Shown here in pieces: positions 1-64,000 of a DNA stretch of 64,000 nucleotides. The notes under the pieces are model-generated. The model did no database searches. It saw only the letters and a list, made by a program, of their open reading frames with translations, and was not told the DNA's origin. Numbering within the stretch: the stretch's first letter is position 1; every line of letters begins with the position of its first letter. Made by a program: the position numbers and the translations under genes. This DNA comes from Oscillibacter sp. (GTDB lineage Bacteria; Bacillota; Clostridia; Oscillospirales; Oscillospiraceae). The stretch is taken from the NCBI RefSeq assembly GCF_028693505.1, contig NZ_JAQUVF010000004.1:1-64000 (forward strand), given 5' to 3'.

Positions 1-377
1 CCGTGGACGTGCCAAGAGCCGTCCTTGTGCTGCTCCGGGACTAAGAGCACATCCAGCTTGAAGCCGTAAACCTTACGCCAGTCCCGAATTTTCTGGGACA
101 GTGCAGACATGAAAACGTCCAAAGAGTTGCGGTCCCATTTCTCCTGATTCAGCGTGCCAGTAAAAAAATACTGCCATGGGTTGCAAAGCGCATATTGCAA
201 CACCATGGACCGGGCGCGGCTGAAATTGGAATCCAGCTTTATTTCGTTGTGATTCTCGTCCTCCTTGTCACGGAGGACGAGCTTTTCACGGTCCCGATCA
301 CCCTTGAATGTAACTACCTTGTAGATATCATCCCGGTACCGGTGAATGACGTGAACGGGGGATGCACAATTCGACAT
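1..377 (-). CDS. Rolling-circle replication-associated protein (HUH endonuclease), partial
   Basis: This minus-strand frame is absent from the supplied track because its 3' end runs off the window. It is open for 125 codons from the ATG at 377. The middle reads WQYFFTGTLNQEKWDR and the visible end reads LLVPEQHKDGSWHVHG. The HVH motif and the preceding PEQHKDG are typical of the HUH Rep proteins of inovirus-like phages and small rolling-circle replicons in gut Firmicutes (REP_ORF2-G2P type), which nick and join single-stranded DNA at the replication origin. The catalytic tyrosine would lie beyond the window edge. A TTG start about 30 nt upstream is possible. It follows the small gene at 510-746 on the same strand. 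The family call is from motif recall, not a search. Confidence 0.8.
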   Translation of the reverse strand, partial: MSNCASPVHVIHRYRDDIYKVVTFKGDRDREKLVLRDKEDENHNEIKLDSNFSRARSMVLQYALCNPWQYFFTGTLNQEKWDRNSLDVFMSALSQKIRDWRKVYGFKLDVLLVPEQHKDGSWHVH

Positions 378-424
378 ATGGCAAGCACTTCCCGGAATTC
401 GATATGGTGTCAAGTGGCCCTTTT

Positions 425-442
425 CGGAGCCTTAAAGCTCCG
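425..442. repeat. Hairpin between the small phage-like gene and rep
   Basis: CGGAGC and GCTCCG form a perfect 6-bp stem with a 6-nt loop in the intergenic region ahead of rep. No long T-run follows on the minus strand, so it is more likely an attenuating or origin-type hairpin than a strong terminator. Its role is unknown. Confidence 0.35.
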
Positions 443-509
443 ATTTTGGACCGCCCTTGACCGTGCATATCGTCACGACATTCACCGGCAGGGGATAAAG
501 ATTACTGTG

Positions 510-746
510 TTACGCCTTCACAAAATCAACGACCTTGTCGAAGGCGTTCCGAAACACATAGACGGTCTCACCGTACTTGGGGACATAAGAAAGCCCTGCG
601 GCTTTCTCATCGGAGAGAAAAGCCCGCTCCGGTTTTCCCTGCGTCGGGTCCGAAGGGACAAGAAAGAAGTAACTACCTACAACTTCCTTCCCATCATTGC
701 CAGTAAAACTGGCAGGCTCAATCTTGATTACCTTCATCGTTCCCAT
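510..746 (-). CDS. Small protein of an integrated ssDNA element, possible ssDNA-binding protein
   Basis: A 78-residue protein. The ATG at 746 is preferred because GAGG lies 10 nt upstream; the TTG at 752 in the track leaves only 4 nt, and a second ATG is at 737. The sequence (MKVIKIEPASFTGNDG..., then AFLSDEKAAGLSY and YGETVYVF) has no membrane segment and is predicted to be mostly beta strand. Its size, position immediately upstream of a rolling-circle Rep and N-terminal pattern fit the small OB-fold single-stranded-DNA-binding proteins (G5P-like) of inoviruses, but this is inference from context. The plus-strand ORF covering the same bases is a shadow. Confidence 0.6.
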   Translation of the reverse strand: MGTMKVIKIEPASFTGNDGKEVVGSYFFLVPSDPTQGKPERAFLSDEKAAGLSYVPKYGETVYVFRNAFDKVVDFVKA

Positions 747-854
747 ACTCAAATTACCTCACATTCTTTTTTTTGTTTGGACGCTGGGTAACGCCCTAGA
801 GTAAGTAGCTTTACACTCTCGTCAAGCAAGAAGTCTGGGCTACTCAAAAATAAA

Positions 855-900
855 GAACAAGCGGACATTCCAATTGATGGAAACCGCTTGTCCATTTTTA
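855..900. terminator. Hairpin with T-rich tail
   Basis: ACAAGCGG and CCGCTTGT form a stem, extended by ATTCC/GGAA. It is followed on the plus strand by ATTTTTA and on the minus strand by TTCTTTATTTTT, so it could stop transcription either way. It lies between the integrated element and ruvC and may mark the chromosome side of the junction. Confidence 0.5.
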
Positions 901-914
901 ATATAAAACGCGCC

Positions 915-935
915 GCGCCTTCGGGCGCTCTTTTT
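915..935 (+). terminator. Short UUCG-tetraloop terminator
   Basis: GCGCC-TTCG-GGCGC followed by TCTTTTT. It is immediately upstream of the ruvC promoter and would insulate ruvC from upstream transcription. The gene it originally terminated is not visible, which suggests that the integrated element separated them. Confidence 0.55.
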
Positions 936-939
936 GCTG

Positions 940-968
940 TTGCGCCGGGGGCGGAAATTTGCTATACT
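940..968 (+). promoter_or_regulatory. Sigma-A-type promoter of ruvC
   Basis: TTGCGC at 940-945 and TATACT at 963-968 with a 17-bp spacer. The predicted transcript starts about 25 nt before the ruvC ATG. Confidence 0.6.
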
Positions 969-999
969 AGATGGGAATGTAAACCGGAAGGGGAGCGCC

Positions 1000-1509
1000 A
1001 TGCGCATTTTAGGCATCGACCCCGGCATCGCCACCATCGGCTTTGGTCTGGTGGAGGCGGAGCGGGGACAAGTCCATATGCTGACCTACGGGGCCATCAC
1101 CACCCCGGCGGGGCTTCCTCTTTCCCGGCGGCTCTACCAAATTGAGCGGGACATGGAGGAGCTGATCGGCAAGCTGCACCCGGACGTGATCTCCGTGGAG
1201 GAGCTGTTTTTCAACACCAACATCACCACCGGCATCGCCGTGGCTCACGGGCGGGGCGTCATTCTCTGCGCCGCGGAAAAGTGCGGCATCCCCCTCTTCG
1301 AGTACACGCCCTCGCAGGTGAAGCTGGCGGTGACCGGGTACGGCAAGGCGCAAAAGCGGCAAGTGATGGACATGACCCGGCGGCTTTTAAAGCTTGCCGC
1401 CGTCCCCCGGCCCGACGACGCGGCGGACGCGCTGGGGCTGGCGCTTTGCCACGCAAGGAGTTTTACTTCACGGCTCCCGCAAACAAAGGACGTGAAGGAA
1501 ACGGTATAA
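1000..1509 (+). CDS. ruvC: Crossover junction endodeoxyribonuclease RuvC
   Basis: Cleaves Holliday junctions in concert with RuvAB. The start at 1000 is chosen because MRILGIDPGIATIGFG is the canonical RuvC N terminus (first acidic residue in GIDPG) and AGGGGAG lies 6 nt upstream; the longer track start at 934 would precede the promoter's -10 box. SVEELFF carries the second acidic residue and RPDDAADALGLALCHA supplies the C-terminal acidic pair. The 169-residue length is normal. It is first in a ruvC-ruvA-x-ruvB operon, 13 nt before ruvA. Confidence 0.95.
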   Translation: MRILGIDPGIATIGFGLVEAERGQVHMLTYGAITTPAGLPLSRRLYQIERDMEELIGKLHPDVISVEELFFNTNITTGIAVAHGRGVILCAAEKCGIPLFEYTPSQVKLAVTGYGKAQKRQVMDMTRRLLKLAAVPRPDDAADALGLALCHARSFTSRLPQTKDVKETV

Positions 1510-1522
1510 GGAGTTTTGACGT

Positions 1523-2128
1523 ATGTTTTACTATCTGGACGGCACCGTGGCGGAAATTTTGCCCGGCCTTGCCGTGATCGACTGCGGCGGCGTGGGCTAT
1601 GCCTGCATGACCACCAACAACACCCTCGCCCACCTCAAAAAGGGCCAGCGGGGCAAGCTCTATACCTTTTTGAACGTTGGGGAGAACGTCTTTGGGCTGT
1701 ACGGCTTCGCCACCCAAAGCGAGCTTGCCAGCTTCCGGCTGCTGATCGGGGTTTCCGGCGTGGGACCGAAGGCGGCCATTGCCATTCTCTCCGTGGGTAC
1801 GCCGGAAACGCTGGCCATGGCCATCGTGACGGAGGACGAGAAAACCCTGACGGCGGCGCCGGGCATCGGCAAAAAAATCGCCCAGCGCATCATTCTGGAG
1901 CTGAAGGACAAGATGGCGAAGGAGACCGCCGCCGGGCTGGATTTTTCCGGCGGCAAGGGCGCGCCGGCAGCGGCCCTCTTTTCCAGCAAAGCAACCGAGG
2001 CGGCTGCCGCCCTCGCGGTTTTGGGCTATTCCTCTCAGGAGGTCTCCGCCGCGCTCAAGGGCGTGGACATGGAGAACTTGCCGCTGGAGGAGATCATCCG
2101 AGCGAGCCTGAAGAAAATGGTGAAGTGA
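1523..2128 (+). CDS. ruvA: Holliday junction branch migration protein RuvA
   Basis: A 201-residue junction-binding subunit that loads the RuvB motor. MFYYLDGTVAEILPGLAVIDCGGVGY is the N-terminal OB domain. The two helix-hairpin-helix segments (LIGVSGVGPKAA and TAAPGIGKKIAQRI) contact the junction. The C-terminal part (about 150-201) is the RuvB-binding domain after a flexible linker. AAGGAG precedes the ATG. Its stop is followed directly by the ATG of the next gene. Confidence 0.96.
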   Translation: MFYYLDGTVAEILPGLAVIDCGGVGYACMTTNNTLAHLKKGQRGKLYTFLNVGENVFGLYGFATQSELASFRLLIGVSGVGPKAAIAILSVGTPETLAMAIVTEDEKTLTAAPGIGKKIAQRIILELKDKMAKETAAGLDFSGGKGAPAAALFSSKATEAAAALAVLGYSSQEVSAALKGVDMENLPLEEIIRASLKKMVK

Positions 2129-2485
2129 ATGAGCAGTAAAAAGAACGCAAAAGAAAAGGCGCCGGCCCGGAAAGAAGCCGAAAAGAAGGCAAAAAACAAG
2201 CGCACCATGGTCAACGGCATCGCCGTGGGCATGCTGTTTGTGGGATTGTGGGCAGGACTGACGATTCCGCCGGCCTTTGCCTCCAACACCTGTGGCAGCT
2301 CGGAAACGGCGATGGAAGCGCTTCTGGAAAAGCAGCAGGGCGAGGACGTGGAGCTTTTGCAGGTGACGCAGCGCGGCAGGGAGAAAGAAGTCGTGTACAC
2401 CGTCGGGGCAGAGCAGTCCACAGCGGTGTTTCAGCGGCGGCTGCTTGGCCTGCGGTGGGCTTACGGCGGCGAAGTGCTGCCATGA
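2129..2485 (+). CDS. Small single-pass membrane protein between ruvA and ruvB
   Basis: 118 residues and not a family I recognise. The first 26 residues are extremely lysine-rich ([17 protein letters not shown]), followed by one hydrophobic segment (about 28-51, [16 protein letters not shown]), and then an acidic-to-neutral domain with a single CGSSE cysteine and EKEVVYTVG. The positive N terminus predicts a cytoplasmic tail with the C-terminal domain outside. The ATG starts 1 nt after the ruvA stop, so translation is probably coupled, and ruvB follows 13 nt downstream. Nothing visible links it to recombination; it may simply ride the operon. Confidence 0.75.
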
Positions 2486-2498
2486 AGGAGATGACAAG

Positions 2499-3557
2499 TT
2501 GAGTATCGACTTTGGAAGCGACATCTATGAAGAGCCTCTCGTGACCAAGACCCTTTTGCAGGAGGACGCGCAGGAGGTATCCCTGCGCCCCCGGACCCTC
2601 AAGGAGTACATTGGGCAGGAGAAGGCCAAGGAAAACCTCGCCGTTTTCATCGAGGCCGCCCGCAGGCGGGAGGAGGCGCTGGACCACGTGCTGCTCCACG
2701 GCCCTCCGGGCCTCGGCAAGACGACGCTGGCGGGCATCATCGCCCAGGAGATGGGCGTGAACATCCGCATCACCTCTGGCCCCGCCATCGAAAAACCGGG
2801 AGATCTGGCGGCGCTGCTCACCAACTTAAGCGAGGGGGACATCCTCTTCGTGGATGAGATCCACCGGCTCAACCGCGCCGTGGAGGAGATTTTGTACCCC
2901 GCCATGGAGGATTACGCGCTGGACATCATCGTGGGCAAGGGGCCCTCCGCCAACTCCATCCGGCTGGACCTGCCGAAATTCACCCTCATCGGAGCCACCA
3001 CCCGGGCAGGTCAGCTCTCCGCGCCGTTGCGGGATCGCTTCGGCGTGACGCTGCGGCTGGAGCTGTACACCCCCGAGGAGCTTTCCGAGATTGTAAAACG
3101 CTCCGCCGGGATTTTGAATGTGGACATCGTGCCCTCCGGGGCCTACGAGATCGCCCGCCGCAGCCGGGGCACGCCCCGTATCGCCAACCGGATGCTGCGC
3201 CGGGTGCGGGACTTCGCCCAGGTGAAGGCCGACGGCGTCATCACCATGGACGTGGCGGATCAGGCGCTGTGCGCGCTGGAGATCGACCATCTGGGCCTTG
3301 ACACCGTGGACCGGCGGATGCTGGGGGCCATCATCGACAACTATAACGGCGGCCCCGTGGGCCTTGAGACGCTGGCCGCCACCATCGGAGAGGAGTCCGT
3401 GACGCTGGAGGACGTGTACGAGCCGTACCTCATGCAGCTGGGCTTTCTCACCCGGACGCCCCGGGGCCGCTGCGTCACGCAGAAGGCTTACGGGCACCTC
3501 CACCGCCCCATCCCCGGCGGGGCGACGGAAGGTCCGCTGGACCAGCTGAGCATCTAA
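2499..3557 (+). CDS. ruvB: Holliday junction branch migration ATPase RuvB
   Basis: A AAA+ motor that drives branch migration with RuvA. The TTG at 2499 is the likely start, with AAGGAG 7 nt upstream, giving [13 protein letters not shown]; the track start at 2445 overlaps the previous gene. Walker A is [12 protein letters not shown], Walker B is [10 protein letters not shown], sensor 1 is LIGATTR, and the arginine-finger region is PLRDRFG. The C-terminal winged helix ([22 protein letters not shown], then [10 protein letters not shown]) is complete. 352 residues, normal for the family. Confidence 0.95.
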
Positions 3558-3621
3558 AAAAACGCCACCAAGTGGGTGCTGCGGCGCTTTTGCGCCATCA
3601 AACGAGAAGGGAATCATCAAC

Positions 3622-4977
3622 ATGGGTAAATTATTTGGAACCGACGGCATTCGGGGCGTGGTGGGCGAAAACCTCACCGCCGAAATGGCCTTTCGCGTGG
3701 GGCAGGCCATCGCCGCCGTGCTGATGGAGGAGAAGGGGAGCCGTCCCACCGTGGTCATCGGCAAGGACACCCGCATCTCCTCCGATATGCTGGAATCCGC
3801 CCTGATGGCGGGCATCTGTGACATGGGGGGCGACGTGAAGCCTCTGGGCACCGTCCCCACCCCCGCCGTGGCGTACCTTGCCCGGCAGGAGAAGGCGGAC
3901 GCGGGCATCGTCCTCTCCGCCAGCCACAACCCCTACGAGCACAACGGCATCAAGGTGTTCAGCGGGCAGGGCTATAAGCTCTCCGACGAGGTGGAAGCGC
4001 GGATCGAGGAAAAAATCCTCTCCGGCGCTCCCCTGAAGCACCGCACCCGGGGCGAGATCGGCCGCCGCCACCACGGGATGCGCCAGCTCAAGCAGGATTA
4101 CATCGACTTTGTGGCCTCCACCGTGGAATCCGACCTTGCGGGGCTGCGGATTCTGGTGGACTGCGCCAACGGCGCGGCCAGCGCCACCGCGCCGGAGCTG
4201 TTTGGCCGCTTCAAGGCCCACACGGACTTCATCCATCGCCAGAGCGACGGCGTGAACATCAACAGCCGCTGCGGCTCCACCCATCTGGAGGACCTCTCCG
4301 CCATGGTGGTGCGCGGCGGGTACGACGTGGGCGTGGCCTTTGACGGGGACGCGGACCGGTGTCTGCTGGTGGACGAAACTGGCGCGGAGATCGACGGGGA
4401 CAAGGTGATGGCGGTGTGCGCGCTGGACATGAAGCGCCGGGGGCTGCTGGTGGGCAACACCATCGTCGCCACCGTCATGAGCAATCTGGGCCTCCACGAG
4501 TTCTGCCGGGAAAACGGCATCGACCTTGTCTGCACCGCCGTGGGCGACCGCAACGTACTGGAGGAGATGCTCCGCCACGATTACCGCATCGGCGGCGAGC
4601 AGTCGGGCCACACCATCTTCACCGCGCTGGAAACCACCGGCGACGGCGAGGTGACCGCCCTCCAGTTTTTGCAGGTGCTGGCCCGGTCGGGGAAGAAGGC
4701 CAGCGCGCTTTCTTCCGTCTGCGCCACCTATCCCCAGGTGCTTTTGAATCTGGAGGTGCCCCACAGCGGCGGCGTCAAGGAAAAGATCATGGCCTCCGAC
4801 GCGCTCAAGGGCGCCGTGGAGGCGGAGGAGCGTGCGCTCCACGGAAACGGACGGGTGCTGGTTCGTGCTTCCGGCACGGAAGCGCTGATCCGGGTCATGG
4901 TGGAGGCCAAGACCGCCGAAATGGCCGACGAGGTGGCCCAGCGGCTGGTGAATTTTATAAAATCACTAAATTTTTAA
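3622..4977 (+). CDS. glmM: Phosphoglucosamine mutase
   Basis: Interconverts glucosamine-6-phosphate and glucosamine-1-phosphate on the way to UDP-GlcNAc and peptidoglycan. MGKLFGTDGIRGVVGENLT is the family N terminus. The catalytic phosphoserine loop is SASHNPYEHNGIK (near residue 100), the metal loop is AFDGDADRCLLVDE (Asp-rich), the sugar loop is GGEQSGH, and the phosphate-binding loop is RASGTEALIRVMVE. 451 residues, standard. GAGAAGGG precedes the ATG. The 64-nt gap after ruvB contains GCGGCGCTTTTGCGCC, a weak hairpin. Confidence 0.95.
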   Translation: MGKLFGTDGIRGVVGENLTAEMAFRVGQAIAAVLMEEKGSRPTVVIGKDTRISSDMLESALMAGICDMGGDVKPLGTVPTPAVAYLARQEKADAGIVLSASHNPYEHNGIKVFSGQGYKLSDEVEARIEEKILSGAPLKHRTRGEIGRRHHGMRQLKQDYIDFVASTVESDLAGLRILVDCANGAASATAPELFGRFKAHTDFIHRQSDGVNINSRCGSTHLEDLSAMVVRGGYDVGVAFDGDADRCLLVDETGAEIDGDKVMAVCALDMKRRGLLVGNTIVATVMSNLGLHEFCRENGIDLVCTAVGDRNVLEEMLRHDYRIGGEQSGHTIFTALETTGDGEVTALQFLQVLARSGKKASALSSVCATYPQVLLNLEVPHSGGVKEKIMASDALKGAVEAEERALHGNGRVLVRASGTEALIRVMVEAKTAEMADEVAQRLVNFIKSLNF

Positions 4978-5007
4978 GGAATTATCCGCGAAATTTTGAA
5001 CAATTGC

Positions 5008-5037
5008 TTGACATTTCGGTGGGTAAACAGGTATAAT
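5008..5037 (+). promoter_or_regulatory. Consensus sigma-A promoter of sigH
   Basis: Perfect TTGACA (5008-5013) and TATAAT (5032-5037) with an 18-bp spacer. The -10 box ends only 5 nt before the sigH ATG, so the normal start point 6-7 nt downstream falls on or next to the A of the start codon. Confidence 0.85.
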
Positions 5038-5042
5038 ACGAG

Positions 5043-5681
5043 ATGTGTAAATCTTATGAGTCTCCGCAGTCCCGGGAAAATTTCCCAGATGAAGCGCTCT
5101 GCCGTCTCAGCGCGGCAGGAGACCGTCTGGCGGAAGAAATTCTGGTCGCCCGGTATAACCGGCTGGTCCGCACCTGCGCCCGCCCCTTTTTTCTGGTGGG
5201 CGGCGACAGCGAGGATTTGACGCAGGAGGGCATGGTGGGACTCATCAAGGCCGTTCGGGAATACGACGCGGGCAAAGAGGCGTCGTTCCGGACCTTCGCA
5301 GAAATTTGCATTCGCAGCCGACTGTATTCCGTTTTGCGCGCCGCGTCGCGCGATAAGCATTTACCGCTCAATCAGTCGGTTTCTTTGGATACACCCTACT
5401 TTGACAGCAATTCCTACACCTCTGGTACCAGTAACTTGGCGCAGCGCAATCCTGAAGATTTTCTGATCGACAGGGAGCACACGGCGGCCCTCTTATCCGG
5501 TGTCCGGAAACAGTTGTCCGAATTCGAAGCGAAGATTTTGGGGTACTATTTAGACGGTCTTTCATGCAGGGAAATTGCCGAGACGGTAGGCAAGCCCCCA
5601 AAGTCCGTGGACAACGCTGTGCAGCGGATCCGTCGCAAGGTGGCACAGCAACTTCTTTCCGGCGATTTCAGCCAACGCTGA
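5043..5681 (+). CDS. sigH: RNA polymerase sporulation sigma factor SigH
   Basis: A sigma-70-family factor for early sporulation and stationary-phase genes. DEALCRLSAAGDRLAEEILVARYNRLV aligns with the SigH N terminus. Region 2 is EDLTQEGMVGLIKAVREYD followed by FRTFAEICIRSRLYSVLRAASR. Region 4 is ILGYYLDGLSCREIAETVGKPPKSVDNAVQRIRRK, a helix-turn-helix. 212 residues, normal. No in-frame ATG, GTG or TTG follows soon after 5043, and the residues right after it already match the family, so 5043 is kept as the start even though it sits at the predicted transcription start with no ribosome binding site. A competing out-of-frame ATG at 5057 would destroy the family match. Confidence 0.9.
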   Translation: MCKSYESPQSRENFPDEALCRLSAAGDRLAEEILVARYNRLVRTCARPFFLVGGDSEDLTQEGMVGLIKAVREYDAGKEASFRTFAEICIRSRLYSVLRAASRDKHLPLNQSVSLDTPYFDSNSYTSGTSNLAQRNPEDFLIDREHTAALLSGVRKQLSEFEAKILGYYLDGLSCREIAETVGKPPKSVDNAVQRIRRKVAQQLLSGDFSQR

Positions 5682-5720
5682 ACGCAATATATTTTTCTTT
5701 TCAAAGAGAGGGTAAAAATC

Positions 5721-6002
5721 ATGTTCGAAGACAAGACTTTAGTGTGCAAAGAGTGCGGCGAGGAGTTCGTGTTCACTGCCGGTGAGCAGGAGTTCTACGC
5801 AGAGCGCGGCTTCCAGAACGAGCCTCAGCGCTGCAAGAACTGCCGTGACGCCCGCAAGAACGCTTCTCGCGGTCCCCGCGAGTACTTCACCGCTGTTTGC
5901 GCTTCCTGCGGCGGCGAGGCGAAGGTTCCTTTCGAGCCCAAGTCCGATCGCCCCGTGTATTGCAGCGAGTGCTTCGCCAAGATGCGCGATCAGCAGAGAT
6001 AA
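5721..6002 (+). CDS. Zinc-ribbon protein (CxxC repeats)
   Basis: 93 residues with CKECG near residue 11, CKNC near 39, CASCG near 61 and CSEC near 82, which makes two treble-clef or zinc-ribbon folds. It resembles the probable-zinc-ribbon (zf_Tbcl-type) proteins common in Clostridia, often highly expressed. AGAGGG precedes the ATG, and a strong terminator follows, so it is the last gene of the sigH transcript or a single-gene unit. No catalytic residues are visible; a nucleic-acid or ribosome role is plausible but unproven. Confidence 0.85.
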   Translation: MFEDKTLVCKECGEEFVFTAGEQEFYAERGFQNEPQRCKNCRDARKNASRGPREYFTAVCASCGGEAKVPFEPKSDRPVYCSECFAKMRDQQR

Positions 6003-6035
6003 CAACCTGCTTTTCCGCGCGGAACGATGCCATTC

Positions 6036-6068
6036 AAAAGAGACGCCCGATTTTGGGCGTCTCTTTTC
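6036..6068 (+). terminator. Strong intrinsic terminator
   Basis: AAAAGAGACGCCC and GGGCGTCTCTTTT form a perfect 13-bp stem with a 6-nt loop and flanking A/T tracts, so it can act in either direction. It ends the sigH/zinc-ribbon unit. Confidence 0.9.
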
Positions 6069-6149
6069 CTGTAAACCCTTCGGAAGTGACCAAAAATTAC
6101 CCGCAGACGGGAAAAGACGACAAAAAAACAAGGTTCCTCGGATTATCTA

Positions 6150-6178
6150 TTGAATTCACGCAAATAATAGAGTATAAT
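6150..6178 (+). promoter_or_regulatory. Sigma-A-type promoter of the DUF1858 gene
   Basis: TTGAAT (6150-6155) and a perfect TATAAT (6173-6178), 17-bp spacer, about 37 nt before the start codon. Confidence 0.75.
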
Positions 6179-6214
6179 ACGACCGTTGAATTTTGAATTT
6201 GGAGGAACCCTTTT

Positions 6215-6424
6215 ATGATTACCATTACCAAAGATACCATCATCGGGGAAATTCTCGATGTCGCTCCCCAGACCGCGCCCATCTTCCTCTCCATCGGGAT
6301 GCACTGCCTGGGCTGCCCCTCTTCCCGCGGCGAAACGGTGGAGGAAGCCTGCATGGTCCACGGCGTGGACTGCGAGAAGCTGCTCGCTCTCGTGAACGAG
6401 GAAGCCAACAAGGACGCCGAGTAA
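6215..6424 (+). CDS. DUF1858 (hybrid-cluster-protein-associated redox disulfide) protein
   Basis: 69 residues: MITITKDTIIGEILDVAP..., then SIGMHCLGCPSSRGETVEEAC. The CxxC within GMHCLGCP and the overall pattern are the hallmark of the DUF1858 / ScdA-N-type fold, a small redox-disulfide domain found beside hybrid cluster and iron-sulfur repair proteins. GGAGG lies 7-8 nt upstream. It stands alone here, with a promoter before and a hairpin after it. Confidence 0.88.
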   Translation: MITITKDTIIGEILDVAPQTAPIFLSIGMHCLGCPSSRGETVEEACMVHGVDCEKLLALVNEEANKDAE

Positions 6425-6439
6425 GGTTTGATCGAACCG

Positions 6440-6474
6440 GACGCATACGGGAGAGGATTCCGTATGCGTCTTTC
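6440..6474 (+). terminator. Hairpin after the DUF1858 gene
   Basis: GACGCATACGG and CCGTATGCGTC form a perfect 11-bp stem followed by TTTCC. The T-run is short, so partial read-through into trmK is likely. Confidence 0.6.
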
Positions 6475-6492
6475 CACGGAGGAGGGCCTTTG

Positions 6493-7197
6493 TTGAAGGA
6501 TCTGGAACTAACGCCCCGCCTGCGTCTTTTGGCGGACTGGGTACCTCCCGGCGCAAAGCTCGCTGATGTTGGCACGGATCACGCCTACCTTCCCGTGTGG
6601 CTTTTGCTGCACGGCCGGGTGCGCTGTGCCATTGCCGGCGATCTGCGCCCCGGCCCGCTGGAGCGGGCAAGGCAGACCGGCGCGCGCTACGGCGCGGAAC
6701 TCATCGACTTTCGCCTCTGCGACGGCCTTTCCGCCATCGCGCCGGAGGAGGCGGACACCATCGTCATCGCCGGGATGGGGGGCGAGACCATTGCCGCCAT
6801 CCTCGCCGCCGCCCCATGGACACGCTCCGGCCGCCATACGCTGCTGCTCCAGCCCATGACCAAGGCAGAGGAGCTGCGCCGCTTTCTCGCGGAAAACGGC
6901 TATTCCATCACCCGGGAGGCGCTGGTCCGGGACCGGGGCACGCTGTATCCGGTGCTGGAGGCCACGGCGGGGGAGATGACCCTCACCACGGGACAGCTCT
7001 ACGGCGGGGCAGCGCTTTTGAACGACCCGCTGGGAGACCGGTACCTGATCGAAAAGATCATCCGGCTGCAAGGCGCCGTGGCGGGGCTGAACCACTCCGG
7101 CGACGCAGCCGACCGGGCGCGATCGGACGCCCTGCGGGACATACTCACCGCCCTGCTGGAAATGAGAGAGGAGTGGCGTCATGCCCATTGCCGGTGA
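6493..7197 (+). CDS. trmK: tRNA (adenine(22)-N1)-methyltransferase TrmK
   Basis: Methylates adenine 22 of tRNA using S-adenosylmethionine. The start is TTG at 6493 (GGAGG upstream), giving LKDLELTPRLRLLADWV; the track start at 6193 runs through the previous gene. Motif I is LADVGTDHAYLP, and IAGMGGETIAAIL plus LLQPMTKAEELRRFL are the TrmK/YqfN signatures. The C-terminal coiled-coil helix is present (RLQGAVAGL...). 234 residues. The end overlaps the Nif3 gene by 17 nt, the usual trmK-nif3 pairing in Firmicutes. Confidence 0.92.
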   Translation: MKDLELTPRLRLLADWVPPGAKLADVGTDHAYLPVWLLLHGRVRCAIAGDLRPGPLERARQTGARYGAELIDFRLCDGLSAIAPEEADTIVIAGMGGETIAAILAAAPWTRSGRHTLLLQPMTKAEELRRFLAENGYSITREALVRDRGTLYPVLEATAGEMTLTTGQLYGGAALLNDPLGDRYLIEKIIRLQGAVAGLNHSGDAADRARSDALRDILTALLEMREEWRHAHCR

Positions 7198-7963
7198 AAT
7201 CGAACAGTTTCTCTTCACGCGCGCTCCCCGGGCGGGGGCCATGGAGTGGGACAACGTGGGTCTGCTGCTGGGCGACCCCACAAAGAGCGTCACGCGCTGC
7301 CTTGTGGCGCTGGACATCACGGAGGCCGTGGCGGACGAGGCCGTCTCCCTGGGCTGTCAGCTCATCGTCTCCCACCATCCGCTGATGAACTGCCATTGGC
7401 TCCCCGTGCAGAGCGTGCGGGAGGACACCCGGCAGGGCCATCTGCTGCGAAAGCTCCTGCGCCACGACGTGGCCGCCATCTGTATGCACACCAATCTGGA
7501 CGTGGCAGAAGGCGGCGTGAACGATATTCTGGCCCAGACCCTTGGGCTGGAAGGCCCCGGCGTGCTTTGTGAAAACGGACTTGGCCGGGTGGGAACGCTT
7601 CCCGCCCCCATGGCGCTGCGGGACTTTGCCCGCTTCGTCTCCCGTACGCTGGGGTGCAACGGCCTTCGCTTTTCCGACGCCGGACGGCCCGTTTCCCGGG
7701 TGGCCGTGGGCGGCGGCGCCTGCGGGGACTGCATCGCTCCGGCCATCGCCGCCGGGTGCGACACCTTTGTCACCGCCGATCTCAGCTATCACCAGTTTTT
7801 GGACACAGGGGAGATCAATCTCATCGACGCGGGCCATTTCCCCACGGAAAACCCCGTCTGCGCCGCGCTGGTGGATGCGCTGAAAGAGCAGTTTCCCCAA
7901 CTAAGCGTCATCAAATCCGCTTCCCACCGGGAAGTGATTCAGTACTACGTTGAAGGAGAGTAA
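7181..7963 (+). CDS. Nif3-like dinuclear metal-center protein
   Basis: 260 residues of the Nif3/YqfO family, which form toroidal hexamers with a two-metal site and are often annotated as GTP cyclohydrolase I type 2-like; the true reaction is unsettled. Metal ligands are visible in IVSHHPLM, MHTNLDVAEGGVND and, near the end, DLSYHQFLD and DAGHFPTE. GRVG and VGGGACGD are family glycine patches. This is the short form without the PII-like insert (about 100 residues). GAGAGGAG lies before the ATG within trmK. Confidence 0.92.
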   Translation: MPIAGEIEQFLFTRAPRAGAMEWDNVGLLLGDPTKSVTRCLVALDITEAVADEAVSLGCQLIVSHHPLMNCHWLPVQSVREDTRQGHLLRKLLRHDVAAICMHTNLDVAEGGVNDILAQTLGLEGPGVLCENGLGRVGTLPAPMALRDFARFVSRTLGCNGLRFSDAGRPVSRVAVGGGACGDCIAPAIAAGCDTFVTADLSYHQFLDTGEINLIDAGHFPTENPVCAALVDALKEQFPQLSVIKSASHREVIQYYVEGE

Positions 7964-7968
7964 ACATC

Positions 7969-8703
7969 ATGTCCGGACATTCCAAATGGCATAATATCCA
8001 AAAAACCAAAGGAGCTGCCGACGCCAAGCGCTCCGCCGCATTTACCAAGGTCGCCCGCGAGATCATCGTGGCGGTGAAGGAAGGCGGCTCCGGAGACGTC
8101 AACAACAACTCCCGTCTCGCCACCGTCATCGCCAAGGCCAAGGCCGTCAACATGCCTAACGACAACATCAAGCGCACCATTGAAAAGGCCCTCGGCTCCG
8201 GCAATACCGACAGCTACGAATCCATTACTTACGAGGGATACGGTCCCGGCGGCGTGGCCGTCATCGTGGAGGCCCTGACCGACAACCGCCAGCGCACCGC
8301 GCCGGAGGTCCGTCACGCCTTTGATAAGTGCAACGGCAACATGGGCGCCCCCGGCTGCGTCAGCTGGTCCTTCGACCGCAAGGGCGTCATCGTCATCGAC
8401 AATGAGGACGGCGAGCTGGACGAGGACACCGTCATGATGGACGCGCTGGAATCCGGCGCCGCCGATTTTGAGGCCGACGGCGACGCGCTGGAGATCACCA
8501 CCGATCCCGACGCCTTCAACGACGTGGTGAAGGCGCTGGAAGGGAAGGGCTACTCCTTTGTCAACGCCGAGATTGAGATGGTGCCCCAGAACGACATCAC
8601 ACTCTCCGACGAGGGCGACGTGAAGAACATGGAAAAGCTCATCGACATGCTGGAGGACAACGACGACGTCCAAAACGTGTTCCACAACTGGAATAACGAC
8701 TGA
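7969..8703 (+). CDS. yebC: YebC/PmpR family protein
   Basis: 244 residues. MSGHSKWHNIQKTKGAADAKR is the invariant N terminus; YEGYGPGGVAVIVEALTDNRQRT and GCVSWSFDRKG are internal signatures. The family is annotated as a transcriptional regulator and has been linked to relief of ribosome stalling at proline stretches. It sits 5 nt after the Nif3 gene with GAAGGAGA upstream, so it ends a trmK-nif3-yebC operon closed by a terminator. Confidence 0.95.
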   Translation: MSGHSKWHNIQKTKGAADAKRSAAFTKVAREIIVAVKEGGSGDVNNNSRLATVIAKAKAVNMPNDNIKRTIEKALGSGNTDSYESITYEGYGPGGVAVIVEALTDNRQRTAPEVRHAFDKCNGNMGAPGCVSWSFDRKGVIVIDNEDGELDEDTVMMDALESGAADFEADGDALEITTDPDAFNDVVKALEGKGYSFVNAEIEMVPQNDITLSDEGDVKNMEKLIDMLEDNDDVQNVFHNWNND

Positions 8704-8709
8704 GTTTAT

Positions 8710-8740
8710 GGGGGAGTGGACAAACCGCTCTCCCTTTTTC
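8710..8740 (+). terminator. Terminator after yebC
   Basis: GGGGGAGTGG pairs with CCGCTCTCCC (two G-T wobbles) around a 5-nt loop, followed by TTTTTCTTT. Confidence 0.8.
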
Positions 8741-8876
8741 TTTCCACAACTTTTTCAACAAAACTTAACTTTTGTGCAATGGTAAAAAACCCTTGCTCTA
8801 ACAGAAACACTTTCTCTTGCTTTTGCTCTTGCTCTGGCGGGAAGATTTTTAAACATTCTTGAAAATTTTGCCGTTC

Positions 8877-8896
8877 GTTGCACGCAAGGGTGCAAC
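8877..8896. repeat. Small inverted repeat upstream of the DUF6291 gene
   Basis: GTTGCAC-gcaagg-GTGCAAC, a perfect 7-bp dyad 42 nt before the start codon. It could be an operator or the base of a leader hairpin. The rest of the 234-nt gap after yebC is pyrimidine-rich with CTCTTGCT-type repetition and no gene that I can support. Confidence 0.4.
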
Positions 8897-8937
8897 TTTC
8901 GCGGCCCGTCGGCGGATTACATAGGGAGGGAGTTTCA

Positions 8938-9258
8938 TTGACGGAAAAGAAGAGCTTTTTATTGTACCTGGACATGTACCCGCACATTGCGCGCCTTCCG
9001 GCGGAGCAGCGGGGCGAGCTGCTGTCCGCCCTGTTTGAATTTGCCGCGGCGCAGGCAAAGCAGACCGGCACGGCGGGGCTGCCGCCGCACCCAAGGATGA
9101 CTTTAGAGACGCAGATGGCGTTTTCCTTCATGGCGGAGACCATTCGGCGGGACACGGAAAAGTGGCTGCAAAAGCACGAGCGCTACGTGAAGGCGGCGCG
9201 GGAGCGGCGGGGGAGCATCCCGCAAAGCCGGGACGGCAGCGACTGGGAGATGCCTTGA
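8938..9258 (+). CDS. DUF6291-type small protein
   Basis: 106 residues from the TTG at 8938, chosen for AGGGAGGGAG 7 nt upstream; the track's 8878 start has no such site. SFLLYLDMYPHIARLPAEQRGELLSALFEFAA, then MAFSFMAETIRRDTEKWLQKHERYVKAARERRGS, matches the DUF6291 pattern found in phage and mobile-element proteins near replisome genes. It is isolated among core genes, with no replication partner beside it, so it may be a phage relic. It is followed by a cluster of hairpins. Confidence 0.75.
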   Translation: MTEKKSFLLYLDMYPHIARLPAEQRGELLSALFEFAAAQAKQTGTAGLPPHPRMTLETQMAFSFMAETIRRDTEKWLQKHERYVKAARERRGSIPQSRDGSDWEMP

Positions 9259-9280
9259 GCGCTGGCGGCGCAAAAGAAAA

Positions 9281-9309
9281 GTCCCTCCTGCGGATTGCGC
9301 AGGAGGGAC
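9281..9309. repeat. Hairpin repeat, copy 1
   Basis: GTCCCTCCTGCG and CGCAGGAGGGAC style arms around GATTG form a stem of about 12 bp. An identical 29-nt copy lies at 9472-9500. It is 23 nt after the DUF6291 stop and could act as a terminator, but no T-run follows. Confidence 0.7.
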
Positions 9310-9404
9310 CCGGTCTTTCGATAAACCCTGAAATTCGGATTTTCGGGAAGGAAGATAGTTACGAAAGAAACCCAGGAAGGGTGTCTTTCGTTTTCAATCA
9401 GAAG

Positions 9405-9432
9405 TTTTTTGAACTTTCATAAGTTCAAAAAA
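9405..9432. repeat. Perfect inverted repeat (TTTTTTGAACTT / AAGTTCAAAAAA)
   Basis: A 12-bp perfect dyad with a TCAT loop, T-rich on one side and A-rich on the other, so it is a symmetric terminator-like hairpin. It is part of a run of four hairpins between the DUF6291 gene and rnpB. Confidence 0.7.
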
Positions 9433-9437
9433 TCTTG

Positions 9438-9472
9438 CTCAGCTTGTCGAAAAGACTTTTCGACAAGCTGAG
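9438..9472. repeat. 17-bp perfect inverted repeat
   Basis: CTCAGCTTGTCGAAAAG, one base, then CTTTTCGACAAGCTGAG. A nearly loopless 17-bp palindrome immediately before the second copy of the GTCCCTCCTGCG hairpin. The composition suggests a dispersed intergenic palindrome (REP- or MITE-like) rather than a terminator. Confidence 0.7.
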
Positions 9473-9500
9473 TCCCTCCTGCGGATTGCGCAGGAGGGAC
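9472..9500. repeat. Hairpin repeat, copy 2
   Basis: Identical to 9281-9309. It overlaps the end of the 17-bp palindrome by 1 nt and lies just beyond the 3' end of rnpB, where it may help to form the 3' end of that RNA. Confidence 0.7.
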
Positions 9501-9514
9501 CATATCAGATGCGA

Positions 9515-9864
9515 GCAAAACTATAAGCCGGGTTCTGTATTTGACAGTCATCTATCTCGACGTACCGTTGCCGGCACGCTCAAGCCACCTCTGGGAAGCG
9601 GCCGGGCAGGCCAATGCTTCCAATCACGGTGTTGCTCCGGATAGAGTTTACAGCGTCACGATGTTCCCATGTGACGGGTGAGCTCTTACCTCACCTTTCC
9701 ACCCTTACCGCGGCCCCCTGCGGGGATACGGCGGTATATCTCTGTTGCACTTTTCCTCAGATCGCTCTGGGCGGGCGTTACCCGTTATCCTTGCCCTGTG
9801 GAGCCCGGACTTTCCTCATAGACGGCCTTTCGGCCTGCCCACGCGACTGTCTGTTTTCCTCGTG
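9515..9864 (-). ncRNA. rnpB: RNase P RNA, bacterial class A
   Basis: The catalytic RNA of ribonuclease P, which matures tRNA 5' ends. On the minus strand the conserved 5' block GAGGAAAGTCCGGGCTCC (around 9800-9817) and the 3' block ACAGAACCCGGCTTATAG (around 9520-9537) are both present. In between are GGGTAACGCCCGCC and the P-loop-like GGTGAGG segments. About 350 nt is normal for type A. The 5' end is inferred from the promoter at 9871-9899; the 3' end is approximate. The plus-strand ORFs 9435-9644 and 9614-9928 are shadows. Confidence 0.93.
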
Positions 9865-9870
9865 GAGTTT

Positions 9871-9899
9871 ATTGTACAGGAAAGCGAGGCAGTTGTCAA
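9871..9899 (-). promoter_or_regulatory. Promoter of rnpB
   Basis: On the minus strand TTGACA (9894-9899) and TACAAT (9871-9876), 17-bp spacer: close to the sigma-A consensus. Confidence 0.85.
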
Positions 9900-9922
9900 C
9901 GGTTGAAAATTTCCATGCCGCG

Positions 9923-9951
9923 TTGTAATTTTTGAGTGAGTGCGGTATAAT
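9923..9951 (+). promoter_or_regulatory. Promoter of murD
   Basis: TTGTAA (9923-9928), 17-bp spacer, TATAAT (9946-9951), about 60 nt before the murD start and divergent from rnpB. Confidence 0.75.
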
Positions 9952-10011
9952 GTGAAACTGTATGGACAAAACAATTCCGCCTGCGGGCGGAGCCAATAAG
10001 GAGCGATTCCC

Positions 10012-11388
10012 GTGAAATTTGAGGAATATCTATCATCCTTGCAGCAAAAGACCGTGGCGGTCATCGGCATCGGCGTTTCCAACCTCCCCCTGATCCGCCT
10101 GCTGGCGGAGCGCGGCGTGGACGTCACCGCCTGCGACCGGAAGGAGCGCTCGGCTCTGGGCTGCCTTGCCGGGGAACTGGAGGCGCTGGGCGTGAAGCTG
10201 CGTCTGGGGGAGGACTATCTACTTGACCTGCGGCAGGACGTCATCTTCCGTACCCCCGGTCTGCGCCCCGACCTTGCGCCGCTTGCCGCAGCGGTGGCCC
10301 GGGGCAGCGTGCTGATTAGCGAGATGGAGGTCTTTTTTGAGGTCTGCCCCTGCCCGCTGCTGGCTGTCACCGGAAGCGACGGGAAAACCACCACCACCAC
10401 CATCATCGCGGAGCTTTTGAAGGCCGCTGGGCGGACGGTCCACCTGGGCGGCAACATCGGCCACCCGCTGCTATCGGAGACGGGGCAGATGAAGCCCAGT
10501 GATCTCGCTGTGCTGGAGCTTTCCTCCTTCCAGCTGATGACCATGAAGCGCAGCCCCTTTCTCGCGGTCATGACCAATCTCGCACCCAACCATCTGGATG
10601 TGCACAAGGATTTTGCGGAGTATGTTGCCGCAAAGGAAAACATTTTTACACACCAGTCCTTCCATGACATTGCTATTTTTAATGCCGACAACGACACCAC
10701 CGCAAGCTTGGCGGAGAGGGCAAAGGGCCGGGTACGGCTGTTCTCCCGCAAGCGGGAACTTTCAGACGGCGTCTTTCTGCGCGGCACCTCCATTATCGCC
10801 CGCTACAACTGGGATGAGCGGGTGGTGATGGACACGTCGGACATCATGCTGCCCGGCGTTCATAACATTGAAAACTATCTGGCCGCCATCGCCGCAGTGG
10901 ACGGTCTGGTGGACGATACGACCATCCGGGCGTTTGCCCGGTCCTTTGGCGGCGTGGAGCACCGCATCGAGCTATTCCGCACCCGCAACGGCGTCCGGTG
11001 GTACAACGACTCCATTGCCTCCAGCCCCAGCCGCACCATCGCGGGACTCCGGTCCTTTGACCAAACCGTCATCCTGATCGCGGGCGGCAAGGATAAGGGG
11101 ATCCCCTACGACGCGCTTGGCCCCGTTGTCAACGAGCACGTGAAGCTGCTGATACTCTGCGGCGCCACGGCAGGCGTCATTCGCCGCGCCGTGGAGGAAG
11201 CGCCCAACTATAAGGGTTTGAAGATCGTGGACGCGGCGGACTACCGCGAGGCCGTAGCGCTCTCGGACAGGGCCGCGCAATCCGGCGACGTGGTGATGTT
11301 GTCCCCCGCCAGCACCTCCTTTGACCGCTTTGCCAACTTCATGGAGCGAGGCAGGGCATTCAAAGAGATCGTAAACCAGCTGCCATAA
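10012..11388 (+). CDS. murD: UDP-N-acetylmuramoyl-L-alanine:D-glutamate ligase
   Basis: Adds D-glutamate to UDP-MurNAc-L-Ala in cytoplasmic peptidoglycan synthesis. The start is GTG with AAGGAG upstream. The N-terminal Rossmann part has VIGIGVSNLPL; the ATP loop is GSDGKTTTTTIIAELL; the central motif ALVELSSFQL-like segment is present (AVLELSSFQLM), as are NLAPNHLDVH and the C-terminal GVEHRIE and YNDSIASSP, then LSPASTSFDRFANFMERGRAF. 458 residues, typical. It stands apart from other mur genes here. Confidence 0.95.
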   Translation: MKFEEYLSSLQQKTVAVIGIGVSNLPLIRLLAERGVDVTACDRKERSALGCLAGELEALGVKLRLGEDYLLDLRQDVIFRTPGLRPDLAPLAAAVARGSVLISEMEVFFEVCPCPLLAVTGSDGKTTTTTIIAELLKAAGRTVHLGGNIGHPLLSETGQMKPSDLAVLELSSFQLMTMKRSPFLAVMTNLAPNHLDVHKDFAEYVAAKENIFTHQSFHDIAIFNADNDTTASLAERAKGRVRLFSRKRELSDGVFLRGTSIIARYNWDERVVMDTSDIMLPGVHNIENYLAAIAAVDGLVDDTTIRAFARSFGGVEHRIELFRTRNGVRWYNDSIASSPSRTIAGLRSFDQTVILIAGGKDKGIPYDALGPVVNEHVKLLILCGATAGVIRRAVEEAPNYKGLKIVDAADYREAVALSDRAAQSGDVVMLSPASTSFDRFANFMERGRAFKEIVNQLP

Positions 11389-11433
11389 GGCCAGGCCCCC
11401 TTCGCATAGGATAACGGAAGGGGGTGAGGGCGG

Positions 11434-12138
11434 ATGAGACCGGGCTTTTTCTACTATCGCCGGCGGCCGGACCGCCGGACTGTGACCCGCTTTTTGGCAT
11501 TTCTGGCGGCGGCACTGGTGCTGTGGGCGGCACTGTACGCCACCGCGCAGCTGCGCCCTTTGCTGGAGAGTCTTGCCACCACGCGGGTTTCCAACACCGT
11601 CAACCGCATCGTGACCGAGGCGGTGAGAGAGGCCATAGAAAAGGGAGAAATCAGCTACACGCAGCTGATCTCCTTTGAAAAGGACACGGAGGGGCGCATC
11701 ACGGCCGTTCACAGCAACATGGCCGCCTTCAACCGCCTGCAATCCGACGTGCTGGACATCATCCTCACCCGGGTGAATCAGGTGTCCGCCCGGGAGCTTT
11801 CCATCCCCGTGGGCACCCTCACCGGCACGGCGCTGCTGGCAGGCCGGGGCCCCCGCATCACCGTGCGGATGGAGTCGGTTGGCTCCTCGTCGGCGTGGTT
11901 TACCAACGAGTTTGAGTCCGCCGGCATCAACCAGACCAAGCACCGCATCGTGCTGCATATCGACGTCTACGTCAGTATCCTGCTGCCCGGCTTCGCCGCC
12001 GCCACTAAGATCTCCAACGTCGTCACCGTGGCGGAGACCATCATCGTCGGCTCCGTGCCGGATACGTATACCTATTTCAGCACCACGCCAAGCACCTACG
12101 AAGAAGATTTGAAGGATTATATCCTCAACGGGCAATAG
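11434..12138 (+). CDS. yunB: Sporulation protein YunB
   Basis: 234 residues. The N-terminal arginine-rich stretch is followed by a membrane segment (about 22-41, FLAFLAAALVLWAALYATA), then the extracytoplasmic YunB domain with SNTVNRIVTEAVREA, GTLTGTALLAGRGPRI and the typical ending IVGSVPDTYTYF. In B. subtilis yunB is a sigma-E-dependent mother-cell gene needed for normal spore formation; the exact role is unknown. The ATG has GGAAGGGGGTGAGGG upstream, inside a CCCCC/GGGGG-armed hairpin (11396-11424) that may mask the site. It lies 11 nt before ligA. Confidence 0.9.
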   Translation: MRPGFFYYRRRPDRRTVTRFLAFLAAALVLWAALYATAQLRPLLESLATTRVSNTVNRIVTEAVREAIEKGEISYTQLISFEKDTEGRITAVHSNMAAFNRLQSDVLDIILTRVNQVSARELSIPVGTLTGTALLAGRGPRITVRMESVGSSSAWFTNEFESAGINQTKHRIVLHIDVYVSILLPGFAAATKISNVVTVAETIIVGSVPDTYTYFSTTPSTYEEDLKDYILNGQ

Positions 12139-12149
12139 GGAGGAACCCC

Positions 12150-14126
12150 ATGGACTACCGCGAGAGAATGAAAGAGCTGCGCACCGCGCTGAATGAAAAC
12201 GGCTACCGCTATTACGTGCTGGACGCACCCACCATGAGTGATTACGAATACGACCTGCTCAACCGGGAGCTGGAGGAGCTGGAAGCGGCCCATCCGGAGG
12301 AAATTACGCCGGATTCCCCCACCCAGCGCATCGGCGGCAAGACGCTGCAAGGCTTTTCGCCTTACACCCATGAAGTCCCGCTGGAGAGCTTGCAGGATGT
12401 GTTCAACGCAGAGGAAGTGTCGGACTTCTGCCGTCGTATGGCGGAAAGTCTTGGCAGCGGGGCGGTCTACTCTCTGGAGCCGAAGGTGGACGGTCTGTCC
12501 GTGGCGCTGGAGTACCGGGACGGCGTGTTCGTCCGGGGCGGCACCCGGGGAGACGGCCGGGTGGGGGAGGACGTGACGGAGAATCTGAAAACCGTCCGCT
12601 CCATCCCCATGACGCTGCCGGAAAAGCTGCCCCGCCTCATCGTCCGGGGCGAGGTGTATATGGCTCGCTCCGTGTTTGAAGAGATCAACGCCCGGCGGGA
12701 ATTGCAGGGAAAGCCCCTGATGGCCAACCCCCGCAACGCCGCCGCCGGGTCATTGCGCCAGCTGGATTCGAAGATCGCCGCGGAGCGGAAGCTGGATATT
12801 CAGGTATTCAACCTCCAACTGGCGGAGGGCCGGACCTTTTCCAATCACGCCGAAACGCTGGAATACCTGAAATCCCAGCGCTTTAAGGTGATTCCCCACA
12901 AAACCCTTTCCACGCCCGGCGCGGTCCAGTCGGAGATTGAGCGCATCAACGACGAGCGGCAGGACTATCCCTTCGATATTGACGGTGCGGTTGTAAAGGT
13001 AAACTCCTTGTCTGACCGCGAAAAATTAGGCAGCACCGCCAAATTTCCAAAATGGGCGGTGGCGTTTAAGTACCCGCCGGAGAAAAAGCCCTCCACCGTC
13101 ACGGACATCGTGGTGCAGGTGGGCCGCACCGGCGTGCTGACGCCCCGTGCGGTGCTGACGCCGGTGCGTCTGGCAGGCACCACCGTCACCAGCGCCACGC
13201 TGCACAATCAGGATTATATCGCGGAGAAGGACATCCGCGTGGGCGACACCGTCATCGTGCAAAAGGCGGGGGAGATCATCCCGGAGATCGTGGAGGTGGA
13301 CCTTGCCCGGCGGCCGGAGGGGACGCGGCCCTATTTTCTGCCGGAGAAGTGCCCGGTGTGCGGCGCGCCGGTGGTCCGGGACGAGGACGGCGCGGCGCTG
13401 CGCTGCACCGGCGCGGAGTGTCCCGCCCAGCTTTTGCGCAACCTCACCCATTTTGCCAGCCGGGACGCCATGGACATCGACGGCTGCGGCCCCGCCGTGG
13501 TGCAGCAGCTGGTGGAAAGTGGCCTTATCCGTAATGCTGCTGACCTTTACAGTCTTCATGAACAGGATGTTGCGCAGCTTGACCGGATGGGTGCGAAGTC
13601 GGCGGAAAACCTAATCGCCGCTATCGGGCGCTCCAAGGCCAACGACCTTTCAAAGCTCCTCTACGGACTTGGCATCCGGCAGGTGGGGGAGAAGGCCGCC
13701 AAGGTCCTCTCCAGCCATTTCAAAACGCTGGACGCGCTCTGTGCCGCCGACGAAGCGGAGCTGACGGAGATCAACGACGTGGGCGCGGTGACGGCACGGG
13801 AGATCGTGGAGTATCTCGCCCAGCCCCAGTCCCGGGACCTGATCGCTCGGCTGCGGGCCGCGGGCGTAAACATGGAGAGCACCGCAGAGCTTGTGGACGA
13901 GCGCTTTGCGGGCATGACCTTCGTGCTCACGGGGACACTCACCCGATTCGACCGCAAGGGCGCAACATCCCTCATTGAAGAGCGGGGCGGCAAGGCCGCC
14001 ACATCCGTCTCCAAGCGCACCACCTACGTGGTGGCGGGGGAGGCCGCAGGCAGCAAGCTCAAGCGTGCCGAGGAACTGGGCATCCCCGTTTTGACGGAGG
14101 ACGACTTCGCGGCTCTGCTGGAGTGA
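12150..14126 (+). CDS. ligA: NAD-dependent DNA ligase
   Basis: Seals DNA nicks using NAD. The N-terminal Ia domain is YYVLDAPTMSDYEYDLL; the adenylated lysine is in LEPKVDGLSVAL; GGTRGDGRVGEDVTENL and VRGEVYM follow. The OB fold, the four-cysteine zinc finger (CPVCGAPV ... CTGAECPAQ), helix-hairpin-helix repeats and a C-terminal BRCT domain (FAGMTFVLTGTL to the end) are all present. 658 residues, full length. GGGAGGAA precedes the ATG. Confidence 0.96.
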   Translation: MDYRERMKELRTALNENGYRYYVLDAPTMSDYEYDLLNRELEELEAAHPEEITPDSPTQRIGGKTLQGFSPYTHEVPLESLQDVFNAEEVSDFCRRMAESLGSGAVYSLEPKVDGLSVALEYRDGVFVRGGTRGDGRVGEDVTENLKTVRSIPMTLPEKLPRLIVRGEVYMARSVFEEINARRELQGKPLMANPRNAAAGSLRQLDSKIAAERKLDIQVFNLQLAEGRTFSNHAETLEYLKSQRFKVIPHKTLSTPGAVQSEIERINDERQDYPFDIDGAVVKVNSLSDREKLGSTAKFPKWAVAFKYPPEKKPSTVTDIVVQVGRTGVLTPRAVLTPVRLAGTTVTSATLHNQDYIAEKDIRVGDTVIVQKAGEIIPEIVEVDLARRPEGTRPYFLPEKCPVCGAPVVRDEDGAALRCTGAECPAQLLRNLTHFASRDAMDIDGCGPAVVQQLVESGLIRNAADLYSLHEQDVAQLDRMGAKSAENLIAAIGRSKANDLSKLLYGLGIRQVGEKAAKVLSSHFKTLDALCAADEAELTEINDVGAVTAREIVEYLAQPQSRDLIARLRAAGVNMESTAELVDERFAGMTFVLTGTLTRFDRKGATSLIEERGGKAATSVSKRTTYVVAGEAAGSKLKRAEELGIPVLTEDDFAALLE

Positions 14127-14162
14127 TGGGCCTTTTTCGGCAGTTTATGAGGAAATAAAAGA

Positions 14163-14197
14163 ACGGACAGCGGAAAATCCGCTGTCCGTTTTTTGTA
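14163..14197 (+). terminator. Terminator after ligA
   Basis: ACGGACAGCGGA-AAA-TCCGCTGTCCGT followed by TTTTTT: a long GC-rich stem with a full T-tract. Confidence 0.92.
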
Positions 14198-14268
14198 TGA
14201 AGAAAGCTTTGCCGTTGGCGCGGTCCAGGTCTGCATTACTTTGGAAACCGCAACCCTTTTCGTGGTTT

Positions 14269-15615
14269 CTACACGTTGTCGCCGCTTCTCTGTGGGATGG
14301 TAGCTTTCGCCCGCACCGCCGCAGCCCAGCGGCTGCGGCAGCTTCGCAGGAATTGCCGCCGCACCGCCTTTTTGATTCGGCGGCGAATGAGACGGGCGCC
14401 GGGGACGGCTTGCGCGGCGTGGGCGGGTGGCGCGAAGAGCGCGGCGTCCACGGCGGGAAGCAATGCCTCCAGCGCGTCGGAAAGCTCCCGGTCGTCCCGG
14501 GCGCTTACCAGCAGGCGGGAGAGGAAGTCCCGTGGCGTTTCGCCGGGCCGCTTGCGCCATTTCCCCCGGCGGCAGCGGCGGACCAGCTGGTAATAGAGTC
14601 CGTCGGGCAGGTCCCGCCTGCGCCAAAGGAAAAGAGCCCGCCCCAGTCGCTCCCGCCAGAGGGCAAACAATCGCCCCAGTCCGCCCCGCAGCGAAAGCCT
14701 CCGCCGCATTGGCACAAAAGCTTTCTCTGCGGTCTCTCCGCCAACGCGGAAGCGCCCCAGCCAGTGCAACAAAAAAATCACCGCAACCGCCAGCAAAAGG
14801 AGTCCCACCGCCGCCACCGCCATCAAAACCGATGGGTCCAGCTTTTCCACCTCCTGCGCAGCCTGAGCGAGGGCAGGGGGGAGCGGGGAGGAAGCGAGTT
14901 CTCCATCCGGGACCGGGAAGAGGGAGAGCAGGAACAGTAGCACCTTCGCTAACATTCCGCCCACGAATTTCAAAAAGCCCAGCGCCCCGTTCCAAAGGGC
15001 CACCAGTCCCCCTCCCGCCGGGGCGGCGACAAAGCGGACCAGCAGCCACAATGCCAGCGAGAGCAGCACAAATACACACCCGATAAAGCTCCACCCACGG
15101 CCGCCCAGATTTCCGCCCGTCCGGCGACAAACGACGCCCACGATGGCGGCGGCGCAGCCTGCGGCGATGGGTGCGCTCCAGCAAAGACCGATCCCCGTGA
15201 GGGCGGTATACCCGGTGAGCAGCACCAGCACAAGGAGACTGAGGTCCAGCGCAATAATCATCTGGTGAAGCTTTGGCGTCTGCTGCGCGCCCTGCACGCC
15301 CTGCGCCGTGAGCCAGACGCAGAAAATACCGGCAAAGAGCAAAAAGACCAAGCTGCCGCCCGTTATGAGGGCAATGGCGGCAAGAAGGGCGATGGCCGCT
15401 GCGCCATTTAGGACCGTCGCTGCCCGCATGGTGCGGCTGCGGCGCAAGAAAAGTCGGTTGATCCAATAGATCAGTGGAGCGTAAAGCAAAAGCACTTGCG
15501 GGTAAAAAAGGCCAATGGTCTCCTTTTCCGGCGTCATCAGATAGGTGAGAGAGCAGAAGATCGCGGCGGTGGAGAACTGCATGGACAGGGCGGGAAGCGT
15601 CTTTCTTTCATCCAT
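14269..15615 (-). CDS. Polytopic membrane protein, DUF4129-like, of a MoxR/DUF58 operon
   Basis: 448 residues. About seven hydrophobic segments in the first 290 residues (for example VLLLYAPLIYWI, VFLLFAGIFCVWL, LMAVAAVGLLLLAVAVIFLLHWL) are followed by a basic cytoplasmic tail with PGETPRDFLSRL, resembling the C-terminal DUF4129 region of transglutaminase-like proteins that accompany MoxR and DUF58. The transglutaminase domain itself is missing, so this is either a variant or a shortened relative. The 480-residue overlapping ORF at 14024-15466 is a shadow. Its start overlaps the end of the DUF58 gene. Function unknown; an envelope-assembly role is inferred from context. Confidence 0.75.
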   Translation of the reverse strand: MDERKTLPALSMQFSTAAIFCSLTYLMTPEKETIGLFYPQVLLLYAPLIYWINRLFLRRSRTMRAATVLNGAAAIALLAAIALITGGSLVFLLFAGIFCVWLTAQGVQGAQQTPKLHQMIIALDLSLLVLVLLTGYTALTGIGLCWSAPIAAGCAAAIVGVVCRRTGGNLGGRGWSFIGCVFVLLSLALWLLVRFVAAPAGGGLVALWNGALGFLKFVGGMLAKVLLFLLSLFPVPDGELASSPLPPALAQAAQEVEKLDPSVLMAVAAVGLLLLAVAVIFLLHWLGRFRVGGETAEKAFVPMRRRLSLRGGLGRLFALWRERLGRALFLWRRRDLPDGLYYQLVRRCRRGKWRKRPGETPRDFLSRLLVSARDDRELSDALEALLPAVDAALFAPPAHAAQAVPGARLIRRRIKKAVRRQFLRSCRSRWAAAVRAKATIPQRSGDNV

Positions 15616-16891
15616 GGGCGCATTCCTCCTTCAGTCCGCAAAGACATACCGTCTCAAATTCTCCAAACGGCGGCGTCTCTTGGTAGGTGAGCAGCGACAA
15701 ACAGGTGTGGTCCAGCCGCCGCAGCAGCGGCCGCTCCGCCAGCGCGGATGTATCGTAGGCGACGTAGTAAAACCGGCCCACGCTCCGCGTCGCCTCCCAG
15801 AGGGGGATTTCATCAAAGACCGGCTCCTGAGGCAAAATCTTCTGATTTTCCACGCCCTTCTTCGGCGGCAAAGGCTGATAGGCCGCCAGCGCGCAAAGCA
15901 AGTCCTCCGTTTGGGAGACGGCGGGAAAGAGGTTTACCGCTTCGCTCCCTTCGCCCCGGCACAGGCTCAGCCCGCAGCGCACCTGGGATTGGGCGAGCCG
16001 GACCACCTCGGAGGCCAAAATGCTCAGGGCGTCCTCCAGCTCCTCTGGATGGGGCGTGGGGCCGCTGAAGCTCTCTCCGTCGAAGAGGAAGTGGACGCTC
16101 TTGGGCAAAATCTCCTCGTAGACGTTCACCGCCAGCGGAAGGCTCCGGGCGGCCAGCCGCCAGTTGATGTGCCGCAGGGAATCGGTGGTCTGGTAGTCCC
16201 GGGTGGAGCGGATGATGGTGGGGTCCTCCATCACGCCGCGATCGCCGCTCTCCGCGTTCCAGAGATTGCGCAAAAACAGGTCCGGCGCCACGCTCACAAG
16301 CTTTGGGTACACCACAAACCGCCGCACATCCTCCTTTTCGATGGGGCGCTCCACCTGCGTCAAACCGAAGCCGTCCCCGGTCCGCAGCCGCCAGCCCTCC
16401 ATGGAGTACACCCCCCGGCATTTGGCGGTCCAACGGCTTTCAAAGCGCAGCGTCTCATACCACAGCAAAAAGGAGGCGCGTTTTTCGCCCACCAGCGCGG
16501 TGGACGCGCCCTCGGCGGCAAGGGAGACGATCTCCCACTCGTCCGGCTGCCGGTTTTCCGCAGGCGTGAGACAGAGATTTTTTGCAAGTGGGAAAAAGAC
16601 CTCCAGCCACACCACAGGCAAAAACTTCTCATTGCGCACCTCGATGGTAAACGTGGTCTCCTCGCCGGGGAACAGGCCCCGCAGGGCACTGGAAACGGTG
16701 ATGGAGACCTTCCGCGCCGAAAGATGCGCCCACAATCGAGAGGTGCCGGAGAGCAGAAACACAAACATCAGCACGGCGGATAACCGCCACTGTCCGAAAA
16801 ACGCCGCCAGCACACAGCTCAAAAGCTCCGCTCCCAGCGCGGGGAGGGCAACCAGATTGCTGGAGCGGCTGGATACCGTTTTATCCTTCAT
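15608..16891 (-). CDS. DUF58 domain protein
   Basis: 427 residues. Two N-terminal membrane helices (about 12-55) are followed by an extracellular-type beta domain and then the DUF58 signature VEDPTIIRSTRDYQTTDSLRHINWRLAARS, with LFDGES and a von Willebrand A-like remainder. DUF58 proteins partner MoxR AAA+ ATPases in membrane-linked chaperone systems. It overlaps the moxR end by 11 nt. It is intact although the moxR ahead of it is broken. Confidence 0.88.
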   Translation of the reverse strand: MKDKTVSSRSSNLVALPALGAELLSCVLAAFFGQWRLSAVLMFVFLLSGTSRLWAHLSARKVSITVSSALRGLFPGEETTFTIEVRNEKFLPVVWLEVFFPLAKNLCLTPAENRQPDEWEIVSLAAEGASTALVGEKRASFLLWYETLRFESRWTAKCRGVYSMEGWRLRTGDGFGLTQVERPIEKEDVRRFVVYPKLVSVAPDLFLRNLWNAESGDRGVMEDPTIIRSTRDYQTTDSLRHINWRLAARSLPLAVNVYEEILPKSVHFLFDGESFSGPTPHPEELEDALSILASEVVRLAQSQVRCGLSLCRGEGSEAVNLFPAVSQTEDLLCALAAYQPLPPKKGVENQKILPQEPVFDEIPLWEATRSVGRFYYVAYDTSALAERPLLRRLDHTCLSLLTYQETPPFGEFETVCLCGLKEECAHG

Positions 16892-17833
16892 GGGCGGCGG
16901 CTTCCGGAGACGCCTCCGTGCGCTCTAGAATCTCCTTCAAAATAGCTCCTGCGGTGACGCCGGAAAAGCGGGCCCCGCTTTCCAGCACCAGGCGGTGCTC
17001 CAGCACCGGGTGGGCCAGCGTCTGCACGTCGTCGGGCGTGACGAAATCCCGGCCCTCCATGGCGGCCCAGACCTTGGCGGCGCGGTAGAGCGCACGGGTG
17101 GCGCGGGGACTGGCGCCCATCACCAGCTGGGGGTGGCGGCGGGTGCCCTCCGCCAGGGCCACGATGTAATCCGAAACGGCGTCGGAGACGTAGACCGCTG
17201 CGATCTGCCGCTGGGCGTCCACCAGCTCCGCGGCGGAGGTAACGGCGCGCACGGTGTCGAAGGGGATCTCGTCGCCCAGATTGCGCAGCATCGCCCGCTC
17301 CTCCTCGGGCTTTGGATAGCCCATGGTGATGCGGATGAGGAAGCGGTCCATCTCGCGGCGGGGAGGCGGAAGGTGCTCTCGGATTCCACAGGGTTTTGGG
17401 TCGCCAGCACCAGAAACGGCGCGGGCAGGGGAAACTGCTGGCCGTCGATGGAGATTTGCCGCTCCTCCATGGCCTCCAGCAGGGCGGACTAGGTGCGGGG
17501 GATGGCGCGGTTGATTTCGTCAGCCAGCAGCAGATTCGTCATGACCGGCCCCTGACGCAGCTCAAAATCACCGGTTTTCTGGTTAAAGATCTGCATACCG
17601 ATGATGTCGCTTGGCAGCAGGTCCGGCACGAATTGAATGCGGCCGGAACGGCAGCCCAGCGCCAGAGAAACCGTCTTGACCAGCGTGGTCTTGCCAACGC
17701 CGGGCAGGTCGTCCAGCAGGACGTGTCCGTTGGCCAACACCGCCATGATGACCAGGCGGATGCGGTCGGATTTGCCCACGATGATCTTTTCCGTCTCCGT
17801 CTGGATGTCGCGGGAGAGCTTGCAGATATCCAT
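16881..17833 (-). pseudogene. MoxR-type AAA+ ATPase, broken by a stop and a frameshift
   Basis: Three fragments of one gene are visible. 17489-17833 carries Walker A (LDDLPGVGKTTLVKT) and Walker B (LLLADEINRAIPRT), then TAG at 17489-17491 replaces the CAG expected in the family's [17 protein letters not shown]. The frame resumes as [25 protein letters not shown]..., then a one-base loss near 17350-17358 (GCGAGATGG where GCGCAGATGG is expected after FRLP) shifts it; 16881-17351 continues with [13 protein letters not shown], sensor 2 GASPRATRAL and the C-terminal lid. If these are real, no full ATPase is made. Sequencing or assembly error at both points is the main alternative. Confidence 0.85.
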
Positions 17834-17888
17834 GCTTCATACTCCTTTAGAAAAAATGACCGCCTCTCGGCGGTAGGATTCGACAAAT

Positions 17889-17917
17889 ATTGTAAGCTTT
17901 TTTACTTGAAAAAGCAA
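17889..17917 (-). promoter_or_regulatory. Promoter of the moxR operon
   Basis: On the minus strand TTGCTT (17912-17917), 17-bp spacer, TACAAT (17889-17894). A small hairpin (ACCGCCGAGAGGCGGT) lies between it and the moxR start. Confidence 0.6.
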
Positions 17918-17974
17918 GCGCTCCGCCGTTTCTTTAACAGGGGAAGCCTTCCGGATTCGGTAAAAGTTAGAAAA

Positions 17975-18011
17975 CGCGCCGCCGCATCCAGAATCTGGCT
18001 GCGGCGGCGCG
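17975..18011 (-). terminator. Terminator of cotJC
   Basis: CGCGCCGCCGCA and TGCGGCGGCGCG form a 12-bp GC-rich stem, 12 nt beyond the cotJC stop codon; GTTTTCTAACTTTT follows on the minus strand. Confidence 0.85.
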
Positions 18012-18022
18012 CTGGTGGGTAA

Positions 18023-18436
18023 TTATTTGTCGAAAGACGGGTTTACATAGTAGACGTTCTTTTCGTTCATCTTGTCCTTTGCCAGTCGAAGCCCCTCGCC
18101 GAAGCGCTGGAAGTGGACCACTTCCCGGGCGCGAAGGAATTTGATGACGTCGCTCACATCCGGATCGTCCGAAAGGCGCAGGATGTTGTCGTAGGTAACG
18201 CGGGCCTTTTGCTCCGCCGCCAAATCCTCTGTGAGGTCGGCAATGAGATCGCCCTTTACCGCCATGCTGGCAGCACTCCAGGGGAAGCCGGAGGCGGAAG
18301 TGGGATACACGCCTGCGGTGCGGTCAACGAAGTAGGTGTCGTACCCGCCTGCGCGAATCTGTTCCTCGGTGAGATCCCGGGTCAGCTGGTGGACGATGGT
18401 CCCCACCATTTCCAGATGCCCCAGTTCCTCGGTGCC
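18023..18436 (-). pseudogene. cotJC: cotJC 3' portion (codons 62/63 to the end), separated from its 5' part by the element
   Basis: It encodes the last 136 residues of the spore coat protein CotJC, a ferritin-like manganese-catalase-family protein: TEELGHLEMVGTIVHQL, DLAAEQKARVTYDNIL and REVVHFQRFGEGLR contain the metal-ligand Glu/His motifs. The track ORF (18460) begins with residues encoded by the element (MAHETSS) and lacks a proper N terminus. The other 62 codons lie at 50509-50694, 32 kb away on the same strand. Joining the two at TGCC gives an in-frame 198-residue protein of normal family length. The gene is therefore interrupted rather than simply decayed: no other lesion is visible in either half. 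Confidence 0.93.
18433..18436. other. Left attachment junction (att core TGCC)
   Basis: To the left of TGCC the sequence (CCCAGTTCCTCGG) is cotJC; to the right (TGTCGAGGAAGTCTC) it is the element. The same four bases occur at 50508-50511. Joining the element ends gives CTTCCGAGTTGC|CTGTCGAGGAAG, in which CTTCC and GGAAG are symmetric arms around the core, as expected of a serine-recombinase attP. Confidence 0.85.
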
Positions 18437-18641
18437 TGTCGAGGAAGTCTCATGCGCCACCAGTGGTAAAAGCCTTGCAGGACAAGCGTTACATGGTTCC
18501 CCAAAGGGTGATTTCCCGACAGTGAAAATTCCGGGTCAGCTGTGTGCGCTGGAGGTTGATCACAGCGTTCGGGGCTGGGACAGGCATTACCATGTGGACG
18601 TGCTGGCGGCCCTTCCGATGGGGGTGAGCAGCTGTGAGTGA
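18437..18641 (+). other. Circle-only C-terminal extension of the serine recombinase
   Basis: In the chromosome this stretch follows the junction and encodes nothing complete. If the element circularises at TGCC, the recombinase frame passes from TTG (50507-50509) into CCT (18435-18437) and stays open to the TGA at 18639-18641, adding 68 residues (beginning PVEEVSCATSGK) for a total of 603. The frame agreement was checked by codon phase. The stop overlaps the GTG start of the parB-like gene (GTGAGTGA), the kind of overlap seen inside operons. Confidence 0.7.
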
Positions 18642-19470
18642 ATTTGTGCAGCAGCTGCCGCCCTCTGCGCTGATGCCCTTCGAGGGGCACCCGTTTCAAG
18701 TCCGGGAGGATACAGCATTCGAGGAGCTGACGGAAAGCGTCCGCTCCTACGGCGTCTTGTCACCCCTGCTGGCCCGACCAAAAGGGGAGGGGTACGAGCT
18801 ATTAAGCGGACATCGACGGCGTCTGGCGGCGCTGAAGCTGGGGTTGGAGACGGTTCCGGTGTTGGTGCGGGAGATGAGTGACGATGAAGCGGTGGTGCTG
18901 ATGGTGGACAGCAATTTGCAGCGGGAAAATCTGCTTCCCAGTGAGAAGGCCTTTGCGTATAAGATGAAGCTGGATGCCCTGAAGCATCAGGGGAGAGCAA
19001 CTTCCCGACAACTTGTCGGGAAGTTTGAAAGCGCTGATTTTATTGGAGACAATACCGGCGAAAGCGGTAGAACCATCCAACGCTACATCCGTCTCACCAA
19101 CCTTGTCAAACCCCTGCTGACCATGGTGGACGAGGGCCGCATTGCCTTCTCTCCAGCTGTGGAGCTATCTTACTTGACACCCGCTGAACAAGCAGAGCTT
19201 TGGAGTTTGATTGGGCAGGAGGATGCCACGCCGTCCCTGTCACAGGCCATCCGCATGAAACAGCTCTCCCGCATGGCGAAGCTGACGCCGGAGGTGCTGT
19301 TCGCCATCTTGACGGAGGAGAAGCCCAACCAGCGTGAGCAGGTGCGGTTGCGAACCCAACGCCTGCAAAAATACTTCCCCAAGTCTTATTCAGCCCAGCA
19401 GATGGAGCAGGCTATTTTGAAGCTCTTAGAGGAGCGCTACCGCAAGACCCACCGGGAGCAGGAGCGGTAG
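18634..19470 (+). CDS. ParB/Spo0J-family partition protein
   Basis: 278 residues. The ParB N-terminal domain is seen in PFQVREDTAFEELTESVRSYGVLSPLLARP, the CTP-binding motif region in LLSGHRRRLAALKLGLETVPV and MVDSNLQRENLLPSEKAFAY (the conserved box with NLQREnL), and a helix-turn-helix in GESGRTIQRYIRLTNLVKPLL. The C terminus is charged. No parA accompanies it. Such orphan ParBs are common in clostridial integrative elements, where they may maintain the circle or regulate genes. It starts GTG at 18634 with GGGGGTGAGCAG upstream, overlapping the possible recombinase extension. Confidence 0.9.
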   Translation: MSEFVQQLPPSALMPFEGHPFQVREDTAFEELTESVRSYGVLSPLLARPKGEGYELLSGHRRRLAALKLGLETVPVLVREMSDDEAVVLMVDSNLQRENLLPSEKAFAYKMKLDALKHQGRATSRQLVGKFESADFIGDNTGESGRTIQRYIRLTNLVKPLLTMVDEGRIAFSPAVELSYLTPAEQAELWSLIGQEDATPSLSQAIRMKQLSRMAKLTPEVLFAILTEEKPNQREQVRLRTQRLQKYFPKSYSAQQMEQAILKLLEERYRKTHREQER

Positions 19471-19531
19471 GTTCGTACACTGGCGCTATACGCCGATACC
19501 CCTTAAAATAGTGGCAAAAGGGGGACGGGCT

Positions 19532-19807
19532 ATGGACTACCAATTTATCCGGGAATTTTACTACGGCAATCTCACGCTCAATGACCGAGATATGCCCCGC
19601 AACTCTGACTTAGGCAAGGCGTGCAACGCCTTCTGCGAGGCCGAGACAACGTTGACCGAAGCACTCACCGGCGCAGAAAATGATGCACTTACAGCGCTGC
19701 TCACCGCCCATTCCGAAATCGTGGGCATCTCAGAGCGGGACGGCTTTTGCAGCGGCTTTCGTCTGGGGGCGCTGGCAATGTTGGATATTCTATCTGGAAC
19801 GGAATAA
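19532..19807 (+). CDS. DUF6809-like small protein
   Basis: 91 residues from the ATG at 19532 (AAAGGGGGACGGG upstream); the track's 19511 start would use a weaker context. MDYQFIREFYYGNL, a central predicted helical pair and SGFRLGALAMLDIL at the end match the pattern of DUF6809 proteins in Firmicutes mobile elements. Function unknown. It lies 14 nt before the TnpV-like gene. Confidence 0.7.
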   Translation: MDYQFIREFYYGNLTLNDRDMPRNSDLGKACNAFCEAETTLTEALTGAENDALTALLTAHSEIVGISERDGFCSGFRLGALAMLDILSGTE

Positions 19808-19821
19808 AGGAGGACGGAAAT

Positions 19822-20052
19822 ATGGAATCTTCATTTGAGCAAAACGGCATTCGCTACATATTGGTCGGCGACTATTATTACCCAGATTTGCTGCCGGACC
19901 CGGGCGAGGATGCGAAGCAGCGGGACCTGATCGTGCAGCAGATGGCCAAGGCACTGGGCGTCAACGAGGAGCTGAAAGAGCAAGATCCCATGCAATGGGT
20001 GGGTCTGATGAACAACCTTCGCAGTGCCGCCCGAGAGTTTTTAAACGAGTGA
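19822..20052 (+). CDS. Shortened TnpV-family protein
   Basis: 76 residues starting at the ATG preceded by AAAGGAGG. EQNGIRYILVGDYYYPDLLPD and the ending KEQDPMQWVGLMNNLRSAAREFLNE match the N and C ends of TnpV, a transposon-associated protein usually about 120 residues. The middle part of the family (the GIWGQRH/LNSYLADID region) is missing, so the gene has an in-frame internal deletion of some 45 codons. Function of the family is unknown. Confidence 0.75.
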   Translation: MESSFEQNGIRYILVGDYYYPDLLPDPGEDAKQRDLIVQQMAKALGVNEELKEQDPMQWVGLMNNLRSAAREFLNE

Positions 20053-20124
20053 TTTCAACAGACCACCAGCGGAGAGTAGGTAAAATTGCCTGCTCTCCGC
20101 TGTTTTTGTTTGGAGGGAACCTAT

Positions 20125-20460
20125 GTGAACTATTTTTATGGCAGCGAAGCGGAACGGTTTGTCTTTTACCGCATTCCAAAAGGGTTAATCACGGAAAAAC
20201 GTTTTGAATGCTTAAAGTGTGAAGCAAAACTACTTTACGGACTAATGCTGGACAGAATGGCCCTTTCCATAAAAAACAACTGGCTGGATGGGCAGAATCG
20301 AGCCTTCATTTACTACACCATTGAGAGCATCACGGAGGACTTGCACTGCGGTCACGGAAAAGCAGGGAAGCTTCTGGCCGAGCTGGAAGCATACGGCTTG
20401 CTGCAACGAAAACGTCAGGGGCAGGGGAGACCCGACCGGCTGTATGTCCTCAAATTTTAG
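20125..20460 (+). CDS. RepA N-terminal-domain replication initiator, truncated
   Basis: 111 residues from the GTG at 20125 (GGAGGGAAC upstream). NYFYGSEAERFVFYRIPKGLIT, then LKCEAKLLYGLMLDRMALS, ESITEDLHCGHGKAGKLLAELE and GRPDRLYVLKF are the RepA_N winged-helix domain of Firmicutes plasmids and integrative elements. Two in-frame TAG codons (20458 and 20467) then interrupt it; beyond them the same frame continues with TADFECPRN and NKNKKNETEG, resembling the usual linker, to a TGA near 20572. The C-terminal domain is gone, so replication function is doubtful. Confidence 0.82.
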   Translation: MNYFYGSEAERFVFYRIPKGLITEKRFECLKCEAKLLYGLMLDRMALSIKNNWLDGQNRAFIYYTIESITEDLHCGHGKAGKLLAELEAYGLLQRKRQGQGRPDRLYVLKF

Positions 20461-20574
20461 TGGTTTTAGACCGCCGATTTTGAATGCCCCAGAAATCCGC
20501 TTTTCGGCTTTCTGGACATCCCAAAAGCGGCTGCTAATAAGAACAAGAAGAATGAGACTGAGGGAGTAAGATGA
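20461..20574 (+). pseudogene. Residual repA linker after the nonsense codons
   Basis: In the repA frame, after TAG-TGG-TTT-TAG, the codons read TADFECPRNPLFGFLDIP and then an Asn/Lys-rich tract (NKNKKNETE) before a stop. This is like the hydrophilic linker that follows the RepA_N domain in intact relatives. It supports decay of a longer repA. Confidence 0.5.
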
Positions 20575-20607
20575 TTCACTCAGCCGAAAAAGAATAGGAG
20601 ACGCATC

Positions 20608-20784
20608 ATGTTTGAACCAAGAAATAGGCAACTCAACATTCGTTTGAATGAAGAAGAGCATCGCAAGCTTACAGAAGCGGCAGCAATGAAGGGTCTGGGC
20701 CGTGCCGCCTATCTGCGGATGCTCCTGCTGGAATCCTGGCATCGTCAAGTACTGGAGGAAGCTAAAAGGCTGAAAGGGGACTGA
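20608..20784 (+). CDS. Small ribbon-helix-helix type protein
   Basis: 58 residues, too short for the ORF track. MFEPRNRQLNIRLNEEEHRKLTEAAAMKGLG, then RAAYLRMLLLESWHRQVLEEAKRLKGD: a beta strand with RLNEEE, then two helices, the standard RHH/MobC-like DNA-binding arrangement. AATAGGAGACGC precedes the ATG. It sits just before the oriT-like region and mobC, so a role in the relaxosome or its regulation is likely. Confidence 0.75.
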   Translation: MFEPRNRQLNIRLNEEEHRKLTEAAAMKGLGRAAYLRMLLLESWHRQVLEEAKRLKGD

Positions 20785-20799
20785 TTCCTCTTTCGGCCG

Positions 20800-20890
20800 G
20801 GTAACGGAATATTCGGCACCGCCGAATATTCTGGCAAGCATAGCATTTTGTCACCAAACTGCGGCTTTTAGGGGGTACCCCTAAGACCCC
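20800..20890. other. oriT-like region with two inverted repeats
   Basis: GAATATTCGGC-ACC-GCCGAATATTC (20807-20831) is a perfect 11-bp dyad, and TAGGGGGTACCCCTA (about 20869-20883) a second dyad followed by AGACCCC. Both lie directly upstream of mobC, where the transfer origin of mobilizable clostridial elements is normally located. The nic site cannot be assigned from sequence alone. Confidence 0.6.
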
Positions 20891-20912
20891 AACTTGAAAA
20901 AGGAGTTATATT

Positions 20913-21218
20913 ATGACCCGAACAAAACGCGTTTACGTCTGGCTGACAGATCAGGAATTCGAGTACCTCATGAAAAACGTGAAGAAAAGCGGCCTCTGCC
21001 GGGAGACCTACCTGCGGCATCTCATCGAGGGCTACGAGGTAAAAGAAGCACCCACAGCCGAGTGGGTGCAGCTCATCCATCTGCTCTCCGGCATGGCAAA
21101 TAATTTGAATCAGATTGCAAGGATGTCCCACGCCACCGGCACCGTGGCCGATTGGGGTGCAATTCAACAAATACGAGATGATGTGCGAGACATCTTTGGA
21201 AAGGTTAAAAACGTGTAA
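20913..21218 (+). CDS. MobC-family relaxosome accessory protein
   Basis: 101 residues starting at the ATG with AAAGGAG 7 nt upstream. RVYVWLTDQEFEYLMKNVKKSGLCRETYLRHLIEG is the RHH-like DNA-binding half. WVQLIHLLSGMANNLNQIARMSHATG is the MobC helical signature (NNLNQIAR). MobC opens DNA at oriT for a relaxase. The relaxase gene that usually follows is absent; instead the glycan cluster begins 88 nt downstream, which marks an insertion or deletion boundary here. Confidence 0.88.
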   Translation: MTRTKRVYVWLTDQEFEYLMKNVKKSGLCRETYLRHLIEGYEVKEAPTAEWVQLIHLLSGMANNLNQIARMSHATGTVADWGAIQQIRDDVRDIFGKVKNV

Positions 21219-21245
21219 TTTACATACGCCATTTTGGGAGTTTCG

Positions 21246-21274
21246 TTGACATATACAGTCGATTGCCGTATAAT
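21246..21274 (+). promoter_or_regulatory. Consensus promoter of the glycan operon
   Basis: Perfect TTGACA (21246-21251), 17-bp spacer, perfect TATAAT (21269-21274), 32 nt before rfbA. The strongest promoter match inside the element. Confidence 0.88.
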
Positions 21275-21306
21275 TACTAAAGTTATGCAAAGGTGGAGGT
21301 AGACAT

Positions 21307-22185
21307 ATGAAGGGAATCGTTCTGGCAGGGGGTAGCGGCACTCGGCTTTACCCGCTGACCATGGTCACCAGCAAGCAGCTCTTACCAATTTATGACAAGC
21401 CAATGATCTATTACCCGCTGTCCACACTGATGCTGGCAAGAATTCGTGATATTCTTATTATTTCCACGCCGCAGGATATGCCCAATTTCGAGAAATTACT
21501 GGGAGACGGCAGTCGGTACGGCCTACATCTTTCCTACAAGGTACAGCCCTCGCCGGACGGCCTTGCTCAGGCGTTTATTCTGGGAGAAGAATTCGTTGGA
21601 AACGACCGCTGCGCCATGGTGCTGGGCGACAACATTTTTTACGGTGCAGGCTTTACCGGTCAGCTGCGCCGTGCCGTGGCACAGGAAACCGGAGCCACGG
21701 TGTTCGGCTACTATGTAGAGGATCCGGAGCGCTTTGGCGTGGTTGAATTTGACGTTGAGGGTCGTGCCATCTCCATTGAAGAAAAACCCGCCCAGCCGAA
21801 GTCCAACTATGCCGTTACCGGACTGTATTTTTACGACAGTAAGGTGGTGGAACGGGCCAAAGCGCTGAAGCCCTCCGCCCGCGGTGAACTGGAAATTACG
21901 GACTTGAACCGCATTTATCTGGAAGAGGGAAGTCTCAATGTGGTGACGCTGGGCCGGGGTTACGCTTGGTTGGACACCGGCACCATGGATTCCATGATGG
22001 ATGCCTCGGAATTTGTCAAGGTGGCTGAAACGCGTACAGGCATTATGGTAGCAGCGCTGGAGGAAATCGCCTACAACAATGGCTGGATTGATCGGGAGAC
22101 GCTGCTTGAATCGGCCAAGGCCTACGGCAAATCTCCCTATGGTCAGCACCTCAAGGCGGTTGCAGAGGGAAAGATTCGTTACTGA
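21307..22185 (+). CDS. rfbA: Glucose-1-phosphate thymidylyltransferase
   Basis: First step of dTDP-L-rhamnose synthesis: makes dTDP-glucose from dTTP and glucose-1-phosphate. [13 protein letters not shown] is the nucleotide-binding signature, with [30 protein letters not shown] (metal-binding Asp) and [22 protein letters not shown] following. 292 residues, standard RmlA length. GGTGGAGG precedes the ATG. It opens an operon with rfbC, rfbB and rfbD that completes the pathway. Confidence 0.96.
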
Positions 22186-22225
22186 TGATACATACCGCAA
22201 ATTTAAATAAAGAGGCATTAGACTG

Positions 22226-22771
22226 ATGGATTTTATCAAGACAGCCATTGATGGCGTTTATATCGTAGAGCCAAAGGTGTTCGGCGACCACCGGGGCTTT
22301 TTCATGGAGAGCTGGTCGCAGCGTGCCTTTGAAGAAGCGGGGCTTCACTACAATTTTGTTCAGGATAACCATTCTTCCTCCACGGTGAAGGGTACTTTGC
22401 GGGGCATTCACTTCCAAAAGGGCGACAAGGCGCAGGCCAAGCTGGTGCGCTGTGCCAGAGGTGCAGTACTGGACGTGGCGGTGGATTTGCGGCCCAATAG
22501 CGCAACCTACAAAAAATGGGTGGCTGTGGAGCTTTCCGAAGAAAACAAGCGCCAGCTGCTTATTCCCCGTGGCTTTGGACACGGTTTTGTGACACTAGCA
22601 GACGACGTGGAGTTTCTCTACAAGGCTGATAACTACTATGCCCCGGAAGCTGATGGCGGCATCCGCTGGAACGACCCGGAAATTGTCGTGGACTGGGGCA
22701 TTGAGCGCCCCATTCTCTCGCAGAAAGACGAGACGAACCCGTTTTTGAAGGACGCAGTAACGGGATTTTGA
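22226..22771 (+). CDS. rfbC: dTDP-4-dehydrorhamnose 3,5-epimerase
   Basis: Third step of the dTDP-rhamnose pathway. DHRGFFMESWSQRAFEEAG, NHSSSTVKGTLRGIHFQ (catalytic His in the RGIHFQ motif), DVAVDLRPNSATYKKW and IPRGFGHGFVTL are the RmlC cupin signatures. 181 residues, normal. It lies 40 nt after rfbA and 12 nt before rfbB. Confidence 0.96.
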   Translation: MDFIKTAIDGVYIVEPKVFGDHRGFFMESWSQRAFEEAGLHYNFVQDNHSSSTVKGTLRGIHFQKGDKAQAKLVRCARGAVLDVAVDLRPNSATYKKWVAVELSEENKRQLLIPRGFGHGFVTLADDVEFLYKADNYYAPEADGGIRWNDPEIVVDWGIERPILSQKDETNPFLKDAVTGF

Positions 22772-22783
22772 GGAGGAACCGAC

Positions 22784-23803
22784 ATGAGGATGCTGATTAC
22801 CGGCGGCGCCGGATTTATTGGAAGCAACTTTATCTTCCATATGCGCAAGGCACACCCAGACTACGATCTCCTCTGCGTGGACAAACTGACTTATGCGGGC
22901 AATCTCGCTACGCTGGAAAGTGTCATGCACGAACCAAAATTCCAGTTTTCCAAGGTAGATATTGCTGACCGCAAAGGGGTATACGACCTGTTTGAAGCGG
23001 AGAAGCCGGACGTGGTGGTAAACTTTGCCGCTGAGAGCCACGTAGACCGCTCCATTGAAAACCCCTCCATTTTTCTGGAAACCAATGTCATGGGCACACA
23101 GGTGCTGCTGGACGCCTGCCGGAAATATAACGTGGCACGCTACCATCAGGTGTCCACCGACGAGGTCTACGGCGACTTGCCGCTGGACCAGCCCGACCTG
23201 TTCTTTACGGAGCAGACTCCGCTACACACGTCCTCGCCCTACTCGGCATCTAAGGCCAGCGCAGATTTGCTGTGCAACGCCTATCAGCGGACATATGGCA
23301 TGCCCATCACCATCTCCCGCTGCTCCAACAACTATGGGCCCTATCAGTTCCCAGAGAAGCTGATTCCGCTGATGATTGCCAACGCCTTGGCGGACAAGCC
23401 GCTACCGGTCTACGGCGAGGGACTGAACGTGCGGGACTGGCTATACGTCGAGGACCACTGCCGGGCCATCGATCTTATTTTGGAGCACGGGGAAGTCGGA
23501 CAGGTCTACAACATCGGTGGACACAATGAAATGAAAAATATTGACATCGTAAAGCGGATTCTTGCCATTCTGGGCAAGCCGGAGAGCCTAATTACCCACG
23601 TGGGTGACCGTAAGGGCCATGATATGCGCTACGCCATTGACCCGGCGTTTATCCATGAGAAGCTGGGCTGGCTGCCGGAGACCAAGTTTGCCGACGGCAT
23701 CGAAAAGACCGTACAGTGGTACTTGGACAATAAACCCTGGTGGGAGAATATCGTGAACGGAGAGTATCAGAGCTATTATGAGCGGATGTACGCAAATCGG
23801 TAA
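22784..23803 (+). CDS. rfbB: dTDP-glucose 4,6-dehydratase
   Basis: Second step of the pathway, an NAD-dependent extended short-chain dehydrogenase. ITGGAGFIGSNF is the Rossmann loop; NFAAESHVDRSI, STDEVYGDL (catalytic Thr-Asp-Glu) and YSASKASADLL (YxxxK) form the active site; SRCSNNYGPYQFPEKLIPLM is typical. 339 residues. GAGGAGGAACCGAC precedes the ATG. The 3' end overlaps the next glycosyltransferase by 26 nt. Confidence 0.96.
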   Translation: MRMLITGGAGFIGSNFIFHMRKAHPDYDLLCVDKLTYAGNLATLESVMHEPKFQFSKVDIADRKGVYDLFEAEKPDVVVNFAAESHVDRSIENPSIFLETNVMGTQVLLDACRKYNVARYHQVSTDEVYGDLPLDQPDLFFTEQTPLHTSSPYSASKASADLLCNAYQRTYGMPITISRCSNNYGPYQFPEKLIPLMIANALADKPLPVYGEGLNVRDWLYVEDHCRAIDLILEHGEVGQVYNIGGHNEMKNIDIVKRILAILGKPESLITHVGDRKGHDMRYAIDPAFIHEKLGWLPETKFADGIEKTVQWYLDNKPWWENIVNGEYQSYYERMYANR

Positions 23804-24713
23804 ACCGCTGATCTCCATTTTAATGGCGGTTTATGAACCAAATCTGGACTGGCTGCGCATTCAGCTCAAATCGCTCAATGCCCAGACCTATCCGAATCTG
23901 CGGCTGTATATCCGGGACGATTGCTCTCCAACGGTGCCGTTTGAGGCAATACAGTCCTGCGTGCAGGACTGTATTGCTGCGTTTCCATGGTCTTTCCAGC
24001 GCAACGAGAAGAATCTTGGCTCCAATGGGACATTTGAACAGCTGACGCAAGAAGCAGAAGGAAAACTGTTTGCCTATTGCGATCAGGACGATGAGTGGCT
24101 GGCAGATAAGCTCTCCGCGCTGGTATCCGCCATGACGCCCAAAACCACCTTGGCCTACTGTGACCTCTCGGCCATAGACGGAGAAGGGAACACCACCGCA
24201 AAAAGCCTGCGGGAGCTTCGGCCCAGGCTGCGGTATGTGCAGGGGAAAGGCCTTTCGGAGACCTATTTCTTCCGCAACTGCTCCGCCGGCTGCACAACCC
24301 TCGTGCGGTCGGAAACGGCGAAACGGGCCTTGCCGTTCCCAAAGAACACGGTCTGCGACCAGTGGGTGGCCATGATTGCCGCGCTGGAAGGTAAAATTGA
24401 GTTCGTCGATCGTCCTCTGCTCCGCTATCGGATTCACGGCGGAAATCAGACCGGAGTGCTCACCGGCGTCACGGATAAACAGAGTTATTTCAACCGCCGC
24501 ATTGCCCCTTTGCGGGAGCGTCTGGCGTTTTACAAAAAATACATCCAGCCGTCGTCGGCGCTGGAGGCCTTTGTTTCCGCCCGACTGAATGGGAAGGTGC
24601 TTGATCTGATTCGCTATCGGGCGCTATCGCCCATGGAGGCGAAGTTTGAACTGGCCATGCACGTTCTGCCCCGGTCGCTGTTTCGGTGGGTTGTAAGGAA
24701 AATTTTAAAATAA
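23778..24713 (+). CDS. GT2-family glycosyltransferase, rhamnosyltransferase-like
   Basis: 311 residues. ISILMAVYEPNLDWLRIQLKSLNAQTYPNLRLYIRDDCSP is the GT-A nucleotide-sugar-binding start and AYCDQDDEWLADKL supplies the DxD metal site; CDQWVAMIAALEGKI and LLRYRIHGGNQTG are typical of the rhamnosyltransferase-like subfamily. Acts on the cytoplasmic face, sugar transferred unknown; its place between rfbB and rfbD suggests rhamnose. The start at 23778 lies inside rfbB; an in-frame ATG at 23823 would lose the first strand. Confidence 0.9.
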   Translation: MSGCTQIGKPLISILMAVYEPNLDWLRIQLKSLNAQTYPNLRLYIRDDCSPTVPFEAIQSCVQDCIAAFPWSFQRNEKNLGSNGTFEQLTQEAEGKLFAYCDQDDEWLADKLSALVSAMTPKTTLAYCDLSAIDGEGNTTAKSLRELRPRLRYVQGKGLSETYFFRNCSAGCTTLVRSETAKRALPFPKNTVCDQWVAMIAALEGKIEFVDRPLLRYRIHGGNQTGVLTGVTDKQSYFNRRIAPLRERLAFYKKYIQPSSALEAFVSARLNGKVLDLIRYRALSPMEAKFELAMHVLPRSLFRWVVRKILK

Positions 24714-24727
24714 AGCAGGAGAAACAG

Positions 24728-25570
24728 ATGAAGATTCTTATCACCGGAGCGACCGGACAGCTTGGATACGATGTGTGCCGGGTGCTCAGCGCCCGGGAAA
24801 TTGAGTACCGGGGCATTGGTTCCGCCCAACTGGATATTGTCAATGAAAATAAAGTGCACGCCTATCTGGAAAGCTATCGTCCCGATGCCGTGATTCACTG
24901 TGCCGCGTATACGGCGGTGGACAAAGCCGAGGACGAGCCGGAACGGTGCTTTGCCGTCAACGAGGGCGGCACGGTAAATCTGGCCCGAGCCTGCCGGGAC
25001 ATCGGCGCAAAGATGCTGTTTCTCTCCACAGATTACGTCTTTCCTGGCGACGGGGAGCGGTTTTACGAAACCGACGATCCCACCGGCCCGCTGAATGTCT
25101 ATGGTCGTAGCAAGCTGGCTGCCGAACAATCTCTGCGGGAGGTACTGCCGGAGCATTTCATCCTGCGGATTTCGTGGGTGTTCGGCATCAACGGCGGCAA
25201 CTTTGTGAAAACCATGCTTCGTCTGGCGGAAACCCACGACACGCTGACGGTGGTGGCCGACCAGGTCGGCTCGCCCGCCTATACGGCGGATCTTGCCCCG
25301 TTGCTGTGCGACATGATTGCAACAGATAAATACGGCACCTATCATGCCACCAACGAGGGCATTTGCTCCTGGGCCGCGTTCGCAGAGGAAATCTTTCGGC
25401 TGGCAGGAAAAGCCGTTACCGTGGTTCCCACCACGACGGATGCTTACGGCGCAAAAGCACTGCGGCCAAAGAACTCACGGCTGAACAAACAGAGTCTGAC
25501 AGCTGCGGGCTTTGCCCGTCTGCCAGATTGGCAGGATGCGCTGGGACGGTATCTAAGCGAATTAAACTGA
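24728..25570 (+). CDS. rfbD: dTDP-4-dehydrorhamnose reductase
   Basis: Final step to dTDP-L-rhamnose. The ATG at 24728 (AGCAGGAGAAACAG upstream) gives MKILITGATGQLGYDV, the canonical start; the track's 24686 start runs into the preceding gene. CAAYTAVDKAEDEPERCFAVN, FLSTDYVFPGDG, YGRSKLAAEQ (YxxxK) and LRISWVFGINGGNFVKTML are the RmlD signatures. 280 residues. Confidence 0.95.
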   Translation: MKILITGATGQLGYDVCRVLSAREIEYRGIGSAQLDIVNENKVHAYLESYRPDAVIHCAAYTAVDKAEDEPERCFAVNEGGTVNLARACRDIGAKMLFLSTDYVFPGDGERFYETDDPTGPLNVYGRSKLAAEQSLREVLPEHFILRISWVFGINGGNFVKTMLRLAETHDTLTVVADQVGSPAYTADLAPLLCDMIATDKYGTYHATNEGICSWAAFAEEIFRLAGKAVTVVPTTTDAYGAKALRPKNSRLNKQSLTAAGFARLPDWQDALGRYLSELN

Positions 25571-25591
25571 GGAAATGGAACAGAACGTATC

Positions 25592-27049
25592 ATGAAACAT
25601 CTCAATTCCGGTACGAAAAAATTAACCGCCATTCTGGCTGTATATGTGTTGCTGGCCGTTTCGTTTTACGCGCTGGGCGGGCAGCAGCTCCATATCCGGG
25701 GCGCAGAGACCGACGATATGGTTACGCCCACCGGTGATGTGGATGAAATCTATGCCAACAGCAAGATTACGCAGCCTTTTTCCATTGATGCCGACCATAT
25801 TACCGGCGTGACACTGTATACCTCCACCTATGGTCGGCTAAATGACTGCTCTCTGAACGTTTCCATCGAAAGGGCTGGGCAAACGATTGCCAGCGCTACC
25901 AAGCCGGCCGGGGAACTGGGAGACAGCGCCGAGACAGTGGTTTCCTTCGCGCAGCCCATAGAGATTACACCCAGTGAACCCCTAACGCTGATCATTTCCT
26001 CCCCGGACGGCAGCGGCGGCAACGCCGTCACCGTATACTACGGTAGCAGCATCTCTGTATCCAAGGGCTCCGTGGACAAGGAACTGAATGAAAGTGAACT
26101 TGCCAGAGTTGATGGGCAGACGCTCGACGGCATTTTGTGCTTTCAGGTCACTGGGCAGCAGAATTTGCTTTTTGGCAGTATCTACTGGTATGTGGTGGCG
26201 GCGCTAGGCGTGGCGCTGGCTGCTTACGGACTGACTTTGGTGCGCAAGATGCGCTCCGGCGCATCTTCACCCACGTTGCGTTTTTTTGCCGCCATCGGGA
26301 AATACCGCTTTTTGATGGAGCAGCTGGTAAACCGGGACTTTAAGACCAAATACAAACGCAGCGTGCTGGGTGTCTTGTGGAGCTTTTTAAATCCACTCTT
26401 AATGATGTTGGTGCAGTATGTGGTCTTTTCCACTCTGTTTAAGTCCAATATTCCTAACTTTCCGGTATATCTGCTTACGGGCATCGTCTGCTTCAACTTT
26501 TTCAATGAGTCCACCAATATGTGCCTCCAGTCCATCTCCGGCAATGCCGGGCTGATTACCAAGGTCTATGTGCCCAAGTATATCTACCCGGTGACACGGG
26601 TGCTGTCCAGCTCCATCAACCTGCTGTTGAGCCTGCTTCCGCTGTTTTTGGTGCTGCTCATCACCCGGACTCCGCTGAGCATCCGCGGGGTACTGCTGAT
26701 TTTCGGCATTCTCTGCCTGGAGGTTTTGGCGCTAGGCGTTGGGTTGATTCTCTGCTCGCTGATGGTCTTTTTCCGGGACACCCAATTTATCTGGGGTGTG
26801 CTGATTACTATTTTGAACTTTGCCACCCCTATCTTCTACCCGGAGAGCATCATTCCCGCCCGGTTTATGACGATTTACAAACTCAATCCCCTCTACCATA
26901 TCGTCCGCTTTTTCCGTATCGTTCTACTGGACGGCGTTTCTCCTGAGCCTAAGGCCTACGGACTGTGCCTGATTGCCGCGCTGGTGCCACTGGCCATCGG
27001 CATTGTTGTCTTCAAAAAATCGCAGGACAAGTTTGTCCTGAATATTTAA
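25592..27049 (+). CDS. Polysaccharide ABC exporter permease with an N-terminal extracytoplasmic domain
   Basis: 485 residues. The C-terminal part (about 240-485) is an ABC-2 permease of the Wzm/TagG type: RDFKTKYKRSVLGVLWSFLNPLL, six membrane segments, and a typical ending. Ahead of it are an N-terminal helix (about 10-28), roughly 170 residues of outward-facing beta-rich sequence (DDMVTPTGDVDEIYANSKITQPF...) and a second helix (about 205-225). Wzm proteins are normally about 260 residues, so this is a fusion. The outside domain might bind the exported glycan. The matching ATPase follows 12 nt later. Confidence 0.9.
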   Translation: MKHLNSGTKKLTAILAVYVLLAVSFYALGGQQLHIRGAETDDMVTPTGDVDEIYANSKITQPFSIDADHITGVTLYTSTYGRLNDCSLNVSIERAGQTIASATKPAGELGDSAETVVSFAQPIEITPSEPLTLIISSPDGSGGNAVTVYYGSSISVSKGSVDKELNESELARVDGQTLDGILCFQVTGQQNLLFGSIYWYVVAALGVALAAYGLTLVRKMRSGASSPTLRFFAAIGKYRFLMEQLVNRDFKTKYKRSVLGVLWSFLNPLLMMLVQYVVFSTLFKSNIPNFPVYLLTGIVCFNFFNESTNMCLQSISGNAGLITKVYVPKYIYPVTRVLSSSINLLLSLLPLFLVLLITRTPLSIRGVLLIFGILCLEVLALGVGLILCSLMVFFRDTQFIWGVLITILNFATPIFYPESIIPARFMTIYKLNPLYHIVRFFRIVLLDGVSPEPKAYGLCLIAALVPLAIGIVVFKKSQDKFVLNI

Positions 27050-27061
27050 GGAGGAATACAA

Positions 27062-27832
27062 ATGGAAATGATTCGAGCAGACCATGTATCCATGCGATTC
27101 CGCCTGTCCGCAGACCGCATTACCAGCATGAAGGAATATTTGGTTCGGCTGGTTACCGGGCGACTGAAATTTAAGGAATTCGGTGCGCTGAGCGATGTCA
27201 GCTTTGCCGTGCAGAAGGGCGAGGTGCTGGGCATCATCGGACACAACGGCGCGGGAAAATCTACGCTGTTAAAGGTGATCTCCGGAATCCTGAAGCCGTC
27301 GAACGGCAGCGTCACAGTTCACGGCAACATCGTGCCCATGCTGGAGCTTGGCTCGGGCTTCGACTACGACATGACTGGCCGGGAGAATATTTTTCTCAAC
27401 GGTGCGATTCTGGGTTACAGCAAGGAGTTTTTGACCGCCAAATGTCAGGAGATTATTGATTTTTCCGAGCTAGGCGAGTTCATTGAGGAACCGATCCGCA
27501 ACTATTCCTCCGGCATGATGATGCGTCTGGCGTTTTCCATCGCCACGGTGGTAGAACCGGAAATTTTGATCGTGGATGAGATTCTAGCGGTAGGCGATGC
27601 AGATTTTCAGGCCAAGAGCAAAGCCAGAATGCTGGAGCTGATGGGCGGGGGTACCACGGTTTTGATGGTGTCCCACACCATGTCCCAGATTCGGGAGCTT
27701 TGCGACAAGGTGCTCTGGCTGGAGCACGGCACGGTGCAGGGCTACGGGGAAACGGCGGCGCTGTGTGACAAATACGAGGGGAAACTAAATTCCAGCAAAG
27801 GAGACGGCAATGGATCAACAGAAAACGAATGA
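27062..27832 (+). CDS. Polysaccharide ABC exporter ATPase
   Basis: 256 residues of the Wzt/TagH type. Walker A is GHNGAGKSTLLK; the signature is NYSSGMMMRLAFS; Walker B is ILIVDEILAVGDADFQ; the switch His is in MVSHTMSQIRELCDKV. The ending is short, without the C-terminal carbohydrate-binding domain of O9a-type Wzt, so chain-end recognition, if any, may be done by the permease's outside domain. AAGGAGG precedes the ATG. It overlaps the next gene by 23 nt. Confidence 0.94.
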   Translation: MEMIRADHVSMRFRLSADRITSMKEYLVRLVTGRLKFKEFGALSDVSFAVQKGEVLGIIGHNGAGKSTLLKVISGILKPSNGSVTVHGNIVPMLELGSGFDYDMTGRENIFLNGAILGYSKEFLTAKCQEIIDFSELGEFIEEPIRNYSSGMMMRLAFSIATVVEPEILIVDEILAVGDADFQAKSKARMLELMGGGTTVLMVSHTMSQIRELCDKVLWLEHGTVQGYGETAALCDKYEGKLNSSKGDGNGSTENE

Positions 27833-30800
27833 AAACCGGATCTATTCGGATGGTCCAATTGAGGACCGGATTCTTAGTTACCTAAAAAATCAGTCCCATG
27901 ATACCAATGAAATTATTCGCGATTTACCGGAAGGAGCTGTTTTTCACAACTTTACCAGTGCACGCGCAGGTTTGCTGCAGTGGTATCCCTTTGAAAAAGA
28001 TGCTACCGTTTTGGAAATTGGCGCAGGTATGGGTGCGTTGACCCCTCAGCTGGCTTCTCAATGCGGGCAGGTCGTTGCCATCGAACCCTCGCTGACTCGT
28101 GCGGCGATTGTTCAGGAACGCTGTAAAGATTTTAAAAATGTTTGTGTTTTATCCTGTGATATAAAGACGTATCAGCCACAGACGCTGTTTGACTATGTCC
28201 TGCTGATTGGTGTGTTGGAGTATGCCGCAATCTCCGACCATGAGGGGAATCCGTGGTTTTCCATGCTGACGTCTGCTAAAAAGCTGCTAAAACCAACCGG
28301 AAAGCTGTTGCTTGCCATTGAAAATCAGTACGGCATGAAGTATTGGTGCGGTGCAGCGGAGGATCACACGGGAATTCCCTTTGATTCCCTAAATGATTAT
28401 GCGTTTAGCCGTGGAAAAACCCAGCGGTACGAGTCTATGAGCGGCGTGCGTACCTTTCACCAGCAGGAGTTACGGGAGCTGTTACATCAGGCTGGCTTTC
28501 CGCAGATTGAAGCCTATTACCCGTTTCCGGACTACAAGTTCCCCACATTAATTCTGCGGGATCACAGTCCTGCCGCCGAAAGCCTTCTCAAAGGGGTGAA
28601 GTTTCATTATCCCGAGGAGTCCACGCTGATTGCAAATGAACAGCAGCTGTTTCCCGCAGCTGTTCGTAACGGCTGTCTTGGATTTTTTGCGAACTCTTTT
28701 CTGCTGGAAGCTGCTGTTCAGCCGCAGACGACGCAGGATATCACGGCAGTTTCGCTCAAGCGGGATTATCGGGAGGAATACCGGCTGGTCACCATTTTAC
28801 ATCCCGATCGTGTAACACGCCGCGCTGCGTCTCCAAAGAGCGAAGCGCATTTGCGTTCGTTAATAGAGAATACGCGGCTGCTGGAGCAGCGCGGCGTGCC
28901 CTGTCTTTCTCAAAGCGAGTGTGCCAATGGGGATACCACTGCGGTGTTTGCGTCAGCACCCTGCGGAGATGAGGTGTTTCGCGCCGCAGTGTTAGATGGT
29001 AATCAGTCTTTGTGGGAGGAACTTCTTCGGCAGATAAAGGACGCTCTGGTGAAAAGCGGGGGCGAGATGTGCGACCACGGACGCACTCTGCGGGATGGTT
29101 TTCTGGATTTGACACTGCGCAACAGCTTCTGGGTGGAAAACCGGCTGGTGTTTTTTGATCAGGAATGGAAACAGTCAGAGGTTCCTCTAAAATACCTGCT
29201 GTATCGTTCGATTCGATATGCACTGCCAGAAAACATTTCCCCGGAGATGGTGCGATCGATCTACCAGACTTGCGACATTTCCGAGGTGGAAGCAGCGGAA
29301 TACGATGTGCGAGAGGACGAATTCCTGCGCAGCTTGATGGACGAGTGTAACTGCAGTTGGTTTGATCGCACGCAATACCAATCCCGGCTGACCTTGTCAG
29401 CAAAGCATACTGCGGAGCTGAAAAATCGGGATGCACATATTGCGCAACTGCTCCAAAGCGAGCGGGATTTAAAAGCCACTATTGCGGAAAAAGACTGTAG
29501 ACTTGCCGAGCAAACGGCTACAATCGCCGAGCAAACGGCTACAATCGCCGAGCAATCAGCTACAATCGCCGAGCAATCAGCTACAATCGCCGAGCAATCA
29601 GCTACAATCGCCGAGCAATCAGCTACAATCGCTGAGCAATCAGCTACATTGGCTAGAGACAAGCAGACCATTCGCAATAGGGATGGTCAGATTCTGCAGC
29701 TTTTAGAGCCCGAACGGGAACTCAACCGCATCAAGGCGTCTCGTTCCTGGAGGTTTATGGGATATTTCTGGAAACTGAGGGATGCTTTGATTCCAAAGGG
29801 CAGCAAGCGACGGCTTCTGGGAAAGATGCTGGTGAAATTTGTCAAGCATCCGCTGCGCTTTCTGTCCAAATGCACGCCTCACAAGATCTCCAAGTTTTTC
29901 AAAACACTACACCGTGAGGGCGTGGAGGATACCTCCCGTCGTCTGGACGACTGTCTGATTGGCAACGCAATTCCTACGCAGGAATTGACTATTCAGGCTG
30001 TTCCTGCCGCAGTGCCGGACGCACCGCCCAAGACAACGGCGGACTACGCACCGCTGCACGTTCCCCAGTGGGACAAACCCACGGTCTCCATCGTCATTCC
30101 GGTTTACAACCAGTTTGACTTTACCTATGCCTGCGTGAAATCCATTTTGCAAAACAGCGGGGAGATGACCTATGAAATTCTCATCGCGGATGACTGTTCC
30201 ACAGACGTAACGCGGGAGATTGACCGGGTTATTACCGGATTGCGCACCATTCACAACGAAGAAAATTTGCGTTTCCTGTTAAACTGCAACCATGCGGCTG
30301 CGTTCGCCAAGGGCGAGTACATCCTCTTTTTGAACAACGACACCCAAGTGCAGAAAAACTGGCTTGCGCCGCTGGTGTCCCTGATGGAAAAAGACAGCAC
30401 CATCGGCATGACCGGCAGCAAGCTGGTGTATCCAGACGGACGGCTGCAGGAGGCCGGCGGCATTTTTTGGAAGGACGCCAGCGCCTGGAACTACGGCAAC
30501 CGCTCCGACCCGGCGGAACCGGAGTACAACTATGTCAAGGACGTGGACTATATTTCCGGTGCCTCCATCTGCATCCGCAAAACGCTGTGGGAGGAAATCG
30601 GCGGCTTTGACCAGCGCTTTGTACCCGCCTACTGCGAGGACAGCGACCTTGCCTTCGAGGTGCGTTCCCACGGATACCGCGTGGTCTATCAGCCGCTCTC
30701 GGTGGTGGTGCATTTCGAGGGGGTCTCCAACGGAACCGATACCTCCACCGGACAAAAGCAGTATCAGGTCATCAACCAGAAAAAGTTCCATGAGAAGTGG

Positions 30801-31976
30801 AAGGACGTGCTGGAGCGGGAGCATTTCCCCAACGGCAAAAATGTTTTTCAGGCTCGGGACCGCAGCCGGAATAAAAAGGTTTTGCTGATGGTGGATCACT
30901 ATGTCCCCCAGTATGACAAGGATGCCGGCAGCCGCACGGTGTTTGCCTATCTGAAGCTGTTCGCTGAGAACGGCTATCAGGTCAAATTTATCGGCGACAA
31001 CTTCTATCCCCATCAGCCCTACACCCAGACTCTGCAGCAACTGGGTATTGAGGTGCTCTACGGCCCTTATTACGCAAAGAACTGGCAGGACTGGCTGAAG
31101 GAAAATGGCGCGTGCATCGGCTATGCGTTTTTAAACCGGCCCCATATTTCCGAGAAGTACATCGACGCCGTACGCAAGTTAACCCCCGCCCGCATTGTTT
31201 ACTACGGTCATGATCTGCATTTCCTGCGTGAGCAGCGGGAGTATGAGCTGACCGGAGATTCCAAAACTCTGAAATCCTCGGAGGAGTGGAAGGAAAAGGA
31301 ACTGGATTTGATGCACAGGGCGGACATGTCCTACTATCCCTCCTGCGTGGAGGAGGAAGCCATTCACGGGATTGACCGCTCGATTCAGGTGAAGGCGATT
31401 CCGGCCTATCTCTTTGACAATATTCAGGAAATTCCCTACACCGCACAGGGGCGGAAGGATCTGATGTTCATCGGCGGCTTTGGCCATCATCCCAACGTGG
31501 ACGGGGTGAAATGGCTGGCAGCGGAAATTCTTCCAACGCTCAGCGAGTTGCTGCCTGGCGTACAGGTGCACATTCTTGGCTCTAATCCGCCGTTGGAGAT
31601 CAAGGCATTGGAGAGCGACGTGCTGCACATTGCCGGTTTCGTTACTGACGAGGAGTTGGCGGAGTATTACAGAACCTGCCGTCTGGTGATTGTCCCGCTG
31701 CGCTATGGCGCGGGGATCAAGGGAAAGGTTGTGGAGGCCATGCGCTACGGAATGCCAGTGGTCACAACCTCCATCGGCGCGGAGGGAATCGCCGGTGCGG
31801 AAAATATTCTGGACATTGCAGACGCACCGGAGGATTTTGCCAGGGTGACCGCTGCACTTTATAACAACCCTGCATCGCTGATGACGCGCAGCGCACAATC
31901 CTATCAGTACATCCGGGAGAATTTCTCTCCGGAGAATGCGAAACAGGTTATCGGACCCGAATTCGATATGAAATAA
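27810..31976 (+). CDS. Multidomain methyltransferase / coiled-coil / double glycosyltransferase
   Basis: 1388 residues. About 45-250: class I SAM methyltransferase ([16 protein letters not shown] at 67-82, then VVAIEPS). About 300-520: a segment I do not recognise. About 535-640: coiled coil including seven AEQSATI-type heptads. About 755-1000: GT2 domain ([42 protein letters not shown]). About 1022-1388: GT-B domain ([50 protein letters not shown]). Such proteins build and cap chains, with the coiled coil acting as a molecular ruler in the O9a WbdD/WbdA case; here the parts are in one chain. The first 1.9 kb is lower in GC than the rest. Confidence 0.88.
29505..29651 (+). repeat. Seven tandem 21-bp repeats in the multidomain glycosyltransferase gene
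   Basis: Two copies of GCCGAGCAAACGGCTACAAT(C), four identical copies of GCCGAGCAATCAGCTACAAT(C) and one diverged copy. The 21-bp unit equals one coiled-coil heptad (AEQSATI), at residues about 566-614, so copy-number changes alter coiled-coil length without shifting the frame. The minus-strand ORF 29261-29677 is a shadow of the repeat. Confidence 0.95.
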
Positions 31977-31987
31977 GGAGCCTTTCC

Positions 31988-33007
31988 ATGATTATTCGTT
32001 CCAAAGCGCCGCTGCGGCTGGGACTGGCCGGCGGCGGCACAGACGTGTCGCCCTACTGCGATACCTTCGGCGGTGTCGTGCTGAACGCCACCATCGATTT
32101 GTACGCTTACTGTACGATTGAGCCCACCGATGATGGCAAGGTGGAGTTTTATGCTGCCGACCGCAACGAGCGGCTCACCGCCCCCGCCGGCGCTCTGCCG
32201 CTGGAAGGCGCTCTGCCGCTGCACCGGGGGATGTACAACCGCATTGTTCAGGATTTCTGCAATGGAAAGCCGCTGTCGCTGCGGATGACCACCTATTCCG
32301 ACGCTCCCGCAGGCAGCGGTCTCGGCTCCTCCTCCACCATGGTGGTGGCCATGCTGAAGGCTTATATGGAGTGGCTGAATCTGCCTCTGGGTGAGTATGA
32401 CATGGCGGCGCTGGCCTATCAGGTGGAGCGGGAGGATCTGAAGCTCTCCGGCGGCAAGCAGGATCAGTACGCGGCCACCTTTGGCGGCTTCAATTATATG
32501 GAGTTTTATGGGGACGATCGGGTCATCGTCAATCCGTTGCGGCTGAAAAACTGGATCAAAAACGAACTGGAAAGCTCTCTGGTGCTGTACTATACCGGCA
32601 CCTCCCGGGACAGTGCCAAGATTATCGACGAGCAGGTGCGCTGTCAAAGCAGCGAGAAATCGATGGAGGGAATGCACGAGCTGAAGCGCCAGGCATCGTT
32701 GATGAAGGAGGCCATTCTTAAAGGCGATTTCGACGGGTTCGCGGACTGTCTGCGCGCTGGGTGGGAGGCTAAGAAAAAGACCTCCTCCGTGATCTCTAAT
32801 CCCCAGATTGATGAAATGTATCGCTACATTATGGAAAACGGCGGCAAGGCCGCCAAGATCAGCGGTGCCGGTGGCGGCGGCTTTATGATGGTGGTCTGCG
32901 ACCCCAAGCGGCGCTTCCAGCTGGTGGAAAAGCTGAAACAAACAGACGGGCGTGTCATGGTGACCAGCTTTACAGAGCGTGGCACACAGGCCTGGACGCT
33001 GTATTGA
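31988..33007 (+). CDS. hddA: D-glycero-alpha-D-manno-heptose-7-phosphate kinase
   Basis: 339 residues of the GHMP kinase superfamily. [23 protein letters not shown] is the HddA N terminus, [17 protein letters not shown] the ATP loop, and [15 protein letters not shown] the C-terminal glycine motif. It phosphorylates heptose-7-phosphate at C1 in the GDP-heptose branch. With gmhA and the fused hddC-gmhB just downstream the whole branch is encoded. AATAAGGAGCC precedes the ATG. Confidence 0.93.
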
Positions 33008-33048
33008 CATTTAAAAGGCTATTCTTTTTGAAACAGGAGGGCATACCC

Positions 33049-33702
33049 ATGCGGAACACCACTCGTGCCATCATTTCGGATCTGGCAGTGCGCTACCCGG
33101 CGCTGGCGGTTTGCGAACCGTCTGTCATGGCGGCAGCGGAGGCACTGCTGCGCTGCTTCTCCGGCGGCGGACAGCTGCTGGTCTGCGGCAACGGCGGCAG
33201 TGCTTCGGACAGCGAGCACATCGTGGGCGAGCTGATGAAAACCTTTATGCTGGATCGCCCTCTGGACGAGACCATGTGCGAAAAGCTCCGCATGGCATAC
33301 CCGGATCATGCGGAGAATATGATCGCCAATCTGCAGCGAGCGGTACCCGCCATCTCGCTGGTCAGCGAGACGGCACTCATGACAGCCTACACCAACGATA
33401 ATTCTGCGGAGATGGCCTTTGCCCAGCAGGTTTTAAGCTATGGCCGCCCCGGCGATATATTGCTGGCCATCACGACCTCTGGTAATTCCGCCAACGTGCT
33501 CAATGCCGCCCGGATTGCCCGGGTGATCGGCGTGGAGGTGCTGGGGTTAACGGGGGAGAGCGGCGGCAGGCTGAAAGCCCTCAGCGATCAGTGCATCTGC
33601 GCACCCTCTGCCGTGACCTATCAGATTCAGGAATATCATCTGCCGATTTACCACTGCCTGTGCGCCTGTGTAGAAAACGAGCTGTTTGGAGGGATCGCAT
33701 GA
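33049..33702 (+). CDS. gmhA: Sedoheptulose-7-phosphate isomerase
   Basis: 217 residues from the ATG at 33049 (CAGGAGGG upstream); the track's 33004 start is a TTG inside the hddA end with no clear site. LLVCGNGGSASDSEHIVGELMKTF is the SIS-domain signature and LLAITTSGNSANVLNAARIA the second phosphosugar loop. It makes D-glycero-D-manno-heptose-7-phosphate from sedoheptulose-7-phosphate, the first step of the heptose branch. Its TGA overlaps the next ATG (ATGA). Confidence 0.93.
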   Translation: MRNTTRAIISDLAVRYPALAVCEPSVMAAAEALLRCFSGGGQLLVCGNGGSASDSEHIVGELMKTFMLDRPLDETMCEKLRMAYPDHAENMIANLQRAVPAISLVSETALMTAYTNDNSAEMAFAQQVLSYGRPGDILLAITTSGNSANVLNAARIARVIGVEVLGLTGESGGRLKALSDQCICAPSAVTYQIQEYHLPIYHCLCACVENELFGGIA

Positions 33703-34841
33703 GAGAGGCGATCGTACTTGCAGGCGGGTTCGGCACCCGGCTTGCCCATATTGTCTCGGACGTGCCAAAGCCCATGGCCCCGGTCTGCGGCCGGCCGTTT
33801 CTGCGCTTTCTTCTGGATGACCTCCAGCAAAAGGGCACGGAGCGGGTGATTTTGGCCACCGGCTATAAGCACTCGTGCATCGAGGATTTTTTCGGCACCC
33901 ACTACCGGGGCATGGAAATCCTCTACTCTCCGGAGAATACCCCATTGGGCACCGGCGGTGCCATCAAGCAGGCGCTGTCGCTGTGCCGGGAGGATTGGGT
34001 GGCCGTTTTAAACGGCGATACTTATTTTGATGTGGATTTTGCTGCGCTGGAGCAGGCGAAACGCCCTGACGCCATCGTGCTGGCGGCCAAGCGGATGCAC
34101 GATTTTGATCGCTACGGTGCGTTGGAATTGACTGGCGGCGCAGTGACGGCTTTTCGGGAAAAAGCGCCCTGCCGGGAGGGACTCATCAACGGCGGCGTGT
34201 ATCTCATGGAGCGCACGTCGATGGAATCTGTTCCGGAGGAGCAGTTTTCCTTTGAAACGGCGGTTCTGGAGCCGTTGGCGCAGAGGAGAAACGTGCTGGC
34301 GGTGGAAAGCGGCGGCTATTTCATCGACATCGGTGTTCCGGAGGATTATGCAACCGCACAGGAGACCATGAAAGCGCTTGCGCCTGTCAACAAGGCGGCT
34401 TTTTTTGATCGGGACGGCACCATCAATGTGGATGTGCACTATCTCCACCGTCCGGAGGATCTGCGCTTTATCGATGGAATGCCCCAGTTTCTGAAGAAGT
34501 GGAACGACTGGGGCTACCAGGTGATCGTGGTCACCAATCAGGCAGGGATCGCGCGGGGGTACTACACTGCAGATGAGATGCGGGCGCTTCACCGGTACAT
34601 GAATGAGCGGCTGTCGGAATACGGTGCCCATATCGACGCGTTTTACTTCTGTCCCCATCACCCGGATTTTACCGGCCCTTGCCATTGCCGTAAGCCGGAA
34701 CCGGGCATGCTTGAGGACGCCATCTGGGAGTTCGATTTAAATCCGGCGCAGTGCGTCCTGTTCGGCGATCAGCCGTGGGACGTGGAGGCGGGGGAATCCT
34801 GCGGTGTAAAGAGTTTCTTTCTGGGAAAGGACTCGAACTAA
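33699..34841 (+). CDS. HddC-GmhB fusion: heptose-1-phosphate guanylyltransferase plus heptose-bisphosphate phosphatase
   Basis: 380 residues. Residues about 1-230 are a nucleotidyltransferase (MREAIVLAGGFGTRLAHIVSDVPKPMAPV, VAVLNGDTYFDVDF, GLINGGVYL), matching HddC. About 240-380 are a HAD phosphatase (KAAFFDRDGTINVDVHYLHRPEDL, VVTNQAGIARGYY, CHCRKPEPGMLEDA), matching GmhB. The two steps on either side of heptose-1-phosphate are joined in one chain, giving GDP-D-glycero-alpha-D-manno-heptose. The start overlaps the gmhA stop (ATGA). Confidence 0.92.
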   Translation: MREAIVLAGGFGTRLAHIVSDVPKPMAPVCGRPFLRFLLDDLQQKGTERVILATGYKHSCIEDFFGTHYRGMEILYSPENTPLGTGGAIKQALSLCREDWVAVLNGDTYFDVDFAALEQAKRPDAIVLAAKRMHDFDRYGALELTGGAVTAFREKAPCREGLINGGVYLMERTSMESVPEEQFSFETAVLEPLAQRRNVLAVESGGYFIDIGVPEDYATAQETMKALAPVNKAAFFDRDGTINVDVHYLHRPEDLRFIDGMPQFLKKWNDWGYQVIVVTNQAGIARGYYTADEMRALHRYMNERLSEYGAHIDAFYFCPHHPDFTGPCHCRKPEPGMLEDAIWEFDLNPAQCVLFGDQPWDVEAGESCGVKSFFLGKDSN

Positions 34842-34884
34842 ACGACAACCCGTATAGATTTTTTTCGAAACGAGAGGAAAACAC

Positions 34885-36582
34885 ATGAAAGTGGCGGCGG
34901 CTAATTTACAAAAAGAGCGTTTCCTGTGGATGGATGTTTTACGCGGATTGCTGATTCTTTCAGTGGTCATCGGGCATTCCACCGGCCGGTTCAATTCGCA
35001 TATTTATCAATTTCATATGGGTGCCTTTTTCTTTGTATCCGGTTATATGGCCAGACAGGAGAGACGATCCGTTCTGGAAACTTTGTACCATCGTATGTTG
35101 ACCACCCTGCTGCCGGTAGTGAGTTCAGCGATCTTGTTGCTCGGCGTAACAGCTCTTATGAATGCTACAGGAGTCTATACCATTTTCTTCAGTAGCAATC
35201 TTGCCTATGCAGGTGCTTCTTTCACAATCAAGGAGTTGTTTTTTCATGGACGCTTTTATGTTTGGTGGCTAGGCGCCTGCTGGTTTATTCTGGCATTATT
35301 TAACGCCGCAATTTTCAATCGATTGTTGTTTCAAATCTGTGGCAAACGTTATAGCCTCCTTTATATGGTCGGACTTGTGATCATGTTTCTGTTTGGATAT
35401 TCCGCTACTACAACCGGCTCCCATAATTTTGATTGGGATTTGGCGCTGATTGCATCTTTTTATTATGGGATTGGTTCAATTTCAGCTAAATACACGCTCA
35501 TGGAAAGGCTTTCGAAAAATCGGCTGCTGTGCGGAATAGGGCTGCTGATTTCCGGAGGATTGGCTTATCTGGTTGCGCATCACTTTTTCCTGCGAATGGA
35601 TTGGCCTTCCAGATCCTTTAATCATCCAGCAGTGGATATCCTGTTGGTGTTAAACGGATTGACGCTTATGTTTTTTTTAGCAGTGTTTCTCATAAAAGCT
35701 CCCGTGGTTTGCCCAATTCTGTCCTACCTTGGAAAGAACACCCTGCCCATAGTTCTCTTTCATTTTATGTGGTTTAACCTCGGATTTTATATATTGTATT
35801 TAATGGGACAGGTTTCCTTTTCCTATCTTCAAAATTTTACTCCGCAGGATGATATTTCCTATATCTGGTGGTGGCTGTTTGTGTTGATTGGCATTATTGG
35901 AAGTATTTTACTATGGCAGCCTGTTCAGCATTGCAAACCGCTTCGAATTATTTTTGGGCAGGAAAAATCTCTGTATCTGCAGGGTTGGAAAAAAATAAAT
36001 TCGTTTGAAAATGTTCAAAAAGTGGATCACGCCGTGGATTCAGCATTGACTTTCATAGATGGGCAACAGCTGCACGCGGTAAAAGCCAAACTTTTACGTC
36101 ATAAAAGAGTTGTCATTTTTGTAATGGCACTGATTTCTTTGGTTGCAGTAACCACTGTTGTTGCCCTGACCAACGCAAGCAGGATGCCTTCTATCATCGA
36201 ATTTCCAACAAATAGCAGCGAATCCATCGGTGAAGGCTGGTTACCTCAGTCAGAGAATGAAGATTATCGTTGGACTTCCAAGCAGAGCACGGTCACTCTT
36301 GAAGCTAATGATCATGTAACAACTTTTGTTTTGGAAGGTTATATTCCGGAAACCTATACTGAAGTTAACAAGATTTCCATTTATATGGAAGACAATTTAA
36401 TTTATGACCAGGAACTTTCTGCTGGTGAGGGGATTTCCATTGCGCAGGAAATTTCTCCGAATTTTACGACGAATCAAACGGTAAAAATTCAGTTGGAATT
36501 TAATGCTGAGCATAACCCTGATGCAAATGATCCAGATCAAAGAATAATGAGTATGCTTGTAACGAAAATTGGTTTTCAATAA
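34885..36582 (+). CDS. Acyltransferase-3-family membrane protein with a C-terminal extracellular domain
   Basis: 565 residues. ERFLWMDVLRGLLILSVVIGHSTGRF and QFHMGAFFFVSGYMARQ are the acyltransferase-3 (OafA/WecH-like) signatures, with the catalytic His in GHS. About ten membrane segments fill residues 15-350. A loop is followed by another helix (about 405-425, VVIFVMALISLVAVTTVVAL) and a beta-rich outside domain to the end. Likely O-acetylates the glycan. The gene is clearly richer in A+T than its neighbours, so it probably came from another source. Confidence 0.85.
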   Translation: MKVAAANLQKERFLWMDVLRGLLILSVVIGHSTGRFNSHIYQFHMGAFFFVSGYMARQERRSVLETLYHRMLTTLLPVVSSAILLLGVTALMNATGVYTIFFSSNLAYAGASFTIKELFFHGRFYVWWLGACWFILALFNAAIFNRLLFQICGKRYSLLYMVGLVIMFLFGYSATTTGSHNFDWDLALIASFYYGIGSISAKYTLMERLSKNRLLCGIGLLISGGLAYLVAHHFFLRMDWPSRSFNHPAVDILLVLNGLTLMFFLAVFLIKAPVVCPILSYLGKNTLPIVLFHFMWFNLGFYILYLMGQVSFSYLQNFTPQDDISYIWWWLFVLIGIIGSILLWQPVQHCKPLRIIFGQEKSLYLQGWKKINSFENVQKVDHAVDSALTFIDGQQLHAVKAKLLRHKRVVIFVMALISLVAVTTVVALTNASRMPSIIEFPTNSSESIGEGWLPQSENEDYRWTSKQSTVTLEANDHVTTFVLEGYIPETYTEVNKISIYMEDNLIYDQELSAGEGISIAQEISPNFTTNQTVKIQLEFNAEHNPDANDPDQRIMSMLVTKIGFQ

Positions 36583-36785
36583 GCCTCATTTCAACATCAA
36601 GTGCAGGCTATATTTTTTGATTGAGAGAATGACTGAACTTATCAACTACTGTGCAGCATCCTTGATTGGAAAGACGGCAGCATCAATGTCGGTATGTAAT
36701 ACCGCGGCGCATGGTTTGGGAGAACCGTGCTGTTTGGATACTCAAATATATAAAATGTGTGGAATTAGCTTCGGAGGAGAATAAC

Positions 36786-39278
36786 ATGGAAAAAATGCAG
36801 GAAATTTGGCAGAAGAAACGAAAACGACTGGGGTTATGGATTCCTCTGGGGCTCTTTCTGGTGCTGAGTATTCTTGTACTGGGGTTGTTCTGCGCGGATT
36901 ACGGGACGGTCAATGCCACCTCCGGTGAGAAGTACCGCAGCATGGATGAATATTTGTTTCCGGATTATCTGAAAACGCCGGATGATGGGATCACACAGTA
37001 TTTTGTGCCGCAGCATTCGAATCTGAAGGATATTCAAATTCGTCTGGCCTTTGCAAGCCCGGAGTTGCTGGAAGAATTTGGCGCCACCATCGCGCTGACG
37101 ATCCGTGATGCACAGGGCAATGAACTGCAGCGCGTAGAGGTTCCGGATGAAGATGCTCCCAACTGGGGGTACTATGTTCTGTCGATGGATATGTCGCTGA
37201 AAAAGGGACAAACCTACAGTTTGACCCTTCAGCAGCTACAGGCCTACTGCGAAGAAAGCACCGGTGAATTCCGGCTCTCCTACGAACCGTTTATCTATTC
37301 GGACGGGAATGCAGGGGAGATACCGGCGGAAAATCTCCGCTGCGAATGGAACGGGGTCGAACAGGACTACCAGATGGATCTCTACTATGAATACACCTGC
37401 AGAAATGACAACTTGTTTCATTTGACTCTCTTAATTCTGGTACTGCTGGCGGTTCTGGTTTTGGCCGGTCTGTTTTCCGAGACGCGCGGCGCCAAAATTA
37501 CGGCCGCACTGCTGGTTGTTCTCTCTCCGCTTCTCTGGTTCATCCTTACCGAGCTAATTACCGGAAATCTGGATACAATCGAACATTCCTATTGGAAAAT
37601 CAATCTGGCAATCTACTATTCCGTTCTTCTGTTGGGTTATTTTCTGATCCGGAATTCGAAAATTGTACTGGCGCTGGGCTATGCGTTTTTCCCGCTGCTG
37701 GCGCTGGTGCAGTACTATGTAAATTCGTTCCGGGGGCGTCCATTCCTGATAATTGATATTGCCAGTCTGAAAACTGCCGCCAGCGTCATGGGCAGCTATG
37801 ATTTCAGTATCGGGACAGCCTCCTGTCTGATTGCCTTGGTGTGCAGCGCAGGTTTGCTCTGCGGTTCGATTCTGCTGCCAAATATCTGCGGAAAACGCTT
37901 TTGCGCTTTTGGTAGAGTGCTGTCCGCTGTCTGTATAGTTGCCGTCTGCGCCGGTCTGTGCAGTCGTAGCGTCATGGCTCATTTCAGCTGTTTCTCTATT
38001 AATAATTGGGATCCTTCTGTCCCGTATACACACCGTGGATACCTTTGCGCATTGCTGCCACAGCTACAATATATCCACACAGAGATCCCGGATGGTTATT
38101 CCTCGGAAGCCGTGGAGGATATAGCACAGTCTGAGGAAACGCCGTCCCCTGTAACAAACACAAAGGCTCAAAATCTTATTCTGATCATGAATGAGAGCTG
38201 GTCAGATTTCCGGGTAATCGGGGAATTTGATCAGCAGGACACCATCATGCCAAACATTGATGCCTTAACAGAAAATGTAATCCAAGGCCATCTTTATATG
38301 TCCGGCTTTGGTGCCTGCACAGCAAATTCCGAATATCAGGCACTGACCGGAAACTGTATGCAGCTGTTTGACACGCCTTCGCTGGTTCCCTACCATTTTT
38401 ATATACACGATCATGAAACGGGACTGGTTTCAACACTGAAATCACAGGGCTTTTCGTCGCAGGCACTGCATCCGAATAATGCCACCAACTATAATCGAAA
38501 CATTGTGTATTCCCAGATGGGATTTGATGAGTTTCTGTCTATTACAGAGTGGCCCGGCAAGTGGAACAAGCCCCTCCGGGGCGTAGTGACGGATTCTGCA
38601 GCCTACGGCCTGTTAATTGAAGAATATGAGCAACAGGAAGCAGGGAAGCCGTTCTTTTCGTTTATGGTCACCATGCAAAATCACGGCGGATACACCAACG
38701 CAGAGTTTGAATCCACCGTGGATTTGAACTTAGACCAGGAGTATCCGCAGGCGGAACAGTATTTGTCAATTCAAAAATACAGCGATACAGCATTTATGGA
38801 GCTGATTGAGTATTTTGAAAATGTGGACGAGCCCACCATGGTGGTCATGTTCGGTGACCACATGCCCTCTATCGAACAGGGTTTTTATGAGGAACTGTAC
38901 GGAGCGCCGCTGAGCGAACTCTCCTTTGAAGAACTGCAGCAGCGCTACTGCACGCCCATGGTAATCTGGGCGAACTACGACATTGATGAGGCCGCAGGCG
39001 TCGAGATGAGTGCAAATTATCTGGGCAGCTATCTGCTGGAGCAGGCCGGTCTGGAGATGACTGACTATAATCGTTTCCTGCTGGCAGCGATGGAGGAAAT
39101 CCCGGTGATCAACAACCAAGCCGTGCGGGATGCAGCAGGGGAGTGGTATTCCTTTGCAGAACTCCCGGATCATCTGGCAGAGTTGCTGCAAAAATATCGC
39201 ATCTTGCAATACAACAATGTCTTTGGCGCAAACGAAAAGGTTGCGGACGCGTTCTCCCTGTCAGACGGAGGAAACTAA
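36786..39278 (+). CDS. LTA-synthase-like membrane sulfatase-fold protein
   Basis: 830 residues from the ATG at 36786 (GGAGGAGAATAAC upstream); the track start at 36666 lies in the AT-rich gap. An N-terminal helix and an outside beta domain (about 45-235) precede five or six membrane segments (235-440); then the alkaline-phosphatase/sulfatase-fold domain has LILIMNESWSDFR, FGACTANSEYQALTG (nucleophile Thr expected in ACTANSEY), FMVTMQNHGGYT and MVVMFGDHMPS, the LtaS-type metal motifs. Likely adds a phosphoglycerol-type group from phosphatidylglycerol to the glycan outside the membrane. Confidence 0.88.
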   Translation: MEKMQEIWQKKRKRLGLWIPLGLFLVLSILVLGLFCADYGTVNATSGEKYRSMDEYLFPDYLKTPDDGITQYFVPQHSNLKDIQIRLAFASPELLEEFGATIALTIRDAQGNELQRVEVPDEDAPNWGYYVLSMDMSLKKGQTYSLTLQQLQAYCEESTGEFRLSYEPFIYSDGNAGEIPAENLRCEWNGVEQDYQMDLYYEYTCRNDNLFHLTLLILVLLAVLVLAGLFSETRGAKITAALLVVLSPLLWFILTELITGNLDTIEHSYWKINLAIYYSVLLLGYFLIRNSKIVLALGYAFFPLLALVQYYVNSFRGRPFLIIDIASLKTAASVMGSYDFSIGTASCLIALVCSAGLLCGSILLPNICGKRFCAFGRVLSAVCIVAVCAGLCSRSVMAHFSCFSINNWDPSVPYTHRGYLCALLPQLQYIHTEIPDGYSSEAVEDIAQSEETPSPVTNTKAQNLILIMNESWSDFRVIGEFDQQDTIMPNIDALTENVIQGHLYMSGFGACTANSEYQALTGNCMQLFDTPSLVPYHFYIHDHETGLVSTLKSQGFSSQALHPNNATNYNRNIVYSQMGFDEFLSITEWPGKWNKPLRGVVTDSAAYGLLIEEYEQQEAGKPFFSFMVTMQNHGGYTNAEFESTVDLNLDQEYPQAEQYLSIQKYSDTAFMELIEYFENVDEPTMVVMFGDHMPSIEQGFYEELYGAPLSELSFEELQQRYCTPMVIWANYDIDEAAGVEMSANYLGSYLLEQAGLEMTDYNRFLLAAMEEIPVINNQAVRDAAGEWYSFAELPDHLAELLQKYRILQYNNVFGANEKVADAFSLSDGGN

Positions 39279-39320
39279 ACAGCACTTACCCGATTGATTG
39301 GAAAAATTAAGGAGTTATTT

Positions 39321-41546
39321 ATGGAAGAACTGTCCGCAGAGAAATTAGCAGCCACGAACCGGATTCACATTGCTCCGATTTTGCTGGGCTACATCATTTA
39401 CGTCATTTTTTTGTCCATGACAGATCTGCTGGCACTGCCGCTGTACTATCTGGATGCCAACCGGTTTTTGCCGGTGGCAATCGGACTTGCGGCAGCGCTG
39501 ACTGTGTTGCTGGTGGTGCGGACAAGGAAATATATCAGCATTGAGACGCTTCGCCTGCAAAAATCTTGGCTTGTGTACGGTGGAATTCTTTTGGCAATTG
39601 CCTTTTTGCGCGGTCTTGCGCCGGATCTGTCCCACGATGTCAGCATGGCACGTGTATTTTGGCAGTACCCCGGTTTTGCTGATAATATCAGCTATAATGT
39701 TTTCCCCGCCGGATTCACCTTTTTCTTTCCGTTGAGCGACCGCATTTTCTATTACCCACGGCTGCTGCTGGGCTGCCGGCTCGGTATGCTGATGAATGCT
39801 TTTTTGCTGATTTTAATCTACCGGCAGGTTTGGGATCTGCTGCATCGGCTCGTAGGGAGCCGTCTTGAAGAGATCCGCACTGCATATGCCGAAAGAGCGG
39901 TTCAACAACCGCTCATAGGGATTCTAAACTATTTAATCAGCGAAGAATTTCTGGCTTTTATGGCGGTAACGCTGTATTATTCGCTGGCAGATCTTGGCAC
40001 CTATATGATTGATCTGGTTGCCATTCCGCTGTTGCTCTGGCTGGTGAAGCGGGTTCTGGACGGACGTCGTCATGATGCCGCCGTTGCAGAGTTGATCTTT
40101 GTTGCGGTGCTCTGCGGTCTCTGCTTCGCTCTGAAGTTCACAAATGTTATTTTTGTTGCGCCCCTGCTGCTGATTTATCTGTGGCAGAACCGCAAAGCCA
40201 TTCACCCCGGCATTTTTTGTTTGTGCCTGCTGCTGGGACTGCTTCCCTCTGTGCCCTATTTGCTGTACGCCTACACCAGTACGGGAAATCCGGTTTTCTG
40301 GACATTTAATTCCATTTTTAAATCCCCTTACTACCCAGATACGGACTTCAAGGATACTCGCTGGGGCCCGCAAAACTGGAAGGACTTTCTGCTCTGGCCG
40401 TTTCATCTGATTTTTAATTACAGTGAAAATGTAGCCGAAATCTCATTTCTCCCCCAAGTCTATCTGCTGTTTGGCTATGTGGGGGCAGGGTGTGCCGCGC
40501 TGCGCTACCGTAAGCACAAAGAGGAGAAACCCTTGCTGCTGGTGGCAGCGGTATTTATGATTTTCACACTCTTTTGGCTGAAAAGTACCGGGTATCCCCG
40601 CTATGCGATTCTCTGCGAAATTCTGGCTCTGCTTCTGGCAGCCGCATGGCTGATTTCCTTTCTGGAGTCCAAAAAACGTTGGAAGCGAGCCGTGGCCGTC
40701 CTGTCCCTGCTTGTCCTTTTCGCACAATGCATGGTAAACACGGGAGCGGCTGCGTTGAATCTTTATGACTGGAGTTTTCGGGAAAGGATTGTATCCACAA
40801 GTGCAATTACCAGCTATTATAGATTAAATGCTGCGGAGCTGTTCACCGATCGCGGCTTAATCGGCACGGAGGAGCAGCGGGAGCGGGTGGATGTGTTTCT
40901 CTCCACCCATATTCGTCATAGTATGATGAAGGTGCTGGACCCCGACGCGGCAATTGTGAACGGTAGCTATATCGTGAATTACTTATTGGCGCTTAAAGAT
41001 GAAAAGGGCATTGATTATGTTTCTTATTATTTTGGAAAATTAAAAGAAGAAGAGGCAAATGGCGCAAGAATTTATGATATGGCAATAGCCGGCGAATATG
41101 ATTCTTTTTGCGACAGTGCCAATTCCGTCGGTGCGGAAATCATTTCCCTGGAGGAAGTAGACGGATACTTTGTAGGCAAAGATACGCCTATTTTAATAGG
41201 TTATTCCATGACAGGAAAAGAAAATACTTGTACGGATTTATCAACTCAACCAAGTTTTGAAATTCCGGCAGGAAGCGCAGCTGTTCATATTTCCGGTATC
41301 GCCTGTCTGCCCTCCTATGTACAATGGGATGCGGTTAACCCAATTGTGCAGATTTGTATATCTGCAGCTGGAGAAAGCGTTGCGTTGCTGACCCTTGAAA
41401 TTCCTCAGCATGAGTATATTCAAATTGATCAACTACTTGACGTGTCCCAGTATACACAATCGGGTTCGGCAACGCTCTCTATCAGCGACGTGTCCGAACA
41501 ATCAATAGCCGGTAATATATTTAATCTGGAGGTATTACCGCAATGA
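39321..41546 (+). CDS. Membrane glycosyltransferase of GT-C type
   Basis: 741 residues from the ATG at 39321 (TTAAGGAGTTATTT upstream); the track's 39294 start lacks a site. About eleven membrane segments cover residues 20-480, with an early outside acidic motif (LAPDLSHDVSMARVFWQYP) where GT-C enzymes bind lipid-linked sugar. A soluble C-terminal domain of about 260 residues follows. It stands next to a polyprenyl-sugar GT2 and a small flippase-like gene, as expected for an enzyme that uses a polyprenyl-phosphate sugar on the outside. The family is assigned by topology and context. Confidence 0.75.
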   Translation: MEELSAEKLAATNRIHIAPILLGYIIYVIFLSMTDLLALPLYYLDANRFLPVAIGLAAALTVLLVVRTRKYISIETLRLQKSWLVYGGILLAIAFLRGLAPDLSHDVSMARVFWQYPGFADNISYNVFPAGFTFFFPLSDRIFYYPRLLLGCRLGMLMNAFLLILIYRQVWDLLHRLVGSRLEEIRTAYAERAVQQPLIGILNYLISEEFLAFMAVTLYYSLADLGTYMIDLVAIPLLLWLVKRVLDGRRHDAAVAELIFVAVLCGLCFALKFTNVIFVAPLLLIYLWQNRKAIHPGIFCLCLLLGLLPSVPYLLYAYTSTGNPVFWTFNSIFKSPYYPDTDFKDTRWGPQNWKDFLLWPFHLIFNYSENVAEISFLPQVYLLFGYVGAGCAALRYRKHKEEKPLLLVAAVFMIFTLFWLKSTGYPRYAILCEILALLLAAAWLISFLESKKRWKRAVAVLSLLVLFAQCMVNTGAAALNLYDWSFRERIVSTSAITSYYRLNAAELFTDRGLIGTEEQRERVDVFLSTHIRHSMMKVLDPDAAIVNGSYIVNYLLALKDEKGIDYVSYYFGKLKEEEANGARIYDMAIAGEYDSFCDSANSVGAEIISLEEVDGYFVGKDTPILIGYSMTGKENTCTDLSTQPSFEIPAGSAAVHISGIACLPSYVQWDAVNPIVQICISAAGESVALLTLEIPQHEYIQIDQLLDVSQYTQSGSATLSISDVSEQSIAGNIFNLEVLPQ

Positions 41547-42259
41547 GAAGCCTTGTCATGATTCCGGCGTACAACGAGGAATGCAATATCCTCAATACCA
41601 TTGCCGACATTCGACGGCACGCCCCGGAAATGGATTATATTGTCATTAACGACTGCTCCACGGACCACACTGAGGAAATTCTGAAAGAGAATGGGATTCC
41701 CTATCTGAATCATCCAGTTAATTTGGGTATCGGCGGCGGCGTCCAAAGCGGCTATCGTTACGCGAAAGACAACGGGTATGACATTGCCATTCAGTTTGAC
41801 GGTGACGGTCAGCACGAAGCGCAGTATTTACATACGCTGATTGCTCCCATCGAAACGGATGCCGCGGACTTTGCGATTGGATCTCGTTTCCTTGAAAATG
41901 AAGGCTTCCAGTCCTCTTTTTTGCGGCGGTTCGGAATTAATTTTTTAAGCGGAATGATTCATCTGCTGTGCGGTATTCGAGTCAATGATGTCACCAGCGG
42001 AATGCGAGCCGTCAACCGATCGCTGATTGAAGCGTTTGCACAGGATTATGCACAGGATTATCCCGAGCCTGAGGCGATTTTGGCCGCGGGTTTGAAGGGG
42101 GCACGGATTCTGGAAATTCCGGTACAGATGCGGGAACGACAGGGCGGGACAAGCTCTATCAATGCGCTGCGCTCGGTCTATTACATGATTAAAGTAACCT
42201 TGGCGCTGTTTTTCTCTGCGATGTCAGCGCCGAGAGACAGGAGGAAGCTGCATGAGTAA
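41543..42259 (+). CDS. GT2 polyprenyl-phosphate glycosyltransferase
   Basis: 238 residues. VMIPAYNEECNILNTIADI, YIVINDCSTDHTEEIL and AIQFDGDGQHEA (DxD) are DPM1/DPG-synthase signatures; FLSGMIHLLCGIRVNDVTSGMRAVNR and the ending are as in that subfamily, without the extra membrane helices of ArnC-type enzymes. Likely charges undecaprenyl phosphate with a sugar for the GT-C enzyme. It overlaps both neighbours by 4 and 8 nt. Confidence 0.9.
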   Translation: MRSLVMIPAYNEECNILNTIADIRRHAPEMDYIVINDCSTDHTEEILKENGIPYLNHPVNLGIGGGVQSGYRYAKDNGYDIAIQFDGDGQHEAQYLHTLIAPIETDAADFAIGSRFLENEGFQSSFLRRFGINFLSGMIHLLCGIRVNDVTSGMRAVNRSLIEAFAQDYAQDYPEPEAILAAGLKGARILEIPVQMRERQGGTSSINALRSVYYMIKVTLALFFSAMSAPRDRRKLHE

Positions 42260-42605
42260 AACATTGCAGATCGCGATGCTGCTGGCAGTACTGCTGTATT
42301 TCATCCTGCTCATCAGAATGTTGAAGAAGAAAACGCTCAACCTGAAATACACGCTGCTGTGGCTGTTTTCCGGGGTTTTGATGCTGCTGCTGGCGACATT
42401 CCCCGGTTTTCTGGATTGGTTTTCAAAGCTGGTGGGGATCTATGAACCGACCAATGCTTTGTTTGCAATCATCTTCTTCTGCGTGATCATCATTCTGATG
42501 TCGCTGACGGCGATTGTCTCAAAGTTGAACGAAAAAAATAAGCGGCTGATCCAATCTGTTGCCCTCTTGGAAAAGCGGGTTCGTGAACTGGAGGAAAGAA
42601 CATGA
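42252..42605 (+). CDS. DUF2304 membrane protein
   Basis: 117 residues with three hydrophobic segments (about 5-24, 35-50, 68-88) and a charged coiled C terminus (KLNEKNKRLIQSVALLEKRVRELEE). LKYTLLWLFSGVLMLLLATFP is typical of DUF2304, which regularly occurs between a polyprenyl GT2 and a small transporter. Function unknown; probably assists the GT2 at the membrane. It overlaps the next gene by 4 nt. Confidence 0.88.
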   Translation: MSKTLQIAMLLAVLLYFILLIRMLKKKTLNLKYTLLWLFSGVLMLLLATFPGFLDWFSKLVGIYEPTNALFAIIFFCVIIILMSLTAIVSKLNEKNKRLIQSVALLEKRVRELEERT

Positions 42606-42949
42606 AAATGACGTTGCTCTGCCTGTTAAATACGTGCCTGATGGCCACCGGACAGATGCTGTTCAAGGTCGGTTCCGGCGGCAAAGAGCTGCACGGCGTT
42701 GTGGATATTATCCGCCTGTTCTTTACCCCGGTGGTTCTGGTTGCTCTGTGCCTGTATGCCGCCACCACAGGGCTGTGGCTCTATATTCTCAGCAGAATGC
42801 CAATCAGTCATGCCTATCCCATTCAGGCGCTTGCGTTTCCGCTGGTGCTGCTGGCGTCAATGGTTTTCTTCCACGAACAGATCTCTGTTACCAAATGGAT
42901 TGGCATTGCAGTGATTGTCTGCGGTGTATTCATTGCAACGAGAGGATGA
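42602..42949 (+). CDS. Small EamA/SMR-type membrane protein, probable lipid-linked-sugar flippase subunit
   Basis: 115 residues with four membrane helices (LLCLLNTCLMATGQMLFKVG..., VVLVALCLYAATTGLWLYIL..., AYPIQALAFPLVLLASMVFF, ITKWIGIAVIVCGVFIA). ISHAYPIQALAFPLVLLASM resembles ArnE/ArnF and EmrE relatives. In the GT2-DUF2304-EamA trio it would flip the polyprenyl-phosphate sugar outward. Confidence 0.85.
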   Translation: MKMTLLCLLNTCLMATGQMLFKVGSGGKELHGVVDIIRLFFTPVVLVALCLYAATTGLWLYILSRMPISHAYPIQALAFPLVLLASMVFFHEQISVTKWIGIAVIVCGVFIATRG

Positions 42950-42955
42950 TACGTC

Positions 42956-43114
42956 ATGGAAAAACCAAAGGACTGGGAGGCCATCATCGGTCTCCGGGAA
43001 CATCTGGATCAAATGCTGGAGATGGCGTGTGAATACTATTGTCAGGACACTGACATTTCTAAAAAGGACTTCATCCAGCATGAAAATTTTGAAAATCCGG
43101 CAGGGCTGCTCTGA
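42956..43114 (+). CDS. Hypothetical 52-residue protein
   Basis: Too short for the ORF track. AGAGGATGATACGTC precedes the ATG. MEKPKDWEAIIGLREHLDQML..., then CQDTDISKKDFIQHENFENP: acidic, helical, no membrane segment, no family that I recognise. It may be the surviving start of a longer gene, because the next intact gene is 1 kb away and the sequence between is decayed. The 104 nt that follow hold GACCTGCCATCTGGCAGGTC, a hairpin with no T-run. Confidence 0.5.
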   Translation: MEKPKDWEAIIGLREHLDQMLEMACEYYCQDTDISKKDFIQHENFENPAGLL

Positions 43115-43218
43115 TTGACCTTGCGTGGGATAAAGCGACCTGCCATCTGGCAGGTCAGTATGTGATCTGGCCAATGCGTTTTTTACCATGGGCGATTATG
43201 ATGTAATCTGAGGAAATT

Positions 43219-44064
43219 ATGAAAAATATATTTACAATTGATACAGAAGATTGGTTTCATGCAAATTATGAGGACGGATTATTTTAAAATGATGCATTCG
43301 TAAAGTCAACGGTAGAGCGTAATACCGCGTTTTATCTGGAAGTACTTGCTAAAAATTACTTCACAGCAGCATCCTTTGTTCTTGGTTTTGTGGCAGAGCA
43401 GCATCCCCAGCTGGTCAGGCGCATTGCCGAAGCCGGGCATGAAATTACGAGCCATGGATATGGACACCAATTGGTATATCGGCAGACCCACGCAGAATTC
43501 CGTGAGGATCTTCGACGCAGCAAGAGGATGCTGGAGGATCTGATTGTGAAACCGGTGTGCGGCTACCGTGCGCCCTGCTGATCGATTACGGAAAACGGCT
43601 TCTGGGCGCTCTCCGTTCTGGAAGAAGAGGGCGTTTCCGTTGACAGCAGTATTTTCCCGTTTAAAAACTTCCTTTATGGGGCAGCTAGGGCGCCACGTTT
43701 TCCGTATCAGGCGGTCAAGTGTGCTCCCACGGCGCAAATGCTCATTGAGATTCCCCCTCCACCATTCATGTGCCGGGATTAAATGTTCCGTTTTCAGGCA
43801 GGTTTTATTTCCGCACAATGCTGTATGGGTTTATCAACGTGTTTACGCACCGGATCAATTCTCAGTGCAAGCCGGTTGTCTTTTATCTGCATCCTCGGAA
43901 AATTGACCCGGAACAGCCCCGGCTGAACTTGAGCCGGTGGGATGCCTTAATTCACTATTACAGAATCAGTCACTGCAGAGCGAAAAGGGAGCATCTTCTC
44001 GAAAAGTTTTCCTGTGAATCAATTGGAAGTGTATTGCAGAGTGATTTTTATTTATATATATAAT
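43219..44064 (+). pseudogene. Polysaccharide deacetylase, decayed
   Basis: The start MKNIFTIDTEDWFHANYEDGLF is the N terminus of NodB-type deacetylases of the DUF3473-containing class. It ends at a TAA (43285-43287); the same frame continues with SFVLGFVAEQHPQLVRRIAEAGHEITSHGYGHQLVYR (the HxxxH-type SHGYGH metal motif), stops at a TGA (43579-43581), resumes with ITENGFWALSVLEEEGV, and shifts frame near 43760 to NVPFSGRFYFRTMLYGFINVF and YLHPRKIDPEQPRL. At least two stops and one frameshift, so it is inactive. Confidence 0.85.
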
Positions 44065-44560
44065 GAATGGAATGATATCTTATTTGAAACTTTTGCTTAC
44101 TACCATTCCTGGCAAGTTACTCTCTACATTCCTACTATCGATGGTACCCGTCATCGAGCTACGGGGCGGGCTGCCTTATGGTATTGCGCTGGGGTTAGAT
44201 TATCCGCTGGCATTGGCAGCAGCGGTACTGGGAAATATGGTGCCTGTTCCGTTTATTGTCCTGTACATTCGCCATATTTTTGCCTGGCTGCGGAAGCGGA
44301 GTGTCTGGTGGAATGAAAAGATTACCAAGTTGGAGAAGAGGGCCCACCTGAAGGGCCGTCTCGTACATAAGTACAGTGCCATTGGACTTTGCGTCTTGGT
44401 GGCAATCCCGTTACCCGGCACTGGTGCGTGGACCGGAGCGCTGGTAGCCGCACTCTTGGATATGCGACTAAAAAGTGCCATTCCATCTATCTTTTTAGGC
44501 GTCTGCATTGCAGCAGGGATTATGACCGTTGTGACGACGGGCATCATTCATATCTTATGA
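44063..44560 (+). CDS. Small multidrug-export-type membrane protein (COG2426)
   Basis: 165 residues. LLSMVPVIELRGGLPYGIALGL and LVAIPLPGTGAWTGALVAALLDM are the paired motifs of the COG2426/DedA-like family, with four or five membrane segments. It is annotated as a putative small multidrug export protein; its substrate is unknown. An in-frame ATG at 44072 is the alternative start. Right end of the glycan-related block. Confidence 0.85.
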   Translation: MNGMISYLKLLLTTIPGKLLSTFLLSMVPVIELRGGLPYGIALGLDYPLALAAAVLGNMVPVPFIVLYIRHIFAWLRKRSVWWNEKITKLEKRAHLKGRLVHKYSAIGLCVLVAIPLPGTGAWTGALVAALLDMRLKSAIPSIFLGVCIAAGIMTVVTTGIIHIL

Positions 44561-44815
44561 TTTCAAGCCACTTGATGCCGCGAAGCGTTTGATATTGTGC
44601 CAATTCCCACAGGCTTAGTTCTCCGTCCACATGCCACTCCATGACAACTTCTGCAGCTGGCCTCCACGCCCGATACTCCGCCTCCTGACCAATTGCCAGG
44701 GCACGGCTAAAACGCATGACATAAGCTTTATTTCGCCGCTGATAGAGGGATGAGCCCTCGTCAGCGGCGATTTTTTTGTATTTTTCCTTGGTCAACAGCT
44801 TGCCATTTGATACTC
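44544..44815 (-). pseudogene. Truncated 3' copy of a DUF6076-type gene
   Basis: The minus-strand frame reads TKEKYKKIAADEGSSLYQRRNKAYVMRFSRALAIGQEAEYRAW, closely matching EKYEKKIAADEGLSLYQRRNKAYAMRVSRAPAIYQDAEYQAW of the full DUF6076 gene at 47354-48325, but the upstream two-thirds is missing. It ends with unrelated residues over the end of the COG2426 gene. The DNA of the matching segment (about 44690-44795) is similar to 47490-47600, so this is a relic of duplication. Confidence 0.75.
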
Positions 44816-44835
44816 TCCGCCTTTTGTGGTATACT
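44807..44835 (+). promoter_or_regulatory. Promoter of the DEAD-box helicase gene
   Basis: TTGATA (44807-44812), 17-bp spacer, TATACT (44830-44835). The leader is about 100 nt, unusually long for this window. It includes a short open stretch (KIAAQEYLELFREGAGDRTTI) without a clear start. Confidence 0.7.
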
Positions 44836-44944
44836 AAATCCATAAGATTGCCGCCCAGGAATATCTGGAGCTGTTTCGAGAGGGTGCGGGGGACCGCACG
44901 ACGATTGCGACAAGCTGACGGCACAAGAACGGAGAATCATTTTC

Positions 44945-46228
44945 ATGACCTTTGAGCAATTGCAACTATCTCAGCCGCTGCTGAATGCCATTCGGCATCA
45001 GGGCTACATAGAGCCCACTCCCATTCAGCAGCAGGCCATCCCACACCTTTTGGAAAAACAAGATCTGATTGGCTGTGCGCAGACCGGCACCGGAAAAACC
45101 GCCGCATTTGCCCTGCCAATCCTTCAACTTTTGTCTCAATCGCGCGCCAAGCAGGTGCGTGCACTGATTTTAACGCCGACCAGAGAGCTGGCGATTCAGA
45201 TTTTGGAGTGTTTTCAAAGCTATGGAGAAAACCTGCCCCTGCGAGCTGCGGCCATCTTCGGCGGCGTTGGGCAGGAGCCGCAGGTAACGGCGCTGCAGCG
45301 CGGTGTGGATGTCCTCATCGCCACGCCGGGCCGTCTGTGCGATTTAATGCAGCAGGGCTACGTAAAGCTGGACCGACTGGAAATTTTCGTGCTGGACGAA
45401 GCGGACCGGATGCTGGACATGGGCTTTTTGCGGGATGTGAAAAAGGTGCTGGCCGCCTTACCGAAGCAGCGCCAGACCTTGCTCTTTAGCGCCACCATGC
45501 CTCGAGAGATCGAGTCGCTGGCCCGCACCATGCTCCATGAGCCGGTGACGGTAAAGGTAAACCCCGTCACCGACACCGCCACCGCCGTACAGCAGAGCGT
45601 GTACCTGATCGATAAGAAAAACAAAAAATATCTGCTTCAGGAAATCCTTAAGCGTGGCATTACCAGCGCTCTGGTTTTCACCAGAACCAAGTATGGTGCC
45701 AACGACGTGGTCAAGGACCTCGCCAAGGCGGGCATCGAGGCAATGGCCATCCACGGAAACAAGAGCCAGACCGCCAGACAGACAGCACTTAGCAGCTTCA
45801 AAAGCGGGAAAATCAAGGTGCTGGTCGCCACAGACATTGCCGCTCGCGGCATCGATGTGCCGGAATTGTCCCACGTCATCAACTACGAGCTGCCCAACGA
45901 GCCGGAGACCTACATCCATCGGGTGGGCCGAACGGGCCGAGCAGGACTGGGCGGCATCGCCATCAGCTTTTGCGACTATGACGAGCTGGATTATCTAAAG
46001 GATATTGAAAAGCTCATCGGAAAGACCATTCCGCGGGAAACCTCCAAGTGGCCCATGGAAATTTTGCAAAAGACGGTGAAGCAGCCCCGCACAGCGCCAT
46101 CTTCCGTCAGACGGCGGACCGCTGCTGCGTCCGGGGAAGTGCACGCAGCAAAACGGAGCGCACCCAGACGGCAGCCGTCGGTGGTGAAGAGCCGTCCGGT
46201 AGAAAAGCGGCAGAGACGGCGTCCGTAA
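44945..46228 (+). CDS. DEAD-box RNA helicase
   Basis: 427 residues. The Q motif is GYIEPTPIQQQAIP; motif I AQTGTGKTAAF; Ia PTRELAIQ; motif II VLDEADRM; motif III SATMP; motif VI HRVGRTGRAG. The C-terminal tail is basic (KQPRTAPSSVRRRTAAASG... RRRP), as in RhlE/CshA-type enzymes that unwind structured mRNA or ribosomal RNA. It is cargo of the element with its own promoter. It may be a spare copy of a chromosomal helicase. Confidence 0.93.
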   Translation: MTFEQLQLSQPLLNAIRHQGYIEPTPIQQQAIPHLLEKQDLIGCAQTGTGKTAAFALPILQLLSQSRAKQVRALILTPTRELAIQILECFQSYGENLPLRAAAIFGGVGQEPQVTALQRGVDVLIATPGRLCDLMQQGYVKLDRLEIFVLDEADRMLDMGFLRDVKKVLAALPKQRQTLLFSATMPREIESLARTMLHEPVTVKVNPVTDTATAVQQSVYLIDKKNKKYLLQEILKRGITSALVFTRTKYGANDVVKDLAKAGIEAMAIHGNKSQTARQTALSSFKSGKIKVLVATDIAARGIDVPELSHVINYELPNEPETYIHRVGRTGRAGLGGIAISFCDYDELDYLKDIEKLIGKTIPRETSKWPMEILQKTVKQPRTAPSSVRRRTAAASGEVHAAKRSAPRRQPSVVKSRPVEKRQRRRP

Positions 46229-46281
46229 AGGTAAAGCACTTTATTTATTTACAAATTTAGGCTTTACTGGGACAAACTCCC

Positions 46282-47301
46282 ATGGTATTCTATTTCCCGG
46301 TGATAAAATTGACAAAGGAAAAAATTTGCGCCGTAGGGAAGGGCATCGCAGGGAAGCTGCCGGTATTTTTGTTCTGCGTTCTCTTCATCAACGGCTACAA
46401 CACATGGTTTGGAAAAGAAAATAGCATCGTTGGCGTCATTTTACTGATGGGACTGCTGATGTTCCTGAAGGCTGATTTCGGCATAGACGCAAAATACAGC
46501 GCCGTGCTGGTGCCGTTGCTGTTTGTTTCGATGGGACTATGCGCCAAGCTCTCCGCATGGAATCCGTTGGTGGGGCTGGTGGTGGATGCGGTTTTTTTGA
46601 GCGCCGCCCTGCTGTTTACCCGGTTGGACGCCACCCACAGCGCATATCTGCCGTTTTTCATGGGGTTTCTCATGCTCCGGGGCTACGATGTGACCGGCGA
46701 GTTATTTGTCAAGCGAATGGTGAGTCTGGCGGTCATCGGCTACGTGGTCGGTCTGCTGCACTTTCTGGGCAGTCGCAAAACCTGCGGACACGCCCAGCCA
46801 AGCGCTTTACTAAGAGGCCTTTCCTTGTATGGTCCGTGGGAGCGCTGGGCCTTGAGTTTGACGGTCACGCTGCTGGTAACGCTGCTTTTTGGCGATTTGC
46901 TGAGCATTCCAAAAAGCATGTGGGTAAACCTGACCGTGCTATCTTTGATGATGCCCATTGAGGACGATTTGGTCCGTCGGCGGCGACTGCGCATTCCTGC
47001 CACTATTTTAGGCTGTGTGCTGTTTATCGCGCTGTTTGGCTGGCTGATTCCCCCGGATTACCAGACGGCGGCGCTGTTGTTGGCAGGATTTCTGTCCATG
47101 TTCATCACGTCCTATTTCATCAAAACGGTCTATAATTCCTTTAGCGCACTGGTCACAGCCACGTTGCTGCTGCCCGCCAAGGCAGCAGTCTTGACCCGCA
47201 TTGGCAATAATTTAATTGGTGCGGCCGTGGCGCTTTTGAGTTTGTTCCTGTTTAACCGAATCTTCCTTCGGTTGGACCAGCGACGCCAGAACGCTGCCTG
47301 A
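46282..47301 (+). CDS. FUSC-family (aromatic acid exporter-like) membrane protein
   Basis: 339 residues with two halves of about five membrane segments each (LPVFLFCVLFINGYNTWFG... and WERWALSLTVTLLVTLLFGDLL). The second half, with SIPKSMWVNLTVLSLMMP and RRRRLRIPATILGCVLFI, matches the FUSC/YccS fold. Substrate unknown. It follows the helicase by 53 nt. A strong bidirectional hairpin ends it. Confidence 0.82.
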   Translation: MVFYFPVIKLTKEKICAVGKGIAGKLPVFLFCVLFINGYNTWFGKENSIVGVILLMGLLMFLKADFGIDAKYSAVLVPLLFVSMGLCAKLSAWNPLVGLVVDAVFLSAALLFTRLDATHSAYLPFFMGFLMLRGYDVTGELFVKRMVSLAVIGYVVGLLHFLGSRKTCGHAQPSALLRGLSLYGPWERWALSLTVTLLVTLLFGDLLSIPKSMWVNLTVLSLMMPIEDDLVRRRRLRIPATILGCVLFIALFGWLIPPDYQTAALLLAGFLSMFITSYFIKTVYNSFSALVTATLLLPAKAAVLTRIGNNLIGAAVALLSLFLFNRIFLRLDQRRQNAA

Positions 47302-47312
47302 TGACATGTAAA

Positions 47313-47344
47313 ACCGCCGGAACGATTTTCTTCGTTCCGGCGGT
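47313..47344. terminator. Bidirectional terminator between the FUSC and DUF6076 genes
   Basis: ACCGCCGGAACGA and TCGTTCCGGCGGT, a perfect 13-bp stem; TTTT follows on the minus strand. It separates two convergent genes. Confidence 0.85.
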
Positions 47345-47353
47345 CAATCGATT

Positions 47354-48325
47354 TCAGTGGGAACGGACAGCCTTGGCGTTTGGGATTTCCAAAATCTGCG
47401 TCAAGCGTTCTAAATCCAGCGTGCCATCCACATACTGTTTCACTGCCGCTTCGGCGGCTTGTTTCCATGCCTGATACTCCGCATCCTGATAAATGGCCGG
47501 GGCACGGCTGACACGCATGGCATAGGCTTTATTTCGCCGCTGATAGAGGGACAAACCCTCGTCGGCGGCGATTTTCTTTTCGTATTTTTCCTTGGCTGCC
47601 AGCTCCTTGCAGGTCTTGCCGGCTTTGCCTGCCAAACGGTCGCAGTAGACTGTCCGAGAGGAGAAGGGCTGGAAATAGCCGCCGCAGTAGGCGCATTTTT
47701 TAAGCCTTACGTTCTGCTGTGCCATCTCCTGAATCTCCGTCAGTAGCACCGCTTGCAAATCATCAGCCCCCAAAAATAGGCGGCTGGTGATGTCCTCCGG
47801 CGGCTTCATTTCCTGAGCAGGGGAGAGGATGGGCACAAACTCATGTCCGCCGATGTAGATGCGCCGCTCGACACGCAGATAATCGCTTAACCCCGCCAGT
47901 TTGGCCGCCAGCAGCTTATCCCGGCTCTGGCGCATACAAAGCCGCTGCAAAGGGCTTTCTTTGCGCTCGTCCATCAGGAAAACATCATCGACTAACGCGC
48001 ACAAGTCCGAACGGAGCTTTTCTAGCTCCAGTAGGCGGTATCGCAGCCAAATGACCTTTTTCTTTTCAAAGGACATTGGAAGCAGAGCGCTGGTCAAAAA
48101 GGGATACTGGGATTTTATTTTGGCTGCAACCGCCTCCGCCAGCTTTTCCCGATCGGTTGGGTGGTTCAAATCATCTGCAGTTACGACCAACTCGTTCAAG
48201 AAAGTGTCAAAATCTGTGGAAAGAAAGGTCAGCAGGGCAGTGCCAAGTTGATCCTCCACAAGCTTCAGTCCATCGTCGATCCATTCTGTTTTCTTGTCAA
48301 AACTCAAGCAGTACAAGGCTTTCAT
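47354..48325 (-). CDS. DUF6076-type protein
   Basis: 323 residues. The C-terminal third carries a CGYCGxxF-type zinc ribbon (KKCAYCGGYFQPFSSRTVYCDR, then AGKTCKELAAKEKYEKKIA) followed by the Arg-rich YQRRNKAYAMRVSRAP motif; the N-terminal part is helical. Such proteins occur in clostridial mobile elements; function unknown. A truncated copy lies at 44544-44815 in the same orientation. The start codon follows GGAGGAAATGCC. Confidence 0.8.
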   Translation of the reverse strand: MKALYCLSFDKKTEWIDDGLKLVEDQLGTALLTFLSTDFDTFLNELVVTADDLNHPTDREKLAEAVAAKIKSQYPFLTSALLPMSFEKKKVIWLRYRLLELEKLRSDLCALVDDVFLMDERKESPLQRLCMRQSRDKLLAAKLAGLSDYLRVERRIYIGGHEFVPILSPAQEMKPPEDITSRLFLGADDLQAVLLTEIQEMAQQNVRLKKCAYCGGYFQPFSSRTVYCDRLAGKAGKTCKELAAKEKYEKKIAADEGLSLYQRRNKAYAMRVSRAPAIYQDAEYQAWKQAAEAAVKQYVDGTLDLERLTQILEIPNAKAVRSH

Positions 48326-48386
48326 GGCATTTCCTCCGTGGTAAACGCAGTCACAGTCAATGTGTCATATCATTTGTAACACAATC

Positions 48387-48415
48387 ACTCTACCACATCT
48401 TGAAAAGTGCGTCAA
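48387..48415 (-). promoter_or_regulatory. Promoter of the DUF6076 gene
   Basis: On the minus strand TTGACG (48410-48415), 17-bp spacer, TAGAGT (48387-48392), about 60 nt before the start codon. Confidence 0.5.
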
Positions 48416-48430
48416 CGGTTGCTATGCTCA

Positions 48431-48469
48431 TTGTAGCGGATGAATCTCAAATGAGATCATCCGTTACAA
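48431..48469. repeat. 39-bp imperfect palindrome
   Basis: TTGTAGCGGATGAATCTCA and TGAGATCATCCGTTACAA face each other around AA with one bulge and one mismatch. It lies between the divergent DUF6076 and recombinase modules. It is a candidate operator for a dimeric regulator or a relic of a transposon end. Confidence 0.6.
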
Positions 48470-48649
48470 TTGAATGACCGTTCGGATGAGACGCCGCTTT
48501 GGGGAAGTAGGCCGTGACCCGCCGTTTTTGAAATGGCGGCAGCCTGCCAAGAAGAGCACCGGCGTCAGGGATAGGCAACCCACATCCGGGGAGACGGCAA
48601 CAAGTTTTCTGTGCAGCACGCATACGTTAGCAGAAGGGAGGGGAGCAGA

Positions 48650-48817
48650 ATGATCAAAAAAGCGGAGTTTTTAGAGCGTCAAGGGGACCCATCGGCAAAT
48701 CCAGAATTTCTACTGGAGTATCAGAGGGCCGTTCTGCGTTCCCTCCAAGAAAACGGAATTTTGACCAGTGAGCAGATGGCAGATTGCATTTCCTTACTGG
48801 TAAAACAATGCCATTAA
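48650..48817 (+). CDS. Small protein upstream of the serine recombinase
   Basis: 55 residues from the ATG at 48650 with GGGAGGGGAGCAG upstream. MIKKAEFLERQGDPSANPEFLLEYQRAVLRSLQENGILTSEQMADCISLL: helical and SHOCT-like at the end. Small proteins of this pattern frequently precede large serine recombinases in clostridial elements. It could be an excision (directionality) factor, but that is inference from position. Confidence 0.7.
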   Translation: MIKKAEFLERQGDPSANPEFLLEYQRAVLRSLQENGILTSEQMADCISLLVKQCH

Positions 48818-48904
48818 AGCTGTTTTACTTTACAGATATTTCTATTCCGCACAATTGCAAAAAACCACGTTCAGCCGTAAACTTTCGAGAAAGGAGGCGG
48901 TTTT

Positions 48905-50545
48905 ATGATTCGTGTTGCGGCCTATTGCCGTGTATCCACCGACAAGGACGATCAGGCGAACTCATTTGAAAGTCAGCAGAAATATTTCCGGGAGTGTATT
49001 GACCGCAACCCGGACTGGGAGTTGCAGGACATCTACGCAGACGAGGGCCTGTCCGGCACCAGCACCAAAAAGCGCAAGCGCTTCAACCAGATGATTGCGG
49101 CGGCCCGAAGCGAGAAAATTGACCTGATTATCACCAAGGAAGTCAGCCGCTTTGCCCGTAATACCGTAGACACGTTGGAATACACCCGGGAGCTACGCAA
49201 GCGGGGCGTGGGCGTTTTGTTCCTGCTGGACAACATCAACACCATGGACACCGACGGGGAGCTGCGGCTGACCATCATGTCCTCCATGGCGCAGGATGAG
49301 AGCCGCAAGACCTCGGAGCGAGTCAAGTGGGGCCAGACCCGGCGCATGGAGCAAGGCGTGGTCTTTGGCCGGGAGCCGCTGGGCTACGATGTGAAGAACG
49401 GCTGCATGACGGTGAATCCCGAGGGGGCCGCCGTGGTGCGCTACATCTTTCACAAGTACCTCGTGGAGCGAAAGGGCACGCCTACGATTGCAAAGGAACT
49501 CTGTGCTGAGGGGATTCTATCCAGCCGGGGCAATCTGAAATGGTCCAGCGCAACCGTGCTGAAGCTCCTACGAAATGAGAAATACTGCGGCGACCTGATT
49601 CAAAAAAAAACCTATACGCCGGATTTTCTTACCCACGAAAAAAAGTACAACAAGGGGCAGGAGGAACTGGTGATTCTTCGAGATCACCACGAGGCCATCA
49701 TCGACCGGGAGACGTGGGAGACCGTGCAGCGGGAGCTGAATCGGAGGAGCCATCACAATTCCGCCACCGACAACGGCCACGGCAATCGATACCCGCTTTC
49801 CGGAAAAATGAAATGCGGCAATTGCGGCAGCAGCTTCTTGTCCCGCAAAAAGAAAACCCGCTCCGGCAAACCCAAAAAAATCTGGCGCTGCGGCAAAGCC
49901 ACCATCGAGGGCAAGCTCCGCGCCGATGCCCAAGGCAATCCCATCGGCTGTGACTTCGGCCATCAAATCCGAGAAGAGGTGGCCATGGACATTCTGCGCC
50001 GCTCCATCGAGGCGGTGCAGCTGGACGCAGAGGGCGTCATTGCAAACCTGACCCACATTGTGGAGACGGTGCTAAAAGACGCTCAGGATGACGGCAGCGG
50101 TCAGCAGCGACGCTTGGAGCTGGATTTGGAAGCAGAGCGCCAGAAAAAGCAAAAAACCTTGGAGGGATTCTTGAATCAATCCATCTCCAAGGCAGACTAC
50201 AAATTTATGAACGACCGCTACGATGCCGCCATTGCCGGCCTTCTTCAAAAGCTGGACGCCATTGAGGAGCGCCGCAAGCTGGACACCCAAGCAACCGGCG
50301 CACGGCGGGACATCAAAGCCGCTATCCGCAAAATCGTGACCGAGAAAAAGTCCGATAACTTCTGCGGGCAGCTGCTGGATCGCATGACGATTTACGCCGA
50401 CGGCAGGGTGGAGGTAGCCTTGAAACTACTGCCTTCCCGGTGGTTTTTCCTGCTGGAAGGCGTATGGAACTTTCGCACCCAAATGCAGGAGCAGCAGCCT
50501 TCCGAGTTGCCGATATCGGTCAGCAGCGCTTTCAACTCCGGATAG
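48905..50545 (+). CDS. Large serine recombinase (element integrase)
   Basis: 546 residues; AAAGGAGG precedes the ATG. The resolvase domain (about 1-150) has RVAAYCRVSTD with the catalytic Ser, KEVSRFARNTVDTLEYTRELRKRGV and MAQDESRKTSERVKWG; then the recombinase domain (GREPLGYDV... IAKELCAEGILSSRG) and a zinc ribbon (KMKCGNCGSSF ... CGKA), then a coiled coil (about 400-455). The last 12 codons lie outside the element, within cotJC sequence, so integration supplies the stop codon. It reads toward the right junction. In a circle the frame continues for 68 more residues. Confidence 0.94.
   Translation: MIRVAAYCRVSTDKDDQANSFESQQKYFRECIDRNPDWELQDIYADEGLSGTSTKKRKRFNQMIAAARSEKIDLIITKEVSRFARNTVDTLEYTRELRKRGVGVLFLLDNINTMDTDGELRLTIMSSMAQDESRKTSERVKWGQTRRMEQGVVFGREPLGYDVKNGCMTVNPEGAAVVRYIFHKYLVERKGTPTIAKELCAEGILSSRGNLKWSSATVLKLLRNEKYCGDLIQKKTYTPDFLTHEKKYNKGQEELVILRDHHEAIIDRETWETVQRELNRRSHHNSATDNGHGNRYPLSGKMKCGNCGSSFLSRKKKTRSGKPKKIWRCGKATIEGKLRADAQGNPIGCDFGHQIREEVAMDILRRSIEAVQLDAEGVIANLTHIVETVLKDAQDDGSGQQRRLELDLEAERQKKQKTLEGFLNQSISKADYKFMNDRYDAAIAGLLQKLDAIEERRKLDTQATGARRDIKAAIRKIVTEKKSDNFCGQLLDRMTIYADGRVEVALKLLPSRWFFLLEGVWNFRTQMQEQQPSELPISVSSAFNSG
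50508..50511. other. Right attachment junction (att core TGCC)
   Basis: Left of TGCC is the element (GCAGCCTTCCGAGT); right is cotJC (GATATCGGTCAGCAG). The repeat partner is at 18433-18436. The recombinase stop codon lies 34 bp outside. The crossover dinucleotide is probably within GC or CC of the core. Confidence 0.85.
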
Positions 50546-50694
50546 GGCATGGTGTAGCGCTGGCTCAGGTACCGCAATGACGCGCCAAGCTCGCCGTCAG
50601 GTCCACCGTACTGAGAGATGATGATCGACGCCAGCTTGGGGTTGGTCGTCTTAATTTTTACCGGGTACTGCAATTTCTTTTCGTATACAAACAT
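50509..50694 (-). pseudogene. cotJC: cotJC 5' portion (codons 1-62), interrupted by the element
   Basis: MFVYEKKLQYPVKIKTTNPKLASIIISQYGG and DGELGASLRYLSQRYTMPYPELKALLTDIG are the CotJC N terminus; the Glu of DGELGASL is a metal-ligand position of the manganese-catalase fold. In the chromosome the frame now runs on into the element and stops at 50392 after 38 unrelated residues. The ATG overlaps the stop of the gene ahead (TAATG), so translation is coupled. The remaining 136 codons lie at 18023-18433. The track start at 50838 is upstream of the true start. Confidence 0.93.
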
Positions 50695-51149
50695 TACTCG
50701 TTCCCTCCTTCGTCCCAGGGCCACGGGTCTTTCAGCCAGGCGTAGCCGTCCTCGGGCGTAAGGTCTGTTTGCAGCAGGGGACCGTACATTTTCTGATACT
50801 TCTCCCGGCCTTCCTTGGAAAGCTTGATATAGGACCAAAACAGCTGTAAAACCTCCTGATCCTGCGCGTGGGTGACCAGATACAATCCCAGCTCGTCAAT
50901 GGCAAAATCCAGTGCCATCAATTCTACCAGAGCCGTATTGGACATCTTGGTCTTTGCCTGCATGGCCGCTTTGAAGGGCAGGTCCAGTCCGGGAAACAGC
51001 GTGCCGGTCTGCAATGCCTCCATCCGGCTGAAGCGGACGGGATTGGGCTCCTGCATGGGAATATAGGGAAACGCCAGCGAAGCGCAGCTACCGGGCAGCG
51101 AGCCCTTGTCAGCGCCGCAGGACGGAGTGGATGGGTTCTGATTTTCCAT
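50694..51149 (-). CDS. CotJA-CotJB fusion spore coat protein
   Basis: 151 residues. The first part (FPYIPMQEPNPVRFSRMEALQTGTLFPGLDLPFK) is CotJA, normally a separate small protein. The second (ALVELMALDFAIDELGLYLVTHAQDQEVLQLFWSYIKLSKEGREKYQKMYGPLLQ, ending in DPWPWDEGGN) is CotJB. CotJA, B and C form an inner-coat complex made in the mother cell. Here JA and JB are one reading frame without an internal stop; whether a second internal start (for example ATGTCCAATACG) also makes CotJB alone cannot be told. GGAGGAATCC precedes the ATG. Confidence 0.88.
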   Translation of the reverse strand: MENQNPSTPSCGADKGSLPGSCASLAFPYIPMQEPNPVRFSRMEALQTGTLFPGLDLPFKAAMQAKTKMSNTALVELMALDFAIDELGLYLVTHAQDQEVLQLFWSYIKLSKEGREKYQKMYGPLLQTDLTPEDGYAWLKDPWPWDEGGNE

Positions 51150-51207
51150 GTTCCATGGATTCCTCCTTTTGAAAGGATGGCGCGCGGAGGCTCCACGCGC
51201 TCAGTTC

Positions 51208-51215
51208 AGTATATG
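51208..51215 (-). promoter_or_regulatory. Possible sigma-E -10 box of the cotJ operon
   Basis: CATATACT on the minus strand, close to the sigma-E consensus CATACANT, about 59 nt before the CotJAB start. The -35 region is a poor match, so this rests mainly on the known sigma-E control of cotJ in B. subtilis. Confidence 0.4.
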
Positions 51216-51242
51216 CTCCAAACCGGGAGAAGGCGCCTGCCC

Positions 51243-51271
51243 TTGATTTCCCATGGCGGAGGCGCTATAAT
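51243..51271 (+). promoter_or_regulatory. Sigma-A-type promoter of cwlD-radA
   Basis: TTGATT (51243-51248), 17-bp spacer, TATAAT (51266-51271), about 43 nt before the cwlD start and divergent from cotJ. Confidence 0.6.
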
Positions 51272-51313
51272 CAGGCATATGGGATAAGCAGGCGGGCATA
51301 CCCTCTTCCGGGG

Positions 51314-52057
51314 GTGTTGAATTTGATCATCTGCATTCGAAGGCGTCACCTGCGGGCGGCGGCCCTGCTGGTTTGCTTGCTGCTGGGTCTTGGGGTGTTT
51401 CTCCAGTGGGACAGTGGACCGTCCCAGCCGGTTTTTGCCGTGCGGGAGGGCGTCCCCATCACGGTGGTGGTGGACCCCGGCCACGGCGGGGAGGACGGCG
51501 GCGCCGTTTCGCCCGGCGGGGTGGAGGAGAGCCACATCAATTTGGTGATTGCGTCACAGGTGAATGATCTGCTGCGCTTTTCCGGCTGGCAGACCCGCAT
51601 GACACGGACGGAGGACGTCTCCATCCACAATGCGGAGGCTTCGTCCGCCCGGGAGAAAAAGGTTTCCGACATCCATAATCGGGTGGAAATCGTCAACGGC
51701 ACGGAAAACGCTGTTCTTTTGAGCATCCACCAAAACAGTTTGCCATCCTCCAGGGTGACCCATGGCGCGCAGGTGTTCTATAACGGGCAGGCGGGGGCGG
51801 ATACGCTTGCAAAGGCGGTGCAGGAGACGCTGAACACCGCCATCAATACGGAACGCGCCAAGCAGACCAAGGCCATCCCACCCACCATCTATTTAATGAA
51901 CAAGGCGCTGGCCCCGGCGATTTTGGTGGAGTGCGGCTTCCTCTCCAACGAAGAGGAGACCGTCCTGCTTCAAAACGACGTCTATCAACGAAAGCTATCC
52001 GCCGCCATCACCGCGGGATTTTTGCGGGGCATGACTGCGGGAGAGGAAGTAGCATGA
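51314..52057 (+). CDS. cwlD: N-acetylmuramoyl-L-alanine amidase CwlD (spore cortex)
   Basis: 247 residues. An N-terminal membrane anchor (AAALLVCLLLGLGVFLQW) precedes an Amidase_3 domain: VVVDPGHGGEDGGA (zinc His), VEESHINL (zinc Glu), LLSIHQNSLPS (zinc His) and LVECGFLSNEEE (catalytic Glu). CwlD makes the muramic-delta-lactam of spore cortex with PdaA. The GTG at 51314, TTG at 51317 and TTG at 51323 are all possible starts; none has a strong site. The stop overlaps the radA start (ATGA). Confidence 0.9.
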   Translation: MLNLIICIRRRHLRAAALLVCLLLGLGVFLQWDSGPSQPVFAVREGVPITVVVDPGHGGEDGGAVSPGGVEESHINLVIASQVNDLLRFSGWQTRMTRTEDVSIHNAEASSAREKKVSDIHNRVEIVNGTENAVLLSIHQNSLPSSRVTHGAQVFYNGQAGADTLAKAVQETLNTAINTERAKQTKAIPPTIYLMNKALAPAILVECGFLSNEEETVLLQNDVYQRKLSAAITAGFLRGMTAGEEVA

Positions 52058-53433
52058 AGCAAAAAACGCTCTTTTACTGCACAGAATGCGGAAATGAGAC
52101 GCCGAAGTGGGCGGGGAAGTGCCCCGCCTGCGGCGCTTGGAATACCATTGTAGAGCAGCCGGAATCCAAACCCATCGCGGTCAAGGGCGGCAGGGGAGCC
52201 GTCCGGTCCGCGGGAGCGGTCCGGCGCGCCTGCGCGGTGACGGATTTGCAGACGGATGAAGAAATTCGCTTTCCCACCGGCATGGGGGAGTTGGACCGGG
52301 TCCTTGGCGGCGGCGCGGTGAAAGGCTCGCTGGTGCTGGTGGGCGGCGCGCCCGGCATCGGAAAATCCACGCTGATGCTGCAAATTTGCAGTAAGCTGTG
52401 CGAATTTTCCAAGGTTTTGTATGTATCCGGCGAGGAGTCGGAGCACCAGCTCAAACTCCGCGCCGGGCGGCTGCATGTGGATAGCCCCAGCTTGTTCGTG
52501 ATTTCGGAAACCGGTCTGGGAGACCTGCTGGAATCCGTTGCGGCGGAGCGTCCGGACGTTTTGATCGTGGACTCCATCCAGACGCTCTACAATTCCGCGC
52601 TGGACTCGCCGGCGGGCAGCGTCAGTCAGGTGAAGGAGTGTACCATGGCCCTGATGCAGCTGGCAAAGGGGCAAAACATCACCGTGTTCGTCATTGGGCA
52701 CGTGAATAAGGAAGGCTCCATCGCCGGTCCCAAGGTGCTGGAGCACATGGTGGACTGCGTGCTGTACTTCGAGGGCGACCAGCACACGTCCTATCGCATC
52801 CTCCGGGCAGCCAAAAACCGTTTTGGCGCCACCAACGAGATCGGCGTGTTTGAAATGCGGGACGCGGGGCTTGTGGAGGTGGAAAATCCGTCGGAGATGC
52901 TGCTCTCCGGCCGACCGGAGGACGCGCCGGGCACCTGCGTCACCTGCGTGATGGAAGGCGTGCGGCCGGTGCTGGCGGAGATTCAGGCGCTGGTGGTCAG
53001 CTCTGCCGGTGGAAATCCGCGCCGCACCAGCAACGGCTTTGACTTCAACCGGGCCGCCATGCTGCTGGCAGTGCTGGAAAAGCGGGGCGGATTGAAAGTG
53101 TCCGCCTGCGATGCATACCTGAACATCATCGGAGGACTTTCGCTGGACGAGCCTGCCGCCGACCTTGCGGCGGTGGTGGCGCTGGCCTCCAGCTATTTGG
53201 ACCGTCCCGTGCCAAGCGATCTGGTGGCCATCGGGGAAGTGGGGCTGACAGGGGAGCTGCGGACCGTCAATCAGCTGGACCAGCGCATTTCCGAGGTGCA
53301 GCGGCTGGGCTTTCGCAAGTGCGTCATTCCGTTTCACCGCGCGGCGGATGCGCAGGCGTTTCCCGGATTGCAGCTGCTTCCGGTGCGCAATATCGGTGAG
53401 GCGATCCGAGCCGCGCTGCGTCCGTCGGAATAA
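52054..53433 (+). CDS. radA: DNA repair protein RadA/Sms
   Basis: 459 residues from the ATG at 52054 (GAGGAAGTAGC upstream), overlapping the cwlD stop. A zinc finger (CTECGNETPKWAGKCPACGAW) opens the protein, then a RecA-like core with GGAPGIGKSTLMLQI, YVSGEESEHQLKLRA, LIVDSIQTLY and the RadA KNRFG motif (AAKNRFGATNEIGVFEM). The Lon-protease-like C-terminal domain is complete. A DnaB-type helicase in recombination. The track start at 51931 lies in cwlD. Confidence 0.95.
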   Translation: MKQKTLFYCTECGNETPKWAGKCPACGAWNTIVEQPESKPIAVKGGRGAVRSAGAVRRACAVTDLQTDEEIRFPTGMGELDRVLGGGAVKGSLVLVGGAPGIGKSTLMLQICSKLCEFSKVLYVSGEESEHQLKLRAGRLHVDSPSLFVISETGLGDLLESVAAERPDVLIVDSIQTLYNSALDSPAGSVSQVKECTMALMQLAKGQNITVFVIGHVNKEGSIAGPKVLEHMVDCVLYFEGDQHTSYRILRAAKNRFGATNEIGVFEMRDAGLVEVENPSEMLLSGRPEDAPGTCVTCVMEGVRPVLAEIQALVVSSAGGNPRRTSNGFDFNRAAMLLAVLEKRGGLKVSACDAYLNIIGGLSLDEPAADLAAVVALASSYLDRPVPSDLVAIGEVGLTGELRTVNQLDQRISEVQRLGFRKCVIPFHRAADAQAFPGLQLLPVRNIGEAIRAALRPSE

Positions 53434-53545
53434 AATGGACGCAGGCGCCGCCAAGAGACGGCACACCGGCAGCCGCCGCGCTGTCCAGCGTGCACACGCC
53501 GTCACACTGGTAGATACAACCGCTGGTACAGGGAATCAAACTCAT
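53324..53545 (-). CDS. Small cysteine-rich protein
   Basis: 73 residues: MSLIPCTSGCIYQCDGVCTLDSA... GGACVHFIP. The spaced cysteines (C-x3-C-x3-C-x3-C, then one before VHFIP) resemble short metal-binding proteins often mis-annotated in Oscillospiraceae as dehydratases. The C-terminal 37 residues overlap radA's 3' end on the opposite strand. No clear ribosome binding site (about GTTTGATTCC before the ATG with weak purines), so real but not certain. Confidence 0.55.
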   Translation of the reverse strand: MSLIPCTSGCIYQCDGVCTLDSAAAAGVPSLGGACVHFIPTDAARLGSPHRYCAPEAAAIRETPAHPPRGETE

Positions 53546-53643
53546 TCGTCATCATCCGTTCTTTTTGTGATGGCATTAGCTTGACCGGAAGTACCGCGTT
53601 TTATGAATCCATACAGAGAGAGGAGGGTTTGGAACCAGACACC

Positions 53644-53675
53644 AAATTGAACAAAATAAAAATTTTGTTCAATTT
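53644..53675. repeat. AT-rich inverted repeat upstream of the Xer-type gene
   Basis: AAATTGAACAAAAT and ATTTTGTTCAATTT, 14-bp perfect arms with a 4-nt loop, about 120 bp before the recombinase start. It could be a terminator (T-rich) for radA or an operator. The rest of the 250-bp gap shows no gene. Confidence 0.6.
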
Positions 53676-53794
53676 AGGGGAGAGCAATTTGCCCTTTTCC
53701 CCGGGAAAGTCCTTTTTCAAGCCCTCATTGGCTACGCGGCTATCCCGGTGATTTTGGACAATCTGTGCTTTCCGAATGGTTCCCACCAAATCAT

Positions 53795-54802
53795 ATGATC
53801 GATTACCGCACCGAAGCGCCGCCGATTTTGCGGGATTTTTTATCCTATCACGAAACCATCAAGGCGCACTCCCGGCGCACTGTGGACGAATATTTCTTGG
53901 ACCTGCGCAATTTTTTTCGCTATCTCACGCAGCTGCGCGACCCGTCGCTTGCCGGCAAAGCGCTGGACGAAATCGACATCTCGGGCGTGGATCTGGAGTT
54001 TGTCGGCTCCGTGACGCTGACGGACATTTACGGCTATATGACCTATTTAAGCCGCGACCGCGTCCAGCACCTCAACAGCCCCCAATCCGATTACGGACTC
54101 TCCGCCGCGTCCCGCGCTCGGAAAATCGCCACCATCCGCTCGTTTTACGGGTACCTGACCAATAAGGCCCACCTACTTCGTGAAAATCCTGTCAAAGATA
54201 TGGATTCGCCCAAGCTGCGTAAAACGCTGCCAAAATACCTGACGCTGGACGAGAGCTTGCAGCTGCTGGACGCTGTGGACGGGAAAAATCAGGAGCGGGA
54301 CTACTGTATTTTGACGCTGTTTCTCAACTGCGGCCTGCGGATTTCGGAGCTGGTGGGCCTCAATCGCCGGGATATCCAGGAGGATGCGCTTCGGATCCTC
54401 GGCAAAGGCAACAAGGTCCGCATCATCTACCTCAACGACGCCTGTCAGGCGTCCATCAACCGCTATCTCGCCGTGCGGCGGCCCATCACCGGCCGGGACG
54501 CCGACGCGCTGTTTCTCTCCTCGCAAAATGAGCGTGTCAGCCGGTCCACCGTTCACGCCATGGTGAAAAAGCGGCTTTCGGAGGCCGGCATCGACTCCCG
54601 GGAGTACTCCTCCCACAAGCTGCGCCATACCGCCGCCACGCTGATGCTGCAAAACGGCGTGGACGTGCGGGCCGTGCAGGAGGTTCTGGGCCACGATCAT
54701 CTCAACACCACGGAAATCTACACCCATATTGACAACGAGGCCCTCCGGGTTGCTGCAAAGGCAAATCCCTTGTCACATGTTAAGAAATCAAAGAAAACTT
54801 GA
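53795..54802 (+). CDS. Tyrosine recombinase of the XerC/XerD type
   Basis: 335 residues from the ATG at 53795 (MIDYRTEAPPILRDFL); the GTG at 53765 is the track's alternative and neither has a clear site. The SAM-like N-terminal domain is FLSYHETIKAHSRRTVDEYFLDLRNFFRYL; catalytic residues are Arg in NCGLRISELVGL, HKLRHTAATLM, LGHDHLNTTEIYTHI with the Tyr. The length is slightly above XerC/D because of an insert near DPSLAGKALDEIDISGVDLEF. Likely a chromosomal-dimer recombinase; no dif site was found in the window. Confidence 0.88.
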   Translation: MIDYRTEAPPILRDFLSYHETIKAHSRRTVDEYFLDLRNFFRYLTQLRDPSLAGKALDEIDISGVDLEFVGSVTLTDIYGYMTYLSRDRVQHLNSPQSDYGLSAASRARKIATIRSFYGYLTNKAHLLRENPVKDMDSPKLRKTLPKYLTLDESLQLLDAVDGKNQERDYCILTLFLNCGLRISELVGLNRRDIQEDALRILGKGNKVRIIYLNDACQASINRYLAVRRPITGRDADALFLSSQNERVSRSTVHAMVKKRLSEAGIDSREYSSHKLRHTAATLMLQNGVDVRAVQEVLGHDHLNTTEIYTHIDNEALRVAAKANPLSHVKKSKKT

Positions 54803-54814
54803 TATAGAAGCTGA

Positions 54815-54850
54815 AAGGCGTCATCGTTTGGAACGATGACGCCTTCTCTT
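54815..54850 (+). terminator. Terminator after the Xer-type gene
   Basis: AAGGCGTCATCGTT and AACGATGACGCCTT form a 14-bp stem with a TGG loop, then CTCTT. Confidence 0.85.
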
Positions 54851-54883
54851 AAACATATATATTCTTCGCAGCAACGTGGAAAT

Positions 54884-55267
54884 TTACTGCATCTGCTTCT
54901 GGAGACGCTTGCCAAATGCCCAGCACAGGATGGTGGTGTAGGCTGGAACAAACAGTAAAAATAGCAAAATTTGATTTACGGTAAACGCAGCCTCGAAAAA
55001 ATTTTCTCCGTACTCAGCGGCATAGCGGAGCAGTAAGCCGAAACACGATGACAACAGCACGATTCCATAAACAAAAAGCATGGTCTTTTTGCGTGTGGAA
55101 GCGCCATGGACCCTGCAAAGCAAATAGGCAACAAGTCCATAGCGCACACAGGCAGAAAGGACTCCGCTGATGCCTCTATGCAACGGGAGTGGATATCCCA
55201 TATAACCGATTCCTATTAAAAATACCGTTTCCACAAAAATACACAACAAAAATGTTCTGGATTTCAT
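54884..55267 (-). CDS. Hypothetical four-helix membrane protein
   Basis: 127 residues from the ATG at 55267 (GGGAGGCGGTCAG upstream; the track's 55291 start is less likely). Four hydrophobic segments (TFLLCIFVETVFLIGIGYMG, VLSACVRYGLVAYLLC, MLFVYGIVLLSSCFGLLL, VNQILLFLLFVPAYTTILCW) and a short basic tail. No family recognised. It follows dnaE on the same strand by 60 nt. Confidence 0.65.
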   Translation of the reverse strand: MKSRTFLLCIFVETVFLIGIGYMGYPLPLHRGISGVLSACVRYGLVAYLLCRVHGASTRKKTMLFVYGIVLLSSCFGLLLRYAAEYGENFFEAAFTVNQILLFLLFVPAYTTILCWAFGKRLQKQMQ

Positions 55268-55327
55268 CTGACCGCCTCCCAGTCCCAGCAAATTTCAATA
55301 TGGCGGCGCCATTGCGGCAGGCTCGCT

Positions 55328-58300
55328 TCATCGCACCACAACATTTTCCTCGCCCAGCGTTTGCTTAGCCTCCTCCAAAAGAGCCGGATGGAGCAGCGCC
55401 CGGGTGAGAAACACCTTCCGAGTATCCGCCATGACCAGCTTGACCTGGGCGGTACCGGGGAACATCTGAAAGACCAACTTCATGTGCCGCACCGACGGAT
55501 GGTCCAGCCCCGGAAATTTCAAAAACAGCGTAGCGCTCTCCTCCGGCGGTTTGTCGGATGGCGCCGCGGCGGGCAGACCGGCATCCACGCCGGAAAGCGG
55601 ATACGCGGAGTCGCACAGAATCTGGGGTGCCTTCTCGTCCCGGACGGAAAGCTTCCCCTGCACAACCACCGCCTGATTTTCCCGCAGATAAGCTCCACAG
55701 GTATCCAGCACCCGGGAAAAACACAAAAGCTCCATGGAAGCGGAATCGTCCTCCACCGTCACATAGGCCATCAGCGTGTTGTTCTTGGTGGTTTTCGTCT
55801 TGCTGGAGGTCACCACGCCGCAGATGGTCACCCGCTGGTTGTCTGCAAAACGCACCGGTCCCCCCTCTTGGGAAAAATCCTCCAAAATGGAACCGATGGT
55901 CGGCGCTTTGAGCTTGCGCACCTGCTCCCGATAAGCGTCCATCGGATGGCCGGAGAGATACAGCCCCGTGGTCTCTTTCTCCATGGTCATCAGTTCCTGA
56001 GGGGCGAACTCAGGAATATCTGGCAGCGGTATTTCCTTTACAGCTCTTGACCCACCGCCGCTGTCCGCCGCCATGGAGAAGAAGTCCATCTGCCCCTCCA
56101 GATTCTTTCGCTGCTGGTCGGCAACGGAGTCCATCACCTTCTCATAGACCTGCATGAGCTGGGACCTGCGGGCGCCCAGCGCGTCAAACGCCCCGGCGCG
56201 GATCAGATTTTCCACGGCCCGCTTGTTCATATCGCTGCCGTTCATCCGCTGGCAGAAATCCGTCAGGGACGTGAAGGGCGCGTTTTCCCGCTCACGCATG
56301 GCGGCGAGGATAAAGACCCGGCCGATATTTTTGATGGCCACCAGTCCGAAACGAATGCCCCCCTCCTCCACAGTAAAGCAGTCGGAGGAGCGGTTGATGT
56401 CCGGCGGCAGCAGCGCGATGCCGCAGTCCCGGCACTCCGTGATGTACCCCGCGATCTTGTCGGAGTTGTCCAGCACGCTTGTCAGCAGCGCCGCCATATA
56501 TTCCCGGGGAAAGTGGCACTTGAAATAAGCCGTCTGATAGGCCACCACCGCATAGGAAACGGCGTGAGCCTTGTTGAAGGCATAGTTGGCAAAATCATAG
56601 ATTTCCTGATAAATGGCCTCTGCGGTTTCCTCTGGAATTCCTTTTGCCATGCAGCCTGTAATGTTTCTTTCCTTGTCACCACGAATAAAGGCTTCCTTCT
56701 CCTTTTGAATCTGAGATGCCTTCTTTTTGGAGATGGCGCGGCGCACCATATCCGCCTGTCCCAGCGAGTAGCCCGCCAGCTGCTGGAAAATCTGGATAAC
56801 CTGCTCCTGGTAGACGATGCACCCGTAAGTGACGGAGAGGATAGCTTCCAGCGCCGGGTGCTTATAGCGGATGAGGGCGGGCTTCTGCTTGCAGGCAATG
56901 AAACGCGGAATGGAATCCATGGGGCCGGGCCGGTAGAGCGCGATGATGGCGGTGATATCCTCAATGTTCTGGGGCTTCAAGCCCACGCACACGCCGGTCA
57001 TGCCGGTGGATTCCATCTGGAACACGCCGGCGGTCTGCCCCCGGGAGATCATCTCGAAGGTCTCTTTGTCGTCTTCGGGAATCTGCGCGAGACGGAACTC
57101 CGGCAGGTGGACTTGCAGCATCTTCACAGCGTCATCCAGCACCGTCAGGTTCCGCAGGCCCAGAAAGTCCATTTTTAAAAGGCCCAGTTCCTCCAGCGTG
57201 GTCATCACATACTGGCAGACCACGGACTCATCGTTTTTGGCAAGGGGCACGTACTCGTAGACGGGCCGTTTGGTGATGACCACGCCGGCGGCGTGGGTGG
57301 AGGCATGGCGTGGCATCCCCTCCAGCGCCCGGGCGGTGTCGATCAGCGCGCGGATCCGCTCGTCGCCCTCGTAGAGCTCACTGAGGGGTTTACTCAGCCG
57401 CAGGGCGTCGCTCAGCGTGATATGGAGGGTGGTTGGCACCTGCTTTGCGATCTGATCCACCTCGGCGTAGGGGATGTTCATGACCCGGCCCACGTCCCGG
57501 ATGACACCCCGGGCCGCCATGGTGCCGAAGGTGACGATCTGGGCCACGTGGTCGTCGCCGTACTTCCGGCGCACATAGTCCACCACTTCTCCCCGGCGGG
57601 TGTCGCCAAAGTCCATGTCGATATCCGGCATGCTGACCCGTTCCGGGTTCAAAAAGCGCTCAAAATACAACTGGTACTGCATGGGGTCGATGTCCGTGAT
57701 GCCAAGGCAGTAGCTCACCATGGACCCCGCCGCGCTGCCGCGGCCCGGCCCCACCGGGATGTCCGCGCTTCTGGCATAGCGGACGAAGTCTGAAACAATG
57801 AGAAAATAGTCCGTAAAGCCCATTTTCTCGATCATATCCTGCTCGTAGGTCAGCTGGGCGCAATATTGCTCATCGTCTCCGTAACGCGAGCGATAGCCCT
57901 CGTCACAGAGCTTTTTCAGGTAGGAAAAGCTGTCATACCCCGGCGGGAGCTGAAATTCCGGCAGGTGGTACTTGCCAAAAGTGAATTCCAGATTGCACAT
58001 TTGCGCAATTTTCCCCGTGTTCTCCACCGCGCCCTCATACCCGGAAAACAGCGCCGCCATTTCCGCCTCGCTGCGCAGGTAAAAATTCCGAGGCTCGTAG
58101 CGCATCCGGTTTTCATCGTCCAGCGTCTTTCCGGTTTGGATGCACAGCAGCACATCGTGGGCCTGCGCATCCTCCTTGCGGAGATAGTGGGCGTCGTTGC
58201 TGCACACCATGGGCAGTCCCGTCTCCTGATGGAGCCGTAAAATTCCCTGATTCACCACGGCCTGCTCCCGGATGCCGTGGTCCTGCAGCTCCAGATAAAA

Positions 58301-58813
58301 GCGGTCGGAGCCGAAAATCCCGCTCATTTCCAGGGCGTAGGCCTTCGCGTTTTCATACTCTCCGTTGCGCAGCAGCCTTGGAATTTCCCCGGCAAGGCAC
58401 GCCGAGAGGGCGATCAGTCCCGCGCTGTGCTCTTTCAAAAGGGCAAGATCGATGCGGGGCTTCACGTAAAACCCCTCCGTCCACGCCATGGAGACCATGT
58501 AGGAGAGGTTCCGATACCCCTCCTCATTCTCGCAAAGCAGCACCAGATGGCGGCTCTCCGCGTCAAATTCGTGGACCTTGTCAAATCGGGAGCGGCCCCT
58601 TGGCGTTACGTAAACCTCGCAGCCGATGATGGGCTTGACGCCCTCCGCCTTGCAGGCGCGGTAGAAGTCAATGACGCCGTACATGACGCCGTGGTCCGTG
58701 ACGGCGCAGGCGGTCTGCCCCATGGCCTTCACAATGCCGGGCAGGTCCTTGATGCGGCAAGCGCCGTCCAGCAGGCTGAATTCGGTATGGACATGAAGGT
58801 GGACAAAGGACAT
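55328..58813 (-). CDS. dnaE: DNA polymerase III alpha subunit (DnaE)
   Basis: 1161 residues. The N-terminal PHP domain is FVHLHVHTEFSLLDGACRI; the catalytic region is GPGRGSAAGSMVSYCLGITDIDP and PDIDMDFGDTRRGEVVDYV (the paired aspartates); then the HhH segment GADMVRRAISKKK-type region and a C-terminal OB domain (RVTICGVVTSSKTKTTKNNTLMAYVTVEDDSASMELL). The 1100-1200 residue length fits DnaE1/DnaE3-type polymerases rather than PolC. The C terminus of the catalytic core is intact. Confidence 0.95.
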   Translation of the reverse strand: MSFVHLHVHTEFSLLDGACRIKDLPGIVKAMGQTACAVTDHGVMYGVIDFYRACKAEGVKPIIGCEVYVTPRGRSRFDKVHEFDAESRHLVLLCENEEGYRNLSYMVSMAWTEGFYVKPRIDLALLKEHSAGLIALSACLAGEIPRLLRNGEYENAKAYALEMSGIFGSDRFYLELQDHGIREQAVVNQGILRLHQETGLPMVCSNDAHYLRKEDAQAHDVLLCIQTGKTLDDENRMRYEPRNFYLRSEAEMAALFSGYEGAVENTGKIAQMCNLEFTFGKYHLPEFQLPPGYDSFSYLKKLCDEGYRSRYGDDEQYCAQLTYEQDMIEKMGFTDYFLIVSDFVRYARSADIPVGPGRGSAAGSMVSYCLGITDIDPMQYQLYFERFLNPERVSMPDIDMDFGDTRRGEVVDYVRRKYGDDHVAQIVTFGTMAARGVIRDVGRVMNIPYAEVDQIAKQVPTTLHITLSDALRLSKPLSELYEGDERIRALIDTARALEGMPRHASTHAAGVVITKRPVYEYVPLAKNDESVVCQYVMTTLEELGLLKMDFLGLRNLTVLDDAVKMLQVHLPEFRLAQIPEDDKETFEMISRGQTAGVFQMESTGMTGVCVGLKPQNIEDITAIIALYRPGPMDSIPRFIACKQKPALIRYKHPALEAILSVTYGCIVYQEQVIQIFQQLAGYSLGQADMVRRAISKKKASQIQKEKEAFIRGDKERNITGCMAKGIPEETAEAIYQEIYDFANYAFNKAHAVSYAVVAYQTAYFKCHFPREYMAALLTSVLDNSDKIAGYITECRDCGIALLPPDINRSSDCFTVEEGGIRFGLVAIKNIGRVFILAAMRERENAPFTSLTDFCQRMNGSDMNKRAVENLIRAGAFDALGARRSQLMQVYEKVMDSVADQQRKNLEGQMDFFSMAADSGGGSRAVKEIPLPDIPEFAPQELMTMEKETTGLYLSGHPMDAYREQVRKLKAPTIGSILEDFSQEGGPVRFADNQRVTICGVVTSSKTKTTKNNTLMAYVTVEDDSASMELLCFSRVLDTCGAYLRENQAVVVQGKLSVRDEKAPQILCDSAYPLSGVDAGLPAAAPSDKPPEESATLFLKFPGLDHPSVRHMKLVFQMFPGTAQVKLVMADTRKVFLTRALLHPALLEEAKQTLGEENVVVR

Positions 58814-58823
58814 ATGGCCGCTC

Positions 58824-59309
58824 CTATTCTCTCAGTAAATTTTCTTCCACAAACTTAAGCGTCTCTTCCTGCTCCCGGTGAGCAAACAACGGGGCAAAGC
58901 GGGTCCAGAGAAGCCAGCCCCCGCCGCCCCAAAGCGGGACCATCACGCAGGCCGCCGCCACCGCAAAGGGATCGCCGCCACTCACAGCCAGTATCATGCA
59001 AAAAACTGCCAGCATCACACCCAGCAGCGCGTTTTTCATGCCCTTTGGCGGCAGGAAACCGCCGGAGACATAGCAGCCGCCCTCCGCAGGGACGATCTGC
59101 CCCACAAAGGGCAGCAAAGGCCGCACCTGCCACATGCCGCCGGTTTTTATCACATAAAACCGCCCGTCCGGCAGCAGCTTTGCAAAGACCTGATGCTCTT
59201 CATAGGCCCAGCCGCTTTTCATGGGTCTTGCCCGCACCAGTAGCCTCGCGCGGAGCTGCTCCGGCGTCAGGGCGCTGTAAAATTCATAGCGCCGCGCCAT
59301 CCGCCGCAC
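58824..59309 (-). CDS. Hypothetical membrane protein
   Basis: 161 residues. A soluble start (RRYEFYSALTPEQLRARLLVRARP, then FYVIKTGGMWQVRPLLPFVGQI) is followed by two adjacent hydrophobic segments (LLGVMLAVFCMILAVSG and AVAAACVMVPLWGGGGWLLW) and a charged end. Looks like a YcxB-type or SdpI-like small membrane protein but no family is clear. It lies 10 nt before dnaE. An in-frame ATG at 59300 is the alternative start. Confidence 0.65.
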   Translation of the reverse strand: MRRMARRYEFYSALTPEQLRARLLVRARPMKSGWAYEEHQVFAKLLPDGRFYVIKTGGMWQVRPLLPFVGQIVPAEGGCYVSGGFLPPKGMKNALLGVMLAVFCMILAVSGGDPFAVAAACVMVPLWGGGGWLLWTRFAPLFAHREQEETLKFVEENLLRE

Positions 59310-59322
59310 CTCCCTGCGTCTC

Positions 59323-59766
59323 TCAGCGCAGCTCTTTTAAAATCTCTTCCACGATCTCCACCGCGGTGACGATCATGATGTCGCAGTGCCCGGTAAGCCC
59401 CATGTGGGCCGCAGCGGGCGTCATGGCTTCGTTCGGTTCCAGTCGGCTTTTGAGCAGGTCCTGACAGCGCAGCGCGCCGAATTTCCCGGAAAAGCGGTTT
59501 TGCAGGTCCTTTCCCAGCGCCACCGTCCGCTTTTTGCTGCCCACGGGATCGGCGGTATCCACCGGGGTCAGCAGCCCCAGCGTCATGACGGCGCCCACCA
59601 CGGCGCCGCAAAGCTCCCCGGTCCCGGCGCCGGCTCCAAAGCCGCCCGCTATGTTAAAGCTCTCCTGCTCACCCAGTCCCGTCAGGTCCGAAAACGCCGC
59701 CACCACGCTCTGGCAGCAGTTAAATCCTCTTTTATGGTAGGCACTGGCCCGTTCAAAATGATTCAC
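59323..59766 (-). CDS. C_GCAxxG_C_C family protein, copy 1
   Basis: 147 residues from the GTG at 59766 (AGGAG upstream); the track ORF to 60246 extends into the next gene's shadow. HKRGFNCCQSVVAAFSDLTGL, then AGGFGAGAGTGELCGAVVGAVMTLGLL and ALRCQDLL carry the C...GxGxGxxxxxCGAxxG...C pattern of the family, with GHCD near the end. Usually linked to redox or metal chemistry; reaction unknown. A homologous gene is 49 nt upstream. Confidence 0.85.
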   Translation of the reverse strand: MNHFERASAYHKRGFNCCQSVVAAFSDLTGLGEQESFNIAGGFGAGAGTGELCGAVVGAVMTLGLLTPVDTADPVGSKKRTVALGKDLQNRFSGKFGALRCQDLLKSRLEPNEAMTPAAAHMGLTGHCDIMIVTAVEIVEEILKELR

Positions 59767-59815
59767 AAATCGTTGCTCCTGTCTTATTAGAATTGTACTT
59801 TTTTCCGCCGTGCAG

Positions 59816-60274
59816 TCAGGGACAAAGTCCCTCCTCCGACAAAAACTCTTCCAGAATGCGCACCGCCTCCACAATGAATACGGCGCAGATGCGGCGGCTG
59901 CCCAGCGCCTGTGCCATTTCGCGATCCGCCACGGACGGCTCCGTGGCCAAAAGCGCCCCGCAGCGGGTGCAGCCAAACCGCGAGACAAAGCGGCGGCGCA
60001 GTTCCGCCGCCTTGTCGTATACCCTCCGCTTAGCGGCAAGGTCATTTTCTCCGGTGTGAGGAACCAGCATCCCCAGCACCAAAAGCGCGCCGCTGAGCGC
60101 GCCGCACAGCTCTTCCTGCGTACCGCCGACGCCGCCGCCAAGACCCCCGGCAATGGAGAGCGCGGTCTCCTCCGGAACGCCGGTGAGATCGCCGAAGGCG
60201 GCCAGGACGCATTGGGCGCAGTTGAAATCCCGCTTTCGATACGCATCCGCCCGTTCCCGGCGCGTCATACGCAC
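59816..60274 (-). CDS. C_GCAxxG_C_C family protein, copy 2
   Basis: 152 residues: YRKRDFNCAQCVLAAFGDLTGVP, then AGGLGGGVGGTQEELCGALSGALLVLGML and FGCTRCGALL. It is alignable end to end with copy 1, so the pair arose by tandem duplication, but the two have diverged (copy 1 ends with GHCDIMI, copy 2 with RRICAVFI). The start overlaps the whiA stop by 10 nt; the ATG at 60268 is also possible. Confidence 0.85.
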   Translation of the reverse strand: MRMTRRERADAYRKRDFNCAQCVLAAFGDLTGVPEETALSIAGGLGGGVGGTQEELCGALSGALLVLGMLVPHTGENDLAAKRRVYDKAAELRRRFVSRFGCTRCGALLATEPSVADREMAQALGSRRICAVFIVEAVRILEEFLSEEGLCP

Positions 60275-61230
60275 TCCGTCCTTTCCGGTTTTCCCGCCAG
60301 CTCCAGCAGCTTGCGCAGCCGGTGGTTCAGACAGGATTTCGTGACCGGCGGATCAAATTCCTCCGCCAGCTCGGAGAGGGTCAGCTCCGGATTTTCCAGC
60401 CGCAGCGCCGCCGTTTGGCGCAGCTTGTCCGGCAGAGTTTCCAGCATGCCCGCCCCACGGAGCCGCCGAATGGCCTCCAGCTGCTCCTGCGACGCCAGCA
60501 CCGCCTTATCAAGATTCGCGCTGTCGCAGTTGAGACGGCGGTTCACGCTGTTGCGCAGGTCCTTTTCCATCTTGGCGGACATCATGTTCATGGCGGCCAC
60601 CGGCGCGCCGATCAGGGTGAGGAAATCCTCGATCTGGTCGCTTTGCTTGAAATAAGTAACGAAGCTGCCGTTTCGGCTGATACTTTTGGGCGGATAGCCG
60701 CTCTCCCGCAGCAAAACCTCCAGTTCCCGGCTGGCCTGCAAATGGGAGGTGGTCAGCTCCAGATGGTACCGCTTGGCGGGGTCTGTGATGCTGCCGCCCG
60801 CGAAAAAGATGCCCCGCAGGAAGGACGCCCGGCAGCACTCCTCCTCCAGCATGGCAAAGTTGATGTGCAGCACGGCGTTTTGCCGGGGATCGTAGCCCAG
60901 CAAATTGACAATGTGGTCCATCTTTTGGCTGTCCGTGATTTGAAAAACCAGCTTGCCGGATTCTCTTTGCGGCGTTTCCGTCTTTTCGTCGTCCGTTCCG
61001 GCCAGCCGAAGAGCCTTCTCCGGCTGGCGGTCGAAGTGCAGGGCGAAGGCGCGGTGAAAGAGCTTGGGAAGCCGGGCTGCAAAGTTCTGGTTTTCCGTCA
61101 CGATGCGCACCTCGGCGGGGTTAAAGGTATTGCAGTAAAGCAAAATACCGTATGCCTCCGCCCGGACGCAGCAAAGCCGCTGCACCGGCAGCTTACAAAG
61201 CTCGTTTTTGGTGTCGAAGGAAAAAGACAT
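60265..61230 (-). CDS. whiA: WhiA regulatory protein
   Basis: 321 residues. SFSFDTKNELCKLP is the WhiA N terminus of the homing-endonuclease-like domain (GILLYCNTFNPAEVRIVTEN, SFLRGIFFAGGSITDPAKRYHLELTT), followed by a linker and the C-terminal helix-turn-helix (LPDKLRQTAALRLENPELTLSELAEEFDPPVTKSCLNHRLRKL). It affects cell division and DNA replication in Firmicutes. GGAGACGCTC precedes the ATG. It lies 41 nt after yvcK. Confidence 0.94.
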   Translation of the reverse strand: MSFSFDTKNELCKLPVQRLCCVRAEAYGILLYCNTFNPAEVRIVTENQNFAARLPKLFHRAFALHFDRQPEKALRLAGTDDEKTETPQRESGKLVFQITDSQKMDHIVNLLGYDPRQNAVLHINFAMLEEECCRASFLRGIFFAGGSITDPAKRYHLELTTSHLQASRELEVLLRESGYPPKSISRNGSFVTYFKQSDQIEDFLTLIGAPVAAMNMMSAKMEKDLRNSVNRRLNCDSANLDKAVLASQEQLEAIRRLRGAGMLETLPDKLRQTAALRLENPELTLSELAEEFDPPVTKSCLNHRLRKLLELAGKPERTECV

Positions 61231-61271
61231 GAGCGTCTCCTTTCGTCGGATTCTTAAGGGCGGCAGGCAGT

Positions 61272-62327
61272 TTATACCTGCTTTTCCACCCGGTAGCTCT
61301 CGCCCTGAAAGTTTTTCCCGGCGATGCGGACGCTGCGCTCCGCGTGGAGCAAAACCAGCTCTCTTGCGAGATGACCGGGATCGTGGCGGACAAAGCCGTT
61401 ATCCACTGTGGCGATGGGGCGCTTCACCACCTCCACACCCAGCGCCGCGCAGTTTTCCACGTCGCAGAAAAGCGGGGCCGCGCCCTCTTGGGCGTATCGG
61501 GCGGCAACGCCCTTGGGAATGGGGGAGGAATTTGCAAGGCACAGATTGAAAAGGCCCTGGGCAGAGTGGTGGAACAGCGCCGCGATATGGTCGGAGACCG
61601 TGTACCCCTCGGTCTCCCCTTCTTGTGTCATGATATTGCAGATGTAAATTTTCAGCGCGTCGGAGTCCGCAATGGCCTCTGAGATGCCGTCCACCAAGAG
61701 ATTGGGGATGATGCTGGTATAGAGGCTGCCCGGTCCCAGAACGATCATGTCCGCTTCCTGGATGGCCGTCAGCGCCGCGGGCAGCGCTGCGGGACGCTCC
61801 GGCAGCAGACGCACGCAGCGGATGCGGCAGTCCTCCCGCTTCTTGCAGTAAGAAATCTTGGACTCCCCCACCACCGACGCGCCGTTTTCAAACTCCGCCT
61901 CCAGTGCCACATTGGCCGTGGTCACCGGCAGCACCCGGCCGGTAATGGCCAAAACCTCGCTCATGCGGCTCACCGCCACGTCGAAGGAGGGGGAAATGCC
62001 GTTGAGCGCAGCCAGAAACAGGTTGCCAAAGCTCTGCCCGGTCAGGGACCCGTCGGTGAAGCGATAATGCATCAGCTCGCTCATCAGCGGCTCGGTGTTT
62101 GCCAGCGCCTCCATACAGTTGCGGATATCGCCCGGCGGAGGCATGCCCAAGTCCTGACGCAGCATCCCGGAGCCCCCGCCGTCGTCCGCTACCGTCACGA
62201 TGGCGGAGAGATTCTCCGTGTACTGCTTCAGCCCCCGCAGCATGGTGGAAAGACCGTGACCGCCGCCGATCACGGCGATTCTCGGTCCGTGGGCGCGGGG
62301 GAGGCGGTATGATACGCGATTGTCCAT
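61272..62327 (-). CDS. yvcK: YvcK/GlmR UDP-GlcNAc-binding protein
   Basis: 351 residues. RIAVIGGGHGLSTMLRGLKQYTENLSAIVTVADDGGGSGMLRQDLGMPPPGDIRNCMEAL is the family's N-terminal block, with VLGPGSLYTSIIPNLLVDGI and CNIMTQEGETEGYTVSDHI following. It promotes glucosamine-phosphate synthesis when glycolytic flux is low. It lies between rapZ and whiA in the conserved order. GGAGAGAC precedes the ATG. Confidence 0.95.
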   Translation of the reverse strand: MDNRVSYRLPRAHGPRIAVIGGGHGLSTMLRGLKQYTENLSAIVTVADDGGGSGMLRQDLGMPPPGDIRNCMEALANTEPLMSELMHYRFTDGSLTGQSFGNLFLAALNGISPSFDVAVSRMSEVLAITGRVLPVTTANVALEAEFENGASVVGESKISYCKKREDCRIRCVRLLPERPAALPAALTAIQEADMIVLGPGSLYTSIIPNLLVDGISEAIADSDALKIYICNIMTQEGETEGYTVSDHIAALFHHSAQGLFNLCLANSSPIPKGVAARYAQEGAAPLFCDVENCAALGVEVVKRPIATVDNGFVRHDPGHLARELVLLHAERSVRIAGKNFQGESYRVEKQV

Positions 62328-62342
62328 CGTCTCTCCTTTTTC

Positions 62343-63206
62343 TCAGCCGCCCCGGCTCATATCCCGGTGGTTTTCCGTCACCTGATACCCCAGCTCCCGG
62401 ATATACGCCGTCAGGGCGTGGGTCACCGCCACAGAGCGGTGGTGTCCGCCGGTGCAGCCCACGGCAATGACCAGTCCGGTCTTGCCCTCCTCGGCATACA
62501 GCGGCAGCGTGAAGGCCAGCAGGTCCTCCAGCCGGGTAAGGAACTCCCTGCTTTGCTGAAAGTCAAACACATAGTCGGAGACGGCTGCATCCAGCCCCGT
62601 TTGCCCACGGAGCGTGTCGATATAGTAAGGATTTGGCAGGAAGCGGACGTCAAAAACCAGATCCGCCTCCATGGGAAGGCCGTACTTAAAGCCAAAGGAG
62701 GTCACCCTCACGGACATGCCGCCCTTTTCCCCGGTCTTGTCAAACCGCTGTAAAAGCTCGCTGCGGAGCTGGGCGGTGGAGGTGTGGGAGGTGTCGATCA
62801 CAAAGTCGGCACGTTTCCGCACCGGCTCCATCAGCTCCCGTTCCTGCCGGACGGCCTCCTCCAGCGAGTCCGTCCGCCCCAGCAGCGGATGGCGCCGCCG
62901 GGTCTCCTTATAGCGGTTGATGATCGTCTCGGGGGACGCCTCCAAAAACAGCATCCGGCACACGCAGTCCATGGTTTTCAGATGGTCCAGCACGTCGAAC
63001 AGCTCCGCAAAGGAGCTGCCGGTGCGCACGTCGTATACCAGCGCAACCCGGTCGTACCGCCCGTTTCCGCCGGCGCAGAACTCCGCAAATTTCAAGATCA
63101 TGGCGGCGGGCATATTGTCCACGATGTAAAAGCCCATGTCCTCCAAAAAGGACGCCGTCTTGCTCTTTCCGCCGCCGGAAAGGCCGGAGATAATCAGAAT
63201 TTCCAT
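62343..63206 (-). CDS. rapZ: RapZ/YvcJ nucleotide-binding protein
   Basis: 287 residues from the ATG at 63206 (AGAGGGCAAAAACC upstream); the track's 63407 start is in murB. MEILIISGLSGGGKSKTASFLED has the P-loop with Gly where Ala is usual (GLSGAGKS). Further motifs: VYDVRTGSSF, FLEASPETIINRYKETRRRHPL and AVGCTGGHHRSVAVTH with the C-terminal metabolite-binding domain. In Firmicutes it is YvcJ, with a GTPase activity and a role linked to YvcK. Confidence 0.94.
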   Translation of the reverse strand: MEILIISGLSGGGKSKTASFLEDMGFYIVDNMPAAMILKFAEFCAGGNGRYDRVALVYDVRTGSSFAELFDVLDHLKTMDCVCRMLFLEASPETIINRYKETRRRHPLLGRTDSLEEAVRQERELMEPVRKRADFVIDTSHTSTAQLRSELLQRFDKTGEKGGMSVRVTSFGFKYGLPMEADLVFDVRFLPNPYYIDTLRGQTGLDAAVSDYVFDFQQSREFLTRLEDLLAFTLPLYAEEGKTGLVIAVGCTGGHHRSVAVTHALTAYIRELGYQVTENHRDMSRGG

Positions 63207-63223
63207 ATGGTTTTTGCCCTCTT

Positions 63224-64000
63224 TCACCCCTGGATGATGCGGACCTCCGGCTCCAGACGGACGCCGGTTTGCGCAAAGACGCGCGCCTGCACCGCTTCGA
63301 TCAGCGCCGTCACATCCGCGCAGGTGGCGCCGCCCCGATTGATGAGGAAGCCCGCGTGCTTTTCGGACACCTGCGCGCCGCCCACCTGTAGGCCCTTGAG
63401 TCCACACTGGTCGATCAGCGTCCCGGCGAAGTGCCCCGTGGGGCGTTTAAAGGTGCTGCCGGCACTGGGCCATTCCAGCGGCTGGCTGGCCTTTCGGCGG
63501 GCCATCAAATCCCGCATATTTTCTCGAATCTTTGTTGCGTCCCCCACTGTCAGCTGGAAGGTCGCCCGCAGGACCACCGCATCCGGCCGGTCGGTAAGGA
63601 GACTGTGGCGGTAACTTAAATCCAATGCATCGCAGGAAAGCGTCCGAACGCCCTCCTCCGGAAAAAGGACCACGGCACTTTGCAGCACCTGCTTCATCTC
63701 TCCCCCGTAGGCCCCGGCATTCATGCACACGCCGCCGCCCACCGTGCCGGGGATGCCGTGGGCGAATTCCAGACCGCCAAGGCCCCGGCGGCAGGCAAAG
63801 TCCGCAAGACGGGCAAGGGACGCGCCCGCCGCCGCCGTGACAGCGGCGGGCGTCTCCCCCTCCGTGATCTCTTGGAACGCCGCCGAGGTCTCGATCACCA
63901 GACGGTCCACGCCCTCGTCCGGCGAGAGCAGATTGGTGCCGTTGCCGATGACCAGCGGTCTCCCTCCGCAGCGCTGCCCGATGGCGCGCAGCAGCACCAG
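63224..64000 (-). CDS. murB: UDP-N-acetylenolpyruvoylglucosamine reductase, partial (N terminus off the window)
   Basis: The last 258 residues of MurB, which reduces enolpyruvyl-UDP-GlcNAc. VIGNGTNLLSPDEGVDRLVIET is the FAD-binding loop; GLEFAHGIPGTVGGGVCMNAGAYGGEMKQ carries the family signature; RKASQPLEWPSAGSTFKRP has the catalytic Ser, and the C-terminal VSEKHAGFLINRGGATCADV and LEPEVRIIQG complete it. The first codon lies beyond 64000. It is 17 nt upstream of rapZ. Confidence 0.95.
   Translation of the reverse strand: MVLLRAIGQRCGGRPLVIGNGTNLLSPDEGVDRLVIETSAAFQEITEGETPAAVTAAAGASLARLADFACRRGLGGLEFAHGIPGTVGGGVCMNAGAYGGEMKQVLQSAVVLFPEEGVRTLSCDALDLSYRHSLLTDRPDAVVLRATFQLTVGDATKIRENMRDLMARRKASQPLEWPSAGSTFKRPTGHFAGTLIDQCGLKGLQVGGAQVSEKHAGFLINRGGATCADVTALIEAVQARVFAQTGVRLEPEVRIIQG

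Follow-up and report, generated by a model that had tools for sequence, protein, structure and literature searches.

Can the integration of a mobile element rewrite the end of its own recombinase? This question is raised by an element occupying positions 18435-50511 of the window (the whole stretch of 64,000 nucleotides of Oscillibacter sp. DNA analysed here), whose insertion split cotJC in two. The in silico joining of the flanks at the TGCC core shared by both element ends yielded a whole, uninterrupted CotJC reading frame, and its product was recognized by Pfam as a manganese catalase (PF05067, 9.5e-55). It had been proposed in the initial annotation that the recombinase is longer in the circular than in the integrated state and is joined to parB only in the circle. 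The rejoined ends, the products of 603 versus 546 residues and the TGA at 18639-18641 overlapping the parB start were reproduced to the base (Table 1). The claim that the protein gains 68 residues holds for the 68 element-encoded codons acquired in the circle, but 11 host-encoded residues are lost at the same time and the net gain is 57.

Table 1. Features of the cotJC-inserted element and its flanks in the window
Feature	Positions	Strand	Basis
cotJC 3′ part	18023..18434	-	rejoining of flanks
Left core TGCC (CC 18435-18436)	18433..18436	+	comparison of element ends
Detached 68-codon tail, sharing the recombinase frame when circular only; conserved and under purifying selection in its later part	18435..18641	+	comparison
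parB; start overlaps tail stop (GTGAGTGA)	18634..19470	+	joined-end translation, domain scan
DUF6809, TnpV and RepA_N genes after parB	19511..20460	+	domain scan
55-residue ORF immediately preceding the recombinase, conserved	48650..48817	+	position and size
Large serine recombinase, integrated form, 546 aa	48905..50545	+	Resolvase, Recombinase, Zn_ribbon_recom domains
535 codons common to integrated and circular forms	48905..50509	+	joined-end translation
Right core TGCC; putative crossover dinucleotide CC 50510-50511	50508..50511	+	comparison of element ends
Host-encoded recombinase end (ISVSSAFNSG and stop), antisense to cotJC	50512..50545	+	translation
cotJC 5′ part (start codon side)	50512..50694	-	rejoining of flanks

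The domain matches of the recombinase (PF00239, 1.1e-33; PF07508, 9.4e-25; PF13408, 7.4e-8) are those of a large serine recombinase. In the integrated form, the 535 shared codons are followed by 11 codons read from the cotJC antisense strand (PISVSSAFNSG), and the stop ends 34 bp past the core; in the computed joint of the circle, the same codons are followed by 68 element codons (PVEEVSC...SSCE), and the stop lies inside GTGAGTGA at 18634-18641, where parB starts. The circle joint was found neither in the window's own genome, searched with the attP pattern of the window, nor in viral contigs, searched with the tail DNA pattern and two attP patterns. A structure model of the recombinase (12 sequences, pTM 0.35), of which the local strand pattern alone was used, placed the last ordered strands at residue 517 and gave residues 517-546 low confidence. 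Since the canonical fold is predicted to end near residue 517 and the core lies at codon 536, the core would fall in a linker and the catalytic part is expected to be retained in both forms; integration would thus leave the catalytic domain undivided, unlike in suicidal integrases. At the sequence level, the arrangement corresponds to the BPs type, with attP inside a coding frame giving rise to two protein forms. Modeled by itself, the tail reached a mean pLDDT of 36.7 and no usable structure; solved structures returned only weak, apparently unrelated matches, and no Pfam or NCBIfam family scored above the cut-off, perhaps because the tail is always severed from its gene in assembled chromosomes. 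The element also carries a sugar-nucleotide/glycosyltransferase-like cargo at 21307-42946 (dTDP-sugar enzymes, ABC exporter, acyltransferase, sulfatase), and no conjugation family turned up when the main ORFs of the window were scanned; on that basis it would not classify as an integrative conjugative element.

The same arrangement was recovered in related genomes. When 301 genomes of the same family were queried with only the tail, four clear relatives emerged, each beside a cotJC fragment and parB, and the right ends of these four bore recombinases 60-66% identical to that of the window. The circles computed for the window, G291, G080, G254 and G210 were all in phase 0, and so were those of five further elements (G193, G132, G709, Pusillibacter faecalis and G272), such that the frame passes through the core in phase 0 in 10/10 elements with both ends read, all of them at the same cotJC site; for G210, G272, G193, G132 and G709 the two ends lie on different contigs and were joined assuming one element each. 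The number of codons before the core was 534 (n=3), 535 (n=3), 547, 562 or 570 (n=2), the tail length 65-100 codons and the length of the circle forms 600-662 aa, and in the integrated forms of the cotJC-site family 11-17 host-encoded residues replace the tail. The ten elements are related and their shared phase does not represent ten independent events; therefore, the weight rests on the whole-codon length changes before the core and on the selection test described below.

The recombinases associated with tails formed a single, fully supported clade (100/100). A profile built from eight tails matched 15 of 401 genomes of the family, from 10 genera, and a sample of 391 genomes from across the class added a single further one; the newly examined left ends sit at the cotJC junction, and in most of them the tail terminates in an ATGA or GTGA overlap with parB. 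Taken together, the ten elements and the profile matches bear out the proposal that the frame runs through the core, and indicate that the predicted product of 603 residues is conserved across a family. Homologs of normal length that end where the integrated form ends, devoid of the extension, had been named as what would speak against this proposal, and the clade as a whole does not behave in this way. Single copies do depart from the pattern. In G303:C112 and G305:C103, the cotJC-site recombinases terminate before reaching the core, but these two fall outside the tail clade in the tree. Within the clade, L132 and G1028 have an early stop; a stretch of about 1.6 kb separates the L132 recombinase from cotJC, and the left end of G1028 still has the tail. 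G301 bears a nonsense codon before the core and has mostly lost its tail, and G302, from a neighbouring clade, presents a shorter, more distant tail-like frame. In G074 the short recombinase is intact, whereas the tail is truncated and has no parB match beside it; the dN/dS of this recombinase relative to its relatives, 0.08, averages the time before and after the tail loss and fits a usefulness of the short form.

Other configurations were observed at the cotJC site. Among plasmid records, a single one carries the tail, that of Pusillibacter faecalis (NZ_AP023421.1; L129, L131), and this record labelled as plasmid bears cotJB, ruvABC, infC and murD, which are usually chromosomal genes. The element of P. 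faecalis MM59 is intact at both ends, and its tail starts with PAVDGQWR. Two tandem large serine recombinases occupy the cotJC end of G272:C234 (L125 488-3951) and of G005:C37 (L174), the second of G005 being internally deleted, while a second, distant serine recombinase adjoins the left cotJC fragment in G1028:C22 (L176 444-2045). In the viral contigs L135 (from ~5543) and L136 (from ~2669), the frame of a cotJC-site recombinase enters CotJC sense codons, so that the element is inverted relative to the others and its recombinase frame is fused to that of CotJC.

Regarding the crossover, the base preceding CC differs between the two ends in G254, G272, G132 and G709. Considering these four and the TGCC of the window, CC is the sole dinucleotide common to both ends in all elements, and it is the putative crossover dinucleotide. 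The best palindrome of attP, which is imperfect, is centred on CC in eight of the ten elements; the exceptions are G193 and G709, and the palindrome is weak in G132. On sequence grounds, crossover at a central dinucleotide within a partly palindromic attP would be as in other large serine recombinases.

The overlap of recombinase and parB, restricted to the circle as had been proposed, was reproduced in the computed joint of the window and is paralleled by the ATGA or GTGA overlaps of most elements. Moreover, the left module parB-TnpV-RepA_N recurs in G291, G305, G254, G210 and Pusillibacter, while parB is broken up or matched only in part in G709 and G1028. In G272 the tail is kept and parB is not directly downstream, indicating that the tail is kept for more than its link to parB. 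A scan limited to σ70-type patterns revealed no promoter-like site in the vicinity of the tail, and parB may have its own promoter. Control of direction in serine integrases is normally ascribed to a separate directionality factor. An ORF of 55-65 residues is conserved upstream of most of these recombinases; its location and length alone make it a candidate recombination directionality factor. In gin this role is filled by GirX, a protein of 6.5 kDa (PMC5595907).

The constraint acting on the tail was specific to the recombinase frame. In the ten aligned tails, frame 0 contains no stop and frames 1 and 2 contain many. The mean pN/pS of the last part of the tail, whose boundary with the first part was set after seeing the alignment, was 0.60 in frame 0 versus 1.23 and 1.26 in the other frames, and that of the whole tail was 0.74 versus 1.08 and 1.13; the mismatch by codon position in the last part was 0.34/0.35/0.58. 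Single pairs were significant in frame 0 only (G291/G080, p=2.7e-7; G272/G709, p=1.7e-7). The first ~27 tail codons, which also contain an attP arm, showed no selection at the protein level (pN/pS 1.02), the values of all three frames being close to 1. Since the frame-0 constraint is confined to the last part, it is the second part of the tail that carries the protein signal, with a consensus of about NV..PGYLFS... and H(Y/W).(V/I)DV.AALP.

These data bear on what the open frame across the joint represents. Considering the window alone, an open stretch of 68 codons is unremarkable, with a probability of about 6% under base shuffling, and might be chance read-through with no product of interest; this reading was rejected by the ten-element comparison, and phase 0 in every element, the stop-free frame 0, the frame-specific purifying selection and the tails found by the profile in further genera leave it hardly credible. 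It is also quite improbable that the tail is a separate small gene with its own translation, whose frame with the recombinase would be incidental. Codon 30 of the tail, a valine, is GTG in 10/10 tails, within AATGTG in nine of them, and could serve as such a start, with selection confined around and after it, but in all ten elements the reading frame continues, unbroken by any stop, across the core and the less constrained beginning of the tail, and no ribosome-binding sequence was noticed by eye close before this codon.

A different reading holds that integration inactivates the recombinase, as in archaeal suicidal integrases, and locks the element until another copy helps. Decayed relatives would agree with it, such as G301 with its nonsense codon before the core, G1028 with its TGA and G005 with its internally deleted second copy. 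Nevertheless, the canonical domains are predicted to end before the core, and the recombinases are under strong purifying selection (dN/dS 0.07-0.18, a range in which circular and integrated states are not separable), so that inactivation is considered unlikely. We are equally doubtful that transcription alone matters, the circle linking the recombinase gene with the parB-RepA module across a tail that is a passive bridge: the overlap with parB in most elements and the conserved module after parB speak for it, but the selected residues of the tail and its retention in G272 speak against it.

The best explanation, to which a probability of about 0.75 is given, is that attP lies inside the element's own recombinase gene and that integration exchanges an accessory C-terminus and detaches the tail together with parB. 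According to this explanation, attP would sit within the 3′ part of the gene, which would be complete in the circle (~600-660 codons) with its stop overlapping parB, such that recombinase, parB and usually the TnpV and RepA_N genes would be aligned on one strand. Upon integration, crossover at the central CC would relocate the last 65-100 codons, parB and the downstream genes to the opposite element end, and the recombinase would acquire a short host-encoded end, in an accessory exchange that keeps the canonical enzyme rather than breaking it. The long form would presumably be the enzyme of the free circle, favouring integration or being otherwise regulated via the tail; the short form would serve the integrated state, that is, excision, probably with a directionality factor; and transcription from the recombinase side would reach the partition and replication genes in the circle only. 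An effect of the tail on the direction or activity of the recombinase, as the initial annotation had suggested, is something we infer. More tentatively, and at somewhat less than even odds, the recombinase would report its own DNA state, with the tail favouring integration, the tail loss suiting excision and the partition/replication module being silenced by the same event.

Circle- or state-dependent expression is known from ICEs and mobilizable elements such as Tn916 and Tn4451, in which transcription changes when the ends join. Joined ends also alter transcription in ICEKp1 (PMC13023037). In these elements it is promoters that change, whereas here the joint lies within coding sequence. Mycobacteriophage BPs and its relatives, which show integration-dependent immunity, likewise have attP inside a reading frame of the element, so that integration alters the C-terminus of the product, gp33 of BPs having 136 residues in its viral form and 103 in the prophage (PMC4557955); BPs switches its repressor, whereas here the serine recombinase itself would be switched, its end being replaced by host-encoded residues. 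The archaeal suicidal integrases of SSV, pTN3 and pT26-2 also have the attachment site inside the integrase gene, but these enzymes are tyrosine recombinases, and integration divides their gene into two portions that are described as inactive, while the catalytic domains are predicted to be kept here; according to the review covering them, self-disrupting recombinase genes occur in archaea alone (PMC8371274). The elements gin in gerE, skin in sigK and SP-beta in spsM are, like this one, serine recombinase elements interrupting a sporulation gene (PMC5595907, PMC4191935, PMC5025042), which becomes whole again after excision, while cotJC was restored here by in silico rejoining; the part available for gin reports no re-tailing of its recombinase (PMC5595907). 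The open-access literature searched yielded no precedent for an attP in its own gene re-tailing a serine recombinase, and no match for cotJC together with a large serine recombinase. If the explanation proposed here is true, the DNA state itself would rewrite the end of the enzyme, in a family spread across several genera, and the two naturally occurring versions of the enzyme could be compared to learn how the C-terminus determines direction.
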